Positions 1 through 64,000 of a DNA stretch of 64,000 nucleotides are shown in pieces. The DNA lies in NCBI RefSeq assembly GCF_012927305.1, contig NZ_JABBGH010000002.1, positions 434,001 to 498,000 on the forward strand. Direction: 5' to 3'. Positions within the stretch are counted from its first letter, which is position 1, and the number at the start of each line of letters is the position of its first letter. A model generated the notes under the pieces. That model searched no databases. It worked only from the letters and a program-made list of their open reading frames with translations, and was not told the origin of the DNA. A program made the translations under genes and the position numbers. This DNA comes from Hymenobacter polaris (GTDB taxonomy: Bacteria; Bacteroidota; Bacteroidia; Cytophagales; Hymenobacteraceae).

Positions 1-2
1 TC

Positions 3-785
3 ATTCTGCTGATTCCAACTAGTTGCCCTGCGTTGGGTATCACTGGCGGCGAGCCAACGCTGCTGGGGGAAAGATTCTCTGAACTGCTGAGCCTGTGCCA
101 ACACTACCTGCCTTACACTGACCTGCACTGCCTTACCAATGGGCGCAGCTTCGCCTGGCGAGCTTTTGCCGAACGACTGGGTGCGTTAGGTCTCGACCAG
201 CTGATGCTAGGCATTCCGCTTTATGCCGACCACGCCTCACTGCACGACTATGTATTACAGGCACGCGGGGCCTTCGACCAAACCGTGCGCGGGCTGCATG
301 AGCTAGCAGCCGTGGGCCAACGAATAAAGATTAGAGTAGCTCTACATCAACTTACGATATTACGCTTAAGCAAGTTAGCTCGCTTTATCTACCGCAACTT
401 TCCCTTCGTTGAACATGTGACGTTCGTGGGACTAGAAAATATAGGTTATACCCCGCACAACCGCTCCAAGCTCTGGCTCGACCCAGCTAACTATGCTAAC
501 GAGCTGACCGAAGCTGTAAATTTCTTGGCTGCTCATCGGTTGCATGTATCTATTTATAATCAGCAGCTATGCGTATTGTCCCAAGTACTGTGGCCCTTCG
601 CCCGCCGCTCCATTTCTGATTGGAAGAACATCTATCTGCCGGCCTGCGAAAGCTGCGCATTACAAGCGCAGTGCGGAGGATTTTTTGCCTCATGTGGCAC
701 ACTGCATAGCCAATTCATTAGTCCTGTTTCCTTCGATAACACTGTCGTAGAATCAAGTTTTTTGAACAAAGTCAATATTTGCTAA
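3..785 (+). CDS. hxsC: HxsC-type radical SAM maturase (5' end outside window)
   Basis: The C-terminal part of a radical SAM enzyme of the His-Xaa-Ser system, which is thought to modify a short peptide with repeated H-x-S motifs. The frame is open to the left edge, so the gene begins outside the window and the N-terminal CxxxCxxC cluster motif cannot be seen. Visible marks are GITGGEPTLLG (the SAM-binding GGEP region), a YNQQLCVL segment, the run WPFARRSISDWKN and a C-terminal cysteine cluster CxxC...CGGFF, all typical of HxsC. No hxsA, hxsB or hxsD is downstream: the next feature is a decayed insertion sequence, so any partner genes must lie to the left. A TTG at 33 could be called a start but would cut through the SAM-binding motif. 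Confidence 0.83.
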   Translation: MLLIPTSCPALGITGGEPTLLGERFSELLSLCQHYLPYTDLHCLTNGRSFAWRAFAERLGALGLDQLMLGIPLYADHASLHDYVLQARGAFDQTVRGLHELAAVGQRIKIRVALHQLTILRLSKLARFIYRNFPFVEHVTFVGLENIGYTPHNRSKLWLDPANYANELTEAVNFLAAHRLHVSIYNQQLCVLSQVLWPFARRSISDWKNIYLPACESCALQAQCGGFFASCGTLHSQFISPVSFDNTVVESSFLNKVNIC

Positions 786-819
786 TTAGCGTCTTCGGAA
801 TTATAAAAAGACGCTAAAT
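785..819 (+). terminator. Hairpin after hxsC
   Basis: ATTAGCGTCTT and its complement AAGACGCTAAT-like arm flank a short AT-rich loop directly after the hxsC stop codon. A third copy of ATTAGCGTC followed by five T lies at about 872-885, so this may be a tandem terminator. No U-tract directly follows the first stem. Confidence 0.45.
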
Positions 820-1059
820 GCGACGTTTTTTGGGCTACGACTTTGCTATTTCCGCCAGGGAAATCGCGGAAATTAGCGTCTTTTTGCAACACCTTTTTCA
901 AAAGGTTGCAAAAACCTGTTTTTAGCGATTCGCAGCGTATTTGCGAGTTAAAAAATAGTACTATTCTATTTTAGCTTCAATGAATGAAATGGCTATGTAA
1001 AGCAAGGGTAGTTTGCATTAAGCTAGTCGTAGGAATAATGGATGGAAGAGGATGTACAC
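820..1059. other. AT-rich intergenic hairpin region
   Basis: Gene-free stretch between hxsC and the insertion sequence. It holds two further small inverted repeats, TTTCCGC/GCGGAAA at about 849-874 and GCAAC...CCTTTTT/AAAAGGTTGC at about 886-911, then AT-rich sequence. Base composition is clearly lower in GC than the rest of the window. No gene is seen. Confidence 0.4.
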
Positions 1060-2220
1060 TGAGGTGGTCCAGGTAGACAAGAGAGTTTAGGGTGGTAATT
1101 TCCCCTCATGGACAAACTAAACAAGTGGCGCAAATACGACGAGGCCTTTAAAGCCGAAGCCTTGCACTTGGCCCGCGAGAGCAGCTCTACCCAGGCGGCC
1201 GCCCGGGCCTTAAACATCGACCCCAAGCATATCTACCAGTGACAACGCTAAGCCCAGGTCCCGCTGCCGGCCGACCCTACGGAGGCGGCTGAGGTGCGCT
1301 AGCTGTGGGCCACCAACCGGCGGCTAGAACAGGAGCTAGAAATTTTAAAAAAGCCATCACCATATTTTCGATTCCGCCAACTCGATGAGCTGCTGGCAGT
1401 TTATTGATCAACAGCGCAGTGGCTACTCCGTCAAGCTGCTTTGCCGGATACTGAACGTGTCATCGGCCCGCTATTATACCTGGCGCAAGCAGCAGCGCCC
1501 GGCCTTGACGCAGCCGGTGGCTGAGCCGTGGAAATAGGCCCTGCCAGAAGCCTTTGGACAATACAAGCGCTGCTACGGCACGCGCCGGTTGCGGGTCGAG
1601 TTGCAGGCTCAGGGCTACCGCATAGGCCGTCAGCGCCTGCGCTCAGCCATTCGCTGCCACGGGCTGCGGGCTATTTAGCCCCGCACTCAATACCCCGCGC
1701 ACGACCGACTCGACCCACGGGCTGCGCTGTGCTCCGAACCGGCTGCTCAACCAGTCCAAGCCAAGCTACCCTAATCAAGTCTGGGGCAGCGATGGTGGGC
1801 TGGCAGGTACTCGACGCTATACCCGAAGGGTTGGTCACTAGCGCCTTACGCCAAGCCCTGCTGACCCGCCATCCGGCCTGCTCGTTCACTCCCATCAGGG
1901 CGGGCAGTACTGCGCCAACGCCTACCGCGCCCTGCTCGACCAGCACGACTGCCTACGCCCACCAGGTCGGCGCGACGAATGCCTCGACAATGCGCAAGCC
2001 AAGAGCCTGTGGTCACGGCTGAAGACGGAGGAATTAGGGTCCCGCGAGTGGCCCGTGTTCCGCGACCTGACCGACGCGCAGCATAGCGTGGCCACTTATT
2101 TTGATTACTACAACCACGAGCGCCGGCACTCGGCGCTCGCCTATTAAACCCCACAATCTTTTTACCTTCAACAACTTAAAAATACTATTCTAAATTCTCC
2201 CACTTAACCGGACCACCTCA
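1060..2220 (+). mobile_element. Decayed IS3-family insertion sequence
   Basis: A complete but dead element of about 1.16 kb. The ends are TGAGGTGGTCC (1060-1070) and its exact complement GGACCACCTCA (2210-2220), and the similarity extends about 31 bp inward with mismatches. Inside are remains of the usual orfA (helix-turn-helix, Tnp_1-like) and orfB (DDE integrase) with many stops and frameshifts. The bases next to the ends (CAC left, AAT right) are not an obvious 3-bp target duplication, so one flank may have been rearranged after insertion. Confidence 0.85.
1108..2147 (+). pseudogene. IS3-family transposase orfA/orfB remnant
   Basis: The orfA part starts at ATG 1108 and reads MDKLNKWRKYDEAFKAEAL, a typical helix-turn-helix transposase start. 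It is broken by in-frame stops at 1240 (TGA, probably from a Trp codon), 1249 (TAA) and 1300 (TAG). It ends near the leucine-zipper-like ELEILKK and an A-rich slippery run, where IS3 elements normally shift frame. The orfB part starts near ATG 1385, has a TAG at 1535, and changes frame several times. Recognisable pieces include VHSHQGGQYCANAY and the C-terminal block DECLDNAQAKSLWSRLKTE plus YNHERRHSALAY. It cannot make a working transposase. Confidence 0.88.
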
Positions 2221-2269
2221 AATTAATTGAGAACCCGACTGGGCAGGTTCGGAGTAATTAACAGCAGGC

Positions 2270-2380
2270 TGTCGGATTCGTCACGCTATACGGCTACTCA
2301 TCTGCTCGAATTGGGCATTCAACCAAGATTATTAGGCAGGCCCTAGCCATACGCTGACCTTCGCACATGGCTCACTACTA
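2270..2380 (+). pseudogene. Possible tyrosine recombinase C-terminal fragment
   Basis: Just right of the insertion sequence one frame reads RYTATHLLELGIQPRLL, which resembles the RHSYATHLLE-GI block around the catalytic Arg/His of XerC/D-like and phage-type integrases. After a frame change the next bases read like an ALGHT...FAHMAHYY segment, where such proteins have LGH and a catalytic Tyr. There is no start and the frame is broken. Short match, so weak evidence; if right, it supports the idea that this end is an old integration site. Confidence 0.35.
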
Positions 2381-2443
2381 CCAGGATACGGGCAGTAGTC
2401 TTGGCCGCCTTGTTCCTCGGTACAGTTACGTAGCCCTGCCTAG

Positions 2444-2719
2444 ATGCTTACCAAAGCGGAGTTTGAAAGCTTATTGGACTGCTATTTCGCAGGCAAGCTG
2501 CCGCCAAACCAGTCGAGGCACGTGCTGGAGCAGTGGCAACGGCAACTGGACCAGGATGAGCCGCCGGCGCTAAGCGCGGCAGAGCTGGAAGAAAGCCGCC
2601 GAACCACGTGGGCCCGCATTCAGGAGCTGACCGCCAGCAGAATACCTCCCGCCAGCAGCCAGCCCGCGGACGTGGACATCAACGAGATTATCTTCCGCCC
2701 CACCCGCCAGGAATTGTGA
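2444..2719 (+). CDS. Small acidic cytoplasmic protein, unknown function
   Basis: A 91-residue protein, MLTKAEFESLLDCYFAGKL..., rich in Glu and Gln with no membrane segment or cysteine motif. The first 40 residues (a helix with LLD-Y-AGKL followed by a VLEQWQ stretch) look like the short cytoplasmic start of FecR-type anti-sigma factors in Bacteroidota. The membrane and periplasmic parts are absent, so this is either a stand-alone small protein or a truncated relic. It sits 53 bp before the first PaoA-like gene on the same strand and could be co-transcribed. The start was chosen because codon use becomes typical from here. No function is assigned. Confidence 0.5.
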   Translation: MLTKAEFESLLDCYFAGKLPPNQSRHVLEQWQRQLDQDEPPALSAAELEESRRTTWARIQELTASRIPPASSQPADVDINEIIFRPTRQEL

Positions 2720-2772
2720 GACGAGTCACCAACGGCCCGCCGTAACTTACTCTTGCTTAACCACTCTTATCT

Positions 2773-3408
2773 ATGCGTGACGAATCCCAGCCGCTCCCGG
2801 AGCCGGGCCAGCCCGACCCTTCCCGGCGCGCTTTCCTCAAGCACTCCTCGGCCCTGGCCGCGCTGGCGCTCACCCCGCCGGTGGCACTCACGGCCATCGA
2901 CCACAGCCTCGACGAGCGCCTGGCCGCCGCCTTCGAGCAGCTGCCGCTGCAGGTGCGCATCAACGGCCAGGCCCAGCAGCTGAGCGTGGAGCCGCGCGTG
3001 ACGCTGCTGGATTTGCTGCGCGAGCAGTTGGGGCTGACCGGCACCAAGAAGGGCTGCGACCACGGCCAGTGCGGGGCCTGCACTGTGCACGTGGACGGGC
3101 AGCGAGTGAACGCCTGCCTGACGCTGGCCCTCACCACCGAGGGGCGCGAGGTAACGACCATCGAGGGCCTGGGCAGCGAGGACAAGCTGCACTGCATGCA
3201 GGAGGCTTTTCTCAGGCACGACGGCTTCCAGTGCGGCTACTGCACGCCGGGCCAGATAATGAGCGCCGTGGCCTGCGTGCGCGAAGGCCACGCCGACACC
3301 CCCGAGCAGGTGCGCGAGTACATGAGCGGCAATATCTGCCGCTGCGGGGCCTACGCCAACATCGTGGCGGCCATTTTGGATGTCAAAGCCAGCGGTCAGA
3401 AAGTATGA
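2773..3408 (+). CDS. Tat-exported (2Fe-2S) subunit of molybdenum hydroxylase, PaoA/YagT-like
   Basis: Small electron-transfer subunit (211 residues) of a three-subunit xanthine-oxidase-family enzyme. A twin-arginine signal is clear near residues 16-40 (SRRAFLKHSS, then an Ala/Leu-rich stretch), so the assembled complex is probably carried to the periplasm by the Tat system. Two [2Fe-2S] sites are visible: the plant-ferredoxin type GCDHGQCGACTVHVDG, and the C-terminal pair CGYCTPGQ and ICRCGAY. Length fits the family. It overlaps the next gene by an ATGA junction, so the three genes 2773-6679 form one operon. Electrons would pass from the molybdenum centre through these clusters to the FAD subunit. 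Confidence 0.9.
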   Translation: MRDESQPLPEPGQPDPSRRAFLKHSSALAALALTPPVALTAIDHSLDERLAAAFEQLPLQVRINGQAQQLSVEPRVTLLDLLREQLGLTGTKKGCDHGQCGACTVHVDGQRVNACLTLALTTEGREVTTIEGLGSEDKLHCMQEAFLRHDGFQCGYCTPGQIMSAVACVREGHADTPEQVREYMSGNICRCGAYANIVAAILDVKASGQKV

Positions 3409-4439
3409 ACCCCTTCTCCTACGCGCGGGTCACGACCCCGCCGGCCGCCGTGGCGGCCCGCACCCAGCAGCCCGGCAGCTACTTCCTGGCCGGGGGCACC
3501 AACCTGGTGGACTTGCTCAAGCGCGGCGTGGTGGTGCCCGAAAAGCTCGTGGACATCACCCGCCTGCCGCTCACCGCCATCGAGGCGACCCCGACGGGGC
3601 TGCGCATCGGAGCGCTGGCCAAGAACTCGACCGTGGCCGACCACGAGCTGGTGCGCCGGCAGTTTCCGCTGCTCTCCCAGGCCCTGAACGCCGGGGCCTC
3701 GGCCCAGCTGCGCAACATGGCCACGGTAGGCGGCAACATGCTGCAACGCACCCGCTGTGCTTATTTCTACGATACCTCTTTGCCCTGCAACAAGCGCGTG
3801 CCCGTGCAGGCCGGCCCTGACAAGGGCCAGCCCAACGGTCCCACCGGCTGCGGGGCCCTAGGGGGCTACAACCGCATGCACGCCATTTTCGGGGCCGATG
3901 CGGGCGTGGCCGCGCCCAAGTGCATTGCCGTGCACCCCAGCGACATGTGCGTGGCGCTGGCCGCCCTGGAAGCTACCGTGGTGGTGGTGGGGCCGAAAGG
4001 GGAGCGCCGGATTGCCTTCCGCGACTTTCACCGCCTGCCCGGCGACAACCCGCGCCAGGACACGACCCTCGGGGCCGACGAGCTGATTACGGCCGTGGAA
4101 GTGCCCGCCAATGAGCTGGCCGCGCACTCGACCTACCTGAAGGTGCGCGACCGGGCCTCCTACGCCTTCGCCCTGGTGTCGGTGGCGGCGGGGCTGCAAC
4201 TGGAAGGCACTACCATCCGGCAGGCCCGGCTAGCCATGGGCGGCGTGGCCCACAAGCCCTGGCGCTTGTTTGAGGCCGAGCAGTTTCTGCGCGGCAAGCC
4301 CGCCACGCTGGCCACGTTTCAGCAGGCCGCCACGCTGGCCATGAAAGGGGCCAAGGGCTACGGCGAAAACGACTTCAAGCTCACGCTGGCCCCCAACTCC
4401 CTCGTGGAGGCCCTCACCCTGGCCACTACCCCCGCTTAA
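3405..4439 (+). CDS. FAD-binding subunit of molybdenum hydroxylase, PaoB-like
   Basis: Medium subunit (344 residues) that holds FAD. The start ATG at 3405 overlaps the stop of the small subunit (ATGA). The FAD-binding signatures LAGGTNLVDL (near residue 30) and TVGGNMLQRTRC are present. After these there is an insert with four cysteines (TRC, LPC, TGC, PKC), as in E. coli PaoB, where such residues bind an extra [4Fe-4S] cluster; the insert is longer than in the second copy at 16590-17573. The C-terminal half has the CO-dehydrogenase flavoprotein fold signature YLKVRDRASYAFALVSVA. The protein has no signal of its own and would be exported with the Tat-tagged small subunit. Confidence 0.88.
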   Translation: MNPFSYARVTTPPAAVAARTQQPGSYFLAGGTNLVDLLKRGVVVPEKLVDITRLPLTAIEATPTGLRIGALAKNSTVADHELVRRQFPLLSQALNAGASAQLRNMATVGGNMLQRTRCAYFYDTSLPCNKRVPVQAGPDKGQPNGPTGCGALGGYNRMHAIFGADAGVAAPKCIAVHPSDMCVALAALEATVVVVGPKGERRIAFRDFHRLPGDNPRQDTTLGADELITAVEVPANELAAHSTYLKVRDRASYAFALVSVAAGLQLEGTTIRQARLAMGGVAHKPWRLFEAEQFLRGKPATLATFQQAATLAMKGAKGYGENDFKLTLAPNSLVEALTLATTPA

Positions 4440-4444
4440 TTCTT

Positions 4445-6679
4445 ATGGACATTAATCCCAAGAACCAGCCCGTGGACCGGGTGGACGGGCGGCAGAAAGT
4501 CACCGGCTCGGCTAAGTACTTCGCCGAGTTTGCCCTGCCGCGCACGGCCTACTGCGTCATCGTGGGCAGCACAATCGCCCGCGGCACCCTCGACCAGCTC
4601 GATACCAAGCGGGCGGCGGCCGCGCCGGGCGTGCTCGGCGTGTTCACCCACCTCAACATGCCCGCCATTCCGGGCTGGGACGCGCCCGTGGGCGGGCAGG
4701 CCGATGGGCCACCGCCCCAGCCCACGGCCGAAACCTACCGCATCCTGCGCGGCACCAAGATTCTCTTCGACGGGCAGCCGATTGCGATGGTCGTGGCCGA
4801 TACCTTCGAGCGGGCCACCTACGCCGCCTCGCTGGTCAAGGCCACCTACACCCGGCAAACGCCCAAGACCGACCTGAACAAGCATCTGGCGGCGGCCATC
4901 GCGCCCAGCATACCGTGGATGAAGGACTACTCGCGCGGGCAGGCCGAGGCCTACAAGACCGCGCCCGTGGTGCTCGAAGCCGACTACGTCGTCCCCACCG
5001 AGGTGCATAACCCGATGGAGATGCACGGCATCCTGGCCCAGTGGACCAGCCCCACCAGCCTGCTCCTCTACGCCAAGACGCAGGGCGTGAACGCCACCCA
5101 GCGGGCCATGGCCCAGGCCTTTAAGCTTGACCCGCGCAATGTGAAGGTGCACACTGAGTTCATGGGCGGCGGCTTCGGCATGGGCCTGCGCACCTGGCCC
5201 CAGGAAACGGCCGTGGTGGCCATCGCCCGCCAGCTGGGCCGGCCGGTGAAGCTGGTGATGACCCGCAGCCAGATGTTTCAGCTGGTCGGCTACCGGCCCC
5301 ACACGCGGCAAACCATCCGCATGGGAGCCGATGCCACGGGCAAGCTCGTGGGGCTCGTGCACGAGGCCACGGCCGAGACGGCCACCTACGAGGACTTCAC
5401 GGAGGGCACCGTGAACATGAGCAAGTTTCTCTACGCCTGCCCCAGCATGCAGACCCGCTACCGCCTCGTGCGCCTCGACCGGGGCGTGCCCATCTGGATG
5501 CGCGGGCCGGGCGAGGCTACCGGGGCCTTTGCCCTGGAGTCGGCCATGGACGAGATGGCCCACAAGCTGCACCTCGACCCGCTGGAGTTTCGCCTGCGCA
5601 ACTACTCGGAAACCGACCCCGAGCACAACCGGCCCTACTCCAGCAAGAACCTGCGCGAGGCCTACGAGCGCGGGGCCGCGGCCATTGGCTGGCGCAACCG
5701 CCCGGCTACGCCGGGCAGCCAGCGCGAGGGCGAGTGGCTGGTGGGCTACGGCATGAGCACGGGCACCTTCAACGCCATGCGCTGGCAGGCCACCGTGCGG
5801 GTGGTGCTGCAAGCCGACGGGTCGCTGCTGGTGCAAAGCGCCGTCACCGACATCGGGCCCGGCACCGGCACGGCGCTGACCATCATCGCCCACAACGTGC
5901 TGGGCGTGCCGCTCGACCGCATCAAGGTGCAGTACGGCGACACGTCGCTGCCGCCCGCCCCCACGCAGGGCGGCTCGGCGATAGTGTCCACCGTGGGCTC
6001 GGCCGTGTTCGATACCTGCTCGGCCGTAAAGCAAACGCTGGTGGAGCTGGCTACCCGCCCCGGCGCGCCGCTGGCAGGCCACCAGGCCGAGGAATTGGCC
6101 CTAGCCGACGGGCAGCTGTTCGTGGAAGCCAAGCTGGCCACGCAGGTGGCCGTGGCCGAACTGCTGCGCCAGAACCAGCTGGCTAGCATCGACAAGACAA
6201 CCGAGTCGAAGGGCGGGCCGGAGCAGCAGAAATACTCCTTTTACTCCTACTCCGTGCACTTCGTGCGGGTGCGGGTGAACCCGCGCACGGGCGTGGTGCG
6301 CGTGACCAAGACCGTGAGCGTGGCCGATTCCGGGCGCATCATCAGCCCCAAGACGGCCGCCAGCCAGATGATTGGCGGGGTAGCCGGCGGCATCGGCATG
6401 GCCCTCACCGAGGAAGCCGTACTCGACCACCGCTTCGGGCGCTACGTCAACAACAACCTGGCTGACTACCACGTGGCCGTACACGCCGACGTGCCGGAGA
6501 TTGAAACCATCACCATCGACAAGCCCGATTACCTGCTCAACCCGATGGGAGCCAAGGGCATGGGCGAGATTGCCCTGATTGGCTTCGCGGCCGCCGTGGC
6601 CAACGCTGTGTTCAACGCCACCGGCCGGCGCGTGCGCGAGTTGCCCATCACGCTCGATAAACTCCTGGCGGTTAGCTGA
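4445..6679 (+). CDS. Molybdopterin-binding catalytic subunit, PaoC-like
   Basis: Large subunit (744 residues) of an aldehyde oxidase/xanthine dehydrogenase-family enzyme, binding the molybdenum cytosine dinucleotide cofactor. The start MDINPKNQPVDRVDGRQKVTGSAKY is the usual entry to the family's first domain. GGGFGMGLRTWPQE (near residue 240) is the cofactor-binding loop, and GAKGMGEIALIG near residue 705 carries the catalytic Glu. No signal peptide, so export depends on the small subunit. Five bases separate it from the FAD gene. The closest known architecture is the periplasmic aldehyde oxidase PaoABC; the true substrate cannot be read from sequence. No molybdenum-cofactor maturation gene lies in the window. 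Confidence 0.88.
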   Translation: MDINPKNQPVDRVDGRQKVTGSAKYFAEFALPRTAYCVIVGSTIARGTLDQLDTKRAAAAPGVLGVFTHLNMPAIPGWDAPVGGQADGPPPQPTAETYRILRGTKILFDGQPIAMVVADTFERATYAASLVKATYTRQTPKTDLNKHLAAAIAPSIPWMKDYSRGQAEAYKTAPVVLEADYVVPTEVHNPMEMHGILAQWTSPTSLLLYAKTQGVNATQRAMAQAFKLDPRNVKVHTEFMGGGFGMGLRTWPQETAVVAIARQLGRPVKLVMTRSQMFQLVGYRPHTRQTIRMGADATGKLVGLVHEATAETATYEDFTEGTVNMSKFLYACPSMQTRYRLVRLDRGVPIWMRGPGEATGAFALESAMDEMAHKLHLDPLEFRLRNYSETDPEHNRPYSSKNLREAYERGAAAIGWRNRPATPGSQREGEWLVGYGMSTGTFNAMRWQATVRVVLQADGSLLVQSAVTDIGPGTGTALTIIAHNVLGVPLDRIKVQYGDTSLPPAPTQGGSAIVSTVGSAVFDTCSAVKQTLVELATRPGAPLAGHQAEELALADGQLFVEAKLATQVAVAELLRQNQLASIDKTTESKGGPEQQKYSFYSYSVHFVRVRVNPRTGVVRVTKTVSVADSGRIISPKTAASQMIGGVAGGIGMALTEEAVLDHRFGRYVNNNLADYHVAVHADVPEIETITIDKPDYLLNPMGAKGMGEIALIGFAAAVANAVFNATGRRVRELPITLDKLLAVS

Positions 6680-6737
6680 AGCCGCGCGCCGGGATTGGGA
6701 CGAGCGCTTCGCGCCTGCCTTTCTTCTTGTTCTGACT

Positions 6738-7853
6738 ATGCCCGCGTCTGCCTTCCCGGTGGTGACCGATTTCCTGAGCCGCCGCCAGAAATGGCGGCTC
6801 ACGCTCAGCCTGAGTTTGCTCTACCTGCCCATCCTGCTCTACCTCGACGACTGGTACCACAGCTGGGCCTCCCTTTGGCGCAATCTGCCCTTGCTATTCG
6901 TGGCCCTTGGCGTGGGGATGGGACTGCTTTTCGGCTGGCTCTACGCGGCCGAGTGGCTCCAGAGCCGGCTGCTGCGCTGGTTCGGAGAGGATTTTCTGCT
7001 GGAGCTGAAGCTGCCGGCCCTGCTGCTGACCCTAGGGTTTTCGCTGGTGCTGGCCGTGGCCTTTCTGGTGGCGCTGGGCAGTATTCTGGGTTTGCTCAAC
7101 CACGTACTGCCCCTGTTTCCCGAGCTGCCGCCCGGTACCTTGCCCGGTCCCGATTTTTTGGCGCTGTTTCACCGGGCTAACAAGAGCTTCTTTTTGCAAT
7201 TGATGCTCGCCACGTTCTACCTGCTGGCCACCAGCCGGGCCCTGCTGCGGGCGCGCGACTTTCACCGCCGCACCGAGCAGCTCGAAACCGAGAACTTACA
7301 GGCGCAGCTCGCGGCCCTGAAAAACCAGGTGAACCCACACTTCCTCTTCAACAGCCTCAGCATCCTCACCTCGCTCGTGCACCTAGATGCCGACTTGTCC
7401 GAGCAGTTTGTGGAGCAGCTGGCTCAGGCCTACCGCTACGTGCTGGAGCAAAAGGACCACGACCTGGTGCCGCTGGCCACCGAGCTGAAGTTTATCGAGG
7501 CCTACGCTTTTCTGCTGAAGATTCGCTTCGAGGAGCAGTTTGAGCTGGCCGTGGAGGTGCCCGCCGCCAGCCGGGCCCGGCACCTGCCCCCGCTGACCCT
7601 GCAGCTGCTGGTAGAGAACGCGGTGAAGCACAACCAGATGTCGAGCGAGCAGCCGCTGCGCGTGCACATCGCCTGCGAGGACGGGGAGCTGGTGGTACGC
7701 AACACTCTACGCCGGCGACCCGCCCCGGCCCTGGCTTCTACAGGCCTCGGGCTGCTCAATATTCAAAAGCGCTACCGCCTCGTCACCCCGCTGCCCGTGC
7801 GCCTGGTCGAGGAGGCCGGCGAGTTTGTGGTGCGCCTGCCCCTGCTGCCATGA
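6738..7853 (+). CDS. LytS-family sensor histidine kinase
   Basis: A 371-residue membrane kinase. Four hydrophobic segments fill about the first 170 residues, followed by a coiled-coil stretch (FHRRTEQLETENLQAQLAAL) and the His_kinase motif NQVNPHFLFNSLS with the phospho-acceptor His. The ATPase domain has LVENAVKHN and GLGLLNIQKRY. The ATG at 6738 is preferred over upstream codons because the latter overlap the molybdenum subunit and read as low-complexity. It overlaps the response regulator by ATGA, so the two form a pair. Being directly behind the PaoC-like gene, it may be read through from that operon; what it senses is unknown. Confidence 0.88.
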   Translation: MPASAFPVVTDFLSRRQKWRLTLSLSLLYLPILLYLDDWYHSWASLWRNLPLLFVALGVGMGLLFGWLYAAEWLQSRLLRWFGEDFLLELKLPALLLTLGFSLVLAVAFLVALGSILGLLNHVLPLFPELPPGTLPGPDFLALFHRANKSFFLQLMLATFYLLATSRALLRARDFHRRTEQLETENLQAQLAALKNQVNPHFLFNSLSILTSLVHLDADLSEQFVEQLAQAYRYVLEQKDHDLVPLATELKFIEAYAFLLKIRFEEQFELAVEVPAASRARHLPPLTLQLLVENAVKHNQMSSEQPLRVHIACEDGELVVRNTLRRRPAPALASTGLGLLNIQKRYRLVTPLPVRLVEEAGEFVVRLPLLP

Positions 7854-8614
7854 GAGTGCTGATTATCGAAGACGAAAACCTGAGCGCCCGCCGCCTCGAA
7901 AGCCAGCTGTTGCGCTACGACCCCACCCTGCAGGTGCTCGACCGGCTGCCCTCGGTGGCGCGGGCCGTGGCCTGGCTGCAAACCAACCCGGTGCCCGACT
8001 TGCTGCTGCTCGACATTCACCTAGGCGACGACGTGGGCTTTCGCATCTTCGAGCAGGTAGCAGTGCGCCCGCCCGTCATTTTCACCACGGCCTACGACGA
8101 GTACATGGTGCAGGCTTTCAAGGTCAATAGCATTGACTACCTGCTCAAGCCCATCCGGTACGAGGAGCTGGCGGCGGCGCTGGACCGCTACCGCGTCCTG
8201 CGGCAGCAACTGGCCACCCCGCCCCCCGACCTGGCAGCGCTGCTCCAGCTCGTGGCCCGTCCCGCCGAGCCGGCTTACCGCGACCGTTTTCTGGTAAGCG
8301 CGGGCAGCAAGCTGCGCAGCATCGAGGTGGGTGACATCGCCTACTTCTTCTCCGAAAGCAAGGTCACGTTCCTGGCCCCCCAGACCGGGCCGGCGCTGCC
8401 GCTGGAGTACAGCCTTGATAAGCTCACCCAACTGCTCAATCCCCGGCAGTTCTTCCGCGTGAGCCGGCAGTACCTGGTGGGCCTGCCGGCCATCACCAGC
8501 GTGCACGCCTACAGCGCCGGCCGCCTCAAGCTGGAGCTGCGGCCCGCCCCGCGCCACGAAGTATTCGTGAGCGGCGACCGGGTACTGGATTTCAAGGACT
8601 GGCTGGGCCGGTAA
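7850..8614 (+). CDS. LytTR-family response regulator
   Basis: A 254-residue regulator with an N-terminal receiver domain (acidic pocket IEDEN near residue 7, phospho-acceptor in LLLLDIHLGDD, then YDEYMVQAFKVNSIDYLLKPI) and a C-terminal LytTR DNA-binding domain from about residue 145 (FLVSAGSKLRSIEV, then FFRVSRQYLVGLPAI). It overlaps the kinase gene by four bases. LytTR proteins bind short direct repeats upstream of target genes; none could be assigned by eye. The next gene downstream starts 350 bp away and appears to have its own control region. Confidence 0.9.
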   Translation: MRVLIIEDENLSARRLESQLLRYDPTLQVLDRLPSVARAVAWLQTNPVPDLLLLDIHLGDDVGFRIFEQVAVRPPVIFTTAYDEYMVQAFKVNSIDYLLKPIRYEELAAALDRYRVLRQQLATPPPDLAALLQLVARPAEPAYRDRFLVSAGSKLRSIEVGDIAYFFSESKVTFLAPQTGPALPLEYSLDKLTQLLNPRQFFRVSRQYLVGLPAITSVHAYSAGRLKLELRPAPRHEVFVSGDRVLDFKDWLGR

Positions 8615-8965
8615 AGGCCGCAGGGCTACTCGCTCGGCTGGCAGAAAAGCAGGGGTAATCCCACTGGCCCCCTGGCCCCGAGATGCTGGCGCAATTGTTT
8701 GGATAGTATACTAACCTGTTTGATTAGCATTTTTCAGCCGCGCTACCCTGCCTGAACTTTGCCCACCCAGGGCGCTACCCGCACCGGACAAGGGCACGCA
8801 GACGGGCCGGGGGCAGCAGTCTCGGTAGGTGCCCGCTGGGCTGGGCCGGCCCAAAATAATCCGCCGCTCTTACCCCCGCAACCAGCTCGCCAGCAACGGT
8901 TTTGCTGGTATCGAATTTCTTGCTGCCTACCCTTCACCTATCATCATTACTTACCAGCCCCACCC
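8615..8965. other. Intergenic control region before carboxylesterase
   Basis: A 351-bp gene-free stretch. It contains the operator-like site at 8697-8725. The 8760-8960 part is GC-rich and reads open in the esterase frame, but its translation is low-complexity and lacks a signal peptide, so it is more likely leader sequence. No other feature was seen. Confidence 0.5.
8697..8725 (+). promoter_or_regulatory. AraC-type operator-like site 1
   Basis: Two GTTTG half-sites 21 bp apart (8697 and 8718) flank the palindromic core TAGTATACTA, and the second is followed by ATT and a T-rich run. The same layout occurs at 20321-20349 and 21251-21279 in the same orientation relative to the downstream gene. 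It lies about 240 bp before the carboxylesterase start. Confidence 0.6.
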
Positions 8966-10579
8966 GTGAGACTACTAGCCGCAGCCGCTCTCCTTGCCTG
9001 TTCCCTGCACGCGCAGCCAACGGCGCGGCAAGCGGCGGCGGCCGGGCCTACCGTGCGCACGGCCGCTGGCCCCGTGCGCGGGGTGACGGCTGGTGCCGTA
9101 GCCAGCTTCAAGGGTATTCCGTTTGCCGCGCCGCCGGTGGGTGAGTTGCGCTGGCGGCCTCCCCAGCCGGCCAAGCCCTGGGTGGGCGTGCGCGATGCCA
9201 GCCAGTTCGGGGCCGACTGCGCGCAGGCTGGTTTTCCGCCCGGCGCGAACCCCATCGCCAAAACGTCGTCCGAGGATTGCCTGTACCTTAACCTTTGGGC
9301 CCCGGCCGGCACCAAGCCGGGCGCGAAGCTGCCCGTCATGGTTTGGATTTACGGCGGGGCCTTCGTGTTTGGGAGCGGCGCGTCGCCTGGCTACGCGGGC
9401 GAGCACTTCGCCCAGCAGGGGGTTATCCTGGTCAACTTCAACTACCGGGTAGGGCGGCTAGGCTTTTTTGCGTTTCCGGCCCTTAGCCAGGAGCACCCGG
9501 AAGAGCCGAAGGGCAACTACGCCTATATGGACCAGCTTGCCGCCCTGCGCTGGGTGCAGCAAAACATCGCCGCCTTTGGTGGGGACCCCGGCAACGTGAC
9601 CATTTTCGGGGAATCGGCCGGGGGCGTTTCGGTGCATTCGCTGCTCACCATCCCGGCGGCGAAAGGCTTGTTTCACAAGGCCATCAGCGAATCGGGTGGG
9701 GGCCGCGATGGCGTGCTGACGGGGCGGCCGCTGCAGAAAGACAATGCCGACCCGTACTACCCCGTGTCGGCCGAAACCATCGGCATGAATTTCACCCGCA
9801 AGCACCACATCGAGGGCACCGACGCGGCGGCGCTGGCCCGGCTGCGGGCCTTGCCAGTGGCCGACATCGTGGATGGCGGCCAGGAGAGCGACGGGCCGGG
9901 GGGGGCGGTTACGCTCTCGGGGCCAATTCTCGACGGGAAGCTGGTAGTGGAAACGGCGCAGAGCGCCTACCAGGCCGGTCGGCAGGCGAAGGTGCCGCTC
10001 CTTATCGGGTCGAACAGCGCGGAGGTGCCGACGGGCTTCGTGAACGCCACGTCCAAGGAGCAGCTGCTGGCGCTGTTTGGCAGCCTGAAAAGTGAGGCTG
10101 CCGCGGTGTATGACCCGGACGGCAACGCGGAGCTTGCCAGGATGCTCACGCTGGTCAACACTGACAAGGTATGGGCCGAGCCGGCCCGGATGACGGCGCG
10201 GGCCTTCGTCGCCAAGGGCGCACCAGCCTACCTCTACCTGTTCTCCTACGTCTCGCCCGCCATGCAGCAGCGGATGCGGTACGGCGCGGCTCACGCCTCC
10301 GAAATCGCCTACGTGTTCGACAACCTGGGTAGCCCCAACGGTGCTACCGTAGCACCTAAGGACCAGGAGGTTGGCAAGCTACTGAATAGCTACTGGGCCA
10401 ACTTCGCCAAAACCGGCAATCCCAATGGCAAGGGCTTGCCAAACTGGCCCGCCTATGACGCTAGCAAAAACGGGCTGCTCGAAATCCGCACCGATGGCAC
10501 GGCCGTTGGCGAAGCTGACCCGCGGAAGGCTCGCCTGGACGTAATTGAAAAAGCCGTTACAACGGGCAATCTACACTAA
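8966..10579 (+). CDS. Secreted type-B carboxylesterase
   Basis: A 537-residue serine esterase. The frame is open further upstream, but the GTG at 8966 gives a clean Sec signal ([16 protein letters not shown]) and is chosen for that reason. The mature part starts with [11 protein letters not shown] and [17 protein letters not shown], typical of this family. The nucleophile elbow is FGESAGGVS, and the oxyanion region is [12 protein letters not shown]. The acid and His are expected near [10 protein letters not shown] and [13 protein letters not shown]. It probably cleaves small esters in the periplasm or outside the cell. It is followed after 31 bp by a cupin gene and then an NTF2-like gene, so the three may be one unit, under the operator-like site at 8697. 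Confidence 0.85.
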
Positions 10580-10610
10580 GCCAACCCGGCTTGTCAATTA
10601 AGCAGAAAAC

Positions 10611-11063
10611 ATGAAACAGCTACCTGTCATTTTTCTATTCTTGCTTGCGCTAACCAAGCAGGTGGCCGCGCAAGAAGCGCCCATTTTTCCGAAGGGGGAA
10701 GTAGCCACCACCGATAATCACACCGGAACGGTTTGGCTCAAAGAACTCAGCGCGCCGGATAACGTCTTCACGTACAGCATTGCGATGGCCACGTTTGCTC
10801 CCGGTGCCAAATTAGACTGGCATGCGCATCCAGGTGGGCAAATTTTGCTGATTACGGAAGGCGTGGGTTACTACCAGGAACGGGGTAAACCTCGGCAAAC
10901 GGTGCACAAAGGAGAGATTATTAAGTGTCAGCCTGGGGTAGAGCATTGGCACGGTGCCGCTCCCACGAGCACCTTTGCCTACCTGGCCACGACTCCAACC
11001 CAACTGGGTAAAACTGTCTGGTTTAAGCGGGTAACCCCGCAGGAGTACGCCGGCGGCAACTAG
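10611..11063 (+). CDS. Exported cupin-domain protein
   Basis: A 150-residue single cupin with a Sec signal (MKQLPVIFLFLLAL...VAAQ). The two cupin motifs are visible: WHAHPGGQILLITEG with two metal-ligand His, and later KGEIIKCQPGVEHWHGA with the third His. Related proteins are annotated as quercetin-dioxygenase-like or carboxymuconolactone-decarboxylase-associated cupins; enzyme activity is not proven for them. It is similar to the cupin at 12456-12944 and to the dead copy near 20408, so this gene type was multiplied locally. Confidence 0.82.
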   Translation: MKQLPVIFLFLLALTKQVAAQEAPIFPKGEVATTDNHTGTVWLKELSAPDNVFTYSIAMATFAPGAKLDWHAHPGGQILLITEGVGYYQERGKPRQTVHKGEIIKCQPGVEHWHGAAPTSTFAYLATTPTQLGKTVWFKRVTPQEYAGGN

Positions 11064-11114
11064 CTGTTCACGGCTGTCTGCCCTGCCTAATAACAGGCTA
11101 ATTTTCTGCTAATT

Positions 11115-11615
11115 ATGAAACATCTATTGTTCCTAGGGTTCTTCCTGGTCACCATGCACCTGGCCCACGCGCAAGCCAAATTGCCCGATGCTGTTCCCGC
11201 CTCCGCAACCAAGGACGAACAGGAACTGCTAACCATCTCGAAAACGAAGTGGACCTGGATGGCCGACAAAAACGTGGAGGCGCTCGGCGGGCTGTTTGCT
11301 GAAAACTGCGTGTTCGTGCACATGGGCGGCAGCTGGGGCAAAAACCAGGAGCTGACGACCATCAAAGGCGGTATGATTTGGTACAAGAAGGCCGAGGTGT
11401 ACGGCGCGGCCGTGAATTTCTTCGGCGCGACCGCCATCCTGCTCAACGACATCGACCTGGTGGCCGTGGTGGGGGGGCGCGAGGTCGTTAACCCCTTCAT
11501 GGTGACGGAAGTGTACGTGAAGGAAAACGGCAAGTGGAAAATGGGTTCGCTCACCTTCTCGCACCTGGCCCGGCCCGTGAAGCTGGCTGCTAACAGCCAG
11601 CCGCCGCAACACTAG
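11115..11615 (+). CDS. Exported NTF2-like (DUF4440/SnoaL-type) protein
   Basis: A 166-residue protein with a Sec signal (MKHLLFLGFFLVTMHLAHAQ) and a single NTF2-like fold: an initial helix (EQELLTISKTKWTWMADKNVEAL), FAENCVFVHMGGS, and the final strands VTEVYVKENGKWKMGSLTFS. The family includes small isomerases and ligand-binding proteins, so no reaction can be given. It is the last gene of the plus-strand group 8966-11615 and faces the minus-strand gene at 11651-12385 with only about 35 bp between the stops. Confidence 0.8.
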   Translation: MKHLLFLGFFLVTMHLAHAQAKLPDAVPASATKDEQELLTISKTKWTWMADKNVEALGGLFAENCVFVHMGGSWGKNQELTTIKGGMIWYKKAEVYGAAVNFFGATAILLNDIDLVAVVGGREVVNPFMVTEVYVKENGKWKMGSLTFSHLARPVKLAANSQPPQH

Positions 11616-11650
11616 GGTTTAGGCTGCCTAACTTAACTTGTTGACCGCTG

Positions 11651-12385
11651 CTACTTCGGCTTGGTAGCGAGCATTTTCGTCAGCACGGCGCGACCCGCGT
11701 CGGCCTCTTGCTTGCCAACGGCAGCTTCCATCACGCGCATCAGCTGCTGCAACTGTGTGGCTGTGAGACCGGTGTGCAGGCCAATATCTAGGTGACCCTG
11801 TAGCATGGGTTCTACCCCGCCCAGGCTCACGAGCGCCGCGATAGTAACTAGTTCCCGCTCTTGATAGGTGAGCACATCGCGCTCAAAAATGTCGGCGAAG
11901 AGGTGCTCTTTCAGAAAGCGGTCGATTTCGGGGCTAAAGGCACCGTAGCCGGTTTTAGGCTCTTTTTCAGGCCGGCCCGTCAGCTGCTCCAATACCTTTT
12001 TACCCCGCTCGTACTTGGGTGCAGTGCTGGTGATGGGTGAGGCGGCCTTGCCGATAACGTCTTTCTTGCCTTGTGCCTGACGCTCGTCCAGCACCTTCAG
12101 CAGGATATTCAGACCGTTGATGCTGCGCGGGAAGCCGCAGTAGGCGTACAGGTGCACTAGCTCTTCCTTCTCTTCATTCACGGTCAGACCCGCGTCAAGT
12201 CCTTGAGCCAGGGCGTCGTGCAGGTGGGGCAGGTCGCCTTTAGCCGTGAGTGCCGCAATTGACACAAGGGCTTGCTGCCGGGCCGAGAGAGTTTCAGCCA
12301 GCGGCGTGTGCGCGTGAGTAGTCATAGCAAGGCAAGTAGTTAGCGCCACGAGCAGCGCCTTGGAAAACAGCGGGCTGATGGTCAT
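11651..12385 (-). CDS. Exported carboxymuconolactone decarboxylase-family protein (two domains)
   Basis: A 244-residue protein with a Sec signal (MTISPLFSKALLVALTTCLAMTTHAH). It has two CMD/AhpD-like repeats: the first around LSARQQALVSIAALTAKGDLPHL with a YCGFPRSIN segment, the second around LTYQERELVTIAALVSLGG. The usual CxxC redox pair of AhpD is absent: the first repeat has a single Cys (YCGF). Such exported double-CMD proteins often lie next to cupins and aldo-keto reductases in Bacteroidota, as here; their activity is unproved. It lies 70 bp after the cupin gene and is the end of the long minus-strand run. Confidence 0.8.
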   Translation of the reverse strand: MTISPLFSKALLVALTTCLAMTTHAHTPLAETLSARQQALVSIAALTAKGDLPHLHDALAQGLDAGLTVNEEKEELVHLYAYCGFPRSINGLNILLKVLDERQAQGKKDVIGKAASPITSTAPKYERGKKVLEQLTGRPEKEPKTGYGAFSPEIDRFLKEHLFADIFERDVLTYQERELVTIAALVSLGGVEPMLQGHLDIGLHTGLTATQLQQLMRVMEAAVGKQEADAGRAVLTKMLATKPK

Positions 12386-12455
12386 GGCGTAATGGTAGTT
12401 AGTAACTGGCTGCGACCAGGGTTTCAGCGACGCTGGGCTGCGACCTGAGGGGCGC

Positions 12456-12944
12456 CTACCGCTGGCCGAGGTACTCGGCCTCCGTCACGGCCCGGCCCCA
12501 AATCACGGGCACCGCCGCGAGGTCGGGGTTGATGGCGACGTGGGTCATGGCGGACTTGAGTGCGGCGCCGTGCCAGTGCTCTACACCGGCCGGGGCCTTG
12601 ATGACATCGCCCTTGTGCAGCAAGCGCAGGGGCTGGCCTTTTTCCTGGTAGTGGCCCGTGCCCTCCACCACCAGTAAGATTTGCCCGGCGGGGTGAGTGT
12701 GCCAGTGGGTGCGGGCTCCCGGCGCAAACTGCACGCTGCCGGCCCCGCAGGAATATTTATCCGCCTTGCCCACTAGCCCCTGCACCCAGGCGTGGCCTGT
12801 GAAGTTGGCCGCCGGTCCCGGTTGGCCCTTCGTAAAAATAGGGCTGGGGGTTGAGTGCTCAGTTTGAGCTTGGCTGCCAAGGGCTGCGAGCATGCCCACA
12901 ACTCCCAATCCCAGGGCCAGGCGTAGTACGGTATCAGGTCGCAT
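12456..12944 (-). CDS. Exported cupin-domain protein
   Basis: A 162-residue cupin with an N-terminal signal (VLRLALGLGVVGMLAALGSQAQ). The metal-binding motifs are WHTHPAGQILLVVEG and KGDVIKAPAGVEHWHGA, so all the usual His ligands are present. The C-terminus ends VTEAEYLGQR, close to the ending of the dead cupin fragment at 20408. It precedes the CMD-family gene and follows a large stem-loop region after the aldo-keto reductase. It is related to the plus-strand cupin at 10611, and the two probably act on similar small molecules or serve as accessory proteins in the same pathway. Confidence 0.82.
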   Translation of the reverse strand: MRPDTVLRLALGLGVVGMLAALGSQAQTEHSTPSPIFTKGQPGPAANFTGHAWVQGLVGKADKYSCGAGSVQFAPGARTHWHTHPAGQILLVVEGTGHYQEKGQPLRLLHKGDVIKAPAGVEHWHGAALKSAMTHVAINPDLAAVPVIWGRAVTEAEYLGQR

Positions 12945-12990
12945 AGGAATGGGGCAGCAAGATGTTCGTTTGCAGGAGTGGTCGCCGCTT

Positions 12991-13114
12991 GGGCTGGGGC
13001 TGTCGGCAGGATAAAGTACTAAGCAAGAAGTAATTGCTTAGCCAACCTGCTGCCCCAGCCCGTGCGCACTCAGCGTAGTTTCGCGGGTAGTGGACTACCC
13101 CCAAAGCTACGCTG
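12991..13114 (-). terminator. Two large stem-loops between aldo-keto reductase and cupin
   Basis: The first hairpin pairs GGGCTGGGG...GGCAGG (12991-13010) with CCTGCTGCCCCAGCCC (13046-13061), with a smaller stem CTAAGCAA/TTGCTTAG inside. The second pairs CAGCGTAG...GGGTAG (13071-13090) with CTACCC...CTACGCTG (13095-13114). They probably end the transcript of the reductase or attenuate the cupin/CMD genes. No T-tract follows. Confidence 0.45.
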
Positions 13115-13129
13115 AATAGCCAGCAACCG

Positions 13130-14119
<990 letters not shown>

Positions 14120-14198
14120 TTAGAAAGGAATTGTTCCTGCCGGATTTAGGGCTGTTAACGGGTCAGGTTGGAAAGTAGCTATAGCGAAAGCCACCGCG

Positions 14199-16538
14199 CT
14201 AGGCCGGTTCGTGCAGGGTGGCCAGCACCCTAGCCGGGGTCATGGGCAGGGAACGCACCCGCTTGCCGGTGGCGTGGTACACGGCGTTGGCCACGGCCGC
14301 CGTCACGCCCACGATGGAGATTTCGCCGATGCCCTTCACGCCCATCGCGTTCACGTAGGGGTCGTGCTCGTCGATGAAGTCCACCGTCATGTTCGGGATG
14401 TCGGCGTTGGTGCACACGTGGTAGTCGGCCAGCGTGGCGTTGGTGTAGCGGGCCAGGTGCGGGTCGCGCACAGTCTGCTCCATCAGGGCCGCGCCGATGC
14501 CGAAGATGCTGCCCCCAATGACTTGCGAGCGGGCCGTCTTGGGGTTGAGGATGCGGCCGGCGCTCATCACGCTCACCCAGCGCGTGACGCGCACGGTGCC
14601 CAATTCGGGGTCCACGTGCACCTCGCAAAAGTGCGCCCCGAAGGCGTGCATCGAATGCGGGGCGGCATCCTCCTTCTTGTTCATGTTGGCGTTGGCCGTG
14701 GCTTTGGGGGCCTCGTAGCCCGCGCCGTACTTCCCGAGGGCGCTGCCCTCCACGTCGCTCAGGCTGGCGCGCTGCATGATGTCGGCGTAGCCCTCGCCCT
14801 TGGCCGGGTTGGCTTTGAGCTGCAAGCGGCCCTTTTCCACGGCCACATCTTCGGGCTTCGCCCCGTAAAGTGGCGACTTCTTGTCAATAACGGCCACCTT
14901 GAGGAGCTTCTGCCACACCTCCTGGCACGCCAGGTACACCGACGACGACACCCGCCCGGCGGCCGTGGAGCCGCCCGACCACTGCGTGGTGGGCAGGTTG
15001 GTGTCACCCAGCTCGAAGCGGATGTTCTGCATCGGCAACCCTAGGGCATCGGCCGCCACCTGCGTATTGATGGTGTAGGTGCCGGTGCCCAGGTCGGTGG
15101 CCCCGGCCTGCACCACGGCGTGGCCGTCGGCGTAGAGGCGCACGCGGGCCGTGCCCTGCGAGCCGTGCACGGGGTAGCTGGCCGTGGCCATGCCGTAGCC
15201 CACCAGCAGGTGGCCCTCGCGAGTCTGACCGGCCTTGGGGTTGCGCCGGTTCCAGCCGAACAGCTCGGCCCCGCGGGCGTAGCATTCCTTCAGGCTCTTG
15301 CTGCTCCAGGCGTGGCCGGTGGTGGGGTCCACCTCGGCGTAGTTAAGCAGGCGCAGCTGAATGGGGTCTAGGTTCAACTGCGCCGCCAAATCGTCCATCG
15401 AGCATTCGATGGCGAACGAGCCGGGCATGTCGCCGGGGGCGCGGGTCGAAGTGGGCGTCATCACGTTGGCATGGGCCAGGCGGTAGGTGCCCTCGAAGGT
15501 GGGACAGGCGTAGAGCATGTTGATGATGCGCCCGTTGGTTTCGGCCCAGTCCTCCCAGGGCGAGGTAGTGGACGTTTTCTCGTGCACCAGCGCCAGCAGT
15601 TTGCCCTCGCGGGTAGCGCCCAGCTTCAGGGTCTGCGTCTGCTCCTCGCGCAGCCCCATGCCCGTGAACTGCTGCGGGCGGGTGAGCACCAGTTTCACGG
15701 GCCGGCCCACGGCCTTGGCCAGCAGCGGGGCCAGCACCACGTGGGGCCACACCCAGGCCTTGCAGCCGAAGCCACCCCCCAGGTACTTGGTAATGACGCG
15801 CACCTGGTCCTGGGCCAGCCCCAGCATGGCGGCCAGCGTCTTCTGCGTTTCCGACACGCCCTGCGTGGTATCGTACACGGTGAGGCGGTCGGGCGCTTCC
15901 CAGTGAGCGGTGGTCGCGCCCGGCTCCATCGGGTTGTGGTGGGTAGTGGCGTGGACGTAGGTGGCCGTAAGCTGCACCGGGGCGCTGGCAAAGGCCGCCT
16001 GCGCCTCGCCGCGCTTGGTCACGCCCGGCGCGTAGCCCCGAATGGTTTTTGGCACGTACAGCTCGGCGTTCTTGGCCTCATAGGAGGACACGGGCACCTC
16101 GGGCGCGATGCTGACACGCAGCAGCGCGGCGGCGGCCTGGGCGTGCTCCAGCGTGTCGGCCACTACTACGGCCACCGGCTGCCCGGCGTAGTACACCTGG
16201 TCGGATTCCAGCGGGAAGAAGCTCATGCCCGACGAGGCCAGGGCCCTCCGGTCGTCGGGGTTGTTGGGCGACTTGGCCAGCTTGGGCAAATTCTGGTGCG
16301 TGAAAATGGCCAGTACACCCGGCTGCCGCTGGGCGGCGCCGGCGTCAATACTGGTCACGCGGCCCTTGGCTACGTCGCTACCCACAATGAGGGCGTAGCT
16401 CAGACCCGGCAGCCGGTTGTACTCAGCCGAATACTTAGCCTGGCCGGTCACTTTGGCCCAGCCATCGACGCGGCTCAGCGGCTGGCCCACTACGCCGGGC
16501 TGGGGAATGGTATCGGAGAATTGCGTTTCAGTATCCAT
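14199..16538 (-). CDS. Molybdopterin-binding catalytic subunit, PaoC-like (second copy)
   Basis: A 779-residue large subunit, paralogous to 4445-6679. The same landmarks occur: RVDGWAKVTGQAKYSAEYN at the start, cofactor loop GGGFGCKAWVWPHV, and GVKGIGEISIVG with the catalytic Glu near the C-terminus. Loops differ, notably a Cys in the GGGFG loop (GCK instead of GMG) and an insert rich in Lys/Asn near residues 600-640. This suggests a different substrate. It is the third gene of the minus-strand operon and begins 51 bp after the FAD-subunit gene. No signal peptide. Confidence 0.88.
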   Translation of the reverse strand: MDTETQFSDTIPQPGVVGQPLSRVDGWAKVTGQAKYSAEYNRLPGLSYALIVGSDVAKGRVTSIDAGAAQRQPGVLAIFTHQNLPKLAKSPNNPDDRRALASSGMSFFPLESDQVYYAGQPVAVVVADTLEHAQAAAALLRVSIAPEVPVSSYEAKNAELYVPKTIRGYAPGVTKRGEAQAAFASAPVQLTATYVHATTHHNPMEPGATTAHWEAPDRLTVYDTTQGVSETQKTLAAMLGLAQDQVRVITKYLGGGFGCKAWVWPHVVLAPLLAKAVGRPVKLVLTRPQQFTGMGLREEQTQTLKLGATREGKLLALVHEKTSTTSPWEDWAETNGRIINMLYACPTFEGTYRLAHANVMTPTSTRAPGDMPGSFAIECSMDDLAAQLNLDPIQLRLLNYAEVDPTTGHAWSSKSLKECYARGAELFGWNRRNPKAGQTREGHLLVGYGMATASYPVHGSQGTARVRLYADGHAVVQAGATDLGTGTYTINTQVAADALGLPMQNIRFELGDTNLPTTQWSGGSTAAGRVSSSVYLACQEVWQKLLKVAVIDKKSPLYGAKPEDVAVEKGRLQLKANPAKGEGYADIMQRASLSDVEGSALGKYGAGYEAPKATANANMNKKEDAAPHSMHAFGAHFCEVHVDPELGTVRVTRWVSVMSAGRILNPKTARSQVIGGSIFGIGAALMEQTVRDPHLARYTNATLADYHVCTNADIPNMTVDFIDEHDPYVNAMGVKGIGEISIVGVTAAVANAVYHATGKRVRSLPMTPARVLATLHEPA

Positions 16539-16589
16539 GCTGATTGCTTGCGCTTGCTGGTAGAGATAGGAAAGTGGCAGCCCCTGGCC

Positions 16590-17573
16590 CTAGGCCGCTA
16601 CCTGCTGTAAGGCCCGCACCAGCGTATTCTGCGCCAGCTCCACCTTGTAGGCATTTTCGCTTTGGGGCCGCGCCCCACGCAGCGCCGCCGCCGCGGCAGC
16701 GCGGAACGTGGCCTCGCTGGCGGGTTGGCCCACCAGAACCTTTTCCGCCTCGCGCGAGCGCCAGGGCTGCGCGCCCACGCCCCCCAGCGCCACCCGGGCG
16801 GCGCGGATGGTACCGCCCTGCACGTCGAGCCCCACGGCGGCCGAGGCCAGGGCGTAGGCGTAGCTGGCCCGCTCACGCACCTTCAAGTAAGTGGACTGGC
16901 GGGCGTGAGCAGCGGCCGGAATCGTCACGGCCACAATTAATTCGCCCGGCTCCAACACCGTTTCCTTCTGCGGGGTCTTGCCCGGTAGCAGGTAAAACTC
17001 GGTGATAGGCACGCGGCGCTGCTTACCCTTTTGGTTTTCCAGCGTCAGCACCGCATCGAGCGCGGCCAGCGCTACCGCCAGGTCGCCGGGGTAGGCGTTG
17101 GCAATGCAACTCTCACTTACTCCTAGGATGGCTAGGTTATGGTTATCGCCGGCGATGGCTGGGCAGCCCGAGCCCGGCACGCGCTTATTACACGGGAAAG
17201 CCGCGTCGCGGAAGTAGCCGCAGCGGGTGCGCTGCAAGAGGTTGCCACCGATGCTAGCCATGTTGCGCAGCTGCGGCGAGGCGGCCAGCAGCAGCGACTG
17301 CGACACGGCCGGGTAGCCCTGCACCACCAGCGGGTGCTCGCCCACATCGCTCATCCGCGCCAGCGCCCCGATGCGCAAGCCCTCGCTCGTCTGCTCGATG
17401 GTGGCCAGCGGCAGGGGGTTGATGTCGATAAGCTGCGGCGGGGCGGCCAGGTTGGACTTCATCAAATCCAGCAGGGTGGTGCCGCCGGCGTAGTAGGCGG
17501 CGGCCGGAGTGTCTTTGTGCAAGGTGGTCGCTTCTTTCGCCGAGGCGGCCTGCACGTAACTAAAATCGTTCAT
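16590..17573 (-). CDS. FAD-binding subunit of molybdenum hydroxylase, PaoB-like (second copy)
   Basis: A 327-residue medium subunit. FAD signatures are YYAGGTTLLDLMK and SIGGNLLQRTRC. Four cysteines (TRC, FPC, GSGC, ESC) sit in a compact insert where PaoB has its extra [4Fe-4S] cluster; the insert is shorter than in the copy at 3405. The C-terminal domain has YLKVRERASYAYALASAAVG. It starts four bases after the stop of the small-subunit gene, so translation is probably coupled. It would be exported as part of the folded complex. Confidence 0.87.
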   Translation of the reverse strand: MNDFSYVQAASAKEATTLHKDTPAAAYYAGGTTLLDLMKSNLAAPPQLIDINPLPLATIEQTSEGLRIGALARMSDVGEHPLVVQGYPAVSQSLLLAASPQLRNMASIGGNLLQRTRCGYFRDAAFPCNKRVPGSGCPAIAGDNHNLAILGVSESCIANAYPGDLAVALAALDAVLTLENQKGKQRRVPITEFYLLPGKTPQKETVLEPGELIVAVTIPAAAHARQSTYLKVRERASYAYALASAAVGLDVQGGTIRAARVALGGVGAQPWRSREAEKVLVGQPASEATFRAAAAAALRGARPQSENAYKVELAQNTLVRALQQVAA

Positions 17574-17577
17574 GGCC

Positions 17578-18210
17578 TTATCCTTTAGCAGATTGACTGG
17601 CTACCTCGCGCACGGCGGCCAGGATGTTGGGGTAAGCGCCGCAGCGGCAGAGGTTGCCGCTCATCCATTCGCGGCACTGGTCGTCGGTGCTGGCGTGGCC
17701 CTCCTTCACGCAGGCCACGGCGCTCATAATCTGGCCGGGCGTGCAGTAGCCGCACTGGAAGCCGTCGTGCTTAAGGAAAGCCGCCTGCATGGGGTGTAGT
17801 TCGCTACCGGTGGCCAGGCCCTCGATGGTCGTAATTTCCTTGCCCTGTGCGGCCACGGCCAGCGTCAGGCAAGCCAGCGTGCGGCGGCCATCCACGTGCA
17901 CGGTGCAGGCCCCGCACTGTCCGTGGTCGCAGCCCTTCTTGGTGCCGGTCAAATCCAGGTGCTCGCGCAGCGCGTCGAGCAGGGTGGTGCGGGGTTCCAG
18001 CGTCAGGGTCGTGGGCTGGCCGTTGAGGCGCAGCGTCACGCTGCCCGGCCCGGCGGCCACCTGGGTGCGGGCCGCCAGTGCCTCGGCCGGGCCAGCCAGC
18101 GGCACGGCCAGCGCGAAGCCCAGGATGCCCCCGGCCTGCTTCATAAACGAGCGGCGCGAGTCGTCGGCCGGCTGGGGCGTATTCGCCGCGGGGAGTGAGT
18201 CAGACTGCAT
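17578..18210 (-). CDS. Tat-exported (2Fe-2S) subunit of molybdenum hydroxylase, PaoA-like (second copy)
   Basis: A 210-residue small subunit. The twin-arginine signal DDSRRSFMKQAGG is followed by an uncharged stretch (ILGFALAVPLAGP). Both [2Fe-2S] sites are present: GCDHGQCGACTVHVDG, and CGYCTPGQ with LCRCGAY. It is first in the minus-strand operon 18210-14199, the same gene order as the plus-strand operon. The AraC regulator ends about 100 bp upstream on the same strand, which makes it a natural candidate controller. Confidence 0.9.
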   Translation of the reverse strand: MQSDSLPAANTPQPADDSRRSFMKQAGGILGFALAVPLAGPAEALAARTQVAAGPGSVTLRLNGQPTTLTLEPRTTLLDALREHLDLTGTKKGCDHGQCGACTVHVDGRRTLACLTLAVAAQGKEITTIEGLATGSELHPMQAAFLKHDGFQCGYCTPGQIMSAVACVKEGHASTDDQCREWMSGNLCRCGAYPNILAAVREVASQSAKG

Positions 18211-18313
18211 AACGGAAAAATAGGAGAAGCGAAAGGCCGCCCGGTGGGCGAGTGCTACACCACTGTAACTTATTAGTAAAAAACGCTTTATAACGAACGG
18301 CCATCTAATCCCA

Positions 18314-19231
18314 TTAGGTGTCGCGCCGGAAGGCTAGCGGCGTGGTGCCGGTATGCTTCTTGAAGAAGCTGTTGAAATAGGTGGGGTACTCGAATCCTAG
18401 ACTATGGGCAATTTCGGCCGTCGTCCACGAGGTGTGGTGCAGCAGGGCCTTGGCTTCGCCGATGACCCGCTCGGCAATGTGCGCCGTGGTGGGCTTGCCG
18501 GTAGCCTCCTTCACGGCCCGGTTCAGGTGGTTGACGTGCATGGCCAGCTGGCCGGCGAAGTCCTGCGCCGTCTTGAGCTGCATGGCCTGGTCGGGGCTTT
18601 CAATCGGAAACTGCCGCTCCAGCAGCTCCTGAAACAGAGACGTTATGCGCGACGAGGCATTCTTATGCTGCACGAAGCTTTCCGTAGGCTGCATCCGCAG
18701 CGCCTCGTGAATGAGTAGTTGCAGGTAGGTGCGAATCAAGTCGCCCTTGTACAAGTAGTCGGTGCTTTGCTCAGCCAGAATTTTTTGGAAGATGCCCTTG
18801 GCGTAGGCTGTCTGCTCGGCGCTAAGGTGAAAAATCGGTGTGCCCCCTACCTTGAACAGCGGTGACTGCTGCAAGCTTTCCGAGCGGTCGTTCTCGCGCA
18901 TGTAGGCCTCGGTGAACAGGCAGGAGTAGCCCATCAGCCGCGGCTCGTGCAGTTCAATAGCATAAGGAATGTGCGGGTTGGCAAACATCAGGCACGTGCC
19001 GTTCAGCTCGATGCTGCGGTCGGCGTAGTGCACCGTGCAGTGGCTGGTCACCAAGGCTACTTTGTAGAAGTCGCGGCGCCGGTAGGGGTGACTTGGGCCA
19101 GCGGCCGTGTCCACCTCATATGCCTTGAAACCGCTAAGCTTCAGCTCCTGAGCGGTGATTTCCTGGTGGGAGCTGATGGCCTTGGCTGGTGCCGGCGAAG
19201 TTGCTTGGGGCTGCATAAAGGTGCTACGCAA
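18314..19231 (-). CDS. AraC-family transcriptional regulator
   Basis: A 305-residue regulator. The N-terminal part is a cupin-like sensing domain (YRRRDFYKVALVTSH, LNGTCLMFANPHIPYAIE, YSCLFTEAYM). The C-terminal two-helix-turn-helix domain includes LAMHVNHLNRAVKEATG and SWTTAEIAHSLGFEYPTYF followed by FKKHTGTTPLAFRR. An internal Met at 19216 is an alternative start. It lies between an aldo-keto reductase and the second molybdenum hydroxylase operon, all on one strand. It is the only intact AraC protein in the window and therefore the best candidate to bind the three operator-like sites at 8697, 20321 and 21251; this is inference. Confidence 0.88.
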   Translation of the reverse strand: MRSTFMQPQATSPAPAKAISSHQEITAQELKLSGFKAYEVDTAAGPSHPYRRRDFYKVALVTSHCTVHYADRSIELNGTCLMFANPHIPYAIELHEPRLMGYSCLFTEAYMRENDRSESLQQSPLFKVGGTPIFHLSAEQTAYAKGIFQKILAEQSTDYLYKGDLIRTYLQLLIHEALRMQPTESFVQHKNASSRITSLFQELLERQFPIESPDQAMQLKTAQDFAGQLAMHVNHLNRAVKEATGKPTTAHIAERVIGEAKALLHHTSWTTAEIAHSLGFEYPTYFNSFFKKHTGTTPLAFRRDT

Positions 19232-19291
19232 AGGGTGCCAAAGGAGGTATCGAACAGGGTGAAAAAACCGCCGTTCCCCCGCCAGTACGGG

Positions 19292-20227
<936 letters not shown>

Positions 20228-20320
20228 CTAGGGCCGGTAGGCAGCGCGTCGGGGCGCGGTACCAAGTGCGGCCATTTACCGGCACAAAGGTCCGCTTGCC
20301 TAACTCAGCCAGAAAAAGAG

Positions 20321-20349
20321 AATCAAACGGATTAGTATACAATTCAAAC
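20321..20349 (-). promoter_or_regulatory. AraC-type operator-like site 2
   Basis: Read on the minus strand: GTTTG, then the core GTATACTAAT, then a second GTTTG exactly 21 bp after the first, then ATTCTCTTTTTC. It matches site 1 (8697) at most positions and lies upstream of the aldo-keto reductase at 19292-20143. Confidence 0.6.
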
Positions 20350-20407
20350 ACCTTTAGGTGGGCCAGGGCCGCGCGGCCGGCTGCCGTTCGTGCGTTAGCT
20401 CAACTAT

Positions 20408-20640
20408 TCAATTCAAGCCGCGGTACTGCGGCTCGGTTACAGGCTGCAGCCAGACTGCCGCGCCCTGCCGGGCGTTGGGCACCAGGGCCACGGGCGTCAT
20501 GGCCTGCCCCGGCGTGGCCCCGTGCTAGTGTACCCCCGGCGGGGCTTTGATGACATTGGCGGTTTCAGCATCGCCGCGCCATGCGCAGCTCGCACTGCGT
20601 ACCGACCAGCCGGCAGTAATAATGGAAGAGGCGGGTGGAC
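20408..20640 (-). pseudogene. Dead cupin fragment fused to AraC remnant
   Basis: On the minus strand one frame reads NVIKAPPGVH, a TAG stop, then HGATPGQAMTPVALVP and the ending VTEPQYRGLN. This is the second cupin motif and C-terminus of a protein like 12456-12944, where the same place reads APAGVEHWHG: the TAG sits where the Trp codon (TGG) is expected. The first cupin motif is missing. The piece joins the AraC remnant near 20590-20640, so a deletion seems to have fused the front of a regulator to the back of a cupin. Confidence 0.72.
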
Positions 20641-21211
20641 GTGCGCAGCCGCATGGCCTCGTGCAGCACCAGGTTGAGATAAGCGCCGAGCAGCTCCTGC
20701 TTGAATATATAAGTCGCCTGCTGCTCGACCAGCATCTTAGCAAACAGGTCATTCAGGTACGCGGCCTGCTCGCGGCCGAGCGCGAAGACGCGCGGCGCAG
20801 GATTACTGAGCAGCGCCCACTGCGCCGAATTAACGACCGGACTGCGCGCCTTGAAAAACGCCTCGGTAAAGCGGCAGGCGTAGCCCGCGTGGTGGGTTGC
20901 CGCGCCGGTGGCTAGCCCCGCCCCGGCCGGATTGCCGATGAGCAGGCACGGCCCGTCCCGTCCAGCTTGGTTTGCTGGTCGGCTTGCGGCCAGTAGTACG
21001 GGCTGGTCAGCAGACACACCGTGTAAAAATCGCGGCGGCTGTACGTTGGTACCGCGCCAGCCGTGGTATCAAGCTGGCAAATTCGAAAGCCATTCATGTG
21101 GGGGGTTGCTGGTAAAATGGGTAAGCACCCTACCAGCCGGTCAGTGTCAGCATTCTTGCTAGTCAGGCCCGAGGCCAAGCTGCTCGCCAAGCGGTCAGGT
21201 ACTGGCTGCAC
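20565..21211 (-). pseudogene. Dead AraC-family regulator (sensor domain only)
   Basis: Two overlapping minus-strand frames together match the sensor half of the AraC protein at 18314-19231: YSRRDFYTVCLLTSP in the first frame, then DGPCLLIGNP, YACRFTEAFF and EAMRLRTSTRLFHYY in the second. The frames join at 20953-20962, where the 5-bp unit CCGTC is present twice in a row; removing one copy restores LDGPCLLIGNP. The DNA-binding half is missing, replaced by the cupin fragment. It still has an operator-like site 40 bp upstream. Confidence 0.75.
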
Positions 21212-21250
21212 CGCAAAATTCCTGCTCTCTAGGCTCTACTTGAAAAAAAG

Positions 21251-21279
21251 AATCAAACCATTTACTATAACAATCAAGC
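21251..21279 (-). promoter_or_regulatory. AraC-type operator-like site 3
   Basis: Read on the minus strand: GCTTG, core TTATAGTAAA, then GTTTG 21 bp after the first half-site, followed by ATTCTTTTTTTC. It matches sites 1 and 2 but with one altered half-site (GCTTG) and core changes, in keeping with a relic site. It lies about 40 bp before the dead AraC gene. Confidence 0.5.
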
Positions 21280-21300
21280 AATTGAGAAGCTATGAAGCTA

Positions 21301-21438
21301 TTTAGAAAGTCATGCAAGTGTAGTTGTCTGTCATGCTGAGCTTGCCGAAGCATCTCTACCACGCCGTCTGAGTAAGCGGTAGAGATGCTTCGGCAAGCTC
21401 AGCATGACGGTTTAGGGGATAAGCGCCTACTTTCTAAA
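21301..21438. repeat. Nested inverted repeat, family A
   Basis: Perfect 31-bp arms (21330-21360 and 21378-21408; GTCATGCTGAGCTTGCC...CTCTACC) around a 17-bp loop. Outside them a second pair, TTTAGAAAGT (21301-21310) and its complement (21429-21438), bounds the element. The core recurs at 48912, 50037, 51541, 54814 and 61031. The remaining sequence to 21557 shows nothing else. Confidence 0.9.
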
Positions 21439-21557
21439 CAGCCTCTGAGATAATAAAGTAGTTGACCGAGCACCACTTAGCTTCTCAGTCAGGGGCTAAC
21501 CGGCATCAGCAAAGCAGCCGTTCTGCTTGGCAGAATAGAAACCTGAAACCAGATGCT

Positions 21558-22526
21558 TCACGTCGTCACGACAATTTTGCCGCCGGCCGCGTTGGCTTCT
21601 ATCAGTTGGTGCGCTAGCCCAATTTCGGCCAGTGGGAATACCCGGCCAATGCGCAGCTGCACCCGTCCTGCTTCAACTGATTTGATGAAGTCCTGCATAG
21701 CCGCCGCTGGGGCCGTGACCTGCCCGCTGTCGTAGATAGTCAGGCCCACTGTGGCCGGAATAAACTCCATTGGGGCGAAGTCGGGCAGCGACCAGCTTTC
21801 CGAGAGCATGCCCGTCATGCAGCCCAGCCCGCCGGGCTTGAGGCAGGTCAGGGAATCGCGGAGCGTGGGGGTGCCTACCAGCTCCAGCATTTTGTCTACG
21901 CCCGCCGGGTAAAGCGCCCGCACCTGGTCGTGCACCTGGCCGCCGTCGAGCAGCACGTGCGCCGCGCCGCTGGCCCGGAGCAGTTCGGCTTTGGCGGCCT
22001 GGCGGGTAGTAGCCAGCACCGTCAGGCCGGCTTGTTGGGCCAGCTGCGCCGCCAGCAGCCCCACCGACGAGGTGCCGCCGCGAATCAGGAGCGTTTCGCT
22101 AGCCTGAATTTTCAGCGCTAGGTGCAAGGAGCCGTACACGGTCTGGAACATTTCCGGAATGGCCCCGAGCTGGGCCCAGGGCAGCTGGCTGTGGAAGGGA
22201 TAGAGAATGCGTTTCGGTACCAGTGCGTACTCGGCGTAGCTACCGTCGTAATCGCGGCCCAGTCCGCCCATGAGGGCCGCTACCTGCTGGCCGGGCAGGT
22301 AGTCGCCCGAGGGGTCCGCCACCACTTCCCCCACGCATTCAATGCCCAGCACGCGCGGAAACTGCACGCCGGGCGACAGCCCTTTGCGGGTCATCAGCTC
22401 CGAACGATTCAGTCCGAATGCTCGCACGCGCACCAAGACCTGCCCAACCTGGGGCGTGGGCACGGGACGCTCTTCCAAGTGAAAATCGGTGGCTGCGCCG
22501 GGGCACAACAAAACGGCAGCTTTCAT
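21558..22526 (-). CDS. Zinc-independent alcohol dehydrogenase/quinone oxidoreductase-like protein
   Basis: A 322-residue medium-chain dehydrogenase. The start MKAAVLLCPGAATDFHL at 22526 is chosen; the frame is open upstream but gives only Arg/Pro-rich sequence. Marks are GLNRSELMTRKG, PRVLGIECVGEV and the NADPH-binding LLIRGGTSSVGLLAAQLA. The catalytic zinc ligands of true alcohol dehydrogenases are absent, which fits quinone or enone reductases. It stands alone on the minus strand between an inverted repeat and the broken hydrolase, and could reduce reactive enones or quinones in the same detoxification cluster. Confidence 0.85.
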   Translation of the reverse strand: MKAAVLLCPGAATDFHLEERPVPTPQVGQVLVRVRAFGLNRSELMTRKGLSPGVQFPRVLGIECVGEVVADPSGDYLPGQQVAALMGGLGRDYDGSYAEYALVPKRILYPFHSQLPWAQLGAIPEMFQTVYGSLHLALKIQASETLLIRGGTSSVGLLAAQLAQQAGLTVLATTRQAAKAELLRASGAAHVLLDGGQVHDQVRALYPAGVDKMLELVGTPTLRDSLTCLKPGGLGCMTGMLSESWSLPDFAPMEFIPATVGLTIYDSGQVTAPAAAMQDFIKSVEAGRVQLRIGRVFPLAEIGLAHQLIEANAAGGKIVVTT

Positions 22527-22593
22527 AATTACGAAGAATAAAGCTGGGTCAAAAGCAAATTTGCAAGGCAACAGTGGGCAGGGTCTGCAGTGA

Positions 22594-22704
22594 CTACCCG
22601 CCCAGTAGGCGAGCATAGGTGGCTTTATCGAGGGCCTGCGCCGCCGCGACCGGCGGCCGGCCATTAGCCAGGACAGCGAGGCAACTCAGCAGCAAGGCGT
22701 ACAT
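22594..22704 (-). CDS. Doubtful 36-residue ORF with signal-like start
   Basis: Reads MYALLLSCLAVLANGRPPVA... and stops after 36 residues. The hydrophobic start looks like a signal or lipoprotein leader (LLSC), but nothing follows that resembles a mature protein. It begins 7 bp after the end of the broken hydrolase frame. It may be the remains of a truncated gene, or chance. Confidence 0.2.
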   Translation of the reverse strand: MYALLLSCLAVLANGRPPVAAAQALDKATYARLLGG

Positions 22705-22711
22705 TGGCTTA

Positions 22712-23581
22712 TCACTTGAGAAAGGGCACCATGTCGGCCCATATGGCCGGAAAATTGACCAGGAAGGCCGGGTGCGGCGCGTTAGGAATAATAGCTAGCT
22801 GGCTGCGGCGAATCAGTTGGCTGGTGTGATAGGCGTGCGGGACACTCATGCCCTAGTCGCGGTCGCCGGCCATTACCAGTACCGGGCAGCGGATGGCCCC
22901 AAACATGGTTTTATCGATGGTCAGCAGGGTGTAAAAAGCGCCCGTTTTGGCGAATAGCTCGCCTAGGCGCTGCGGCTCGGGCATCAGCGCCCGCTGCTGC
23001 CGGAAGTAGGCCGTATCCAGAAGCAGGGCGTGCTGCACGTCGAAGTCGAATTGGCGCATGCCGGGGTATAGCTCGCCCGCCCCTAGGGTGATGAGCTTAC
23101 GCACGCGCTCGGGGTGCAGGCTAGCCAGCTTGAAGCCGGTGTGGCCCCCGTCGCTAAAGCCAAAGATGACGGCGCTGTCGCGGGTTACGGCGTTAAGCAC
23201 GGCCAGCACATCGTCCACTTTCTGCTCGAACGTGATGGGCGAATGGCCCAATTCCGACTTGCCGTAGCCGCGGGTCGAAACGGCAATGACCTGGTAGCGC
23301 AACCGCAGGCTGTCGAGCAACTGGTGCAGCTCGTAGGTTGAGCCGAACAGGGCACCGTGCAACACCAGAAAGGGGCGGCCCTGCCCGTACACCTCGTAGT
23401 AGATTTTCGCGTCGCCGGCTTGCACGTAGTGCCCGGCCTGGGGGTTGTTGCCGTACTGGGTTTCGCCGGGGGGCGAGGGCGCAGCTTGCCCAAAGGCTCG
23501 CACGGGCTGAGGCAGCGGGGGCCGCTGCTGGCCGAAGGCCGCCGTGGTCAGTAGCAAAAAAAAGAGGAGTAGCCGGTTCAT
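22712..23581 (-). pseudogene. Exported alpha/beta hydrolase split by a nonsense codon
   Basis: The frame starts MNRLLLFFLLLTTAAFGQ (Sec signal) at 23581 and continues with FLVLHGALFGS (oxyanion region), VSTRGYGKSE, and the nucleophile elbow IFGFSDGGHTG. It reaches VLVMAGDRD with the catalytic Asp and then meets TAG at 22853-22855. The same frame goes on past the stop with GMSVPHAYHTSQLIRRSQL and PNAPHPAFLVNFP, which supplies the catalytic His, ending at 22712. One base change therefore separates the His from the other triad residues. Unless the stop is read through, the product is inactive. The break may be recent, since the rest of the frame is intact. Confidence 0.8.
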
Positions 23582-23666
23582 TGCGCTTGCAGTAACAAGC
23601 TGCAAAGGTCCGGTTCTGGTCAGCTCAGGACCCTTAACCTAGCTTAAGGAATAGCCTTGCGCTGGA

Positions 23667-24281
23667 TTAGGGCTGGCGGCGGTGCGCGCTGGCCTGGTCA
23701 CGGCGAATCTTACTTAAAAACTCCGGGGTAATGCCCAAGTAAGCCGCAATTTGGGTGTTAGGAAGCCGGGCGGCCCAGTGGGGGTATTGCGCAAGGAAAG
23801 CCCGGTAGCGGGCCTCGGCCGGGGTGCTGATACTTTGCAGCAACCGGTCTTGCAGCTGCAGGTACTGGCGCTCGATAAGGATGCGGAAGTTGCGGTCAAA
23901 CTTGTGGAAGCGCACAAACAGGTCGAGCAAGTCGTCGTGGCTGATTTGCAGCACGCTCGTTGACTCCAGCGCTTCAATAAATACCCCACTAGGCTGCTCG
24001 GCATAGAAGCTGGCAAGGTCGCTTAGCCACTCATTTTCAACGGCAAATTGCAGGTTGTGCGCCTTGCCGCCCGTATCGACGGCGTACAGCCGCAGGCAGC
24101 CGGCTACCACGAAGTACACGTGCCGGCATATTTCCCCGGTTTGCAGGAGCAGCTGTCGGCGCTTGATTTGACGCCTCGTACAGTACGCAGCCAGTGCCTC
24201 CGCTTCCTGCGCGTTCAAAGGGAAGTAGCCACGCTGGAAGTAGTGGCTTACTAGCTGCAAAGGGGAAGTGGGCAACTTCAT
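23667..24281 (-). CDS. Crp/Fnr-family transcriptional regulator
   Basis: A 204-residue regulator. The cyclic-nucleotide-binding fold is visible as LLQTGEICRHVYFVVAGCLRLYAVD, followed by SDLASFYAEQPSGVFIEALE. The C-terminal helix-turn-helix is short: RLPNTQIAAYLGITPEFLSKIRRD. There are no Fnr-type cysteines, and the family in Bacteroidota often responds to unknown ligands. It is the last gene before the tRNA and is separated from the broken hydrolase by about 85 bp; it may have controlled it. Confidence 0.87.
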   Translation of the reverse strand: MKLPTSPLQLVSHYFQRGYFPLNAQEAEALAAYCTRRQIKRRQLLLQTGEICRHVYFVVAGCLRLYAVDTGGKAHNLQFAVENEWLSDLASFYAEQPSGVFIEALESTSVLQISHDDLLDLFVRFHKFDRNFRILIERQYLQLQDRLLQSISTPAEARYRAFLAQYPHWAARLPNTQIAAYLGITPEFLSKIRRDQASAHRRQP

Positions 24282-24742
24282 GCTGACAAGCTACCAAGCA
24301 GACTACGTTACCAACTGGCCGTGCTACTTCGCCAGGCGGCTAGGGCCAGCGCAAATTGCGCCTAATTGGAGACAGCGCTATTCTCATTACTGGCTGACCT
24401 CGTACCTATTGGCTGCACCTACTCTGTACCGCTTGCTGACTACCCGCGGCATATTTCCCCATAGACAATGCCAGTTTCACGGGGAAGAACTTAAATGATA
24501 AACGACAACTATGGCTGATAGATGATGAGAAGCCAGCAACTTGTTTAAACCGGCGTTTAAACTAAAAACAGAACAGCCTTGCGGCCAAGTGGCTGAACCT
24601 GAATGAGCGGGAAACGAGGCTCGAACTCGCTTGAAAGAGTTGCTATGAATCCGGCGACAGGATAAAAACCAGTTAACGTCTTGTATGCACCAAAAGCAAA
24701 ACAGCCACTCAGACTTACATCTAAGTGGCTATTAATCAAGGG
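24282..24742. other. Gene-free, lower-GC stretch left of tRNA-Val
   Basis: About 460 bp with no convincing gene. It contains two GTTTAAAC palindromes four bases apart (24543-24550, 24555-24562), which can also pair as one hairpin, and a tRNA-like 3' fragment at 24604-24630. Open frames here run into the tRNA and are not believed. Base composition is lower in GC than its surroundings. Confidence 0.5.
24604..24630 (-). other. tRNA 3'-end-like fragment
   Basis: On the minus strand GCGAG-TTCGAGC-CTCGT has the shape of a T-arm (5-bp stem, 7-base TTCGAGC loop), followed directly by TTCCCGC, as an acceptor 3' strand would be. No 5' half, D-arm or anticodon arm is visible nearby. It could be a remnant of an integration site or chance. 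It lies 113 bp from the intact tRNA-Val, on the same strand. Confidence 0.3.
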
Positions 24743-24817
24743 TGGGAGATACTGGGTTCGAACCAGTGACCCTCTGCTTGTAAGGCAGATGCTCTGAACC
24801 AGCTGAGCTAATCTCCC
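24743..24817 (-). tRNA. tRNA-Val (anticodon TAC)
   Basis: A 75-nt cloverleaf on the minus strand. Acceptor GGGAGAT pairs with ATCTCCC, the D-arm contains AGCTCAGCTGGTT, the anticodon arm TCTGC-CTTACAA-GCAGA gives TAC (valine, GTA codons), and the T-arm is CACTGG-TTCGAA-CCAGT. The CCA end is not encoded. It stands alone, and marks the boundary between the accessory left part and the core-like right part. Confidence 0.95.
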
Positions 24818-24962
24818 AAGGGCTTTTCCCGTTTGGGATTGCAAAGGTGCACGGTTTTTTTGAATTGGCAATGGTAGGGGGGCAAAAAATGCGCGTGGAT
24901 GGCCTTGGTAGCGGTTAAAAAATTAGCAATCAAGCAGAAATTTTTTGTTGGGTGGCGCGGTA

Positions 24963-24977
24963 TGGCACAGCAACTGC
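24963..24977 (+). promoter_or_regulatory. Possible sigma-54 promoter
   Basis: TGGCAC followed by five bases and CTGC matches the -24/-12 pattern TGGCAC-N5-TTGC with one mismatch and the required spacing of GG to GC. AT-rich tracts lie just upstream. It is about 85 bp before the TerB-domain gene at 25060. A short degenerate pattern, so uncertain. Confidence 0.4.
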
Positions 24978-25059
24978 GGGCCGGGCTAGCCGTTTACAAG
25001 GGGCCCGGTCCTGGTTGGGCACCCCATTCCCTTATTTTCTACCACAAAACCCTTTGAAG

Positions 25060-25950
25060 ATGGAAACGCAGCTGTTGCAAAACTATTCCGAAGCCGAAAA
25101 AACTGCTTACCTCGGGGCCCTGGCCGCCCTGGCCACCGCCGACCGCCAGGCCACGGCGCCCGAAGCCGAATTCTTGCAGCGCTTGGCGCAGCAGGCGGGC
25201 CTCTCGGATGATGCTACCCGCCAGGTGCTGGCCGCCGCCGATAGCGCGGATAACCAAACGGTGCAGCGCGACCTTGATGCTCTGAAAGGCAGTGACTTGC
25301 GATACTCGCTTATTACTGACCTCATCAGCTTTGCCCGCGCCGATGGCGCGTACTCCAACGACGAGGAGGCGATGATTGGCAAGATGGCCCAGTACCTGGG
25401 CGTGAACCCCGAGCAGAAGCAGACCCTGGAAACCGTGGTGGACCAGGCTGCCAACGTGCAGCACGACCCCCAGGACCCCGGTAAGCAGGGCTTTCTAGGG
25501 GGGCTGGGCGATAAGCTCAGCAACGTAGGCATTCCGAAGGGCGCGCTGATGGCCGGGCTGCTGGGCGTAGTAGCCCCCATGGTTATCTCGAAAGTGCTGG
25601 GCGGCGGCAGCAATACCAGTAGCTATGGCCAGCCTCAGGAACGCAGCGGTACCCTAGGGGGTATGCTGGGCGGCGCCATGGGCAACCTGGGCGGCGGTGG
25701 CTCGCTGGGCGGTATGCTGGGCGGCTTGCTCGGCGGCGGTATGCTGGGAGGCCTGCTAGGAGGTAACAATAACAACCAACAGGCCGGCCAGCTACCGCAG
25801 CAGGGCAGCATGGGCGGCAGCGGCCTAGGCTCGATTATGTCGGTGCTGGGGGGCCTAGGGGGGCAGCCCAACTCGCAGCCCCGCAGCGCGGGGGGCGGGG
25901 GCCTGTCGGGTAGCCTGGGCGGCTTGCTCGGTGGCCTTTTTGGCCGCTAG
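25060..25950 (+). CDS. TerB-domain protein with Gly-rich C-terminal repeats
   Basis: A 296-residue cytoplasmic protein. The N-terminal half (about residues 1-130) is a helical TerB/DUF533-like domain (EKTAYLGALAALATADRQ, then ITDLISFARADGAYSNDEEAMIG). From about residue 140 it turns to KGALMAGLLGVVAPMVISKVLG, a hydrophobic segment, and then a long tail of GGMLGG and GGLLGG repeats with some Asn/Gln. This layout resembles tail-anchored or self-assembling Gly-rich proteins; TerB domains are linked to tellurite and stress responses and membrane-associated complexes, but this protein's job is unknown. ATG 25060 is preferred over the upstream extension, which is not conserved-looking. It faces ribD across a terminator. 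Confidence 0.8.
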   Translation: METQLLQNYSEAEKTAYLGALAALATADRQATAPEAEFLQRLAQQAGLSDDATRQVLAAADSADNQTVQRDLDALKGSDLRYSLITDLISFARADGAYSNDEEAMIGKMAQYLGVNPEQKQTLETVVDQAANVQHDPQDPGKQGFLGGLGDKLSNVGIPKGALMAGLLGVVAPMVISKVLGGGSNTSSYGQPQERSGTLGGMLGGAMGNLGGGGSLGGMLGGLLGGGMLGGLLGGNNNNQQAGQLPQQGSMGGSGLGSIMSVLGGLGGQPNSQPRSAGGGGLSGSLGGLLGGLFGR

Positions 25951-25970
25951 GCCGCGCGGTTGCTGGCTAC

Positions 25971-26009
25971 AAAAAGCCCGTTGTTCCGGTGAGGAGCAAC
26001 GGGCTTTTT
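25971..26009. terminator. Bidirectional terminator
   Basis: AAAAAGCCCGTTG...CAACGGGCTTTTT forms a strong hairpin with A- and T-tracts on both sides. It lies between the convergent TerB-domain gene and ribD. Confidence 0.9.
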
Positions 26010-26011
26010 GC

Positions 26012-27088
26012 TTAGTGGTTGAGGTAGCGAAACAGGTCGTCGGGTCCTACTTTCTCGTGGCTTTGCCAGCCGCGCAGGCCTAGGCGCGGGGCCGCAATGC
26101 CGCGCTCCAAACGCTTAGGAGACCGGAAAACACGGATTTCATCCCACAAGTTGAGGTGCAGCAGGGCGCCCAGCACCGTGGGGCCGCCCTCCACCAGCAC
26201 CGACTGCACCTGGCGCTGGTGCAGGTCGGCCAGGATGGCGGGCAGCAAATCGGGCGCCGGGGGCTGGCCGGGCGCCGCGAAGGGCAGCGTGACGTAGGTG
26301 AGGTTGGGCTGGCTGGGCCGCTCGCGGTGCGTATACACGATGGTGGGCTGCGAGCGGTCGAGCACGTGGTGGCTGGGGGGCAAACTCAGGTTTTTGTCGA
26401 TGAGCAGGCGCGTGGGCTGCTCGCCGGTCCACTCGCGCACGTTCAGGCGGGGGTTGTCGTGCAGGGCCGTGCGGGTGCCCACCAGGATGCCCGCTTCCTC
26501 GCTGCGCCACTGGTGGGTGAGTAGCTGCGCCTGCGGCCCGCTTATCTGCACCTGCTGGAAGTGGGGCCCCGCCATAAACCCATCGGCCGACTCGGCCCAC
26601 TTGAGCACCAGGTAGGGCCGCTGCTGCTCCATAAACGTGAAGAAGCGGCGGTTTAGCCAGCGGCCCTCGCTGGCTAGCAGCCCGGTGCTAACCCGGATGC
26701 CAGCGGCGCGCAGCTTGCCTAGGCCCTTGCCGGCTACTAAGGGGTTAGGGTCGTCGTTGCACACGATAACCTCGGGCACGCCCTGGGCAATGAGCAGGTC
26801 GGCGCAGGGCGGCGTTTTGCCGTGGTGGGCGCAGGGCTCCAGCGTCACGAACACGCGGCTTTGGCGCAGTAGCTCGGGCTGGAGTACGCTGGCTAGGGCG
26901 TTCACTTCGGCGTGGGGGCCACCGTGGCGCTGGTGGTAGCCTTCGCCAATAATGGTGCCGCCGGGGCCCACCACCACGCAGCCCACCAGCGGGTTGGGTC
27001 GGGTGTGGCCCTGGCCGAGCAAAGCCAGGTCGAGGGCGCGGCGCATAAAGAGCGCATCGTCGGGGGGCGGCGGGGTAGGCGAGGGCAT
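26012..27088 (-). CDS. ribD: Bifunctional riboflavin biosynthesis deaminase/reductase RibD
   Basis: A 358-residue cytoplasmic enzyme of riboflavin synthesis. The N-terminal deaminase domain has the zinc motifs HAEVNAL and EPCAHHGKTPPCADLL. The C-terminal NADPH-dependent reductase domain starts around residue 150 (YLVLKWAESADGFM, then VGTRTALHDNPRLNVR and LVEGGPTVLGALL). Length and domain order match RibD. It is transcribed divergently from prmC with about 100 bp between the starts, a neighbourhood not linked by pathway. Confidence 0.95.
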   Translation of the reverse strand: MPSPTPPPPDDALFMRRALDLALLGQGHTRPNPLVGCVVVGPGGTIIGEGYHQRHGGPHAEVNALASVLQPELLRQSRVFVTLEPCAHHGKTPPCADLLIAQGVPEVIVCNDDPNPLVAGKGLGKLRAAGIRVSTGLLASEGRWLNRRFFTFMEQQRPYLVLKWAESADGFMAGPHFQQVQISGPQAQLLTHQWRSEEAGILVGTRTALHDNPRLNVREWTGEQPTRLLIDKNLSLPPSHHVLDRSQPTIVYTHRERPSQPNLTYVTLPFAAPGQPPAPDLLPAILADLHQRQVQSVLVEGGPTVLGALLHLNLWDEIRVFRSPKRLERGIAAPRLGLRGWQSHEKVGPDDLFRYLNH

Positions 27089-27187
27089 AGGGCAAGCGTG
27101 GGAGTTAGCAGCGTAAAGCTATTGGCGCAGGCGGTTTTTCAAGCAATGCCGGGCCTAGGCCGCTTGCGGCCGCATCTTTGCGCGGCC

Positions 27188-28066
27188 ATGAGCTTGCCCC
27201 CTTCCCTCACCCTGCACGCCCACACCGCCGCCCTGGCCCGCGCCCTGCAGGCCACTTACCCCGAGGCCGAAGCCCAGGCCATTGCCGCGCTGGTGCTGGA
27301 AACCCTGCTGGCCCTGACGCCCCTGCAGCGCCGGCTGCAAGCCAGCGTGCCGGTGCCGCCCGCCGTGGCCGCCCGCCTGCCCGCCATCGAGGCGCGCCTG
27401 CTGGCCCACGAGCCGGTGCAGTACGTGCTGGGCGAGGCGCACTTTGCCGATATGGTGCTGGAAGTGACGCCCGCCACCCTCATCCCGCGCCCCGAAACCG
27501 AGGAGCTGGTGCAGCTTATTGCCCAGGCCAACGCGGGCCGGCCGGCCCTGGCGGTGCTCGACGTAGGCACGGGCAGTGGCTGCCTGGCCCTGGGGCTGGC
27601 CCGCGCCCTCACCCGCCCGGCGCGGGTGCTGGCCGTCGATATTTCGGCGGCGGCGCTGGCCGTGGCCGCCCGCAATGCCGCCCGCTACGCCCCGGCCGTG
27701 GAGCTGCAGGAAGTGGATATTCTGCGCGCCGCACCTGCGGGCCTACCACCCCGCACCCTCGATGTGCTGGCCAGCAACCCGCCCTACGTGCGCGCCAGCG
27801 AGCAGCCCCTGATGCGCACCAACGTGCTGGCCTGGGAGCCCGCCACCGCCCTGTTCGTGCCCGACGACGACCCGCTACTCTTTTACCGCCGGCTGGCCCA
27901 GCTCGCGGCCGAGCTGCTGCGCCCCGGCGGCCAGCTGTGGCTGGAAATAAACGAAGTCCTAGGGCCCGAAACGGCCGCCCTACTAGCCCCCGCGCAGTTT
28001 GCCGACGTGGCCGTGCTGCCCGACTTCTTTGGGCGCCCGCGCTTCGTGCGGGCCCAGCGGCGCTGA
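27188..28066 (+). CDS. prmC: Peptide chain release factor N5-glutamine methyltransferase
   Basis: A 292-residue methyltransferase that modifies the GGQ glutamine of release factors. The N-terminal helical domain (LEAL-like start, TPLQRRLQAS, ARLLAHEPVQYVLGEAHFADM) is followed by the SAM fold: LIPRPETEELV, VLDVGTGSGCLALGLA, and the catalytic motif LASNPPYVRASE. ATG 27188 is preferred since it gives the standard start; the frame is open upstream into the ribD intergenic region. CATCTTTG lies nine bases before the ATG, resembling a Bacteroidota -7 element, which would give a nearly leaderless transcript. Confidence 0.93.
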   Translation: MSLPPSLTLHAHTAALARALQATYPEAEAQAIAALVLETLLALTPLQRRLQASVPVPPAVAARLPAIEARLLAHEPVQYVLGEAHFADMVLEVTPATLIPRPETEELVQLIAQANAGRPALAVLDVGTGSGCLALGLARALTRPARVLAVDISAAALAVAARNAARYAPAVELQEVDILRAAPAGLPPRTLDVLASNPPYVRASEQPLMRTNVLAWEPATALFVPDDDPLLFYRRLAQLAAELLRPGGQLWLEINEVLGPETAALLAPAQFADVAVLPDFFGRPRFVRAQRR

Positions 28067-28073
28067 ACTAATG

Positions 28074-28330
28074 CCCTAGAGTGCGCGGCCGGCGCGGGTA
28101 GTTGCCCTGTGCGTTCAACCCCACCCCCGGCCCCTCCCCTCCGAGAGAGGGGAGCCATGGCGGCGCTACCATAAATCGTCAGGCTCCGTGGTGAAGGGCT
28201 ACGGCCGCAAGGCCACCGTCATCGCGGCGCGGTGCCACAGTTTGTCCGGCTCCCCTCTCCCGGAGGGGAGGGGCCGGGGGTGGGGTTGAACGCAGAGGGC
28301 AACTACCCGCGCTAGCCGCGCGCCCTAGGC
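28074..28330. repeat. Very long inverted repeat, family B (nested)
   Basis: Arms of about 80 bp (28074-28156 and 28248-28330) with only a few mismatches, around a 91-bp spacer. The inner part is the C-rich unit CCCACCCCCGGCCCCTCCCC, also present at 30750-30863. The outer part, including CGCGGGTAGTTGCCCT and GCGTTCAACC, is found only here. This fills the gap between prmC and the Old Yellow Enzyme gene; no gene is visible in it. Confidence 0.92.
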
Positions 28331-28434
28331 CCCCCAAGCTAAATTAATGTAGCAACATGAAACAAAAGGGTGGGCGGCGAGCTTATAGAATGCCTCCCCG
28401 CGAGGCTTTTCTATTTCCTTTTGCTACTAAAATA

Positions 28435-29532
28435 ATGGCTGAGCAACCGCTTCTGACCCCTTTCCACTCCGATAAACTGGACCTGCGCAACCGCGTGGTG
28501 ATGGCCCCCATGACCCGCAGCCGGGCCGAAAACCCCGAGCACGCCCCCAACGACCTGATGGTGAAGTACTACGAGCAGCGCGACACGGCGGGCTTGCTCA
28601 TCACCGAAGGCACCTACGTGAACCGCGAGGCGGCGGGCTACATCAACGTGCCTGGCATCTATACCCCCGCGCAAGTGGCGGGCTGGCGCAAGGTAACCGA
28701 GGGCGTGCATGCCCAAGGCGGCAAAATATTCGTGCAGCTCTGGCACGTGGGCCGCATGTCGCACCCCGATTTGCTGGCCGGCAACCTGCCGCTGGCGCCC
28801 TCGGCCATCAATCCCCACGCCCAGGTGTACACGCCCGACGGCATGAAGGACACGGTGACCCCGCAGGCCATGACGACCGCGCAAATCAAGCAAACCATTG
28901 CCGACTTCGTGCAGGCGGCTAAAAACGCCCTGGAGGCCGGCTTCGACGGCATGGAAATCCACTCGTCGAACGGTTACCTGTTTCACCAGTTTTTCAACGG
29001 CACCAGCAACACTCGCACCGACGAGTACGGCGGCAGCATCGAGAACCGCGCCCGCCTGCTGTTCGATGTGCTCGACGCTATGAAAGCGGCCGGCGTGGAT
29101 TTGGGCAAGGTAGGCGCGCGCCTCAACCCCTCGCTCGACGGCCTGTTTGGCATGACGCTGGACGCGGAAACCATTCCCACGTTCGACTACATCGTGAAGC
29201 GCCTCAACGACTACCACCTGGCGTACCTGCACCTGAGCGAGCCGTTTACCGACGTGAGCCAGAACAAGTTTGCCGAGCCCCACATCGCGCAGCACTACCG
29301 CCCACTCTACCAAGGCACGCTCATCATCAACGGCGGCTTCGACCAGGAAAAGGGTAATAAAGTAATTGCCGACGGCCTGGCCGACCTGGTAGCTTTCGGG
29401 GTACCCTACATCTCCAACCCCGACTTGGTGGCGCGCTTTGCCCAGCACGCGCCCCTGGCTCCCGGCGACAAGGATACCTTCTACGCCGGTGGCCCCAAGG
29501 GCTACACCGACTACCCGGCCCTAGGGCAGTAG
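28435..29532 (+). CDS. Old Yellow Enzyme-family NAD(P)H:flavin oxidoreductase (alkene reductase)
   Basis: A 365-residue FMN enzyme of the NemA/OYE class, which reduces the C=C bond of enones, nitro-alkenes or nitrate esters. Start MAEQPLLTPFHSDKLDLRNRVVMAPMTRSRA; the catalytic and FMN-binding features include LWHVGRMSHP, the substrate-binding pair in IHSSNGYLFHQF, and DEYGGSIENRARLL. The C-terminal phosphate-binding part is INGGFDQEKGNKVIADG and YISNPDLVARF. The frame is open for 26 codons upstream, but ATG 28435 fits the family. Single gene with a terminator after it. Confidence 0.92.
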   Translation: MAEQPLLTPFHSDKLDLRNRVVMAPMTRSRAENPEHAPNDLMVKYYEQRDTAGLLITEGTYVNREAAGYINVPGIYTPAQVAGWRKVTEGVHAQGGKIFVQLWHVGRMSHPDLLAGNLPLAPSAINPHAQVYTPDGMKDTVTPQAMTTAQIKQTIADFVQAAKNALEAGFDGMEIHSSNGYLFHQFFNGTSNTRTDEYGGSIENRARLLFDVLDAMKAAGVDLGKVGARLNPSLDGLFGMTLDAETIPTFDYIVKRLNDYHLAYLHLSEPFTDVSQNKFAEPHIAQHYRPLYQGTLIINGGFDQEKGNKVIADGLADLVAFGVPYISNPDLVARFAQHAPLAPGDKDTFYAGGPKGYTDYPALGQ

Positions 29533-29552
29533 GCGCGTTGAATTAGGTAATG

Positions 29553-29588
29553 AAAGCCCTGGTTGCATCCGCAGCCGGGGCTTTTTTT
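29553..29588 (+). terminator. Terminator after Old Yellow Enzyme gene
   Basis: AAAGCCCTGGTTGC pairs with GCAGCCGGGGCTTT and is followed by a run of T, 20 bp after the stop codon. Confidence 0.85.
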
Positions 29589-29695
29589 GGGTGGTCAGCC
29601 CCTGGCGGGCGGGCCCACGGCGGCGCGGATAGAAATAACTCGGCCCCGTGCGCGTTAGCCGCCAAGCCGCCGCCCGGCCCGACCTTTGCCTTCTT

Positions 29696-30721
29696 ATGAC
29701 GCCTCGGATTCTGTTTGCTACTGGGTTTCTTTTGCTGCTGCTGGCGGCCTGCACCAAGGTGAGCGGGCCGCTGCAGCTGTACTTCATCGGCTCCAGCCGC
29801 TTCACCTCGGGCAACCGCACGGGCCTGGGGGCGGGCGACACGCTGGCCACGCGCGTCTTTGTGGCGGCCGACAGCCTAGGGGGTATTGGCCTGAAGGAAG
29901 TGCGTGTGACGGTAACGTACCGGCCTAGCCGCCAGCCGTTTGCCTACCCAGTGCCCCTCACGGCTTTCGTGTTCAATAACCTGCCCACGGACGAGCAGAT
30001 TGTGTACCTCGATACCGTATTTGCGGCTCCTTACCGCAAGAACTTCTTGCTGACCAGCGTGTTCGGCGTGCGCACCACGGCCGGGGCCGAGCGCTGGGAG
30101 TACACGGCCACCGACGCGGCCGGCAACACTTCGACGCGGGCCTTCACGGCCACCGCCCGCCGTACTAGCGCCGACTCTGCGCAGCTCTACAACGATTATT
30201 TTCTGCGGCTAAACGTGCCGGCGCGGGGTGTGGGCACGCGGCGCTTCATTCAGCTCAAGTCGGGCCTGGCCCTGCCGGCCTACACTGTGCTGGGTACCTC
30301 GGCCAACCCCACGCCCGACCAGCAGGGCCTCACCGATTTGGTGCAGTCCATCGACGGGCTGCGGCTGTTCTCGCCCGATACGCTGGGCAGCGTGGTGCGC
30401 CTGCCCTCTGACCGCTGGCCCACGGGCAAACGCCGCGCTACGCGCTTCCGCCTTACCACGCTCGATAAAACGGGCTTCGACGGCACGCAGGATACCACTG
30501 CTATTCGGCAGCAGTACGGCCAGGCTGCTTCGCGGGTGCGCCAGTCGCTGACTGGCCTGACCGTCAACCAGGTATATGCGTTCCGCACGAAGCCTTTCGG
30601 CGCCGCCCCGCCCTCTTTCGGGCTGCTGCGCGTGGTGGGCGTGCCGGGGGGCTCATCGGCCGGCCTGCAGCTAGAGGTGCGCGTAGCCAAGCAAGCTCAG
30701 TCGGTAGCTTTCCTGGAATAG
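29696..30721 (+). CDS. Lipoprotein of unknown function
   Basis: A 341-residue protein. ATG 29696 gives a lipoprotein leader, FLLLLLAACTKV, with the acylated Cys at residue 18 or so. The mature part begins with a beta-rich domain (LYFIGSSRFTSGNRTG, VTYRPSRQPFAYPVP, WEYTATDAAGNTSTRAFTATA) that resembles the DUF4625/Ig-like domains of Bacteroidota surface lipoproteins. The second half has no recognised family. Codon use matches the neighbours. The sequence GACCTTTGCC lies just before the start and could be part of a promoter. No function is assigned. Confidence 0.72.
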   Translation: MTPRILFATGFLLLLLAACTKVSGPLQLYFIGSSRFTSGNRTGLGAGDTLATRVFVAADSLGGIGLKEVRVTVTYRPSRQPFAYPVPLTAFVFNNLPTDEQIVYLDTVFAAPYRKNFLLTSVFGVRTTAGAERWEYTATDAAGNTSTRAFTATARRTSADSAQLYNDYFLRLNVPARGVGTRRFIQLKSGLALPAYTVLGTSANPTPDQQGLTDLVQSIDGLRLFSPDTLGSVVRLPSDRWPTGKRRATRFRLTTLDKTGFDGTQDTTAIRQQYGQAASRVRQSLTGLTVNQVYAFRTKPFGAAPPSFGLLRVVGVPGGSSAGLQLEVRVAKQAQSVAFLE

Positions 30722-30749
30722 CTACCTTAGGGGGCTTTTTGGTGCTAGT

Positions 30750-30863
30750 GGCTACCCCACCCCCGGCCCCTCCCCTCTGGGAGAGGGGAGCCGGACGATT
30801 GCATATGGCAGTGCTGCCGTGGTTCCCCTCTCCCGGAGGGGAGGGGCCGGGGGTGGGGTAGCC
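30750..30863. repeat. Inverted repeat, family B
   Basis: Two 43-bp arms (30750-30792 and 30821-30863) with a few mismatches, around a 28-bp loop. The C-rich unit matches the inner part of the repeat at 28074-28330; here the outer bases are only GGCTA. A lone half-copy (GGGGCCGGGGGTGGGGT) lies at about 58018-58034. Confidence 0.9.
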
Positions 30864-30885
30864 GCAGGGATGATATCCCTAAACT

Positions 30886-30914
30886 AAAAAAGCGACCTTA
30901 GGGTCGCTTTTTTT
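30886..30914. terminator. Bidirectional terminator
   Basis: AAAAAGCGACC TTA GGGTCGCTTTTT, with A- and T-tracts on the two sides, sits between the convergent lipoprotein (ending 30721) and porin (ending 30932) genes. Confidence 0.9.
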
Positions 30915-30931
30915 GGTAAACGGGGCAAGGG

Positions 30932-32518
30932 TTAGAACAAGAAACCGGCCGTAACGGTGGTGGTGGCGCGGTTGGCGTTGATGCTGGCAATGGGCGAGGC
31001 GGCCGAGTACAGCGAGTAGGGCGCGTACTGGTCTTTGCTGCTGCCTAGGTACACCTCGGCCGCATCGAGGAAGAACGACTTGGTGCGGAAGCCCAGGCCG
31101 CCGGTGAAGTAGTTCTGGCCGCGGTCGAGGGTGCCGCCGGCGTAGGGGTTGCCGTAGCGCGCATACCCTAGGCGCACCCGGAAGATGTCGAAGCGGCCCT
31201 CGGCGCCTACCTTAAGGTTCACGGTGTTTTGGTAGCCGGAACTGATGGTCTGGTTCACGTCGCTAAACGAGCTGGTGTTGTCGTTGCTGTTCGGATTGAA
31301 GCGCGTAGCGGCGGTGTTTACATACTCCACGTCGCCGGTGATGAAGCCGTACTTGCTGAAGAGGAAGGTCAAGCCGCCGTTGGCGCGGAAAGGTAGCGTC
31401 ACACTGTAGTCGTAGGTGCCGGGTGTAGTGCTGAGCACGTTGCTGCCCTGGCCCACCACGTAGCTGGGATTAGATGTGAAAGTAGTTTGGTAGCTGTCAG
31501 TGAGACTGATATAGGTGGGCGTCTGGGCCGAAACGCCAATGCGAATGGCATCGGCCGGCCGCACGATGATGCCTAGGCGGGCATTGATGCCGGTGCCGGT
31601 AGTTTTGAGGTAATCGTCGTAGTGGAAGTTCTCCGTACCGTTCTGGCTCTCGCCAAACGTGCTGGTCAGCGTGCGGTTCACGGACACGATGCCCACGCCG
31701 CCGCCGATGTAGAGCCGGTCGCGGTAGTTGCCGCCGTAACCCAAGTCGAACTGCGAAAGCGCGCCCTTCGACTGCACCACGCCATCCTGCTGTATCTGCC
31801 CGCTACGCGGGTAGTTGATGCTAACTTGGTAGGAAGTAGGATTCCCATTCGCGTCCTTGGTATAAGGCAGCTGGCCAGTCACGAAGCTGCCGTAAGCCAA
31901 GCCATCCAGGTTGGTATAGGTGCCGCTTGTGTATTGATTGTCAATATCAATGAGCGTGTTTTGGTAGCCCGACGAGAGCACCGAGCTTTGGGGGTAGCCG
32001 CCCGGCTCGCGCAAAAACTGGTAGAACGAGTGGTTGTCGTCGGTGTAATTGCGGTAGCGGTAGCCGTAGTTGAAGTCGGCCAGCCGGGTGAAGCCGATGG
32101 CGAACGAGCCGCCGCGCCAGGCGCTGCTGGCGTCGTTGTCGGCCCGCCGGTTGGTAAATACCAGCCCTATGCTGGCAATGTTGAAGCTATTGGCCGACTG
32201 CTGCCCGCCGCCCGAGTTGAGCGAGGCCGCGTTGGCCACCATGCTGGTGGTGGCGTTGCCGATGCCCACGCCCGGCGTGAAAGTGAACTCCGACTTGGTG
32301 TAGAGGCCCAGGCCAGCGGGGTTGGTAGTCATGCTACCGTAGTCGCCGCCGAGCGAGGCGCTGGCGCCGCCCAGGCCCAGGGTGCGGGCCGTACCGGCCG
32401 GGTTCTGGCGCGAGTAAAGCAGCGCATCATCCACGTAGCTTCCTTGCGCCCGCGCTGCCTGGCTGAGGCCCAAAAAACCGCATAGCAGCGTAGCCAGGCC
32501 TATAAATACGTGTTTCAT
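30932..32518 (-). CDS. FadL/OMPP1-like outer-membrane porin
   Basis: A 528-residue outer-membrane protein with a Sec signal (MKHVFIGLATLLCGFLGLSQAARAQ). The start of the mature protein, DALLYSRQNPAGTARTLGLGGASASLGGDYGSMTTNPAGLGLY, has the NPAGL pattern of the FadL/TodX family, which carries hydrophobic compounds across the outer membrane. The rest alternates in beta-strand fashion with many Tyr/Asn/Gly and ends in a strand (TTTVTAGFLF) with a terminal Phe, as barrel proteins do. It is followed on the same strand by nothing close; the Tyr-rich lipoprotein gene lies upstream. Confidence 0.82.
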   Translation of the reverse strand: MKHVFIGLATLLCGFLGLSQAARAQGSYVDDALLYSRQNPAGTARTLGLGGASASLGGDYGSMTTNPAGLGLYTKSEFTFTPGVGIGNATTSMVANAASLNSGGGQQSANSFNIASIGLVFTNRRADNDASSAWRGGSFAIGFTRLADFNYGYRYRNYTDDNHSFYQFLREPGGYPQSSVLSSGYQNTLIDIDNQYTSGTYTNLDGLAYGSFVTGQLPYTKDANGNPTSYQVSINYPRSGQIQQDGVVQSKGALSQFDLGYGGNYRDRLYIGGGVGIVSVNRTLTSTFGESQNGTENFHYDDYLKTTGTGINARLGIIVRPADAIRIGVSAQTPTYISLTDSYQTTFTSNPSYVVGQGSNVLSTTPGTYDYSVTLPFRANGGLTFLFSKYGFITGDVEYVNTAATRFNPNSNDNTSSFSDVNQTISSGYQNTVNLKVGAEGRFDIFRVRLGYARYGNPYAGGTLDRGQNYFTGGLGFRTKSFFLDAAEVYLGSSKDQYAPYSLYSAASPIASINANRATTTVTAGFLF

Positions 32519-32535
32519 ATGTGGAAAAGTTAGGC

Positions 32536-32565
32536 AAAAAAAGAGCCGGTCCGAGGGACCGGCTC
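32536..32565 (-). terminator. Terminator after Tyr/Gly-rich lipoprotein gene
   Basis: On the minus strand GAGCCGGTCCCTCGGACCGGCTC is followed by seven T. It separates the lipoprotein gene from the porin gene. Confidence 0.88.
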
Positions 32566-32603
32566 GGGTGACAGAAGCTCAGACGTGGAAAATGGCGTAA
32601 GGT

Positions 32604-34001
32604 TTAGCGACCGCCGCGGCGGCCCCCGCCGCCACCACCGCCTCCGAAGCCACCGCCCCCACCGCCACCGAAGCCTCCGCCGCCACTGGGCGGGCTAAAG
32701 CTGCGGCTGGGCTGGCTAAACGTAGGCTGATTGAAGCTACGCTGCTGGGGCTGGTTGAAGCTAGGCTGGCTGTAGCTGCGGCGCTGCGGCTGGGCAAAGC
32801 CGCCGTTGGCTTGCGGCTGGCTCATCTGGCCGCGCTGCATACCGCCGTTGTTGGCGTTGCTGTTGGCGCCGTTGCCAAAGAAGCCGCTGAAGAAGCCCCC
32901 GCGGCGGCCACCGGGGTTGCCGGGATTAGCGCCGGCGCCGACGGGCATGCCACCCGGCGCCGCTACCGAGGGCTGGCCTAGTGCCGCCCCATTGGAGAAG
33001 GCACCGCGGCCCCCATTCGGCTGGCTGATGCTGTTTGCGGTAGGAGCAGGAGCGGCTATGCCGTTGGCACCCATTACCATGCCGCCGCCCCGGCGGCCGC
33101 CACCGATGTTCACCGGCGCGTTAGCGCCGCTGGCGCCCACGGCGCCGTTAGGCTGGGCATTCATAACCATGCCGCCACGGCTGCCGCGCGGGCCAACCAA
33201 CACGCCGTTGCGGCCTTCGCCATACACGCCGGGTGCGGCCGAGCCGTAGCTGCGGTAGCCGCTGCCATAGTAGTAGGGCGAGTAGCCGCCGTAGTAGCCA
33301 CCAAGCGGGTAGCCAAAGCCACCAAACCCACCGTAGCCGAAGCCCAGGCTTAAGCCCGACCCATAACCATAGCCAAAGGGCGAGTAGAACGGGGAATAAA
33401 ACGGCGAGTAGAAGGGGTCGTAAAAGCTAGAGTAGGCGTAGGGGCTGTAGAGCCCGCCGTAGTAGGGCGAGCCAAAGCCGCCAAACCCACCGTAGCCATA
33501 GCCAATGCCTAGGCCCGCTCCATAGCCGAAAGGCGAGCCGAAGAACGACGGCGACACCGACCAACTGGGCGAGTAGTTGTAGGTGCTGACGCCGGGCCCG
33601 GTGTAGGGCACGCCAAAGCCGCTGGGACTAGTGGAGGTATTGTCCACGTAGTAATCCGAGGAAGTGCCTAGGGTCGAGCTGTTGGCCGAAGGCGCTACGG
33701 TGCCGCCTTGGTAGTCGGGGTTGGCATCGTCGGTGGTGGCCGCGGCCGGGGCGGCCGTGCCCGTTACGTCGGTGGGGCGGTTGTAAGCAAAGCCGTCGGG
33801 GTTAGCCGAGCCGGCCGTGCTCTGGTTGTAGCCGCGGTTGGCATACACCGAGTTCAGGTTACTATTCGAGGTAGTCTTGTCGGCCGAGGAGTAATACACC
33901 CCGTCGCTCTCCGTGGTAGAAGTCAGCGCCCCGGAGGTAGCGCACCCGCCCAAGGCGAGCAGCGCCAAAGCCGGCAGCGTGGCTGTGAGCAGGTTTTTCA
34001 T
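32604..34001 (-). CDS. Low-complexity Tyr/Gly/Asn-rich lipoprotein
   Basis: A 465-residue lipoprotein; ATG 34001 gives the leader ALLALGGCATS. Residues about 130-280 are packed with Tyr, Phe, Gly, Pro and Ser, including three tandem YSPF units and FGYGYGS, GYGGFGGFG blocks. Residues about 300-400 are Gly/Asn/Ala-rich with GGMVM repeats; near the end come RSYSQPSFNQPQQRSF-type repeats and finally an all-Gly/Arg tail. Such composition suggests a disordered, sticky surface protein; it could also phase-separate or bind the polysaccharide. No family recognised. The repeat-rich region may vary in length between strains. Confidence 0.72.
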   Translation of the reverse strand: MKNLLTATLPALALLALGGCATSGALTSTTESDGVYYSSADKTTSNSNLNSVYANRGYNQSTAGSANPDGFAYNRPTDVTGTAAPAAATTDDANPDYQGGTVAPSANSSTLGTSSDYYVDNTSTSPSGFGVPYTGPGVSTYNYSPSWSVSPSFFGSPFGYGAGLGIGYGYGGFGGFGSPYYGGLYSPYAYSSFYDPFYSPFYSPFYSPFGYGYGSGLSLGFGYGGFGGFGYPLGGYYGGYSPYYYGSGYRSYGSAAPGVYGEGRNGVLVGPRGSRGGMVMNAQPNGAVGASGANAPVNIGGGRRGGGMVMGANGIAAPAPTANSISQPNGGRGAFSNGAALGQPSVAAPGGMPVGAGANPGNPGGRRGGFFSGFFGNGANSNANNGGMQRGQMSQPQANGGFAQPQRRSYSQPSFNQPQQRSFNQPTFSQPSRSFSPPSGGGGFGGGGGGGFGGGGGGGGRRGGR

Positions 34002-34151
34002 GAGTGAAAATGTGGTTAAGCGGCTGAGAAGCCGCACGTTAAAGTAAATAAAGGACCCTAGGCATGGAAGCTAAGTGAAGCACCGGGCCAGCCGGCCAGG
34101 CAGTCAAGCGCCATTCAAAAACAAACCTTCGCTAAGCTACTACTCTTAACG

Positions 34152-34159
34152 TAATTTTG
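34152..34159 (+). promoter_or_regulatory. Bacteroidota-type -7 element before proS
   Basis: TAATTTTG matches the TAnnTTTG -7 consensus of Bacteroidota sigma-A promoters. It lies about 100 bp before proS. The -33 TTG is not well matched at the expected distance (TTC is seen), so this is a weak call. Confidence 0.35.
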
Positions 34160-34261
34160 CCCCAAAACGGTGCCTGTTCTAATAAAGTTATTAGGGCAAA
34201 AGCCGTACCGAAATCGCCAGGCGCGGGCCTAAGCTCGACCTAGCGGTACTTAGATGCTATT

Positions 34262-35737
34262 ATGAGCAAAAAGTTGCCTACTCGCCAGGAAGATTATTCG
34301 GCCTGGTACAACGAATTGGTGAAGCGCGCCGGCCTCGCCGAAAATTCGGCCGTGCGCGGCTGCATGGTTATCAAGCCCTACGGCTACGCCATTTGGGAAA
34401 AGATGCAGCGTCAACTCGACGACATGTTTAAGCGCACCGGGCACGAGAATGCCTACTTCCCGCTGTTCGTGCCCAAGAGCCTCTTCGAAGCCGAAGAAAC
34501 CAACGCCGAGGGCTTCGCTAAGGAGTGCGCCGTGGTGACCCACTACCGCCTGCAAACCGACCCCGACCGCCCCGGCAAGCTGCGCGTCGACCCCAATGCC
34601 AAGCTGGAAGAGGAGCTGATTGTGCGCCCCACCTCGGAGGCCATTATCTGGAATACCTACAAAACCTGGATTCAGAGCTACCGCGACTTGCCGCTGCTCA
34701 TCAACCAGTGGGCCAACGTGGTGCGCTGGGAAATGCGCACGCGCCTGTTTTTGCGCACCGCCGAGTTTTTGTGGCAGGAAGGGCACACCGCCCACGCCAC
34801 CGCCGACGAGGCCCTGAACGAAACCCACCAGATGCTCGACGTGTACGCCGAGTTTGCCGAGGAGCATATGGCCCTGCCGGTGGTGAAGGGCGTGAAAACG
34901 GCCAGCGAGCGCTTTGCCGGCGCCGACGATACCTACAGCATTGAGGCCTTGATGCAAGACGGCAAGGCGCTGCAAGCTGGCACCAGCCACTTCCTAGGGC
35001 AGAATTTCGCTAAAGCCTTCGACGTGCAGTTCACCAGCAAGGAAGGCGCCTTGGAGTACGTATGGGGCACCAGCTGGGGCGTGAGCACCCGCCTAATGGG
35101 CGCCCTCATCATGGCCCACTCCGACGACGACGGGCTAGTGCTGCCGCCCAAGCTGGCGCCCATCCAGGTGGTCATTGTGCCCATCTACAAAACCGGCGAG
35201 CTGGACGCGCTCATGGAGCGCATCCGGCCCATTCAGCAGGGGCTGGCCCAGCGCGGCATCTCGGTGAAGGTGGATAGCCGCGACACCGAGCGCCCCGGCT
35301 TCAAGTTTGCTGAGTGGGAGCTGAAGGGCGTGCCCGTGCGCCTAGCCATCGGCGCGCGCGACCTTGACGCTGGCACCATCGAGGCCGCCCGCCGCGACAC
35401 CAAGCAGAAGCTGCACCTGCCCCTGGCCAACGTGGTAGAGCTGGTGGCCGACCTGCTGAACGACATTCAGCTGACCATCTACAACAAGGCCCTGGCCTAC
35501 CGCGCCAGCCACACCACCCGCGTCGAAACCTACGACGAGTTCAAGGCGGTGCTCGACGGCAAAGGTGGCTTCGTGGTGGCGCACTACGACGGCACTGCCG
35601 AAACCGAGGAGCGCATCAAGGACGAAACCAAGGCCACCGTGCGCAACCTGCCCCTCAACGAGCCCGACGAGGAGGGCGTGTGCATCGTGACCGGCCGGCC
35701 CAGCCAGCGCCGTGCCTGGTTTGCCCGCGCCTACTAG
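34262..35737 (+). CDS. proS: Prolyl-tRNA synthetase
   Basis: A 491-residue class II aminoacyl-tRNA synthetase of the short eukaryote/archaea-like type, without the editing insert of the E. coli enzyme. Motifs: [35 protein letters not shown], the motif 2 region [25 protein letters not shown], and motif 3 [17 protein letters not shown]. The C-terminal anticodon-binding domain runs from about residue 290 ([13 protein letters not shown]) and ends AWFARAY, as in this family. A terminator follows. Essential for translation, cytoplasmic. Confidence 0.96.
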
Positions 35738-35756
35738 CCCTAGGGTGCTGCCAACT

Positions 35757-35795
35757 AAAAAAAGGCCTCCGCGTCGCAACGCGGAGGCCTTTTTT
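35757..35795. terminator. Bidirectional terminator
   Basis: AAAAGGCCTCCGCGT...ACGCGGAGGCCTTTT with flanking A/T-tracts lies between proS and the convergent delta-60-repeat gene. Confidence 0.92.
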
Positions 35796-35810
35796 GCAGC
35801 CGTCTGGTTG

Positions 35811-38366
35811 CTACTCCAGTGCTATCCGCCGGATGGCTACCCCATCGGCATATTCCACTTGCAATAAGTAAAAGCCACGGGGCAGCGCCGCGGTGGCTAG
35901 CGTAAAATCGGGTTGGGTTACGGGCTGCGTCAGCACTACTTGGCCTAGGGCATTGAGCAGGGTTAATAGCCGGGGCCGGGCCTCGGCGGCAAGCAGTACG
36001 TGCAGGCTTTCGCGAGCGGGCACTGGCCAAATTTGCACGGCGGCGCGGCTGCTTTGGCTGCCAATAGTAGCCAGTGCGGCGGGCGCCTGCAGCCGCACCA
36101 GCCCGGTAGCCGGCTGCCCGCCCGCCTCCAGGAAGTAGCCACCCACCAGCGTAGAACCGTCGGGCAAGGCGAGTAAGTCATTGACCCGGTAGCTTGCGGC
36201 CGAAGCGACGGGAATAAACGAGGTGGAGAAGGTGGCATCTAGCTGCCCATTGGCTTGCAGCCGGGCTAGCGCTACTCCGGGCGAGCTATATGAGCTGCCT
36301 TGGCGCATGGCGCCGCCTACTAGCAGCTGCCCGTTGGGCTGCGCCAGCACTGCGCGCACGCCCGATGAAGACTCGGCTGGCCCCGGAATGGCCCGGAACG
36401 GAGTGGCGAAGCCTGGCACCGCGGCCCCCGTCGAAGTAAGTGAGCCCAGCACCTCGCCCGTAGCGAAAACGCCGCTGGTGGCGTAGCCGGCCGCACCTGG
36501 CAGCGGGTACACACGCTCTAAATACACATCGAAAGTGGCGGGCAAAGGGGCATAGCTGAACGTCGGGTCGGGCTGGCCATTGGCCGATAGGCGCTGCACG
36601 GCCTGACGGCCCGGATAACTGCTGCTGGCTAGGGGCGTTACGCACACCAAGCTGCCATCGGGCTGGGCGAAGCCGCTGTACACCGGGCTTTGCCCAGCCG
36701 GGGGCGTAAAGCTGGGGTCGGCACTACCGCTGCTGGTGAGGCGGGTGAGATTAGGGCGGCCGGCAGCATCCGTAAACAAGCCACCTACTACAAGCTGGCC
36801 GCTTGCCTGCTCGGCCAGCAGCGAAATGAAGTTTTGGCCCGATAAGCTAATGGCTGGCGTGAAGCTGGCATCCAGCGCCCCAGTGGGCGTCAGGCGAGTC
36901 AGGTAGGAGAATTGCGTGGCGCCCGAGCTGCCCGTAAGTCCCCGGCCTGCTAGCACCACTTGGCCGTTGCGCTGCACTGCCCAAGTGGTGGCGCTGGTAT
37001 TGGCGCTAGCGGGTTGCCGGGCCGCAAACGTGGGGTCGGGCTGGCCGGTAGGCAGCAGGCGGGCCACCTCGTCGGTTAGGTGCCCATCTACGCTATTAAA
37101 CTTGCCCAGCACCTGCAGCCGGCCATCGGGCAGGCTACTCAAGCGGCTAATTTCGCCGGGTTGTTGCAGCAGGGGAGCGAAGCTAGTTGCTAGGGCCCCG
37201 GTGCCCGCCTGCAGCAGCACCACCGTGCGGCGCTGCCCCGCAAAATTGTGGATGCCGCCCCAGGTTAGCACGTCGCCGCTGGGCAGAGTACGTACTTCCG
37301 TTAGCAGGCCATCGGGACCACTGCCTGGCTGAAAGCTACTGTCGAGCGCACCGGTGGGCAGCAACCGCACCAGCTGCGCCGCAAAGGGATAGGCCACCGA
37401 GAGATTGTTGCTATCGTAGGCATCGAAAAGGGCCATGATTTGCCCACTAGGCAGCACGGCCAGGCGCTGGCAGTTGCGAGTACCCAGGCTAGCATCGAGC
37501 GTGAAGCTGGTATCGAGCGCCCCGTCGGGCTGCAGCCGAAACACCGCCCGGTTTTGCCCGCCCACCACGTTTTGCGCGTAGCCCGCCACTAGCAGCCGCC
37601 CGCTGGCGTCGAGTGCCAGGCCAGTGATGTAGAGGCGGGCGTTGGTGTAGGCTGCCGAGTGAAAGTTGGTATCGGTGCTGCCATCGGTAGTGAGCCGGGC
37701 GATGAAAAAGCCGCGCTCCCCGTTAAGCCACGTAAAGTCGCCGCCGAGGATAACCTTGCCGTCGGGCTGCAGCAGCATTTGCGTATCCTGCGAGCCGCTG
37801 AGCAGCGTTACGCTGAAGCTAGGGTCGCGCGAGCCGTCGGCCAGCAAGCGGCACAGCTCGACGTTGCTGCTGGTGAAGTAGCCTAGTAGCAGGATGCGCC
37901 CATCGGGCTGCACAATGGCCTGCGCTACCACCGGGTAAGGGTAAAGTCCCGGAAAGGTCAACTCAAACGTTGGGTCGAGGGTACCGTCAGCGTTGAGCCG
38001 AAAGGCGTACTTGCGCTGCGTAGTGCCGGCTTGGTAGCTGCCTAGTACCAGTAGCTGGCCGTTGGCCATCGGGTACACCTTGCGGGCCGCTACGGTGACG
38101 CCGCGTAGGTTTTGCTGAAACGTGGCATCTAGCGTGCCGGTCGCGTCGAAGCGGGCTAGGCCGCCGCTAGCTTGTCCGTTGGCCTGGGTAAAGGTGCCGG
38201 CTACCACATAGTGCCCGTCGGGCTGCTGGGCAGCATCGCTTATTTGTGCCGCCTGGTACACGGCCGGAATATGAAAAGCGGGGTCAAGCACCTGGGCTGA
38301 CAGCTGGGACAAAACTCCCAGTAGCAAACTGGCAGCCAGCGCAAAGCAGTAAGGGAAGCCTTTCAT
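35811..38366 (-). CDS. Secreted delta-60-repeat protein with type IX sorting domain
   Basis: An 851-residue secreted protein with a signal (YCFALAASLLLGVLSQLSAQ). The body has about fifteen repeats of the delta-60 type, each built around LDxSF-type and QPDGxxLVGG-type strands (for example TLDPTFELTF, QPDGRILLLGYFT, GALDSSFQPGSG), which should form a beta-propeller. The last 75 residues (WPVPARESLHVLL, LLNALGQVVL, LPRGFYLLQVEY, RRIALE) are a type IX secretion C-terminal domain, so the protein is exported over the outer membrane and probably fixed to the surface. Partner or substrate unknown. Confidence 0.88.
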   Translation of the reverse strand: MKGFPYCFALAASLLLGVLSQLSAQVLDPAFHIPAVYQAAQISDAAQQPDGHYVVAGTFTQANGQASGGLARFDATGTLDATFQQNLRGVTVAARKVYPMANGQLLVLGSYQAGTTQRKYAFRLNADGTLDPTFELTFPGLYPYPVVAQAIVQPDGRILLLGYFTSSNVELCRLLADGSRDPSFSVTLLSGSQDTQMLLQPDGKVILGGDFTWLNGERGFFIARLTTDGSTDTNFHSAAYTNARLYITGLALDASGRLLVAGYAQNVVGGQNRAVFRLQPDGALDTSFTLDASLGTRNCQRLAVLPSGQIMALFDAYDSNNLSVAYPFAAQLVRLLPTGALDSSFQPGSGPDGLLTEVRTLPSGDVLTWGGIHNFAGQRRTVVLLQAGTGALATSFAPLLQQPGEISRLSSLPDGRLQVLGKFNSVDGHLTDEVARLLPTGQPDPTFAARQPASANTSATTWAVQRNGQVVLAGRGLTGSSGATQFSYLTRLTPTGALDASFTPAISLSGQNFISLLAEQASGQLVVGGLFTDAAGRPNLTRLTSSGSADPSFTPPAGQSPVYSGFAQPDGSLVCVTPLASSSYPGRQAVQRLSANGQPDPTFSYAPLPATFDVYLERVYPLPGAAGYATSGVFATGEVLGSLTSTGAAVPGFATPFRAIPGPAESSSGVRAVLAQPNGQLLVGGAMRQGSSYSSPGVALARLQANGQLDATFSTSFIPVASAASYRVNDLLALPDGSTLVGGYFLEAGGQPATGLVRLQAPAALATIGSQSSRAAVQIWPVPARESLHVLLAAEARPRLLTLLNALGQVVLTQPVTQPDFTLATAALPRGFYLLQVEYADGVAIRRIALE

Positions 38367-38407
38367 ATAGTACCGGTAACAGCTAAGGATTTACCAAAAA
38401 TCGACAG

Positions 38408-39412
38408 TTACAAAGCCTGAATGAATGCCAGAGCCTCGGCCTCGCTCACAGCAGTGAGGGGTGGGGTGAGTGCTACCGCGCTTTGCATAGTAAATAATTG
38501 ACTACCAACATAAAGCTGGCCATTTACCGACTGCAGCACAACGGCCTTGAGCGTAGCGCCCAGCGGAAGGGCGGCCGTCCAAAGTAAGTTGGTGCCACTG
38601 GCGCTATTCGCCCGCATCCGAAATAGCCCATTAAACCCCACCGGCCGCAGCAGCACGCGCGTTTCATTGGCGGCCGTAGTAGGGGTGGTTACTGCCACGG
38701 TGCCTAGGGTAGCGCTACCCTGGTAAAAGCGCCATACCTGGTCGATATTGCGATACAGTAGGGTATCGAGCAGCATAGTGGTTTGGTAGGCAGGGCCCGC
38801 CACCAACGTAGGCTGCGCCACGGTCTGCACAAACACATTAGGTAGCAGCGTCCAATCGGCTTCTGCGGCGGGCTTTTGCCAGTACTGCTGGGGCGTGGTA
38901 TCCTGCTCGGGCGGCACCGGCGACTGCCACACCGGCTGCGCTGGGCTACTTGCCGTGGGCAACGCGCGCAAGCGCTGCCCACTGGCGGCGCGCACCTGCA
39001 TGTAAAACTCGCCCCCCGATACCAGCAGCTGCCCCGCCTGGCTCATGGTAGGCAGGTCGCTAAGCACCATTTGCGGCACGGTATATACCTCGCGCAAGTA
39101 CAGATAGGCCGAGTCCTGAGCCACTGCGTTAGTGCTGGAAACAAAATTTACGCCCGCCACCGACAGCGCCGCCCCGCCCGCCGTGCGGATGGGTTGGCCC
39201 TGCCCAATCACGAAGCCCCGGCGCTGCATTGCCGCCCCGTACTTCGAGAAAAAAGCATTCAGCGAGATGCTCGAAGTAGGCGTTGTGGGAGTTGGCGAAG
39301 TGGTAGTGGGCGGGGCAGTAGTAGTCTGGGTAGGGCCGCACAGCAAAAGGTCGGGCTTGCGGCAACTAGCCAGTAGCAGGCCAGCCATAAGTAAGGCAAG
39401 CAGCTTATGCAT
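38408..39412 (-). CDS. Lipoprotein of unknown function
   Basis: A 334-residue protein with a lipoprotein leader (LLALLMAGLLLASCRKPD). After the Cys comes a Thr/Pro-rich linker (residues about 28-48). The remainder is beta-rich with segments such as YLYLREVYTVPQMVLSDLPTMSQAGQLLVSGGEFYMQVRA and VLLRPVGFNGLFRMRA, and ends AVSEAEALAFIQAL. No domain was recognised; similar Bacteroidota lipoproteins are of unknown role. It lies between the delta-60-repeat gene and the barrel/sigma pair on the same strand, with gaps of 33-42 bp, so the four genes 41892-35811 may be co-transcribed. Confidence 0.7.
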   Translation of the reverse strand: MHKLLALLMAGLLLASCRKPDLLLCGPTQTTTAPPTTTSPTPTTPTSSISLNAFFSKYGAAMQRRGFVIGQGQPIRTAGGAALSVAGVNFVSSTNAVAQDSAYLYLREVYTVPQMVLSDLPTMSQAGQLLVSGGEFYMQVRAASGQRLRALPTASSPAQPVWQSPVPPEQDTTPQQYWQKPAAEADWTLLPNVFVQTVAQPTLVAGPAYQTTMLLDTLLYRNIDQVWRFYQGSATLGTVAVTTPTTAANETRVLLRPVGFNGLFRMRANSASGTNLLWTAALPLGATLKAVVLQSVNGQLYVGSQLFTMQSAVALTPPLTAVSEAEALAFIQAL

Positions 39413-39445
39413 AGGTTACTTGAGTGATAAGTTGAGCGTGATTTT

Positions 39446-41314
39446 CTAAAACTCCCAGGCCAGCCCCGTAAGTAGTCCGAAGCTGAACGGCTGGCGCGGG
39501 GTATAGGCCAGGCTTGCGGCCCGCACGAAGCGCGTGGCCACGTAGCGCCCCGTGGGCTGCAACACCCACTGCCAGCGGGCGGCCGGTCCCCCCAGGCGGT
39601 AGCGCGCATCCAGCCCCAGGCTAAGCCCGAGGGTAAGCGCCGAGTAGGGGCTGCCGCTGGCCGACGTGAAGACCTGCTGCTGGCAGCTGCACGTGCTATT
39701 TTCGGTGGTGCGCCCGCCCATATACAAGCTTGGCTCTAGGCCCGCCAGCAGGCCCAACGACCAGCGGCCGCGCGGCGGCCCGAGGGCGTAGCTGAGCTGC
39801 ACGGGCAGCGTCAGGAAGCGGTAGGTATCGCGTTGGCGTACTAGCGTAGGCACCGTGTCGAGCACCAGGGTGCCCGCAGTGAGTTGGTAGGTTTGCACCC
39901 GTAAATTCAATTGCGTGGCATACTCCTGATAGCCCGCGCCCAGCGCCAGGGCCCAGCGGCCTGTGAGTACCCGCCGAACCTGCACCTGCGCCCCTAGACC
40001 CGCAGCCGGCCGCTCCAGGTCAACTAAACTGGCAGATGAGCTGCTGCGCCCGCTAAAGGTGCTCGTATTAGTGGGATTGGTGGTATAAACTGGGACATTG
40101 CTAAAGGGCTGCCCTAGCGCGCGGTAGCTGATGGTAGGGCCTGCCAGCGCCAGCACCGACCAGCGCCGCACTGGCGGCAGCCACGGCCCCGCCGAATCGG
40201 GCCGCGCGGCTAGCGGAGCCGGCAGGGCCAGCGTCGCTAGGGGCAAGCGCACCCGCCGCACGGCCAATGAGTCGAGAGCAGCGGGTGGGACCGACGTAGC
40301 CGTTGCCGCCGTGCGCAAACCCGCTTCCGAAGCAGCTGGTTGGGTGGTGATTTCTCCAAGGCCAGTAGGCTGGCGAGCCGCTCGCCGCGACTGCCGGGTA
40401 GTAGCAGGCGCCATAGTTGCGGCGACCGCCTGGCCAGCCGGCCGGCGCCGACGGTGCCCCGCAACCGCGCCCCTAGGGGCTGGTAGGTCCGCAGAAGCAG
40501 TAGCAGTTAGTTGCCGGTCAGTTGCCGGGGCACTTGCCGCTGGCTGCCCATCCGCGGCAATGGCAGTAGTAGCTGCTGAAGCGCGGGGTGGCTCCCCACC
40601 AGTAGGCTGGGCCAACTGTGCCGCCGCGGTGGGTTGCCGATTCGAGGCCGGGGTAGCCCTGGCCAGCCTGAGGCCGGAGCGTGCGCTGCGTGCGCTTGGC
40701 ACCACTGATTTTTCAAGCAGCATACCTGACTTCGGGCGGTGGCCAGTTGCCGTAGCAAGCAAGTGACTAGCAGACTTAGTAGCGGTGGCGTTGCCGACGG
40801 GGCCAAGCGCCGGCCGGGTTTGGTTGCGCGCCGCAAGACTGGGCGTAGTGGCCCTAGAGCCCGGCATAGCCGCCGCAGGGACGCTGACCGAAGCATGAGC
40901 AGCAGTTGATTTAGCGACTGATAAGCTGAGCGCATCTGGGGCGGGAGCTGGTAGGTTAGCCGCAGTGCGGCCGGCGGCCGAGCGGGACAAGCGCGCGGCT
41001 GTGCCAGGGGCTATCGGCTGGGTAGCTGGCCGGTGAGCCAGGCGGGGGGTGGGCCGGGCCAGCTGGGTTAACCACACGGCTGTGCCGCCTAGCAGCACGC
41101 CACCCAGCAGCACCAGTAGCGCTAGCAGCTGGCGGCTGCGCAGCCACCAGGGGCGCGGCGTGGCCGCTGGCAGCTGCTGCCGAATGCTGGCCCACAGCTC
41201 GGGCGGCGGCTCCTGGCCGAAGCGCTCGCCCAGGCGCTGCCGCAGCGCGCCCAGCAGCGGGTCGCGGGCGTCATCGTCGTCGGGGCGGGGTTGAAAATCA
41301 GGACCTTCGTTCAT
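39446..41314 (-). CDS. Membrane-anchored protein with long linker and C-terminal beta-barrel, next to ECF sigma
   Basis: A 622-residue protein with an unusual layout. Residues 1-60 are charged and resemble the cytoplasmic start of an anti-sigma factor (DPLLGALRQRLGERFGQEPPPELWASIRQQL). Residues about 62-82 are one membrane helix. Residues about 85-380 form an Ala/Pro/Thr/Arg-rich linker with no fold. From about 385 to the end the sequence alternates like an outer-membrane barrel (WSVLALAGPTISYRALG, GLGAQVQVRRVLTGRWALALGAGYQEY) and ends in SFGLLTGLAWEF with a terminal Phe. The gene overlaps the sigma-factor gene by ATGA. It may combine anti-sigma and outer-membrane sensor functions in one chain; this is inference. 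Confidence 0.72.
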   Translation of the reverse strand: MNEGPDFQPRPDDDDARDPLLGALRQRLGERFGQEPPPELWASIRQQLPAATPRPWWLRSRQLLALLVLLGGVLLGGTAVWLTQLARPTPRLAHRPATQPIAPGTAARLSRSAAGRTAANLPAPAPDALSLSVAKSTAAHASVSVPAAAMPGSRATTPSLAARNQTRPALGPVGNATATKSASHLLATATGHRPKSGMLLEKSVVPSARSARSGLRLARATPASNRQPTAAAQLAQPTGGEPPRASAATTAIAADGQPAASAPATDRQLTATASADLPAPRGAVAGHRRRRPAGQAVAATMAPATTRQSRRAARQPTGLGEITTQPAASEAGLRTAATATSVPPAALDSLAVRRVRLPLATLALPAPLAARPDSAGPWLPPVRRWSVLALAGPTISYRALGQPFSNVPVYTTNPTNTSTFSGRSSSSASLVDLERPAAGLGAQVQVRRVLTGRWALALGAGYQEYATQLNLRVQTYQLTAGTLVLDTVPTLVRQRDTYRFLTLPVQLSYALGPPRGRWSLGLLAGLEPSLYMGGRTTENSTCSCQQQVFTSASGSPYSALTLGLSLGLDARYRLGGPAARWQWVLQPTGRYVATRFVRAASLAYTPRQPFSFGLLTGLAWEF

Positions 41315-41892
41315 GGTTGAGTAAACTGGGAAGCACCCAGGCGCAGGCGCTGGGCGAGGAGCTGCCGCGCGCGCGACAGCTGCGACTTGCTGGTGCCTTC
41401 CGAAATGCCTAGCAACTCGGCGATTTCGGGGTGCGAGTAGCCTTCAATGGCGTAGAGGTTGAGCACGGTGCGGTAGCCGGGGGGCAGGGCCGCCAGCTGC
41501 CGTAGCAGGTCATCGGCCGCCAGCGTTTCCAGGGCCGAGGGGTCGGCGCTGGGCAGCTGGGCTAGGGGGTCGAAGTCGTCGTTGGGGTCGAGGGGGGCGC
41601 TAGCGGTGTGGCGGCGGTTTTGGGCCACCGCGTGCAGGGCCGTGTGCACGGTTACGCGCCGGGCCCAGGCCTCAAAAGGGCCCTCGCCGCGGTATTGCCC
41701 CAGGCGGGTGAAGATGCGGACGAAGGCATTTTGCAGCGCATCCTCCGCCTCGGCCCGGTTGGGACAGTAGCGCAGGCACACGCCCATGAGCTGGTAGGCG
41801 AGTAGCTTGTACAGCCGGTGCTGCGCCGCTTCCTCGCCCCGACGGCACGCCGCCAGCAGGCTCTCCGAAACGACCGAAGCAGTACCAGACAT
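41311..41892 (-). CDS. ECF-type RNA polymerase sigma factor
   Basis: A 193-residue sigma-70 family protein of the extracytoplasmic type. Region 2 is LYKLLAYQLMGVCLRYCPNRAEAEDALQNAFVRIFTRL, and region 4 is LPPGYRTVLNLYAIEGYSHPEIAELLGISEGTSKSQLSRARQLL. It is first in the minus-strand group and overlaps the downstream gene by four bases; that gene has an anti-sigma-like start, as is common for ECF pairs. A 281-bp region upstream (41893-42173) contains no gene and probably its promoter. Confidence 0.92.
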   Translation of the reverse strand: MSGTASVVSESLLAACRRGEEAAQHRLYKLLAYQLMGVCLRYCPNRAEAEDALQNAFVRIFTRLGQYRGEGPFEAWARRVTVHTALHAVAQNRRHTASAPLDPNDDFDPLAQLPSADPSALETLAADDLLRQLAALPPGYRTVLNLYAIEGYSHPEIAELLGISEGTSKSQLSRARQLLAQRLRLGASQFTQP

Positions 41893-42173
41893 GGAAAAGG
41901 AAAAGTGAGCCGCCCACCCGCGTCGTGGGCGTTCGGGGGCATGACCGGCCTAGGCCCGCAACCGTTGCGTGGCCGCCCGAAAATAGTTGCCGCCGCCAGA
42001 TTATACGCCGTGGCTCGCCGCTTTTACTCTAGCAACCAGCTAGTTGTCACTAGTCAGGGCGTGCAGTATAGCAGCCGGCTAGCAAGGCGCCTTGAAAAAT
42101 CCCCGAGTTCTGCCTGCCTGTTCAGCGCTTGCCAGCAGCGCTGGGGCCTAGGGGTGGCAAATGGCGCACGCGG

Positions 42174-43964
42174 CTATAGCTTCTCTTCGAGCCACAAAAA
42201 GCCGGCCGCCAGCACAAACAGCGCCAGCAACCAGCCCGCCGGCCACGGCTCGCGCACCAAGTAGCGGCTGGCCGGAGCTTCGCCAGTGCGCGCGGCCTGG
42301 CTGCGGGCCCGCGCCGCTAGCTCGGGGCCGCGCCAGGCGGCCGAGTCGAACACAAAAAAATGGTAAATAGCCGCGCCCGGTCCGCGCACCTCGTGCCAGC
42401 CGGCCTGGCCGGGCCAGTAGGGGGCGGTGCTCCACTCGGGCAGGCGCGGGTCTTGGGCCAGGGCCAGGTGGGCAACGGGGCCGCCGGCCAGCGGGCGCAC
42501 GCGCAGCGCCTCGGCGGGGCCGGGCAGGCGGCCGGCCGCTAGGCGCAGCGTAAGCGGGTAGCCCCGGCGCGGCCAGGCCTCGGCTAGCTGCCAGGCGGCG
42601 GCGGGGGCGGGCGGCGGCAGGGCGGCGGCCAGCAGGCGGCTCCAGTAGGCGCGGTAGCCCGTTGAGTCGCCCTGCAGCATCCACCGAAAGGTTTCGGGCA
42701 CCACCGACACTACTACCGCGCCCAGCCCCACGCGGTGGGCCGCCACCACCGGCCGCTGGCTGGGCCCGGCCAGCACCAGCGGCCGCAAGCCCGCCCCCGG
42801 CCGCAGGCTGGCGGGGAGGGCAGCGCGCAGCTTGGCCGGCGCATCGGGCCAGGCGAGGGCCGTGGGCGCGGCATCGGCCGGGCCCGGCTGCACGCTAAAA
42901 GCCGCGCGGCCCGGCACGGCGGCCGGCAGGGCGCCGGGGCCGGCCAGCACCACCAGCCCCAGGCGCCCGCCCTGCACGGCCGCGCGCAGGGTTTGGCTTT
43001 CGGCGGGCGGCAGGGCAGCCAGGGCGGCGGCATCGGCCACGGCCAGGGGGTAGCGCGCCAGCAGCGCCGGCGTGAGGTGGTCGAGGGCCTGAGCGGGCTG
43101 GTTGACCACTTCGGTTTGCACCAGGCCCCGGCTGACGGGCGTGCGCAAGGCCACCGCCCGTCCCGCGGCGGCCAGGCTGTTTTTCAAGAACTTAAACTCG
43201 AAGCCCGGCGCGGCCGCCAGCAGCAGCACCGGCGGCTTTTGCTCGTCGGTCACTTCTACCGGCAGGGGCTCGGCTACCGGCGGCCGGGTGGCCGGGCGCA
43301 GCACCAGGGTGGGGAGCAGCAGCCCCGCCGCCCTAGGCCGGTAGCGCAGCCGAAAGGCCCCGCCCGCGGCCGGCACGCGCACCGAGTCGCGCCCGGCCCC
43401 GGCCCCGCGCAGGCGCAGCCAGGCGCCCGCGCCGACGGGTCCCACCGTGCCTTCTACCTCAAAAACCTGCCCCAGCACCAGCTGGCGCGGCCAGTACGCC
43501 GCCGCAATGCCCGGGTAGGCCGCGCTGTGCCAGCGCACCGGCACCGCCCCTAGGGCCGGTAGGTCGGGCGCGGGCAGGCCCTGGCCCAGCACGTGCAGCT
43601 GCCGCAGCGCGGGCTGCCGCTCGGCCAGGGCCAGCAGGCTACCCAGGGGGCGGCTGCCGGCCGGCGGGGTGGGCAGGCCGTAGCTCCACACCGGCGCGGC
43701 GGGCCCCAGCTGGCGGCGCAGCGCCCACAGCGTATCGGGCGAGTAGCCGGCCGTGAGCAAAATGGCCTCGTTGCGGCGGGCGGGCACCAGGCGGGTGGGC
43801 GGGTAGGCCAGCAGCCACAGGGCCGCCACGGCCACCACGCTAGCCAGCAGCCGCGCCACCCGCCAGCGCCGGTTGGGCCGCCGCCAAGCCGCTAGCAGTA
43901 GCCCTAGGCCCAGTAGCCCAGCTGCCGCCAGCAGGCCGTAGCGAATAAAATCAGGCGTCAGCAA
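42174..43964 (-). CDS. Membrane protein of MoxR operon, BatA-associated type
   Basis: A 596-residue protein with two membrane helices at the start (LLAAAGLLGLGLLLAAW, LLASVVAVAALWLLAY), a large periplasmic part, and one helix close to the C-terminus (LLALFVLAAGFLWLEEKL). The middle includes PPVLLLAAAPGFEFKFLKNSLAAAGR and YPLAVADAAALAAL, as in glutamine-amidotransferase-like domains that often end such BatA-type proteins, without a visible catalytic Cys. It is the last gene of the operon that starts at 50766. Very high GC and Ala/Leu/Arg-rich. Role in the MoxR complex unknown. Confidence 0.68.
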   Translation of the reverse strand: MLTPDFIRYGLLAAAGLLGLGLLLAAWRRPNRRWRVARLLASVVAVAALWLLAYPPTRLVPARRNEAILLTAGYSPDTLWALRRQLGPAAPVWSYGLPTPPAGSRPLGSLLALAERQPALRQLHVLGQGLPAPDLPALGAVPVRWHSAAYPGIAAAYWPRQLVLGQVFEVEGTVGPVGAGAWLRLRGAGAGRDSVRVPAAGGAFRLRYRPRAAGLLLPTLVLRPATRPPVAEPLPVEVTDEQKPPVLLLAAAPGFEFKFLKNSLAAAGRAVALRTPVSRGLVQTEVVNQPAQALDHLTPALLARYPLAVADAAALAALPPAESQTLRAAVQGGRLGLVVLAGPGALPAAVPGRAAFSVQPGPADAAPTALAWPDAPAKLRAALPASLRPGAGLRPLVLAGPSQRPVVAAHRVGLGAVVVSVVPETFRWMLQGDSTGYRAYWSRLLAAALPPPAPAAAWQLAEAWPRRGYPLTLRLAAGRLPGPAEALRVRPLAGGPVAHLALAQDPRLPEWSTAPYWPGQAGWHEVRGPGAAIYHFFVFDSAAWRGPELAARARSQAARTGEAPASRYLVREPWPAGWLLALFVLAAGFLWLEEKL

Positions 43965-44028
43965 AAGCGGTAAGTTGGTAGTAAATAATTGTTTTTATGT
44001 GAGTAGGAGGCACCAAGCGCCGAGCGGC

Positions 44029-46302
44029 CTACTCGCTTAGCTCCTGGAAATAGCGGCGGGCCAAGCGGTTGGGGGCCGGGGTGGGCGCGGCGGCGGGCAC
44101 CGGCGCGGGCAGTAGCGCGCTCAGGCCCTGCTCGGCGGCCACCAGCTGCGCGGGGGGCGCGGGCTGGCCGGCCCGCACGGCCGCCCCTAGGGTGCGCAGC
44201 GCCTTGAGCGCCGGTAGGTAGAGGGCCGGCTGCTGCACGGCCACGGCGGCCAGGGCCGCGCCGGCAGGCTCCAGCAGGCGGGCATCGGCGGGGCGCGGGG
44301 GCTGGCCGGCGCGCACGGCCGCCAGCCAGCGCAGGGCGACGCGCACGGCGGGCTGGGCGGCGGGGGCCGGCAAGGTGGCTTGCTCGTGGAGCGCGGCGGC
44401 CCCCTTTAGCTCGCCGGTGAGGCGCAGGGTAGCCTCGGGCAGGGGCGTTGGGGTGAAGCCAGCCTTGCGCACGTAGGCGCGGGTTTGCTGCTGCACTTCC
44501 TTCAGCAGGCGCAGGGCGCGGTACTCGTAGGGGCGGGCGGCGGCGGGCTGGTTGGTGCGCAGGCGCAGCTCGGCGGCCCACATCTCATCCAGCACGGCGT
44601 GCAGCTTGGCCTTCACGGCGGGCTCCAGGAAGTCGGCGGTTTCGGCGTCGTCGTGCTTGTGGATGTAGGGCTCCATCAGGGCGTCGGTGGCGGCGGTGGG
44701 CGAGTCGTTGGGGCGGGTGCCCACGGCCGCGTGGTCATGGTCGTGGTCGTCGGGCTCGGCGGGGGCGGCCGCGGGCGGGGCGGGGCTGGTGGCGTCCTCG
44801 GCGGTGGGCAGGGCGGGCTCGTCGGCGGTGGGTGGGCCGGCGGTGGCGCCCATGCCCTTCTCGGCTTCCTCGCCCAAAAACTTGCCGTAGCGCAGCCGCA
44901 GCGCTTGCTGGTCGAAGCCCAGGGCGTTGGAGCGGTTGGCGAACTCGGCGGCGGTCAGCTTCTTTTGCTCGGCCAGCAGCTTTTCGGTGTCGATAATAAT
45001 CTGGCGCTCACTGCGGAAGTAAGCCGGCGCGGTGTTCACGCCCATGCCCAGGTCGAGGGCGCTGGCCGCGGCGGCCGTGTCCTGCCACTGCACCAGGTAG
45101 GTATCCGAGCGGGCGCGCTGGCCGTGGTTGTCGCGGGCTTGCAGGTAGAGGTACAGCTCGTCGCCGGGGTGCAGCCCTAGGGCCGGCAGGCGCAGCAAGC
45201 TGCCCAGCGGCGCCTGGGTGGGCTGGCGGCCCAGGCCGGCGCTCAACTCGCGCCGCAGCTCCCGAAACTTCACCGCCTCGCCCTGCCCGGTGGCCACCGT
45301 CAGCACCAGCTCGGCCTGGCTGAGGCCGTAATCGTCGCGAGCGGTGGCTTGCAGCGTCACCTCGGGCCGGGTGCCGCGCGCCGCAATCAGGGTGTAGGGC
45401 TTCGGACTTTGGATGCGGATGGTGGGCGCCTGGTCGGGCTGCACCTCAATGGCGTAGTCGTCGGACACCTGCCCAGCCAGGTGCAGCCGATACAAGGTAC
45501 TGGTGCTCAGTACCTGCTCGGCTGCGTAGATGCGCGCTTGGCCTGCTGCCCCTAGGGCCAGGCGGCGGCGGCCCAGCTCCAGCACCGGTGCGGCGCCGGC
45601 CCCGCTCACGCGCACCAGCCAGCGTACCCGCGAGCCCGCCGGGCAGCTAAATGAGGCCCCCGCCGGCCCAAACGCCACCCGCCGGGTGTAGGCCGGGGGC
45701 GTCACCAGCAGCTGCACCTGCTCGATGCGGGCCGGGCCCACCGGCGCCCCGGCCGGCCGCGCTGGGTCGGGGTGCAGGCGCACGGCCACGGGCGCGGCCG
45801 CTGGGGCGGCCCGGTGGCCGCTGGGCCACAGCCCTACCCCTAGGGCCCCCAGCCCCAGCAAAGCGCTGAGCAAATAGCTATTCTTGAAGGCAACGGGAAG
45901 CAGCTGCGGCTCGGTGGCGGCCAGCTCCGTAAAGTGCCGGGTGACGCGCTGCTGCTGCAGGCCCGGCAGCAGGGGCAGCGCCGTTTCGTCGGCCAGCAGC
46001 AGGCCGGTACTGTCTTGCAGGATGGGGTAGCGGCGGTCGAGGGCCGCTGCGGCGGCGCCCGCGTGCCAATGCCGCAGCGGCTGCAGCTGCCAGCCTACTA
46101 CCGCCAGGCTGGCCAGCGCCAACCCTAGTAGTAGCGGCCAGCCGGCCGGCCAGCGCAGCGCCAGCACAACCAGCAGCCCGCCAGCGGCCAGCAGCGGGAG
46201 TAGCCGGGCCACTGCGTAGCGGCGCGCATAGCTACGCGAGGCGGCGTGCAAGCCGGCGCGGGCATCGGCGAGGGCCGCTGGGTGCGTGGCAGTAGTAGGC
46301 AT
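44029..46302 (-). CDS. DUF4175-like large membrane protein of MoxR operon
   Basis: A 757-residue protein. Two membrane helices lie near residues 32-70 and another near 145 (YLLSALLGLGALGVGLW). The periplasmic part has a beta-domain (EQVQLLVTPPAYTRR, VRWLVRVSG, APTIRIQSPKPYTLIAARGTRPEVTLQATARDDYGLSQAELVL), as in DUF4175 proteins. Next comes a helical region and a His/Asp-rich stretch (DDHDHDHA) near residue 530 that could bind metal. It follows the BatA-like gene by 31 bp. The family is known from MoxR/DUF58 operons of Bacteroidota and others; the function has not been established. Confidence 0.75.
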   Translation of the reverse strand: MPTTATHPAALADARAGLHAASRSYARRYAVARLLPLLAAGGLLVVLALRWPAGWPLLLGLALASLAVVGWQLQPLRHWHAGAAAAALDRRYPILQDSTGLLLADETALPLLPGLQQQRVTRHFTELAATEPQLLPVAFKNSYLLSALLGLGALGVGLWPSGHRAAPAAAPVAVRLHPDPARPAGAPVGPARIEQVQLLVTPPAYTRRVAFGPAGASFSCPAGSRVRWLVRVSGAGAAPVLELGRRRLALGAAGQARIYAAEQVLSTSTLYRLHLAGQVSDDYAIEVQPDQAPTIRIQSPKPYTLIAARGTRPEVTLQATARDDYGLSQAELVLTVATGQGEAVKFRELRRELSAGLGRQPTQAPLGSLLRLPALGLHPGDELYLYLQARDNHGQRARSDTYLVQWQDTAAAASALDLGMGVNTAPAYFRSERQIIIDTEKLLAEQKKLTAAEFANRSNALGFDQQALRLRYGKFLGEEAEKGMGATAGPPTADEPALPTAEDATSPAPPAAAPAEPDDHDHDHAAVGTRPNDSPTAATDALMEPYIHKHDDAETADFLEPAVKAKLHAVLDEMWAAELRLRTNQPAAARPYEYRALRLLKEVQQQTRAYVRKAGFTPTPLPEATLRLTGELKGAAALHEQATLPAPAAQPAVRVALRWLAAVRAGQPPRPADARLLEPAGAALAAVAVQQPALYLPALKALRTLGAAVRAGQPAPPAQLVAAEQGLSALLPAPVPAAAPTPAPNRLARRYFQELSE

Positions 46303-46333
46303 AGGCGCTTTAGAAAATCAAGATAAAGAGAAG

Positions 46334-47908
46334 CTAAGATGCCACCATAGACGGCGTAGCGGCCGTGCGCGCCGCCAGCCCGCGCTCTAGCCCAAATAGC
46401 AGCAGCCCCGCCAGCACCAGCCAGGGCCGCAGGTCGAGCGGCGGGCCGAAAGCCGGGGCCGGGCGGCGGGCCGTAGCACCGGCCGCGGGCAGCACCTGGC
46501 CGGGGTCGAGGCGGCGCGGGTCGTGCGCGGCCAGGCGCTGCTGCCCGGCCGCGTCGAAGGCCGGGTGCAGCACCTCTAGCAGCAAGGCGGGCAGGTCGGG
46601 ACTGGCAGCCAACTCGCTCCAGGCAGGCAGCAGACGGGTAGCTAGCTGATAATAAGTGCCCTGCCCTAGGGGGGTAGCCGTGAGCACGGGCCGCCCGAGG
46701 CCGTCGCGCCACAACGGCTGGGCGCCGGGCGCGGGGCTGGCCGCCCGGCGCCACACGGCCACGGGCGCGGCCAGCTGGGGCTGGGTAAGGTGGCTGGTAT
46801 CGGCGCGGCCGGCCCCCGCCGGAAACTGCCACAGGCGCAGCCCCCGCCGCACGGCGCCGCGCCACCGGGCCGGCACCGGCGCGTCGGCCAGCCAAAACAG
46901 CCAGTCGGGCGCCTGGGCGGTGTCGGGTAGGGTAGGGGCTACGGTGAGGGCCAGGGGGCCGGGTAGCCCTAGGGCCGCCGCCCGCAGCGCGGCGCGCAGG
47001 GGGCGGGCTTCGGCGGCCTGAGCGGCGGGGGCATACACCCACACGCGCAGCGGGGCGGGGCGCACCGGCACTGCTGGCTCCGGGACTGGCCCTAGGGCCG
47101 CCAGCCGGGCTGCCTGGGTGGCAGTGGCGGCCTGGTAGCGTAGCGGCGGCAGCCCGGCCACCGCCAGCCGGGCGCCCGGCTGCGGCCGCGCCACGCGGGC
47201 GAGGCGGTAGGTTAGCTGGCGCTCGGTGCCCTGGCCCAGCAGCAGGTGCAGGCTATCGGCGGTGCTGGTGGCGGCTTGCAGCCAGGTGGCCTGGGCGGCC
47301 AGCGGCAGCAGGCGCCACGTCACGCCCGCCGGCAACGGGCGCCGGGTGCCGCCGTTGCCGCGCATAGTGGCGGGCGTAAGCGCCAGCAGCGGCTGCCCAG
47401 CCAGCGAGTCGGCCGCCAGCCGGATGCGCTCGGCGTAAAAATCCGGGGTGTTCGCCAAGTGGTCGAGGGCCAGAATGCTATCGGCCGGCATCCCTAGGGA
47501 ATCGGCCCGGCTAGCCGTCTGGCTGATGCGCGGCAGGCCCGGCGCCAGCCAGCGCCGCTCGTAGCCGCGCCGCCGCAGCGAGTCGAGGCGCGGGCGCTCG
47601 GCGGCTAGGGCGGGGCTACCGGCCAGGGCGGGCGCCACCAAAATCTGCCCGCGCCCTAGGGTGCGCCGGGGCCGCCAGGCGGGGCCGGCTAGCGCGCCCA
47701 CCAGCCCAGCCAGCAGCAGCAGGCGCAGTAGTAGCAGTGGCCACTGCTCGAGGCGCAGGTTGCGCAGGCGGCGGTTGGCCCCGGCTTGTAGCCAGCGCAG
47801 GCTGCCCACGGCCACCTCGCGGCCCGGCCGGCGGTTCCAGAGGTGGATGGCCAGCGGCACCAGCAGGGCCAGCAGCGGCAGCAGCGACGGGTTGGTGAAG
47901 GTTAGCAT
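46334..47908 (-). CDS. BatA-domain membrane protein
   Basis: A 524-residue protein that begins with the BatA N-terminal motif MLTFTNPSLLPLLALLVPLAIHLWNRR, which is a membrane helix followed by a positively charged turn. A second helix is near residue 60 (LLLLRLLLLAGLVGALAG) and a last one near the C-terminus (PWLVLAGLLLFGLERGL). The part between is periplasmic and very Ala/Arg/Pro-rich. No clear von Willebrand A MIDAS motif (DxSxS) was found, unlike classical BatA/BatB. It follows the DUF58 gene after an inverted repeat. Confidence 0.78.
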   Translation of the reverse strand: MLTFTNPSLLPLLALLVPLAIHLWNRRPGREVAVGSLRWLQAGANRRLRNLRLEQWPLLLLRLLLLAGLVGALAGPAWRPRRTLGRGQILVAPALAGSPALAAERPRLDSLRRRGYERRWLAPGLPRISQTASRADSLGMPADSILALDHLANTPDFYAERIRLAADSLAGQPLLALTPATMRGNGGTRRPLPAGVTWRLLPLAAQATWLQAATSTADSLHLLLGQGTERQLTYRLARVARPQPGARLAVAGLPPLRYQAATATQAARLAALGPVPEPAVPVRPAPLRVWVYAPAAQAAEARPLRAALRAAALGLPGPLALTVAPTLPDTAQAPDWLFWLADAPVPARWRGAVRRGLRLWQFPAGAGRADTSHLTQPQLAAPVAVWRRAASPAPGAQPLWRDGLGRPVLTATPLGQGTYYQLATRLLPAWSELAASPDLPALLLEVLHPAFDAAGQQRLAAHDPRRLDPGQVLPAAGATARRPAPAFGPPLDLRPWLVLAGLLLFGLERGLAARTAATPSMVAS

Positions 47909-47914
47909 AGTAGT

Positions 47915-48004
47915 TTTTCCCGCAGAGGGCGCAGTGTTTTCGCAGAGGCCGCGGAGGTTGTTCTCTGCGACTTCTGCGAAAACACTGCGCCTTCTGCGGG
48001 AAAA
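47915..48004. repeat. Inverted repeat inside MoxR operon, family C
   Basis: Arms of 32 bp (47915-47946 and 47973-48004) with one mismatch, based on CCCGCAGAGGGCGCAGTG and CGCAGA, around a 26-bp loop that itself repeats CTCTGCG. It fills the gap between the DUF58 stop and the BatA start, and would form a strong mRNA hairpin within the operon. Confidence 0.9.
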
Positions 48005-48008
48005 TTCG

Positions 48009-48884
48009 TTAGCTCATCAGTTGCCGGCGTTTCAAAAACTCCCGCAGCGCCCCGTCCAGCGGCTGCGACGTATCCAGTAAATAATAATCCAGCCCCTGGC
48101 GGCGGGCGGCCTGGGCGGTATCGCGCAGCCAGGCTTGCAGCTGGCGCTGGTAGGCGGCGCGCTGCTGGTCGGCGTCGAGCTGCAGGGTTTGCCCAGTTTC
48201 GAGGTCGCGGAACGTAACCGAGCCTTTGTAGCTAAAATTCAGCTCGTTGCCGGCCATCAGGTGCAGTAGCAGCACCTCGCCGCTGGTAGCGCGCAGGCGG
48301 GCAAGCAGCCGGCTTATCTCGCCCTGCTCCTCATACAAGTCGCTGACGCACACCGTAAGGGCGCGCTGCCGGCGGGCGGTGAGGGGGGCCAAGGTGGCGG
48401 CGTCGGGGAAGGTGCCGGTGGCGGCCACCGTTTCGAGGGCGTGGTAGAGGCGCGGTAACTGGCGGGTGTCGGCGCGGGCGGGCAGCTGGCGCAGGCCGGT
48501 GGGCAGCAACAGGGTTAGGCCCACAGCGTCGCCCTGCTTTTGGGCCAGGTAGGCCAGCGCCGCCAGCAGCAGCCGGGCGTAGTCGAGCTTGCTCAGGTTG
48601 TTATCGTCCAGGTGCCCTAGGCTGGCGCTGGCGTCCAGCACCAGGTTCACCGTCAGGCTGGTATCTACCTCCGATTCGCGCAAAAAATACTTGTCCGAGC
48701 GCGCGGCCAGGCGCCAGTCCAGCCGGCGCAGGTCGTCGCCCGGCTGGTAGGGGCGGTACTGGCTGAACTCCATGCCCGCGCCCTGCCGCCGGCTGGCGTG
48801 CGCACCAGCCAGGAAGCCCTCGGCCGCCCGGCGGGCCGCCAGCGGCAGGTTGCGCAAGGCAAACAGGAGTTCGGGGGTGAGCAT
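48009..48884 (-). CDS. DUF58-domain protein
   Basis: A 291-residue cytoplasmic protein. The DUF58 signature GMEFSQYRPYQPGDDLRRLDWRLAARSDKYFLRE is present in the first third (given here in pieces: EFSQYRPYQPGDD and LDWRLAARSDKY). A von Willebrand A-like strand with LTVNLVLDASASLG follows; the DxSxS there could bind a metal ion. DUF58 proteins act with MoxR AAA ATPases, possibly as metal-dependent chaperone partners. It follows moxR on the same strand, separated by a family-A repeat. Confidence 0.9.
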   Translation of the reverse strand: MLTPELLFALRNLPLAARRAAEGFLAGAHASRRQGAGMEFSQYRPYQPGDDLRRLDWRLAARSDKYFLRESEVDTSLTVNLVLDASASLGHLDDNNLSKLDYARLLLAALAYLAQKQGDAVGLTLLLPTGLRQLPARADTRQLPRLYHALETVAATGTFPDAATLAPLTARRQRALTVCVSDLYEEQGEISRLLARLRATSGEVLLLHLMAGNELNFSYKGSVTFRDLETGQTLQLDADQQRAAYQRQLQAWLRDTAQAARRQGLDYYLLDTSQPLDGALREFLKRRQLMS

Positions 48885-48911
48885 TTAGGGGTTACTAGAA
48901 GACCAAAAGAA

Positions 48912-49016
48912 CGTCATGCTGAGCGCAGTCGAAGCATCTCTGCCACGCCGCCTAGGGCCTTTGTTCAATGATGCGGGAGAGATGCTTCGGCAAGCGGACG
49001 CCAGATGAGCATGACC
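48912..49016. repeat. Inverted repeat, family A (degenerate)
   Basis: A family-A repeat with imperfect arms: GTCATGCTGAG...GAAGCATCTCTG and GAGAGATGCTTC...GAGCATGAC. The right arm has an extra GGACGCCAGAT-like insert. It lies between the moxR and DUF58 genes. Confidence 0.8.
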
Positions 49017-49039
49017 GTCTTATCTGTTTTTTGGCGCTA

Positions 49040-50017
<978 letters not shown>

Positions 50018-50036
50018 TTACTCGGTGAAAAAGGCG

Positions 50037-50133
50037 GTCATGCTGAGCTTGCCGAAGCATCTCTACCGCGTAAGTAACTTCAAACGTTAGGATTAGTGCC
50101 GCAGTAGAGATGCTTCGACAGGCTCAGCATGAC
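50037..50133. repeat. Inverted repeat, family A
   Basis: Arms of 33 bp (50037-50069 and 50101-50133), GTCATGCTGAGCTTGCC... and ...GACAGGCTCAGCATGAC, with few mismatches and a 31-bp loop. It lies between the DUF4159 and MoxR genes; no outer locus-specific arms are seen. Confidence 0.9.
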
Positions 50134-50145
50134 GTTCTGTATAAA

Positions 50146-50766
50146 TCAAGAAAGTGCATACAGCAGAATATTGACCCCAAACTTGGTGTTGTCTTCCGCT
50201 AAAAACCGTTTATTCCGGAAGTCGTAGTCCCACTCGCAGCCGTAGTCCTTGTTGGAGTAAAGCACCCCTAGGCGGCCGTTCACGGTAATGCCCTTGAGGT
50301 AGTCGTGCACCAGGTCGTCGCCCCAGCCGTTCAGCTCGAAGCCCGTGTTGGGCGGACCGTCTTTGAAGGTGAAAAACTGGTGGTAAATCGGGTGGGTTTT
50401 GGGTAGCTTTTGCAGCGCGGCTGGGCCGAAGCAGGCGGCCATCTGCGCCTCAAACGAGCGGGCAAACAGGCCGTCGATGTCGTGGTTGCAGTCGTCCACA
50501 AACACGAAGCCGCCGTTGCGCACGTACTGGATGAAGTTCTTCTTCTCGGCCGCCGAAAACTGTACCAGCCGGTGCCCGCTCAGGTAGCAGAAGGGGTAGC
50601 CAAACAGCTCGGGACTATCCAGCGCTACCACCTTTTCCTTGGCCACCACCGGCACGGTGGTGTACTGCACCAGCGAGTGCAGCAGGTTGGCCGGCATGCG
50701 CTCGTCCACGGCATCCCAGTCGCCGGAGTGGTAGCTGAGGCGCACGAAGGTGAAAGGGGTTGGCAT
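50146..50766 (-). CDS. DUF4159-domain protein
   Basis: A 206-residue protein; ATG 50766 gives the typical start FTFVRLSYHSGDWDAVDERMP (residue 5 onward), whereas the upstream extension is not conserved-looking. The fold resembles a glutamine-amidotransferase-like domain: VALDSPELFGYPFCYLSGH, FIQYVRNGGFVFVDDCNHDIDGLF, and a last part with GLGVLYSNKDYGCEWDYDF. DUF4159 proteins are common partners in MoxR/BatA operons. It is the first gene of the minus-strand operon 50766-42174; its stand-alone form here, instead of as the C-terminal part of a longer membrane protein, is worth noting. Confidence 0.85.
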   Translation of the reverse strand: MPTPFTFVRLSYHSGDWDAVDERMPANLLHSLVQYTTVPVVAKEKVVALDSPELFGYPFCYLSGHRLVQFSAAEKKNFIQYVRNGGFVFVDDCNHDIDGLFARSFEAQMAACFGPAALQKLPKTHPIYHQFFTFKDGPPNTGFELNGWGDDLVHDYLKGITVNGRLGVLYSNKDYGCEWDYDFRNKRFLAEDNTKFGVNILLYALS

Positions 50767-50917
50767 GAACGCAAAAGAGGCCCTAGGGCTCAAAAGATGA
50801 AAAGGGCCTGCTGAGGTTGCGCGGGCACACATCGGAAACGGCGATTTTGCCGTTAGGCGCTTAAACCTACGCGGGCTGCGGCCCTTTCTACCTCCACTTC
50901 CTTCATTTCTTTCGCTT

Positions 50918-51544
50918 ATGAAACGGTTTCTGTTCCTGCTGGTAGCCGGCGCAGCCTGGCTACTCGCTGCCCCCCAGGCCCACGCTCAGTTCGGCGTGAA
51001 AGGCGGCGTCAACTTCGCTGAGCTACAGGGCCGCGACGGCGAGTCGTCGTCCTACAAGACATTCTATCACGTCGGCATCCTCTACCAGTGGAACGTGCTG
51101 GGCCCGCTGGCCATCCAGCCCGAGCTACAATACTCGGTGCAGGGCGGCGACCTAAAAGGTGCCTTTACCGACTACACCACCAAGCTGCACTACTTCACGG
51201 TGCCCGTGCTGGCCAAAGTGACCCTAGGCCCCATTTTCGTGGAAGCCGGCCCGCAGTTCGGCTACTTAGTGCACGCCACCCAGGACGGCAAGGTGCAGAT
51301 AAGCAACACCAACGGCTCGGCCAGCTACGGCCAAGTCAGCCAAACGGCTACCAGCCAGTATAAGGGCGCCGACTTTAGCCTGGCTGCTGGTGCCGGCCTC
51401 AAGTTCAGCGGCCTCTCGCTGGGCGCCCGCTACGTGGCCGGCCTCAACGACATCAACGACGCCCAGTACATCACCGGCCTCAACGACCCGCGCCTGCAAA
51501 ACCGCGTGTTTCAACTCTACGCGGCTCTGCAGTTCGGGAAGTAG
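50918..51544 (+). CDS. PorT-family outer-membrane beta-barrel protein
   Basis: A 208-residue protein with a signal (FLFLLVAGAAWLLAAPQAHAQ). The mature part begins FGVKGGVNFAEL and continues with VGILYQWNVLGPLAIQPELQYSVQGG, TVPVLAKVTLGPIFVEAGPQFGYL and SLGARYVAGLNDIND, ending RVFQLYAALQFGK. This is an eight-stranded barrel of the PorT/OmpW-like class that is very common in Bacteroidota. Function not known. It is transcribed divergently from the DUF4159 operon and converges on the TldE-like gene, with their stop codons lying within one palindrome. Confidence 0.87.
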   Translation: MKRFLFLLVAGAAWLLAAPQAHAQFGVKGGVNFAELQGRDGESSSYKTFYHVGILYQWNVLGPLAIQPELQYSVQGGDLKGAFTDYTTKLHYFTVPVLAKVTLGPIFVEAGPQFGYLVHATQDGKVQISNTNGSASYGQVSQTATSQYKGADFSLAAGAGLKFSGLSLGARYVAGLNDINDAQYITGLNDPRLQNRVFQLYAALQFGK

Positions 51545-51670
51545 AATTTCAATTAGCAAAGGCGCACGTCATGCTGAGCTTGTCGAAGCATCTCTACCGC
51601 GCAACATTGTTCAGTAGAGATGCTTCGACAAGCTCAGCATGACGTGCGCTTTTGCTAATTGAAATTCTAC
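51541..51670. repeat. Large nested palindrome covering two stop codons
   Basis: Arms of 57 bp (51541-51597 and 51614-51670) with one mismatch and a 16-bp loop. The inner 33 bp is the family-A unit; the outer 24 bp (GTAGAATTTCAATTAGCAAA...) is unique to this site. The TAG stops of the barrel gene (51542-51544) and of the TldE-like gene (51667-51669, minus) lie symmetrically in the arms. It probably works as a bidirectional terminator. Confidence 0.93.
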
Positions 51671-53001
51671 ACTGCGTCCGATAGGCTCGTGAACGTGAAG
51701 TCGCGAATCTTTAGCGGGGGAACCAGATTGCCGGCCAGGCGCACCGGGCGGCCGATGGCTTCCACGTTGTTGAGCATGATAACGGGGCTCTCGTTGAAGC
51801 GGAAGTTCTTGATGGGGAACTTGATAGCGCCGTTCTCGATGTAGAACGTACCGTCGCGGGTGAGGCCGGTGTAGAGCAGCGTCTGCGGGTCAACGGGACG
51901 GATGTACCAGAGGCGCGTGACCAAAATTCCTTTCTGGGTGCCTTTGATGAGGTCGGCCGTGCTTTGGGTGCCGCCTTCCATGATGAAGCCGCCGGGCGGG
52001 GGCAGGTCCGGAATGCCGCTCTTCTGGGCCCAGTAGCGGCTGGTGTACATATTCTTCACCACGCCCTTCTCAATCCAGGTGGTGCGCTGCTGCGGGCGGC
52101 CGTCGCCGGCAAAGGTCAGGTCGGGCACCTCGGCGTTGGTAGGGTCCGAGTAAACGGTGATGCGCTCGTCGAACAGCTTTTCGCCTTTGCGGTTGCCGCC
52201 GCCCTTCTTGCTCAGGAAGCTGCGCCCCTCGTCGGCCGAGCGGGCGTCGAACGAGCGCATGAGGGCCCCTAGGAGCGAGGCGTCGGAATTGGAAACCAGA
52301 GCGTTGGGCTCCAGAATAACGGTGTACTTGCCCGGCTCGATGGCCTTGGCGCCCACCGACGATGACGCCTTGCCCGCGGCCACGGCCGTGAGGCGCGCCG
52401 CGTCGAAGTTCTTCACGTCGGTGTAGTCGGTGGCCGCGTAACCCGAGCCCGTGCCGTCGGGCGTGCGCACCGTAACGCTGAAGTCGGCGTTGGTCAGGCG
52501 CTGGTAGGCTTCCAGGCCCTTGCTGTTGCGCTTGGCTACGAAGCCCGCCCGGTCGTTAAGAAAGCCCGCCGAGGTGAGCTTCTTGCTGGTGCAGTAGTCC
52601 ATGCTGGCCCCCATTTGGCGGGCGCGGTAGTCGGGCGTAATGGCGGCCGTGCTCTGGGCAAACGACTGCGGCGAGCTGAGGTACTGCTGCGGCCCGAGCA
52701 GCGGCATGTGCTCGGGGCTATCGGGGGCCAGGCGCGCAATTTCTTCGGCCCGCTGCACGCAGCGCTTCAGGGTAGCGTCGTCGAACTGGTTGCAGGTGGC
52801 GGTGCCCTGCTTCTTGCCGAAGTACGAGGTAACGGCCAGCGACACGTTGTCGGTGGCGCCCGAGGTGCTGATGGAGTTGCGCGCCGAGCGCACGTTGCCT
52901 TCCAGCGTGCCGCTCAGGGTAGCCTCGCACTCATCGGCGGTGCTGTAGCCAATGACCTTCTTGAGAATGTCCTGGGCTTCGGTTTGGGAAAGTATTGCCA
53001 T
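51667..53001 (-). CDS. TldE/PmbA-like subunit of TldD/TldE protease
   Basis: A 444-residue protein of the PmbA_TldD family, in the TldE position (no HExxxH zinc motif). Marks are LKKVIGYSTADECEATLSG at the start, TRNSISTSGATDN-like residues, and the C-terminal domain GFIMEGGTQSTADLIKGTQKGILVTRLWY, DPQTLLYTGLTRDGTFYIENG, and NFRFNESPVIMLNNVEAIG. TldD and TldE form a heterodimer that cleaves unstructured peptides or matures peptide natural products. It follows the two TldD genes on the same strand. No signal peptide is visible, unlike the TldD copies. Confidence 0.88.
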   Translation of the reverse strand: MAILSQTEAQDILKKVIGYSTADECEATLSGTLEGNVRSARNSISTSGATDNVSLAVTSYFGKKQGTATCNQFDDATLKRCVQRAEEIARLAPDSPEHMPLLGPQQYLSSPQSFAQSTAAITPDYRARQMGASMDYCTSKKLTSAGFLNDRAGFVAKRNSKGLEAYQRLTNADFSVTVRTPDGTGSGYAATDYTDVKNFDAARLTAVAAGKASSSVGAKAIEPGKYTVILEPNALVSNSDASLLGALMRSFDARSADEGRSFLSKKGGGNRKGEKLFDERITVYSDPTNAEVPDLTFAGDGRPQQRTTWIEKGVVKNMYTSRYWAQKSGIPDLPPPGGFIMEGGTQSTADLIKGTQKGILVTRLWYIRPVDPQTLLYTGLTRDGTFYIENGAIKFPIKNFRFNESPVIMLNNVEAIGRPVRLAGNLVPPLKIRDFTFTSLSDAV

Positions 53002-53020
53002 TGGTAGGTGAAATTAAGAT

Positions 53021-53119
53021 GTAGCACCAAGCTCCTGCTTGGTGAGCCGCCCGCGCCGTAAGGCAGTAAAATGGGTTAGTTATCGCTCAACGATGCCCCA
53101 AGCGGGAGCTTGGGGTTAC
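53021..53119. repeat. Inverted repeat, family D
   Basis: GTAGCACCAAGCTCCTGCTTGG (53021-53042) and CCAAGCGGGAGCTTGGGGTTAC (53097-53118) are complementary with several mismatches. Each arm is itself partly palindromic (CCAAGC...GCTTGG). It lies between tldE and the first tldD, partly inside the end of the latter. Confidence 0.75.
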
Positions 53120-54768
53120 CCGATTTTGCGGGCCGTATTAATCACATTCACCGCGTTGAAGCGGGTGGTGGCCGAGCCGTGGCTCACGGCCGAGCTTTGC
53201 GAGGGCTGGCCCTTGCCGTCGTTGAAGGCGCCAAACAGACGGTAGTCGCGCTCATCGCAGCGGTCGGCGCACGAGCCCCAGAACTCCAGCGTGTTGGCCT
53301 GGTAGGCCACGTCTTCGAGGGGCTCGGTAATCTTGCCCTTCTCGATGGCGTAGAACACCTGCCCGCCAAACTGGAAGTTGTAGCGCTGCTGGTCGATGCT
53401 GAACGAGCCGTTGCCCGCGATGTAGATGCCCTTGTCCACGCCAGCCACCAGCTCATCCACGCTCTTATTGGTGGTGCCGGGGCGCAAGCTCACGTTGGGC
53501 ATGCGCTGAAACTGCACGTCCTGCCACGACTGCGAGTAGCAGCAGCCATCCGAATACTGCTGGCCCACGATGTGGGCCTGGTCGCGAATCTTCTCGTAGT
53601 TCACCAGCTTGCCGGCCTTTATCAGGTCCCACTCCTTAGTTTTTACGCCCTCGTCGTCGTAGCCCACGGCCCCTAGGGAGCCCGTCTGCAGCTTGTCGGC
53701 CACGATGTTAACCTGCTGCGAGCCGTAGGGAATGTTCTTGGCTTTCCAGGCCAGGGTGGCGAAGCTGGTGCCGGCGTAGTTGGCCTCGTAGCCTAGCACG
53801 CGGTCCAGCTCCAACGGGTGGCCCACGCTTTCGTGGATGGTCAGGCCCAGGTGGTGGGGGTCGAGCACCAGGTCGTACTTGCCGGGCGTCACGCTCTTGC
53901 AGGTAATCTTCTGCTTGGTTTGCTTGGCGGCCAGGGCGGCATCTTCCAAAATGTCGTAGCTCTGCTTGTAGCCAATCACGTCGGAGCCGGCCGGGCCCAT
54001 CACCTTATCGGCGGCCTTGGGCGTCAGGTACTCGTAGCCCAGGCCCATGGGCGAGCTCATGGCCTGCCGCGAGCGAAACTTACCGCTGGCGCGGTCCACC
54101 ACCGTCACGCCAAACGTGGGGTAGATGCGGTGGATGTCCTGGTCGATGTACGAGCCATCGGTGCTGGCGAAGTACTTCTGCTCGTTGATTTGGAACAGCG
54201 CCGAATTGACGAACGATGCGCCGCCCGCCAGCGCTACGCCGTTGGCATTCAGCAGCAAGTCCACCTTTTCCTTGATGGGCACCTCGAAGGCGTTTTGCTG
54301 AATGGGCGTTTTCCAGCTCACCTCGCCGTAGCCTTTTTGCGGGGCCAGCTGCACGGGCTCCTTCTGCACCTTCGAGTTGGCCTTGGCAATGGCTACCGCC
54401 TGCTGGGCGGTTTTGGCCACGCTGGCGTCGGTCAGGTTGTTGGTAGCCGCGAAGCCCCAGGTGCCGCCCGCAATCACCCGGATGCCGATGCCCTGGGTTT
54501 CGGCGCTGGCAATGTTCTGCACCTGCTTCTCGCGGGTGAAGATGCCCTGGTTGAGCGTGCGCTGAATGCGGATGTCGGCGTAGGTGGCGCCGGCCGCCTT
54601 GGCCGCGTTCAGGGCCACGTCGGCCAGGCGCTTTTTCTGGGCCACGTCCAGGCCCGGCTCCAGCAGCTGGGCGGGGTCTACGAGGTCGCCGGCCAGGGCT
54701 GGGAAGCTAGGCAGCCACAGCGCCCCGGCCCCTAGGCCCGCAAGGGCGGCAAAGTCACGTCTTTTCAC
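53116..54768 (-). CDS. tldD: TldD-like metalloprotease with Tat-like signal (copy 1)
   Basis: A 550-residue protein. The zinc motif HESVGH lies at residues 312-317 in LGLTIHESVGHPLELDR. Other TldD marks are VTVVDRASGKFRSR and AHIVGQQYSDGCCYSQSWQ with the FGGQVFYAIEKGKITEPL block. The N-terminus MKRRDFAALAGLGAGALWL has a twin-arginine (RRDF) followed by a hydrophobic stretch and then a DPAQLLEPGL start of the mature domain, so export by Tat is likely. TldD of E. coli is cytoplasmic, so this is unusual. Close paralogue of 54922-56622. Confidence 0.9.
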   Translation of the reverse strand: MKRRDFAALAGLGAGALWLPSFPALAGDLVDPAQLLEPGLDVAQKKRLADVALNAAKAAGATYADIRIQRTLNQGIFTREKQVQNIASAETQGIGIRVIAGGTWGFAATNNLTDASVAKTAQQAVAIAKANSKVQKEPVQLAPQKGYGEVSWKTPIQQNAFEVPIKEKVDLLLNANGVALAGGASFVNSALFQINEQKYFASTDGSYIDQDIHRIYPTFGVTVVDRASGKFRSRQAMSSPMGLGYEYLTPKAADKVMGPAGSDVIGYKQSYDILEDAALAAKQTKQKITCKSVTPGKYDLVLDPHHLGLTIHESVGHPLELDRVLGYEANYAGTSFATLAWKAKNIPYGSQQVNIVADKLQTGSLGAVGYDDEGVKTKEWDLIKAGKLVNYEKIRDQAHIVGQQYSDGCCYSQSWQDVQFQRMPNVSLRPGTTNKSVDELVAGVDKGIYIAGNGSFSIDQQRYNFQFGGQVFYAIEKGKITEPLEDVAYQANTLEFWGSCADRCDERDYRLFGAFNDGKGQPSQSSAVSHGSATTRFNAVNVINTARKIG

Positions 54769-54813
54769 AGGTTGAAGGGTTTGATTAGAAAAGGTTACTT
54801 ATTGAAAATGAAC

Positions 54814-54902
54814 GTCATGCTGAGTTTTTCGAAGCATCTTTACTGCTTCGTTGCAACGGCTCAAAAGAAGCGGTAGAGATGCTTCGACAAGCTCAGCATG
54901 AC
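54814..54902. repeat. Inverted repeat, family A (degenerate left arm)
   Basis: GTCATGCTGAGTTTTTCGAAGC... at 54814 and the complementary ...GCTTCGACAAGCTCAGCATGAC ending 54902. The left arm has TTTTT where other copies have CTTGC. It lies between the two tldD genes. Confidence 0.85.
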
Positions 54903-54921
54903 CGCCTTTTGGCATGGGTGC

Positions 54922-56622
54922 CTACCCAATCTTGCGGGCCGTGTTAATCACGTTTACCGCATTGAAGCGGGCGGTGCTGCTGCCGTGGCTCACGGCCGAC
55001 ACCTGCGAAGGCTGGCCCTTGCCGTCGAAAAACGAGCCGAACAGGCGGTAATCGCGCGCATCGCACACGGCGGCGCACGAGTTCCAGAACTCCTGGGTGT
55101 TGGCCTGGTAGGCCACGTCGTCCAGCATTTCGGTAATCTTGCCGTTCTCGATGGCGTAGAATACCTGCCCGCCAAACTGGAAGTTATAGCGCTGCGGGTC
55201 AATAGAATACGAGCCGCGCCCGGCAATGTAGATGCCCTTGCTCACGCCCTTAATCAGCTCATCCACCCCTAGGGGCTGGGAGCCCGGCTGCAGGCTCACG
55301 TTGGGCATGCGCTGAAACTGCACCGCGTCCCAGGAGTCGGCGTAGCAGCAGCCGTCGCTGGCTTGCTGGCCCACGATGTGCGCCTGGTCGCGAATCTTCT
55401 CGTAATCCACCAGCTTGCCCTGGTCAATGAGCGTCCACTCCTTGGTTTTCACGCCCTCGTCGTCGTAGCCCACCGCGCCCAGGCTGCCGGGCTGCAGCTT
55501 GTCGGCCACTATCGTCACCTGCTTCGAGCCGTAGGGGATGTTCTTGGCCTTCCACTCCTGCGTGGCGAAGCTGGTGCCGGCGTAGTTGGCCTCGTAGCCC
55601 AGCACGCGGTCCAGCTCCAGGGGGTGGCCCACGCTTTCGTGAATGGTCAGGCCCAGGTGGTTAGGCTCCAGCACCAGGTCGTACTTGCCGGCGGTTACGC
55701 TCTTGGCGCCCATCTTTTGCTTGGCCTGCTGGGCGGCCAGAGCGGCGTCTTCCAAGATGTCGTAGCTCATTTTATAGCCCACCAGGCCGGTGCCGGCGGG
55801 GCCCGCAATCTTGTCGGCGGCCCTAGGGGTCAGGTACTCGTAGCCCAGGCCCATGGGGGCGCTTAGCGCGTCGCGGGTCTTGAACTTGCCCGCCGCCCGG
55901 TCCACCACCGTGGCCGTAAATGTGGGCCAGATGCGGTGAATATCCTGGTCGATGTACGAGCCGTCGGTGCTGGCGAAGTACTTCTGCTCGTTGATTTGGA
56001 ACAGGCTGCTGCTCATGAAGCTGGCGCCGTTGGCGGCGGCCGCGGCGTTGGTGGCCAGCAGCAAGTCCACTTTTTCCTTCACTGGCACCTCAAAGGCGTT
56101 GCGTACGATGGGCGTTTTCCAGCTCACCTCACCGTAGCCCTTTTGCGGAGCCAGCTGCACGGGCTCTTTCTGGATGCGGGCGTTGGCTTTGGCCATGGCC
56201 ACGGCGCGCTGGGCGGTGCGGGCTAGGCTGGCGTCGGTCACGTCGTTGGTGGCCGCGAAGCCCCAAGTGCCCTGGGCAATGACCCGGATGCCGGCCCCGA
56301 AGCTCTCGCCGCTGGCAATGTTCTGCACCTGCTTCTCGCGGGTAAACACGCTTTGGTTGAGGTAGCGGCCGATGCGCACGTCGGCGTAGGTGGCGCCGGC
56401 ACTTTTGGCCGCGTTCAGGGCGGCGTCGGCCAGGCGCTTTTTTTGGGCCACGTCCAGGCCGGGCTCTAGCAGGCGGGCGGGGTCTACGGGCAGGCTGCCA
56501 CCCAGGCCGGGCAGGCTCGGCAGCAGTAGGGCGCCGGCGCCTAGGCCGGTAAGGGTACTAAAGTCGCGTCGGTTCAAAGCAGGCAGGGGAGTTGTAGAAG
56601 CAAGGACAAAGCGGGTAGCCAA
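54922..56622 (-). CDS. tldD: TldD-like metalloprotease with Tat-like signal (copy 2)
   Basis: A 566-residue paralogue of 53116-54768, very similar over most of its length. The zinc motif HESVGH sits in LGLTIHESVGHPLELDR, and the same FGGQVFYAIENGKIT and YQANTQEFWNSC blocks follow. The N-terminus is longer: NRRDFSTLTGLGAGALLL begins near residue 17, again a twin-arginine followed by a hydrophobic stretch. Differences cluster in the loop with ATNAAAAANGASF and in the C-terminal part. It is the first gene of the tldD-tldD-tldE group. Two TldD copies with one TldE suggests two alternative heterodimers. Confidence 0.9.
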   Translation of the reverse strand: MATRFVLASTTPLPALNRRDFSTLTGLGAGALLLPSLPGLGGSLPVDPARLLEPGLDVAQKKRLADAALNAAKSAGATYADVRIGRYLNQSVFTREKQVQNIASGESFGAGIRVIAQGTWGFAATNDVTDASLARTAQRAVAMAKANARIQKEPVQLAPQKGYGEVSWKTPIVRNAFEVPVKEKVDLLLATNAAAAANGASFMSSSLFQINEQKYFASTDGSYIDQDIHRIWPTFTATVVDRAAGKFKTRDALSAPMGLGYEYLTPRAADKIAGPAGTGLVGYKMSYDILEDAALAAQQAKQKMGAKSVTAGKYDLVLEPNHLGLTIHESVGHPLELDRVLGYEANYAGTSFATQEWKAKNIPYGSKQVTIVADKLQPGSLGAVGYDDEGVKTKEWTLIDQGKLVDYEKIRDQAHIVGQQASDGCCYADSWDAVQFQRMPNVSLQPGSQPLGVDELIKGVSKGIYIAGRGSYSIDPQRYNFQFGGQVFYAIENGKITEMLDDVAYQANTQEFWNSCAAVCDARDYRLFGSFFDGKGQPSQVSAVSHGSSTARFNAVNVINTARKIG

Positions 56623-56758
56623 GGGTTGCGGCAGCTAACTTCTTTGCAACTAGCACGATTTAATGGAGCAATATGGTGAAAAATTGATAACGGGCCTAAC
56701 GCAACCCCTGGGCGCGCGGCGCGGTCATGCCCCCAGTACTCCCCTAGCCCCCTCTCTC

Positions 56759-57208
56759 ATGCGAGCAACTCGCTTACTTGCCCTGGCTACTAGCAGCCTG
56801 CTCGCAGCCAATTTTCAATGCCGGTCGGCCGGCGAGGCGCCCTGCCCCGACCAGGAAATTGCGGGCGTCAGCGTGCAGTTTTATCCCTGCATTCCTGACC
56901 GCAGCGGGCAGGAGGCTAAGCTGTTCGTTATCAACTCGCAGCAGGAGTTTGGTGATGCTTTTATATGCTCGTCGTACCGGCCGCGTCCGGCCGTGTTTAG
57001 CGACAGTACCCTGCTGGTGGGCTGGAAAAACTATTGCTGTTGTGGCCACGTCAAGAGCCAAAGCTTGCGCTACGACTGCGCCGCCAACACCTACACCTAC
57101 AAGGTGGAAATAGAACAGGGTGTGTGCGCCGCCGCCTTCCCCGTAGTGAGCCAGCTGCGGGTGCCCAAGCTGCCGGCCGGCGCCAAGGTGGTTATCGACA
57201 TGCAGTAG
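56759..57208 (+). CDS. Small exported Cys-rich protein, possible lipoprotein
   Basis: A 149-residue protein; ATG 56759 is chosen as it gives the signal RATRLLALATSSLLAANFQC, and the upstream frame is not protein-like. The Cys after LAANFQ could be lipidated, although the -3 to -1 residues are unusual. The mature part holds ten or so Cys (APCPDQE, FYPCIPDR, FICSSY, NYCCCGH, YDCAAN, GVCAAAF), which suggests disulfide bonds. It has beta-strand character (VSVQFYPC, TLLVGWKNYCCCG, YTYKVEIEQG). No family was recognised. It stands alone between the divergent tldD group and the convergent LytTR gene. Confidence 0.7.
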   Translation: MRATRLLALATSSLLAANFQCRSAGEAPCPDQEIAGVSVQFYPCIPDRSGQEAKLFVINSQQEFGDAFICSSYRPRPAVFSDSTLLVGWKNYCCCGHVKSQSLRYDCAANTYTYKVEIEQGVCAAAFPVVSQLRVPKLPAGAKVVIDMQ

Positions 57209-57225
57209 CCCTAGGGCCCCGCCGC

Positions 57226-57957
57226 CTAGCCCGGCTCCCGAATCAGGCGGAAGAAGTCGTCGCGGTAGGTTTCGCCCAGCGCAATGCGTTCGGGGCCCAC
57301 GTGCAGGGTGTTGCCATCCACGAGGCGCAGGTGGTGGAGCGAGATAATGAACGATTTGTGCACCCGCACGAAAGGGGGCTGCGGCAGTTGGGCTTCCAGC
57401 TCGCGCAAGGTGAGGTAGGTGACTACGCGCTGCCCCGGCAGCATAATGGACACGTAGTTCTTTAGCCCCTGCACGTAGAGAATATCGGCGTAGTTGAGCT
57501 TGAGGTACTTGTTCTTGCTCTCGCCTTTCACAAACAAGTAGTCGAGGCCTGCCGAAGCTGGCAGCGCCGGGAGCGCGGGCGGCCATAGGGCCACCGGCGG
57601 GGCTACTAAGGCCTGGGCCTTCTGCACGGCGCGCAAAAAGCGGTCGAAGGAAATGGGCTTGAGCAGGTAGTCTACTACGTCGTGCTCGTAGCCGTCGAGG
57701 GCGTACTCGGGGTAGGCGGTGGTGAGCACCACCTTGCAGCGGTTGCCGCAAATTTTGAGGAACTGTAGGCCCGTTAGCTCCGGCATCTGGATATCCAGAA
57801 ACACCAGGTCGGCGCGGCCTTCCTGCACCCAGCGCAGGGCTTCGAGTGGGTCGGTGGTGGTGCCGGCTAGCGCCAGCAGCGTCGGCAGCTTCTGGATGTA
57901 GCTGGCCAGCAGCCGAATAGCGTAGGCCTCATCATCGATGGCAATGCAGCGGAGCAT
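57226..57957 (-). CDS. LytTR-family response regulator (second pair)
   Basis: A 243-residue regulator. ATG 57957 gives the standard start LRCIAIDDEAYAIRLL. The receiver domain has DLVFLDIQMPELTGLQFL (phospho-acceptor Asp), TTAYPEYALDGYEHDVVDYLLKPISFDRFL; the LytTR domain runs from about residue 145 (FVKGESKNKYLKLNYADILYVQGLKNYVSI in pieces) to VRVHKSFIISLHHLRLVDG. It lies 84 bp after the kinase on the same strand. DNA targets unknown; the pair is separate from the one at 6738-8614. Confidence 0.9.
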   Translation of the reverse strand: MLRCIAIDDEAYAIRLLASYIQKLPTLLALAGTTTDPLEALRWVQEGRADLVFLDIQMPELTGLQFLKICGNRCKVVLTTAYPEYALDGYEHDVVDYLLKPISFDRFLRAVQKAQALVAPPVALWPPALPALPASAGLDYLFVKGESKNKYLKLNYADILYVQGLKNYVSIMLPGQRVVTYLTLRELEAQLPQPPFVRVHKSFIISLHHLRLVDGNTLHVGPERIALGETYRDDFFRLIREPG

Positions 57958-58041
57958 GGGGTGAGAGTTGAATGAATGCTTGAAGTACGGTAGGCGGCGC
58001 TGGCCCAAGTGCTGCCTAGGGGCCGGGGGTGGGGTCCCTCC

Positions 58042-59088
58042 TCACAAGCTCAACTCCAACTCGGTGCGGTACGTCTGGCCGTCGTCGTGCACGCGCAGGG
58101 CGTGGCGGCCGGGGTAAAGCAGCGCCAGCCGCCGCCGGATGTTAGGCAGGCCCACGCCGGTGGTGGCATCCTTCTGCTGCTGGCCGATGCGGTTGCAAAC
58201 GGTGAAGCGCAGCTGGGTGGGCGCGGGCAGGGCCAGCACGATGGTCACGGGGCAGTCGGGCCGGTTGATGACCCCGTGCTTGAGAGCATTCTCGACGAGG
58301 GGGATGAGCAGCAGCGCCGCCACTCGCCAGGCCCCTAGGGCAGCCGGGTGCTCGAACTGCACGAAGCACTTATCCTCGAAGCGCAGGCGGTACAGGGCCA
58401 GGTAGTTGTTGAGGTATTCTACCTCGCGGGCCAGGTCTACTTGGCCGTCGGGGCTCTCGTGCAGCAGGTAGCGCATCAGCTCCGAGAGGCGCAGCACGGC
58501 TTCGGCCAGCGCCTCCGACAGGGGGTAAGCCGTAGCGTAGAGGTAGTTAAGGGTATTGTAGAGAAAGTGCGGATTGATTTGGGTGCGCAGGAAAGCCAGT
58601 TCGGCCTGCGTTTTAGCTTGTTCCATGGCTTGCAGCTGCAGCTGGTTTTGCTGCACCTGCTCGCGCACAAAAGCATCGCGCACCAGCACGGCCGCGCCTG
58701 CCAGCACAATGGTTGGCAACAGGAAGTATAGGTTGTCCTGTAAGTAATAAAGCAGCGTAGGGTCGGGGTAGTAGTTGCCAGAACCTAGTAGCAGCCGCAG
58801 TAATACTTCGTCCAGCAGGTAGCGGGTGCCCGCGAATATTAGGGGCGTGCCTAGCAGCCCTAGCACCAGTACCGGCCAGCGCCCCCGCCGCAGGCCGATT
58901 GGAAATAGTAGGTAGCAGTAATAAAATAACGCCACGATGCTTAGCTCAAAAACGAACTGGTGCAGGAGCAGCTTGGGCGGTAATACGCGCTGCTTGGCAC
59001 CGACGCCAATAGCCATAGAAAACAAACGGTAGCTGATAATTAGCACCCAGCCCAGCACTTGGTACAGAACGATGCGGCGGCGGTTCAT
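58042..59088 (-). CDS. LytS-family sensor histidine kinase (second pair)
   Basis: A 348-residue membrane kinase with four hydrophobic segments in the first 140 residues (VLIISYRLFSMAIGVG, SIVALFYYCYLLFPIG, VLVLGLLGTPLIFAG, YFLLPTIVLAGAAVLV). The kinase domain has LQAMEQAKTQAELAFLRTQINPHFLYNTLN with the phospho-acceptor His. The ATPase part is LLIPLVENALKHGVI and GVGLPNIRRRLALLYPG. It is followed by its LytTR regulator; gene order is kinase then regulator, as in the first pair. Signal unknown. Confidence 0.9.
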   Translation of the reverse strand: MNRRRIVLYQVLGWVLIISYRLFSMAIGVGAKQRVLPPKLLLHQFVFELSIVALFYYCYLLFPIGLRRGRWPVLVLGLLGTPLIFAGTRYLLDEVLLRLLLGSGNYYPDPTLLYYLQDNLYFLLPTIVLAGAAVLVRDAFVREQVQQNQLQLQAMEQAKTQAELAFLRTQINPHFLYNTLNYLYATAYPLSEALAEAVLRLSELMRYLLHESPDGQVDLAREVEYLNNYLALYRLRFEDKCFVQFEHPAALGAWRVAALLLIPLVENALKHGVINRPDCPVTIVLALPAPTQLRFTVCNRIGQQQKDATTGVGLPNIRRRLALLYPGRHALRVHDDGQTYRTELELSL

Positions 59089-59113
59089 AACAGCAATAGT
59101 AACTGCTGCCTAG

Positions 59114-59818
59114 CTACGTAAGGCTAGGGCGCGGCACTGCTAGGCCCAACGTAAAAAGGGCGCGGTAAGTCAAGCCCAGGCCCAGCGCCACCAGCACCGT
59201 CCAGCCCGTAACCAGGATGGGCGAGCCCAGCACCCCGTAAGTAGCCAGGAAGCCGCTGGCCAGCAGCGAGTTCATAGCGCCCAAAATAACTACGAAGAGC
59301 ACGGCCGTCGGCAGCAGAAAGAAGCCTAGAAATACCCACGCCCGTCCCCGCGGCGCCAGCGTGGCGTAGGCCCGCACCAGCGGCGGCACCGTGGCCAGCA
59401 GCACCAGCGCCGCCCCTAGGGCCCAGGCCCGGTGGTAAGGCATAAACTTGCTCAGGGCGTACACCTCGTCGTTGCCACCCATAAACACCGCCCCTAGGAT
59501 GCGGGCAAACGGGATGGCCGCAAACACCAGCGCGAAGCCCAGCGACCAGCGCCGCGCCGACTGGCGCGGGCCCAGCAGCCAGAACCCCAGCCACATGAGC
59601 GCGAAGCTGAACAGCGGGCCGGACCAGGTGGCGGCCAGCTGCACCAGCGGGCGGTGGTCGCAGCTGGCGCATAAACTCCAGACGTTGAAGTCGCGGGTGC
59701 CCCAGCAGCCGCACAGCAGCCGGCCCAGACCGGTGTGCACCAGCTCGTGGGCCTCGGAAGCCACGAACAGCAGCGCCCCGAATGCCAGCAGCGAGCGCCA
59801 GGTAAGGGTAATTTTCAT
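59114..59818 (-). CDS. Six-helix membrane protein with HExxH motif (M50-like)
   Basis: A 234-residue protein with about six hydrophobic segments. The first contains SEAHELVHTGLGRLL, an HExxH zinc-protease motif inside the membrane, as in site-2 (M50) proteases. After that comes a Cys-containing loop CGCWGTRDFNVWSLCASC with four Cys. The second M50 motif (N-P-D/G) is not clearly visible, so it may be a divergent intramembrane protease or an inactive relative. It lies 25 bp upstream of the kinase gene on the same strand, and so may be part of the same transcript. Confidence 0.6.
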   Translation of the reverse strand: MKITLTWRSLLAFGALLFVASEAHELVHTGLGRLLCGCWGTRDFNVWSLCASCDHRPLVQLAATWSGPLFSFALMWLGFWLLGPRQSARRWSLGFALVFAAIPFARILGAVFMGGNDEVYALSKFMPYHRAWALGAALVLLATVPPLVRAYATLAPRGRAWVFLGFFLLPTAVLFVVILGAMNSLLASGFLATYGVLGSPILVTGWTVLVALGLGLTYRALFTLGLAVPRPSLT

Positions 59819-59872
59819 GGAAAAGATGGAGGCTAAGCGCCTAGCAGAGCAAAAGTGCTCGCCGCTACTGCC

Positions 59873-59993
59873 GCCCGAAAGTTTATTATCCCAACCTGGC
59901 GGCAGCCGCCCCCAACCCCCGCCGGGCGCGGACGACCCTAGGGGGTGGGCTTGGTGTAAAGCCGAGCCCGGTTGGGATAATAAATTTTTCGGC
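59873..59993. repeat. Inverted repeat between divergent genes
   Basis: TTTATTATCCCAACC (59882-59896) and its complement (59970-59984) are perfect, and CCGAAA/TTTTCGG extends the similarity outward. The loop is GC-rich and 73 bp long. It lies between divergent genes 59818 (minus) and 60043 (plus), so both would read the same arm sequence upstream. Confidence 0.75.
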
Positions 59994-60042
59994 CCCCGGC
60001 AGCACTCGGCACCTTTGCCGCCTCATCTATTACCCTTTTCCC

Positions 60043-60930
60043 ATGTCGCTTACTACACGTTTCTGCGCCTTGCTAGCCCTAGGGCTGCTGGGTTTCGCCC
60101 AGGCCACCGCTGCCCAAACTGCCGCCCCGCTGCCCACCAAAATCAAGGTGTATCTGGTAGGTACCTTTCATTTCGACCCCTCGACCAGCGACGTGCGCAA
60201 AACCAGCCGGGTGGACATGAGTACGCCCGAAAAACAGCGTCAACTAGAAGAACTCACGGATATATTGCGGCAGACGCACGCCGACAAAGTGTTCATTGAG
60301 TGGAAGCAAGCCCAGCAGCGATTTGCTGATAGCACGTATGCTCTGTATCGCAAAGGTCACTTCATGCTAGGTAATAGCGAGCGATACCAGCTAGGTTATC
60401 GCCTGGCCAAAAAATTAAACCTCGCTCGCGTACACTGCGTGGCAGCTGAAGGCACCTTCGACTACGAGGCCGCACGAGCATATGCGCAGCAACACAACCA
60501 GTTGGCCATTCTGAAAGGTGTGCATGATAAGCCACCAGTGGGCGATAGCACCGGTTTGTTGATAGAGAGCCGCCTGGCCGCGATTAAACAGACGCAGGCT
60601 CCGGCGACTACTTATGCGGGTAGAGGCTTGCTATCGGTATTTCAACTGTTGAACTCGCCAGCCATCGACCAAGAGAATATGGATAGCTACCTGTTAGGAT
60701 TTACGCGCGTAGGTAATGGTGCTGCTTATCCGGGTGCCGACTTGGCCGGTGACTTCTTTAAAACAAACGTGCGCATTTATACCAACTTGCTCCGTGCCAT
60801 CGATGTACAACACGACAAAGCGGTTGTGTTGATTATTGGTCAGGGGCACACAGCCTTTCTCAAAAGCATCCTACGTTACAACCCGCTATTTGAAGTAGCC
60901 GAGGTGCTGCCGCTGCTGGAGGCAAAGTAG
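60043..60930 (+). CDS. Exported DUF5694-like protein
   Basis: A 295-residue protein with a signal (FCALLALGLLGFAQATAAQ). The mature part starts KIKVYLVGTFHFDPSTSD, then LTDILRQTHADKVFIEWKQAQQRF, LGYRLAKKLNLARVHCVAAEGTFDYE and a C-terminal VVLIIGQGHTAFLKSILRYNPLFEVAEVLPLL. This is the pattern of DUF5694, related to TraB/erythromycin-esterase-like folds with GTFHF and GxGH ends. Activity unknown. Codon use in this gene is noticeably less GC-rich than in the neighbours, especially in 60200-60900, which suggests recent gain. Confidence 0.75.
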   Translation: MSLTTRFCALLALGLLGFAQATAAQTAAPLPTKIKVYLVGTFHFDPSTSDVRKTSRVDMSTPEKQRQLEELTDILRQTHADKVFIEWKQAQQRFADSTYALYRKGHFMLGNSERYQLGYRLAKKLNLARVHCVAAEGTFDYEAARAYAQQHNQLAILKGVHDKPPVGDSTGLLIESRLAAIKQTQAPATTYAGRGLLSVFQLLNSPAIDQENMDSYLLGFTRVGNGAAYPGADLAGDFFKTNVRIYTNLLRAIDVQHDKAVVLIIGQGHTAFLKSILRYNPLFEVAEVLPLLEAK

Positions 60931-61030
60931 GCCCTAGGGTATCGAGCAAGTAGTTAAAGGTGCCTGGCTAACGGGCTACCAAGAATTATTTACCCACCTA
61001 GCCCACTCGTCTATAAGTACTCATGCACAA

Positions 61031-61163
61031 GTAAACAGGCAGTGTAAACAGGCGGTCATGCTGAGCTTGCCGAAGCATCTTGGCTGGCAGTCCCGCCCCG
61101 GACGAAGCGGTAGAGATGCTTCGACAGGCTCAGCATGACCGCCTGCTTACACTGCCTGTTTAC
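61031..61163. repeat. Nested inverted repeat, family A
   Basis: Arms of 50 bp (61031-61080 and 61114-61163) with three mismatches and a 33-bp loop. The inner part is the family-A unit; the outer part, GTAAACAGGCAGTGTAAACA, is unique to this site and is itself a near-direct repeat. It lies between the convergent DUF5694 gene and the nuclease gene. Confidence 0.92.
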
Positions 61164-61190
61164 TCAATACAAGTAGCTACCTACTCACGC

Positions 61191-61228
61191 AAAAGCGCCC
61201 GCCGGCCGAAGCCAACGGGCGCTTTTTA
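61191..61228. terminator. Terminator before nuclease stop
   Basis: AAAAGCGCCCG...CGGGCGCTTTTT with flanking A/T-tracts, about 28 bp beyond the stop of the minus-strand nuclease gene. Confidence 0.85.
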
Positions 61229-61255
61229 TGGGCAGTACCCCCTAGGGGCAGCTGA

Positions 61256-64000
61256 TTACTCCAGGGTGAGGCGGCGGGTGGCTTGCTCGTTGCCAGCCTG
61301 CACGCGCACCAGGTATACGCCAGCCGGGAGGCCAGCCAGTTGCAGCGTCACCACTGGGTTGCCGGCCCCTAAGGCCTGCTGGCGCACCAGGCGGCCCAGG
61401 GCATCGAGCACCTGCACTTGGCCGGCGGCGGTGCCAGCGGGTAGCAGCAGCGTGGCCTGGCGCTCGTGGGTCGGGTTGGGGTAGAGGGCCAGGGCGGCTT
61501 GCAGGGCGCTGGGGGCAGTGGCCAGGGCCGCCGCGTTCAGGTTCAGCCAGAAGCGGCCGTCGGCGTTGTCGGCGGTGGCTACCGTGAAGGTGTAGCTGGC
61601 GCCCGCGGCCGCCAGCGGGGTGCGCTGGCCGGTTTTGGTGTCTTCCAGCACGGGCTGGGCGCCGGCGGGCAGGTTTTGCAGGTCGGTGGCGGTGAGCGAG
61701 TAGGTGCCATCGGCCGGCACCAGCACGCGCAGGGCCACGCGGCCGCTCAGGCTGGGCAGGGCCTGAATGCTGAGCGGCTGGCCGTCGGGGGTGAGGGCCG
61801 CCAGGTTGAAGCCGGTGGTGTTGGGCAGCTTGGCGGCGTCCTGGCGGCCGTCGAAGCCCGTGGTGGCGCCCGCTTCGGCATACACGTAGAGGTCGTCGGC
61901 GGCGCCGCTGGGGCCGGCCAGGCTCAGGGCCAGGCGGGGGCGGGGGTCGGCGGTGGTGCGCAGCAGGCTAGCCTGAGTGGCGTAGCTGGTAACGCGCTGG
62001 CTGTTGTGCAGGGCGAGGCTCGCGCTGGTTTTGTTCTGAGCCACCTGCACGAAGAAACCCTGCCCTAGGGCCAGTAGCGGGCTGCCGCCGCCCATGCCGT
62101 TGGTATAGCTGCGGTAGCGGCCAGCGTAGGGCCCGGTGCTGTTGAACACGTACACGGCAGCGTTCAGGCCGGGGCGGTCGGCGTCGGTCACTAGGCTCCA
62201 GTCGAGGGGGCTGGGGTAGGGGTTGCCCAGCAGCTGCCAGCCGCCGTTAGCGGTTTGGTCGGTGCGGGTCAGGCTCCTGGTGTAGTCGCCGTTGTTGAGC
62301 ATCCCCATGAAATCGACCACCTGGTTGGCGGCCATATTCACGGTGTAGCCCTGGGCTACCACCAGCGGAGCGCTAGTATTGGCCGGCGAGTAGAAGCCTT
62401 TGTCAAATGCCGGCAGGTCGTTGGTGGTCGTGGTCAGGCGGCTTTCGTCGTAGCCAAATACCGTGGGGAAGGGCTGCACCGCGCCGGGCGTAGCGCTGGT
62501 GTTGTAGGCCGGGTTCAGCACGGGCGCAAAGCTGGTGGTGCTTAGGTCGGCCACCGTCGTGTTGCTCACCGGGGCCGAGAGGTGGCGGTAGCCGAGGCCG
62601 GCGTTCAGGCTGCCGTCGATGTAGCGCTGCACGGTGGCCGTGCCCTGCACGGTGCCGGTGCCGCTGTTCACCACCAGGGCGGTGCCGCTGGCGCTCGACA
62701 GCAGGGTCAGGGGCTGGCTGCCCAGCACCAGGTTGCCGCTGCTGGCCAGGGTCAGGGTTTGGGCCACGGCCAGGGGCTGGCTCAGGGTAAGGGCGCTGGC
62801 GCTGGCAGCCGTAAGGGCGCGCACCTGGCTGGGCAAGCCGAGGCCCGTGGCCTGGGCGCTGGTACCACTGTACACGTAGGTGGCATCGGCCGAGAACGAG
62901 CGGGTGCCCGTTACTTGCACGGCGCCGGTGCTACCGGTAGCGCTGAGGCCCGCCGCGTCGCAGATGCCTAGGGTGGCGCCGTCGGCCACCGTGAAGCTAC
63001 CCGCGCCGGTCAGGGGCTGGCAGTTGGTATCGAGGCGGCCGCCGCTCTGCACGGTTACCGCGCCGATTACCGTCACGGGGCCTTGCAGGGTGCCCGCGCC
63101 GGCGCCCGTCACAGTGATGCTGTTGTAGGTGCCGCCGGCAATGGTTTGGTTGGCGCTGCTCACCACCAGGTCGGGGGTCGAGAACGAGTAGCGCGTGAAC
63201 ACCGGGTAGTGGTCGGTGGTAGTGGTGCCGTAGTTAGCTACCAGGGCGGCGGCATCGGTGCGCACGGCGGCCGTGCCGTTGATGTAGTAGCTAGCCAGCG
63301 GGCCGCTCGCAATCACGTTGTCGATAACCGTGGCGAAGCTCACCGTGGACTGGGCGCCGGCGCGGGCCAGCGGCAGGGTGATGGAGCGGTAGGTGGCCGA
63401 GTCCTGCACGATAACGTTGTACGACGATACGGCCGGCGTCACGCCCGTGGCAATGGTGCCGTTCAGCACGTCGTTGTAGTCGCCCACAATCAAGTTGTTC
63501 TGGCCCTTGTACTGGGTGTCGAGCAAGTTTTTGAGCAGCGTGGCGCCCAGCTGGCGGCGGGCGTAGTCGTTGGCCGAGGTAGCCGTGGCGTTGGCCTTGG
63601 CGTGAATCACGATGAAGTTAACGGGCTTGGTCACGCCGTCGAGCGTCACGTCGGCGTGCATCAGGTAGGGGAAGCGGCCGCCGGCCCAGGCGTTGTAAGC
63701 GGGGCAGGCGTCGGCCTCGGAGCAGCGCAGCAAACCCATGAAGGTGGGGTTGCTCACCACGTCGGTGCGGTACACGAAGGCCAGCTTCTGGTCGGCAGCG
63801 TAGTCGGGGTCTTGGGGATTGTCGCCATACGAGCCGTAGTCCGACACCATGTAGGCGTACGGATGACCAGTGTTGGCCGAAAGCTGCGTCACCACGCTTT
63901 GCAGGCGCGCAATGTCTACTACCTCTTCCAGCGCGTACACGTCGGCGTTGAGGTAGCTGGCCACGGTCGTGACGTTGGCTTGCTGCAAGTCCTTGTTGTT
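61256..64000 (-). CDS. Secreted endonuclease/exonuclease/phosphatase-domain protein with type IX sorting domain (5' end outside window)
   Basis: At least 914 residues; the frame is open to the right edge, so the start and signal are missing. The visible N-terminal part is a DNase I-like domain: VDIARLQSVVTQL, LAFVYRTDVV, FIVIHAKANA, LIVGDYNDVLNG and TTTDHYPVFTRY with the catalytic Asp-His. A beta-rich middle follows (TITGTGTGTLQGPV-type strands), and the last 75 residues (LYPNPTHERQATLLL, VLDALGRLVRQQ, LPAGVYLVRVQAGNEQATRRLTLE in pieces) form a type IX secretion C-terminal domain. Probably a surface or released nuclease used in nutrient uptake from DNA. Confidence 0.88.
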   Translation of the reverse strand, partial: NNKDLQQANVTTVASYLNADVYALEEVVDIARLQSVVTQLSANTGHPYAYMVSDYGSYGDNPQDPDYAADQKLAFVYRTDVVSNPTFMGLLRCSEADACPAYNAWAGGRFPYLMHADVTLDGVTKPVNFIVIHAKANATATSANDYARRQLGATLLKNLLDTQYKGQNNLIVGDYNDVLNGTIATGVTPAVSSYNVIVQDSATYRSITLPLARAGAQSTVSFATVIDNVIASGPLASYYINGTAAVRTDAAALVANYGTTTTDHYPVFTRYSFSTPDLVVSSANQTIAGGTYNSITVTGAGAGTLQGPVTVIGAVTVQSGGRLDTNCQPLTGAGSFTVADGATLGICDAAGLSATGSTGAVQVTGTRSFSADATYVYSGTSAQATGLGLPSQVRALTAASASALTLSQPLAVAQTLTLASSGNLVLGSQPLTLLSSASGTALVVNSGTGTVQGTATVQRYIDGSLNAGLGYRHLSAPVSNTTVADLSTTSFAPVLNPAYNTSATPGAVQPFPTVFGYDESRLTTTTNDLPAFDKGFYSPANTSAPLVVAQGYTVNMAANQVVDFMGMLNNGDYTRSLTRTDQTANGGWQLLGNPYPSPLDWSLVTDADRPGLNAAVYVFNSTGPYAGRYRSYTNGMGGGSPLLALGQGFFVQVAQNKTSASLALHNSQRVTSYATQASLLRTTADPRPRLALSLAGPSGAADDLYVYAEAGATTGFDGRQDAAKLPNTTGFNLAALTPDGQPLSIQALPSLSGRVALRVLVPADGTYSLTATDLQNLPAGAQPVLEDTKTGQRTPLAAAGASYTFTVATADNADGRFWLNLNAAALATAPSALQAALALYPNPTHERQATLLLPAGTAAGQVQVLDALGRLVRQQALGAGNPVVTLQLAGLPAGVYLVRVQAGNEQATRRLTLE

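Follow-up and report, generated by a model that had tools for sequence, protein, structure and literature searches.

The window analysed here, a stretch of 64,000 nucleotides from the Hymenobacter polaris genome, contains two convergent genes that both end within the arms of one long palindrome. The forward strand carries a gene for an outer-membrane beta-barrel protein (50918-51544; PF13568 and PF13505), of which the TAG stop codon (51542-51544) lies inside the left arm, and the reverse strand carries a gene for a PmbA/TldD-type metallopeptidase (51667-53001; PF19289 and PF01523), of which the TAG stop codon (51667-51669) lies inside the right arm; the entire 122-bp spacer is therefore palindromic. 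The two arms (51541-51604 and 51607-51670) comprise 64 nt each, are 94% complementary, and are separated by a gap of 2 nt. From left to right, the structure consists of a left outer, locus-specific arm (51541-51567, forward strand), the left arm of a repeated core designated family A (51568-51597, forward strand; GTCATGCTGAGCTTGTCGAAGCATCTCTAC), a central loop without assigned strand that separates the best-paired arms (51598-51613), the right arm of the core (51614-51643, reverse strand), and a right outer arm (51644-51670, reverse strand) that mirrors the left outer arm with one mismatch in 27 nt. Family A represents the middle 76 bp of the palindrome (51568-51643), and each outer arm is composed of 23 nt plus the GTAG that is common to both gene ends.

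An earlier note on this DNA had described a core nested in longer, near-perfectly inverted arms that include the stops of both convergent genes and of which the outer parts occur nowhere else in the window. All of this was confirmed, and the last statement could be extended to the whole genome, in which the outer arm, allowing up to 3 mismatches, matched these two places alone. At the same tolerance the arm was detected in 1 of 120 genomes of the genus, i.e., H. polaris itself, and was absent from the other 119 genomes searched. The possibility that the outer arms are part of a longer standard repeat was rejected on the basis of this uniqueness in the genome and in the 120-genome search. The focal palindrome is a compound structure, in which a repeated core is enclosed by outer arms that are foreign to that repeat. 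As RNA, it is predicted to fold at -108.3 kcal/mol (z -20), which is extreme for its composition and was equalled by 0 of 200 shuffled sequences. A scan of 51400-51800 for intrinsic terminators, which admits only loops of 3-8 nt and runs of at least 5 T, returned 0 matches; at this locus TTTT follows the GCGCAC/GTGCGC step.

Family A had been reported to recur at six sites of the window; instead, ten core arms were found with up to 2 mismatches (0.11 expected), which constitute five paired copies. Besides the focal copy, these include a second extended copy at 61030-61164, with 25-nt mirrored arms (61030-61054 and 61140-61164, one mismatch) around a core at 61055-61139, a copy at 21330-21408 that lacks long mirrored flanks adjoining its core, and two copies without mirrored flanks at 50037-50133 and 54814-54902, the latter having 2 mismatches in the first 15 bases of one arm. 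Throughout the genome, 316 and 308 family-A arms were detected with up to 3 mismatches, and the reversed pattern was found 0 times. A set of 85 paired copies was assembled from the window and from 80 stretches fetched around listed family-A places, which form part of all matches. This is a selected sample in which the listed places are exact matches, and core identity is therefore of little use as a guide to age. All 85 copies are inverted pairs with GTC pointing outward, i.e., head-to-head dimers, and 5 unpaired arms were left out of the set. Among the 170 arms, GTC was preceded by C 110 times, by G 54 times, by T 4 times, and by A twice; beyond the core, an A-rich step leads to a G, a pair of variable bases, and then C or G. 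The left and right 4-mers adjoining the core were identical in 66 of the 85 copies (19 expected), and the core-adjacent bases are alike in extended and plain copies.

The core of family A is not new, as the first hairpin of the Rfam model RF02901 (AaHKsRNA41; 59.4 bits, E 5.8e-13) follows it nearly base for base. This likeness is real despite a score that does not reach the gathering cut-off of 97, and the outer arms lie outside the sequence match to the model. RF02901 describes an sRNA named from Aggregatibacter, and the basis of this model may be a palindromic repeat that is widespread. The other Rfam matches (ten in all, each below its gathering score) were set aside as chance hairpins by appearance.

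Among known systems, family A can be compared with the CGTC-tagged REPs (Di Nocera, 2013; PMC3733652), which the accessible part of that article describes as multicopy inverted pairs that point GTC outward and lie for the most part at gene ends, for which no dedicated transposase is known, and for which Bacteroidetes are among the phyla listed. Their traits, as given there, are a terminal CGTC (or TGTC or CCTC), an 8-9 bp stem starting with AT in each repeat, and a predominance of head-to-head dimers. Family A shares the inverted, GTC-outward pairing at gene ends, and some of the CGTC-tagged dimers likewise lie inside longer palindromes; according to the same part of the source, however, those palindromes have a family consensus, whereas the outer arms found here vary from locus to locus. 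Moreover, the 8-9 bp single-repeat stem is not matched by the fold of a family-A arm, which as single DNA is weak and different (-2.5 kcal/mol, z -0.3), with ATGCT...AGCAT as the sole stem seen by eye. Family A also resembles the REPINs (Bertels and Rainey, 2011; PMC3116915) in being an inverted doublet that forms a hairpin; in REPINs, as far as the available text of that article goes, the REP flanks the RAYT gene, whereas family A is missing from the flanks of the RAYT-like genes in H. polaris.

Mirrored flanks are not restricted to the focal copy. Starting at the core, the complementarity of the flanks was scored in the outward direction, with +1 per match and -2 per mismatch, and compared with 1000 re-pairings of left and right flanks. 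Extension scores of at least 15 were obtained for 18 of the 85 family-A copies, and of at least 20 for 12, with extensions up to 31 nt long; none of the 1000 re-pairings reached 15, the highest re-paired score being 14. The data revealed that mirrored flanks are a genome-wide pattern in H. polaris, far above chance, and that the focal architecture is not unique in this genome. Extended copies were more frequent at convergent sites than at other sites (13 of 37 versus 5 of 48; Fisher p 0.0076, on a crude reading-frame call), and another locus (L087) has, by inspection, the same stop codon in both arms, like the focal one. Many extensions stop sharply. In 18 copies seeded by six perfect bases past the 4-mer step, 16 of which are also in the set scoring at least 15, the extensions past the seed contained 13 mismatches in 164 positions (6 of the 13 in one copy) versus 2.2% in the cores of the same copies, which suits arms that are older than the core.

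The same architecture was encountered in a palindrome family unrelated to family A, characterized by CCCCACCCCCGGCCCC, of which a copy in the window (28075-28329) has 44-nt outer arms (28075-28118 and 28286-28329) with 5 mismatches. Among its 18 distinct copies, obtained by retrieval of 30 loci for 47 matched arms, extensions with a score of at least 16 were present in 6 (re-paired maximum 8). By eye, these extensions have a degenerate motif in common, and the outer arm of this family may therefore partly be a longer version of the repeat that varies symmetrically from copy to copy. Uniqueness of the outer arms also fails for two extended family-A copies (L107 and L138), which have in common a tail type, TAAATGAGTAGATGAGTA, that recurs in the genome (17 + 21 matches, versus 10 + 11 for the reversed pattern). 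Outer arms of this type surround GC-rich centres at L313 (45 nt, perfect) and L320 (43 nt, 3 mismatches), and cut-down family-A cores at L310 and L334 (47 nt, perfect at the latter); some outer arms therefore exist without an intact mobile core. As a separate observation, the degenerate TAAATGAGTAGATGAGTA tail (L305-L334) is located near gene ends, contains stops in all three frames, and is sometimes mirrored around differing centres. Finally, a control with 106 GTCAT-type palindromes from stretches of nine other genomes of the genus gave a much weaker signal, with 3 palindromes at a score of 15 (re-paired mean 0.17, maximum 2) and 9 at a score of 10 (re-paired mean 0.23, maximum 3), and long extensions are largely a feature of the H. 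polaris genome.

At the focal gene pair, 30 loci with the beta-barrel gene were collected across the genus (H. polaris included), of which 29 have a convergent PmbA-type partner in the fetched stretches; in the thirtieth (L042) the partner gene is missing from the fetched stretch. A palindrome with a score of at least 12 was present in 27 of the 29 convergent-pair loci, many of them unrelated in sequence; at L057 the spacer measures 796 bp, and the palindrome is distant from the beta-barrel gene. Among relatives that have this gene pair, the nearest (G014 and G122) carry quite different palindromes there. Concerning the partner and its PmbA/TldD cluster (51667-56578), the H. polaris genome has one PmbA-type match, compared with two or more in 32 of 36 other genomes of the genus in that search, and the beta-barrel gene therefore faces the other paralogue here.

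Palindrome evolution was followed in three species pairs (identity 88.0%, 92.6%, and 93.4%; roughly 200 kb per pair) and in one trio. Paired changes of the arms were counted in two pairs, G021/G033 (592 base pairs, 21 sites) and G035/G003 (337 base pairs, 14 sites), in which 21 of 25 (G021), 16 of 23 (G033), 14 of 18 (G035), and 15 of 20 (G003) mapped palindromes were judged orthologous. Double compensated changes numbered 28, 27, 7, and 6 for G021, G033, G035, and G003, respectively, against 1.8, 1.6, 0.9, and 1.1 expected under independence, counts for which the orthology filter favours paired changes, two sites hold 15 of the 28, and both directions of a pair count largely identical sites. 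Most changed pairs were altered on a single side (53, 35, 43, and 37, with G-U included), and the unpaired double changes came to 2, 2, 2, and 9, in the same order. Palindrome arms evolve together in part, with paired changes above independence. At places with a palindrome in both members of a pair, the two were classed as the same in 11, 8, and 13 cases, as different in 5, 1, and 4, and as ambiguous in 2, 1, and 2 for the three pairs; 7, 8, and 6 further places have a palindrome in the first species alone. At least two of the cases classed as different are concerted divergence and true swaps are fewer, several of them plain (e.g., G121 at 102076 and 154365).

Individual loci allow a closer view of how flanks change. 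In the pair G121/G105, both species have the same element and the same right flank at one place, and by eye the left flank of G121, CTAATTAGCAC, mirrors the right flank apart from a slip of 4 nt. On the left side, G105 is closer to G077 and G080 than G121 is (by eye; twelve loci shown, with flanks that mostly cannot be aligned), and the case amounts to 7-8 new mirrored bases, as the core-adjacent GCAC occurs in G077 and G080 too. This suggests that one flank was mirrored in one species, with the outgroup sequences pointing to the direction. A similar relation is seen by eye, with no outgroup, in G033 (17230-17330), where the left flank equals the mirror of the right flank and does not do so in G021. 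The earlier note had regarded a relative's empty site that already carries both outer arms as evidence against its reading, and here the outcome was mixed. A family-A element of G012 has 14-nt arms (one mismatch; about 8 nt past the common end of its subfamily), and the same place in G113 and G092 has a plain GC hairpin in which the arms of G012 are absent. At a nested site in the pair G035/G003, in contrast, G003 has the outer arms without the inner TGTCATTGCGAG repeat of G035, as judged by eye and for a related element. Two further candidates were not decisive: the G012 site at 93545 has an element-free counterpart in G113 with one arm only and is ambiguous in direction (G092 and G071 have about 740 bp there, probably a gene), and a symmetric 20-nt difference in G121/G105 at 27399 is, by eye, better read as two separate deletions.

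The earlier note had also proposed a search for a REP-associated tyrosine transposase. The NCBIfam profile NF047646 identified two RAYT-like ORFs in H. polaris (47.4 and 49.4 bits), below its cut-off of 80, whereas PF01797 had no match in the H. polaris genome, compared with matches in 25 of the 35 genomes searched (10 without), and direct Pfam scans of both ORFs gave no Y1_Tnp match. One of the ORFs (L336, 1267-1824; on contig C1 of G000 at about 26.7-27.3 kb) contains DHLHGL and has a GTAG-tagged repeat, TGTAGAGACGCATCCTTGCGTCTC, on either side; with up to 2 mismatches, this repeat was matched at 5 places of the genome, 3 of which belong to that locus. The family-A core was not found in the 3.3 kb around either gene (L335 and L336), the best alignment having 10 mismatches in 25. 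The nearest of the listed family-A arms (C3:321708) lies about 2.7 kb from the other ORF (L335, 324432). By eye, GTAGAGATGC at the inner end of family A is similar to GTAGAGACGC, the repeat that adjoins the DHLHGL gene; this likeness is a lead only.

Taken together, the outer arms of the focal palindrome may have been made when one flank was copied locally, in inverted order, onto the other through template switching at the hairpin, an explanation that we favour tentatively, at close to an even chance. At the centre of the palindrome lies an inverted pair of short repeats of which the genome has several hundred copies. A strand that stalls at this hairpin in the course of replication or repair would fold back or switch template and copy one flank onto the other side, so that local DNA would be present twice in mirror order, and it would return where the sequences match, which at the focal locus could plausibly be the GTAG found at both gene ends. 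The same copying would help to keep the arms of a palindrome alike. Between convergent genes it would be tolerated and probably kept, because promoters are absent on both sides and a hairpin with mirror symmetry can act as the 3' end of either gene. The earlier suggestion of a process that makes or copies palindromes together with neighbouring DNA is supported by the genome-wide mirrored flanks, the second family, and the G121/G105 case, and is not supported with respect to its RAYT part. A wider version, in which hairpins at convergent ends of this genome regularly copy flank and stop codon, unrelated genes come to share a mirrored tail, and palindromes act as seeds in a slot that is rebuilt or swapped between species, appears somewhat unlikely.

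Inverted copying explains much of the pattern, and nested insertion is a serious rival that seems to occur as well. In that scenario, which is distinctly possible for the focal locus, the mobile repeat entered the centre of an older locus-specific palindrome, probably a two-way 3' hairpin, and the outer arms are the old stem, which was made earlier by another process, possibly the same template switching. It would account for the nested site in G035/G003, for the presence of one outer-arm type around other centres in this genome (e.g., L313, with its 45-nt perfect arms and GC-rich centre), for extensions that are more diverged than the cores, and for the enrichment of extended copies between convergent genes, and it has a precedent in the REP dimers within longer palindromes of A. 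variabilis and H. neapolitanus that are reported in the accessible part of PMC3733652. However, the core-adjacent bases are the same in extended and plain copies, so about one fifth of the insertions would have had to strike the exact centre of a palindrome, and neither the G012 family-A site, at which two empty relatives lack the arms, nor the G121/G105 case fits such a history. For the focal arms, copying would seem a somewhat better candidate than nested insertion.

Selection alone, in which mutations that restore pairing are kept since both genes need a strong shared 3' hairpin, appears improbable. The 27 of 29 convergent-pair loci with palindromes of many unrelated sequences and the convergent-site bias of the extensions agree with it, but the mirroring runs past the A/T step into the stop codons, beyond what termination would presumably need, and many extensions have sharp ends. 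Inversion of the flank by the element's own transposition, e.g., in a single-strand reaction of the RAYT type with fill-in through the hairpin, is very improbable, even though two RAYT-like ORFs are present, one of them with DHLHGL, a listed family-A arm lies about 2.7 kb from the other, and the inner end of family A resembles, by eye, the repeat beside the DHLHGL gene. That repeat has only 5 genome matches, 3 of them at its own locus, the family-A core does not occur within the 3.3 kb around either gene, and mirrored flanks are found in an unrelated family as well. RAYT as the direct cause was rejected, as the core is absent beside both genes and L336 is flanked by another, near-absent repeat, and the claim of a RAYT-like transposase acting on family A was not upheld.

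The mechanism of local inverted copying itself is already known as template switching (PMC8794818, PMC6649704), and REP dimers inside palindromes have been noted before (PMC3733652), as the accessible parts of these articles attest. In template-switch hairpins (Monttinen and Loytynoja, 2022; PMC8794818) and in quasipalindrome correction, copying of arm onto arm makes or repairs perfect stems, as would be the case here; the available text of that article describes such hairpins in RNA genes, whereas the present structures surround mobile palindromes of a bacterium, are located at gene ends, and include stop codons in their arms. The coding palindromes of Nematomorpha mitochondria (PMC6649704), for which template switching is one proposed mechanism, likewise have perfect, concerted arms but, in the portion of the article available, concern animal mitochondrial coding DNA without a mobile centre. 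No description of the locus-specific outer-arm form was found in the open-access literature searched. Should hairpins often give rise to inverted copying, mobile palindromes would rewrite the adjoining DNA rather than being passive passengers, and convergent genes may acquire shared 3' ends from them. Frequent copying would also help to explain the origin and upkeep of long perfect stems, and would provide many marked natural loci for the measurement of template switching in a bacterium.

The window contains further symmetrical sequences. Two more long inverted repeats, at 47915-48004 and 59873-59993, have no family-A core. The palindromic octamer CCCTAGGG occurs 31 times (3856 to 62070), against 1.8 expected, and is similar in this respect to the over-represented octamers that are known in some other bacteria.
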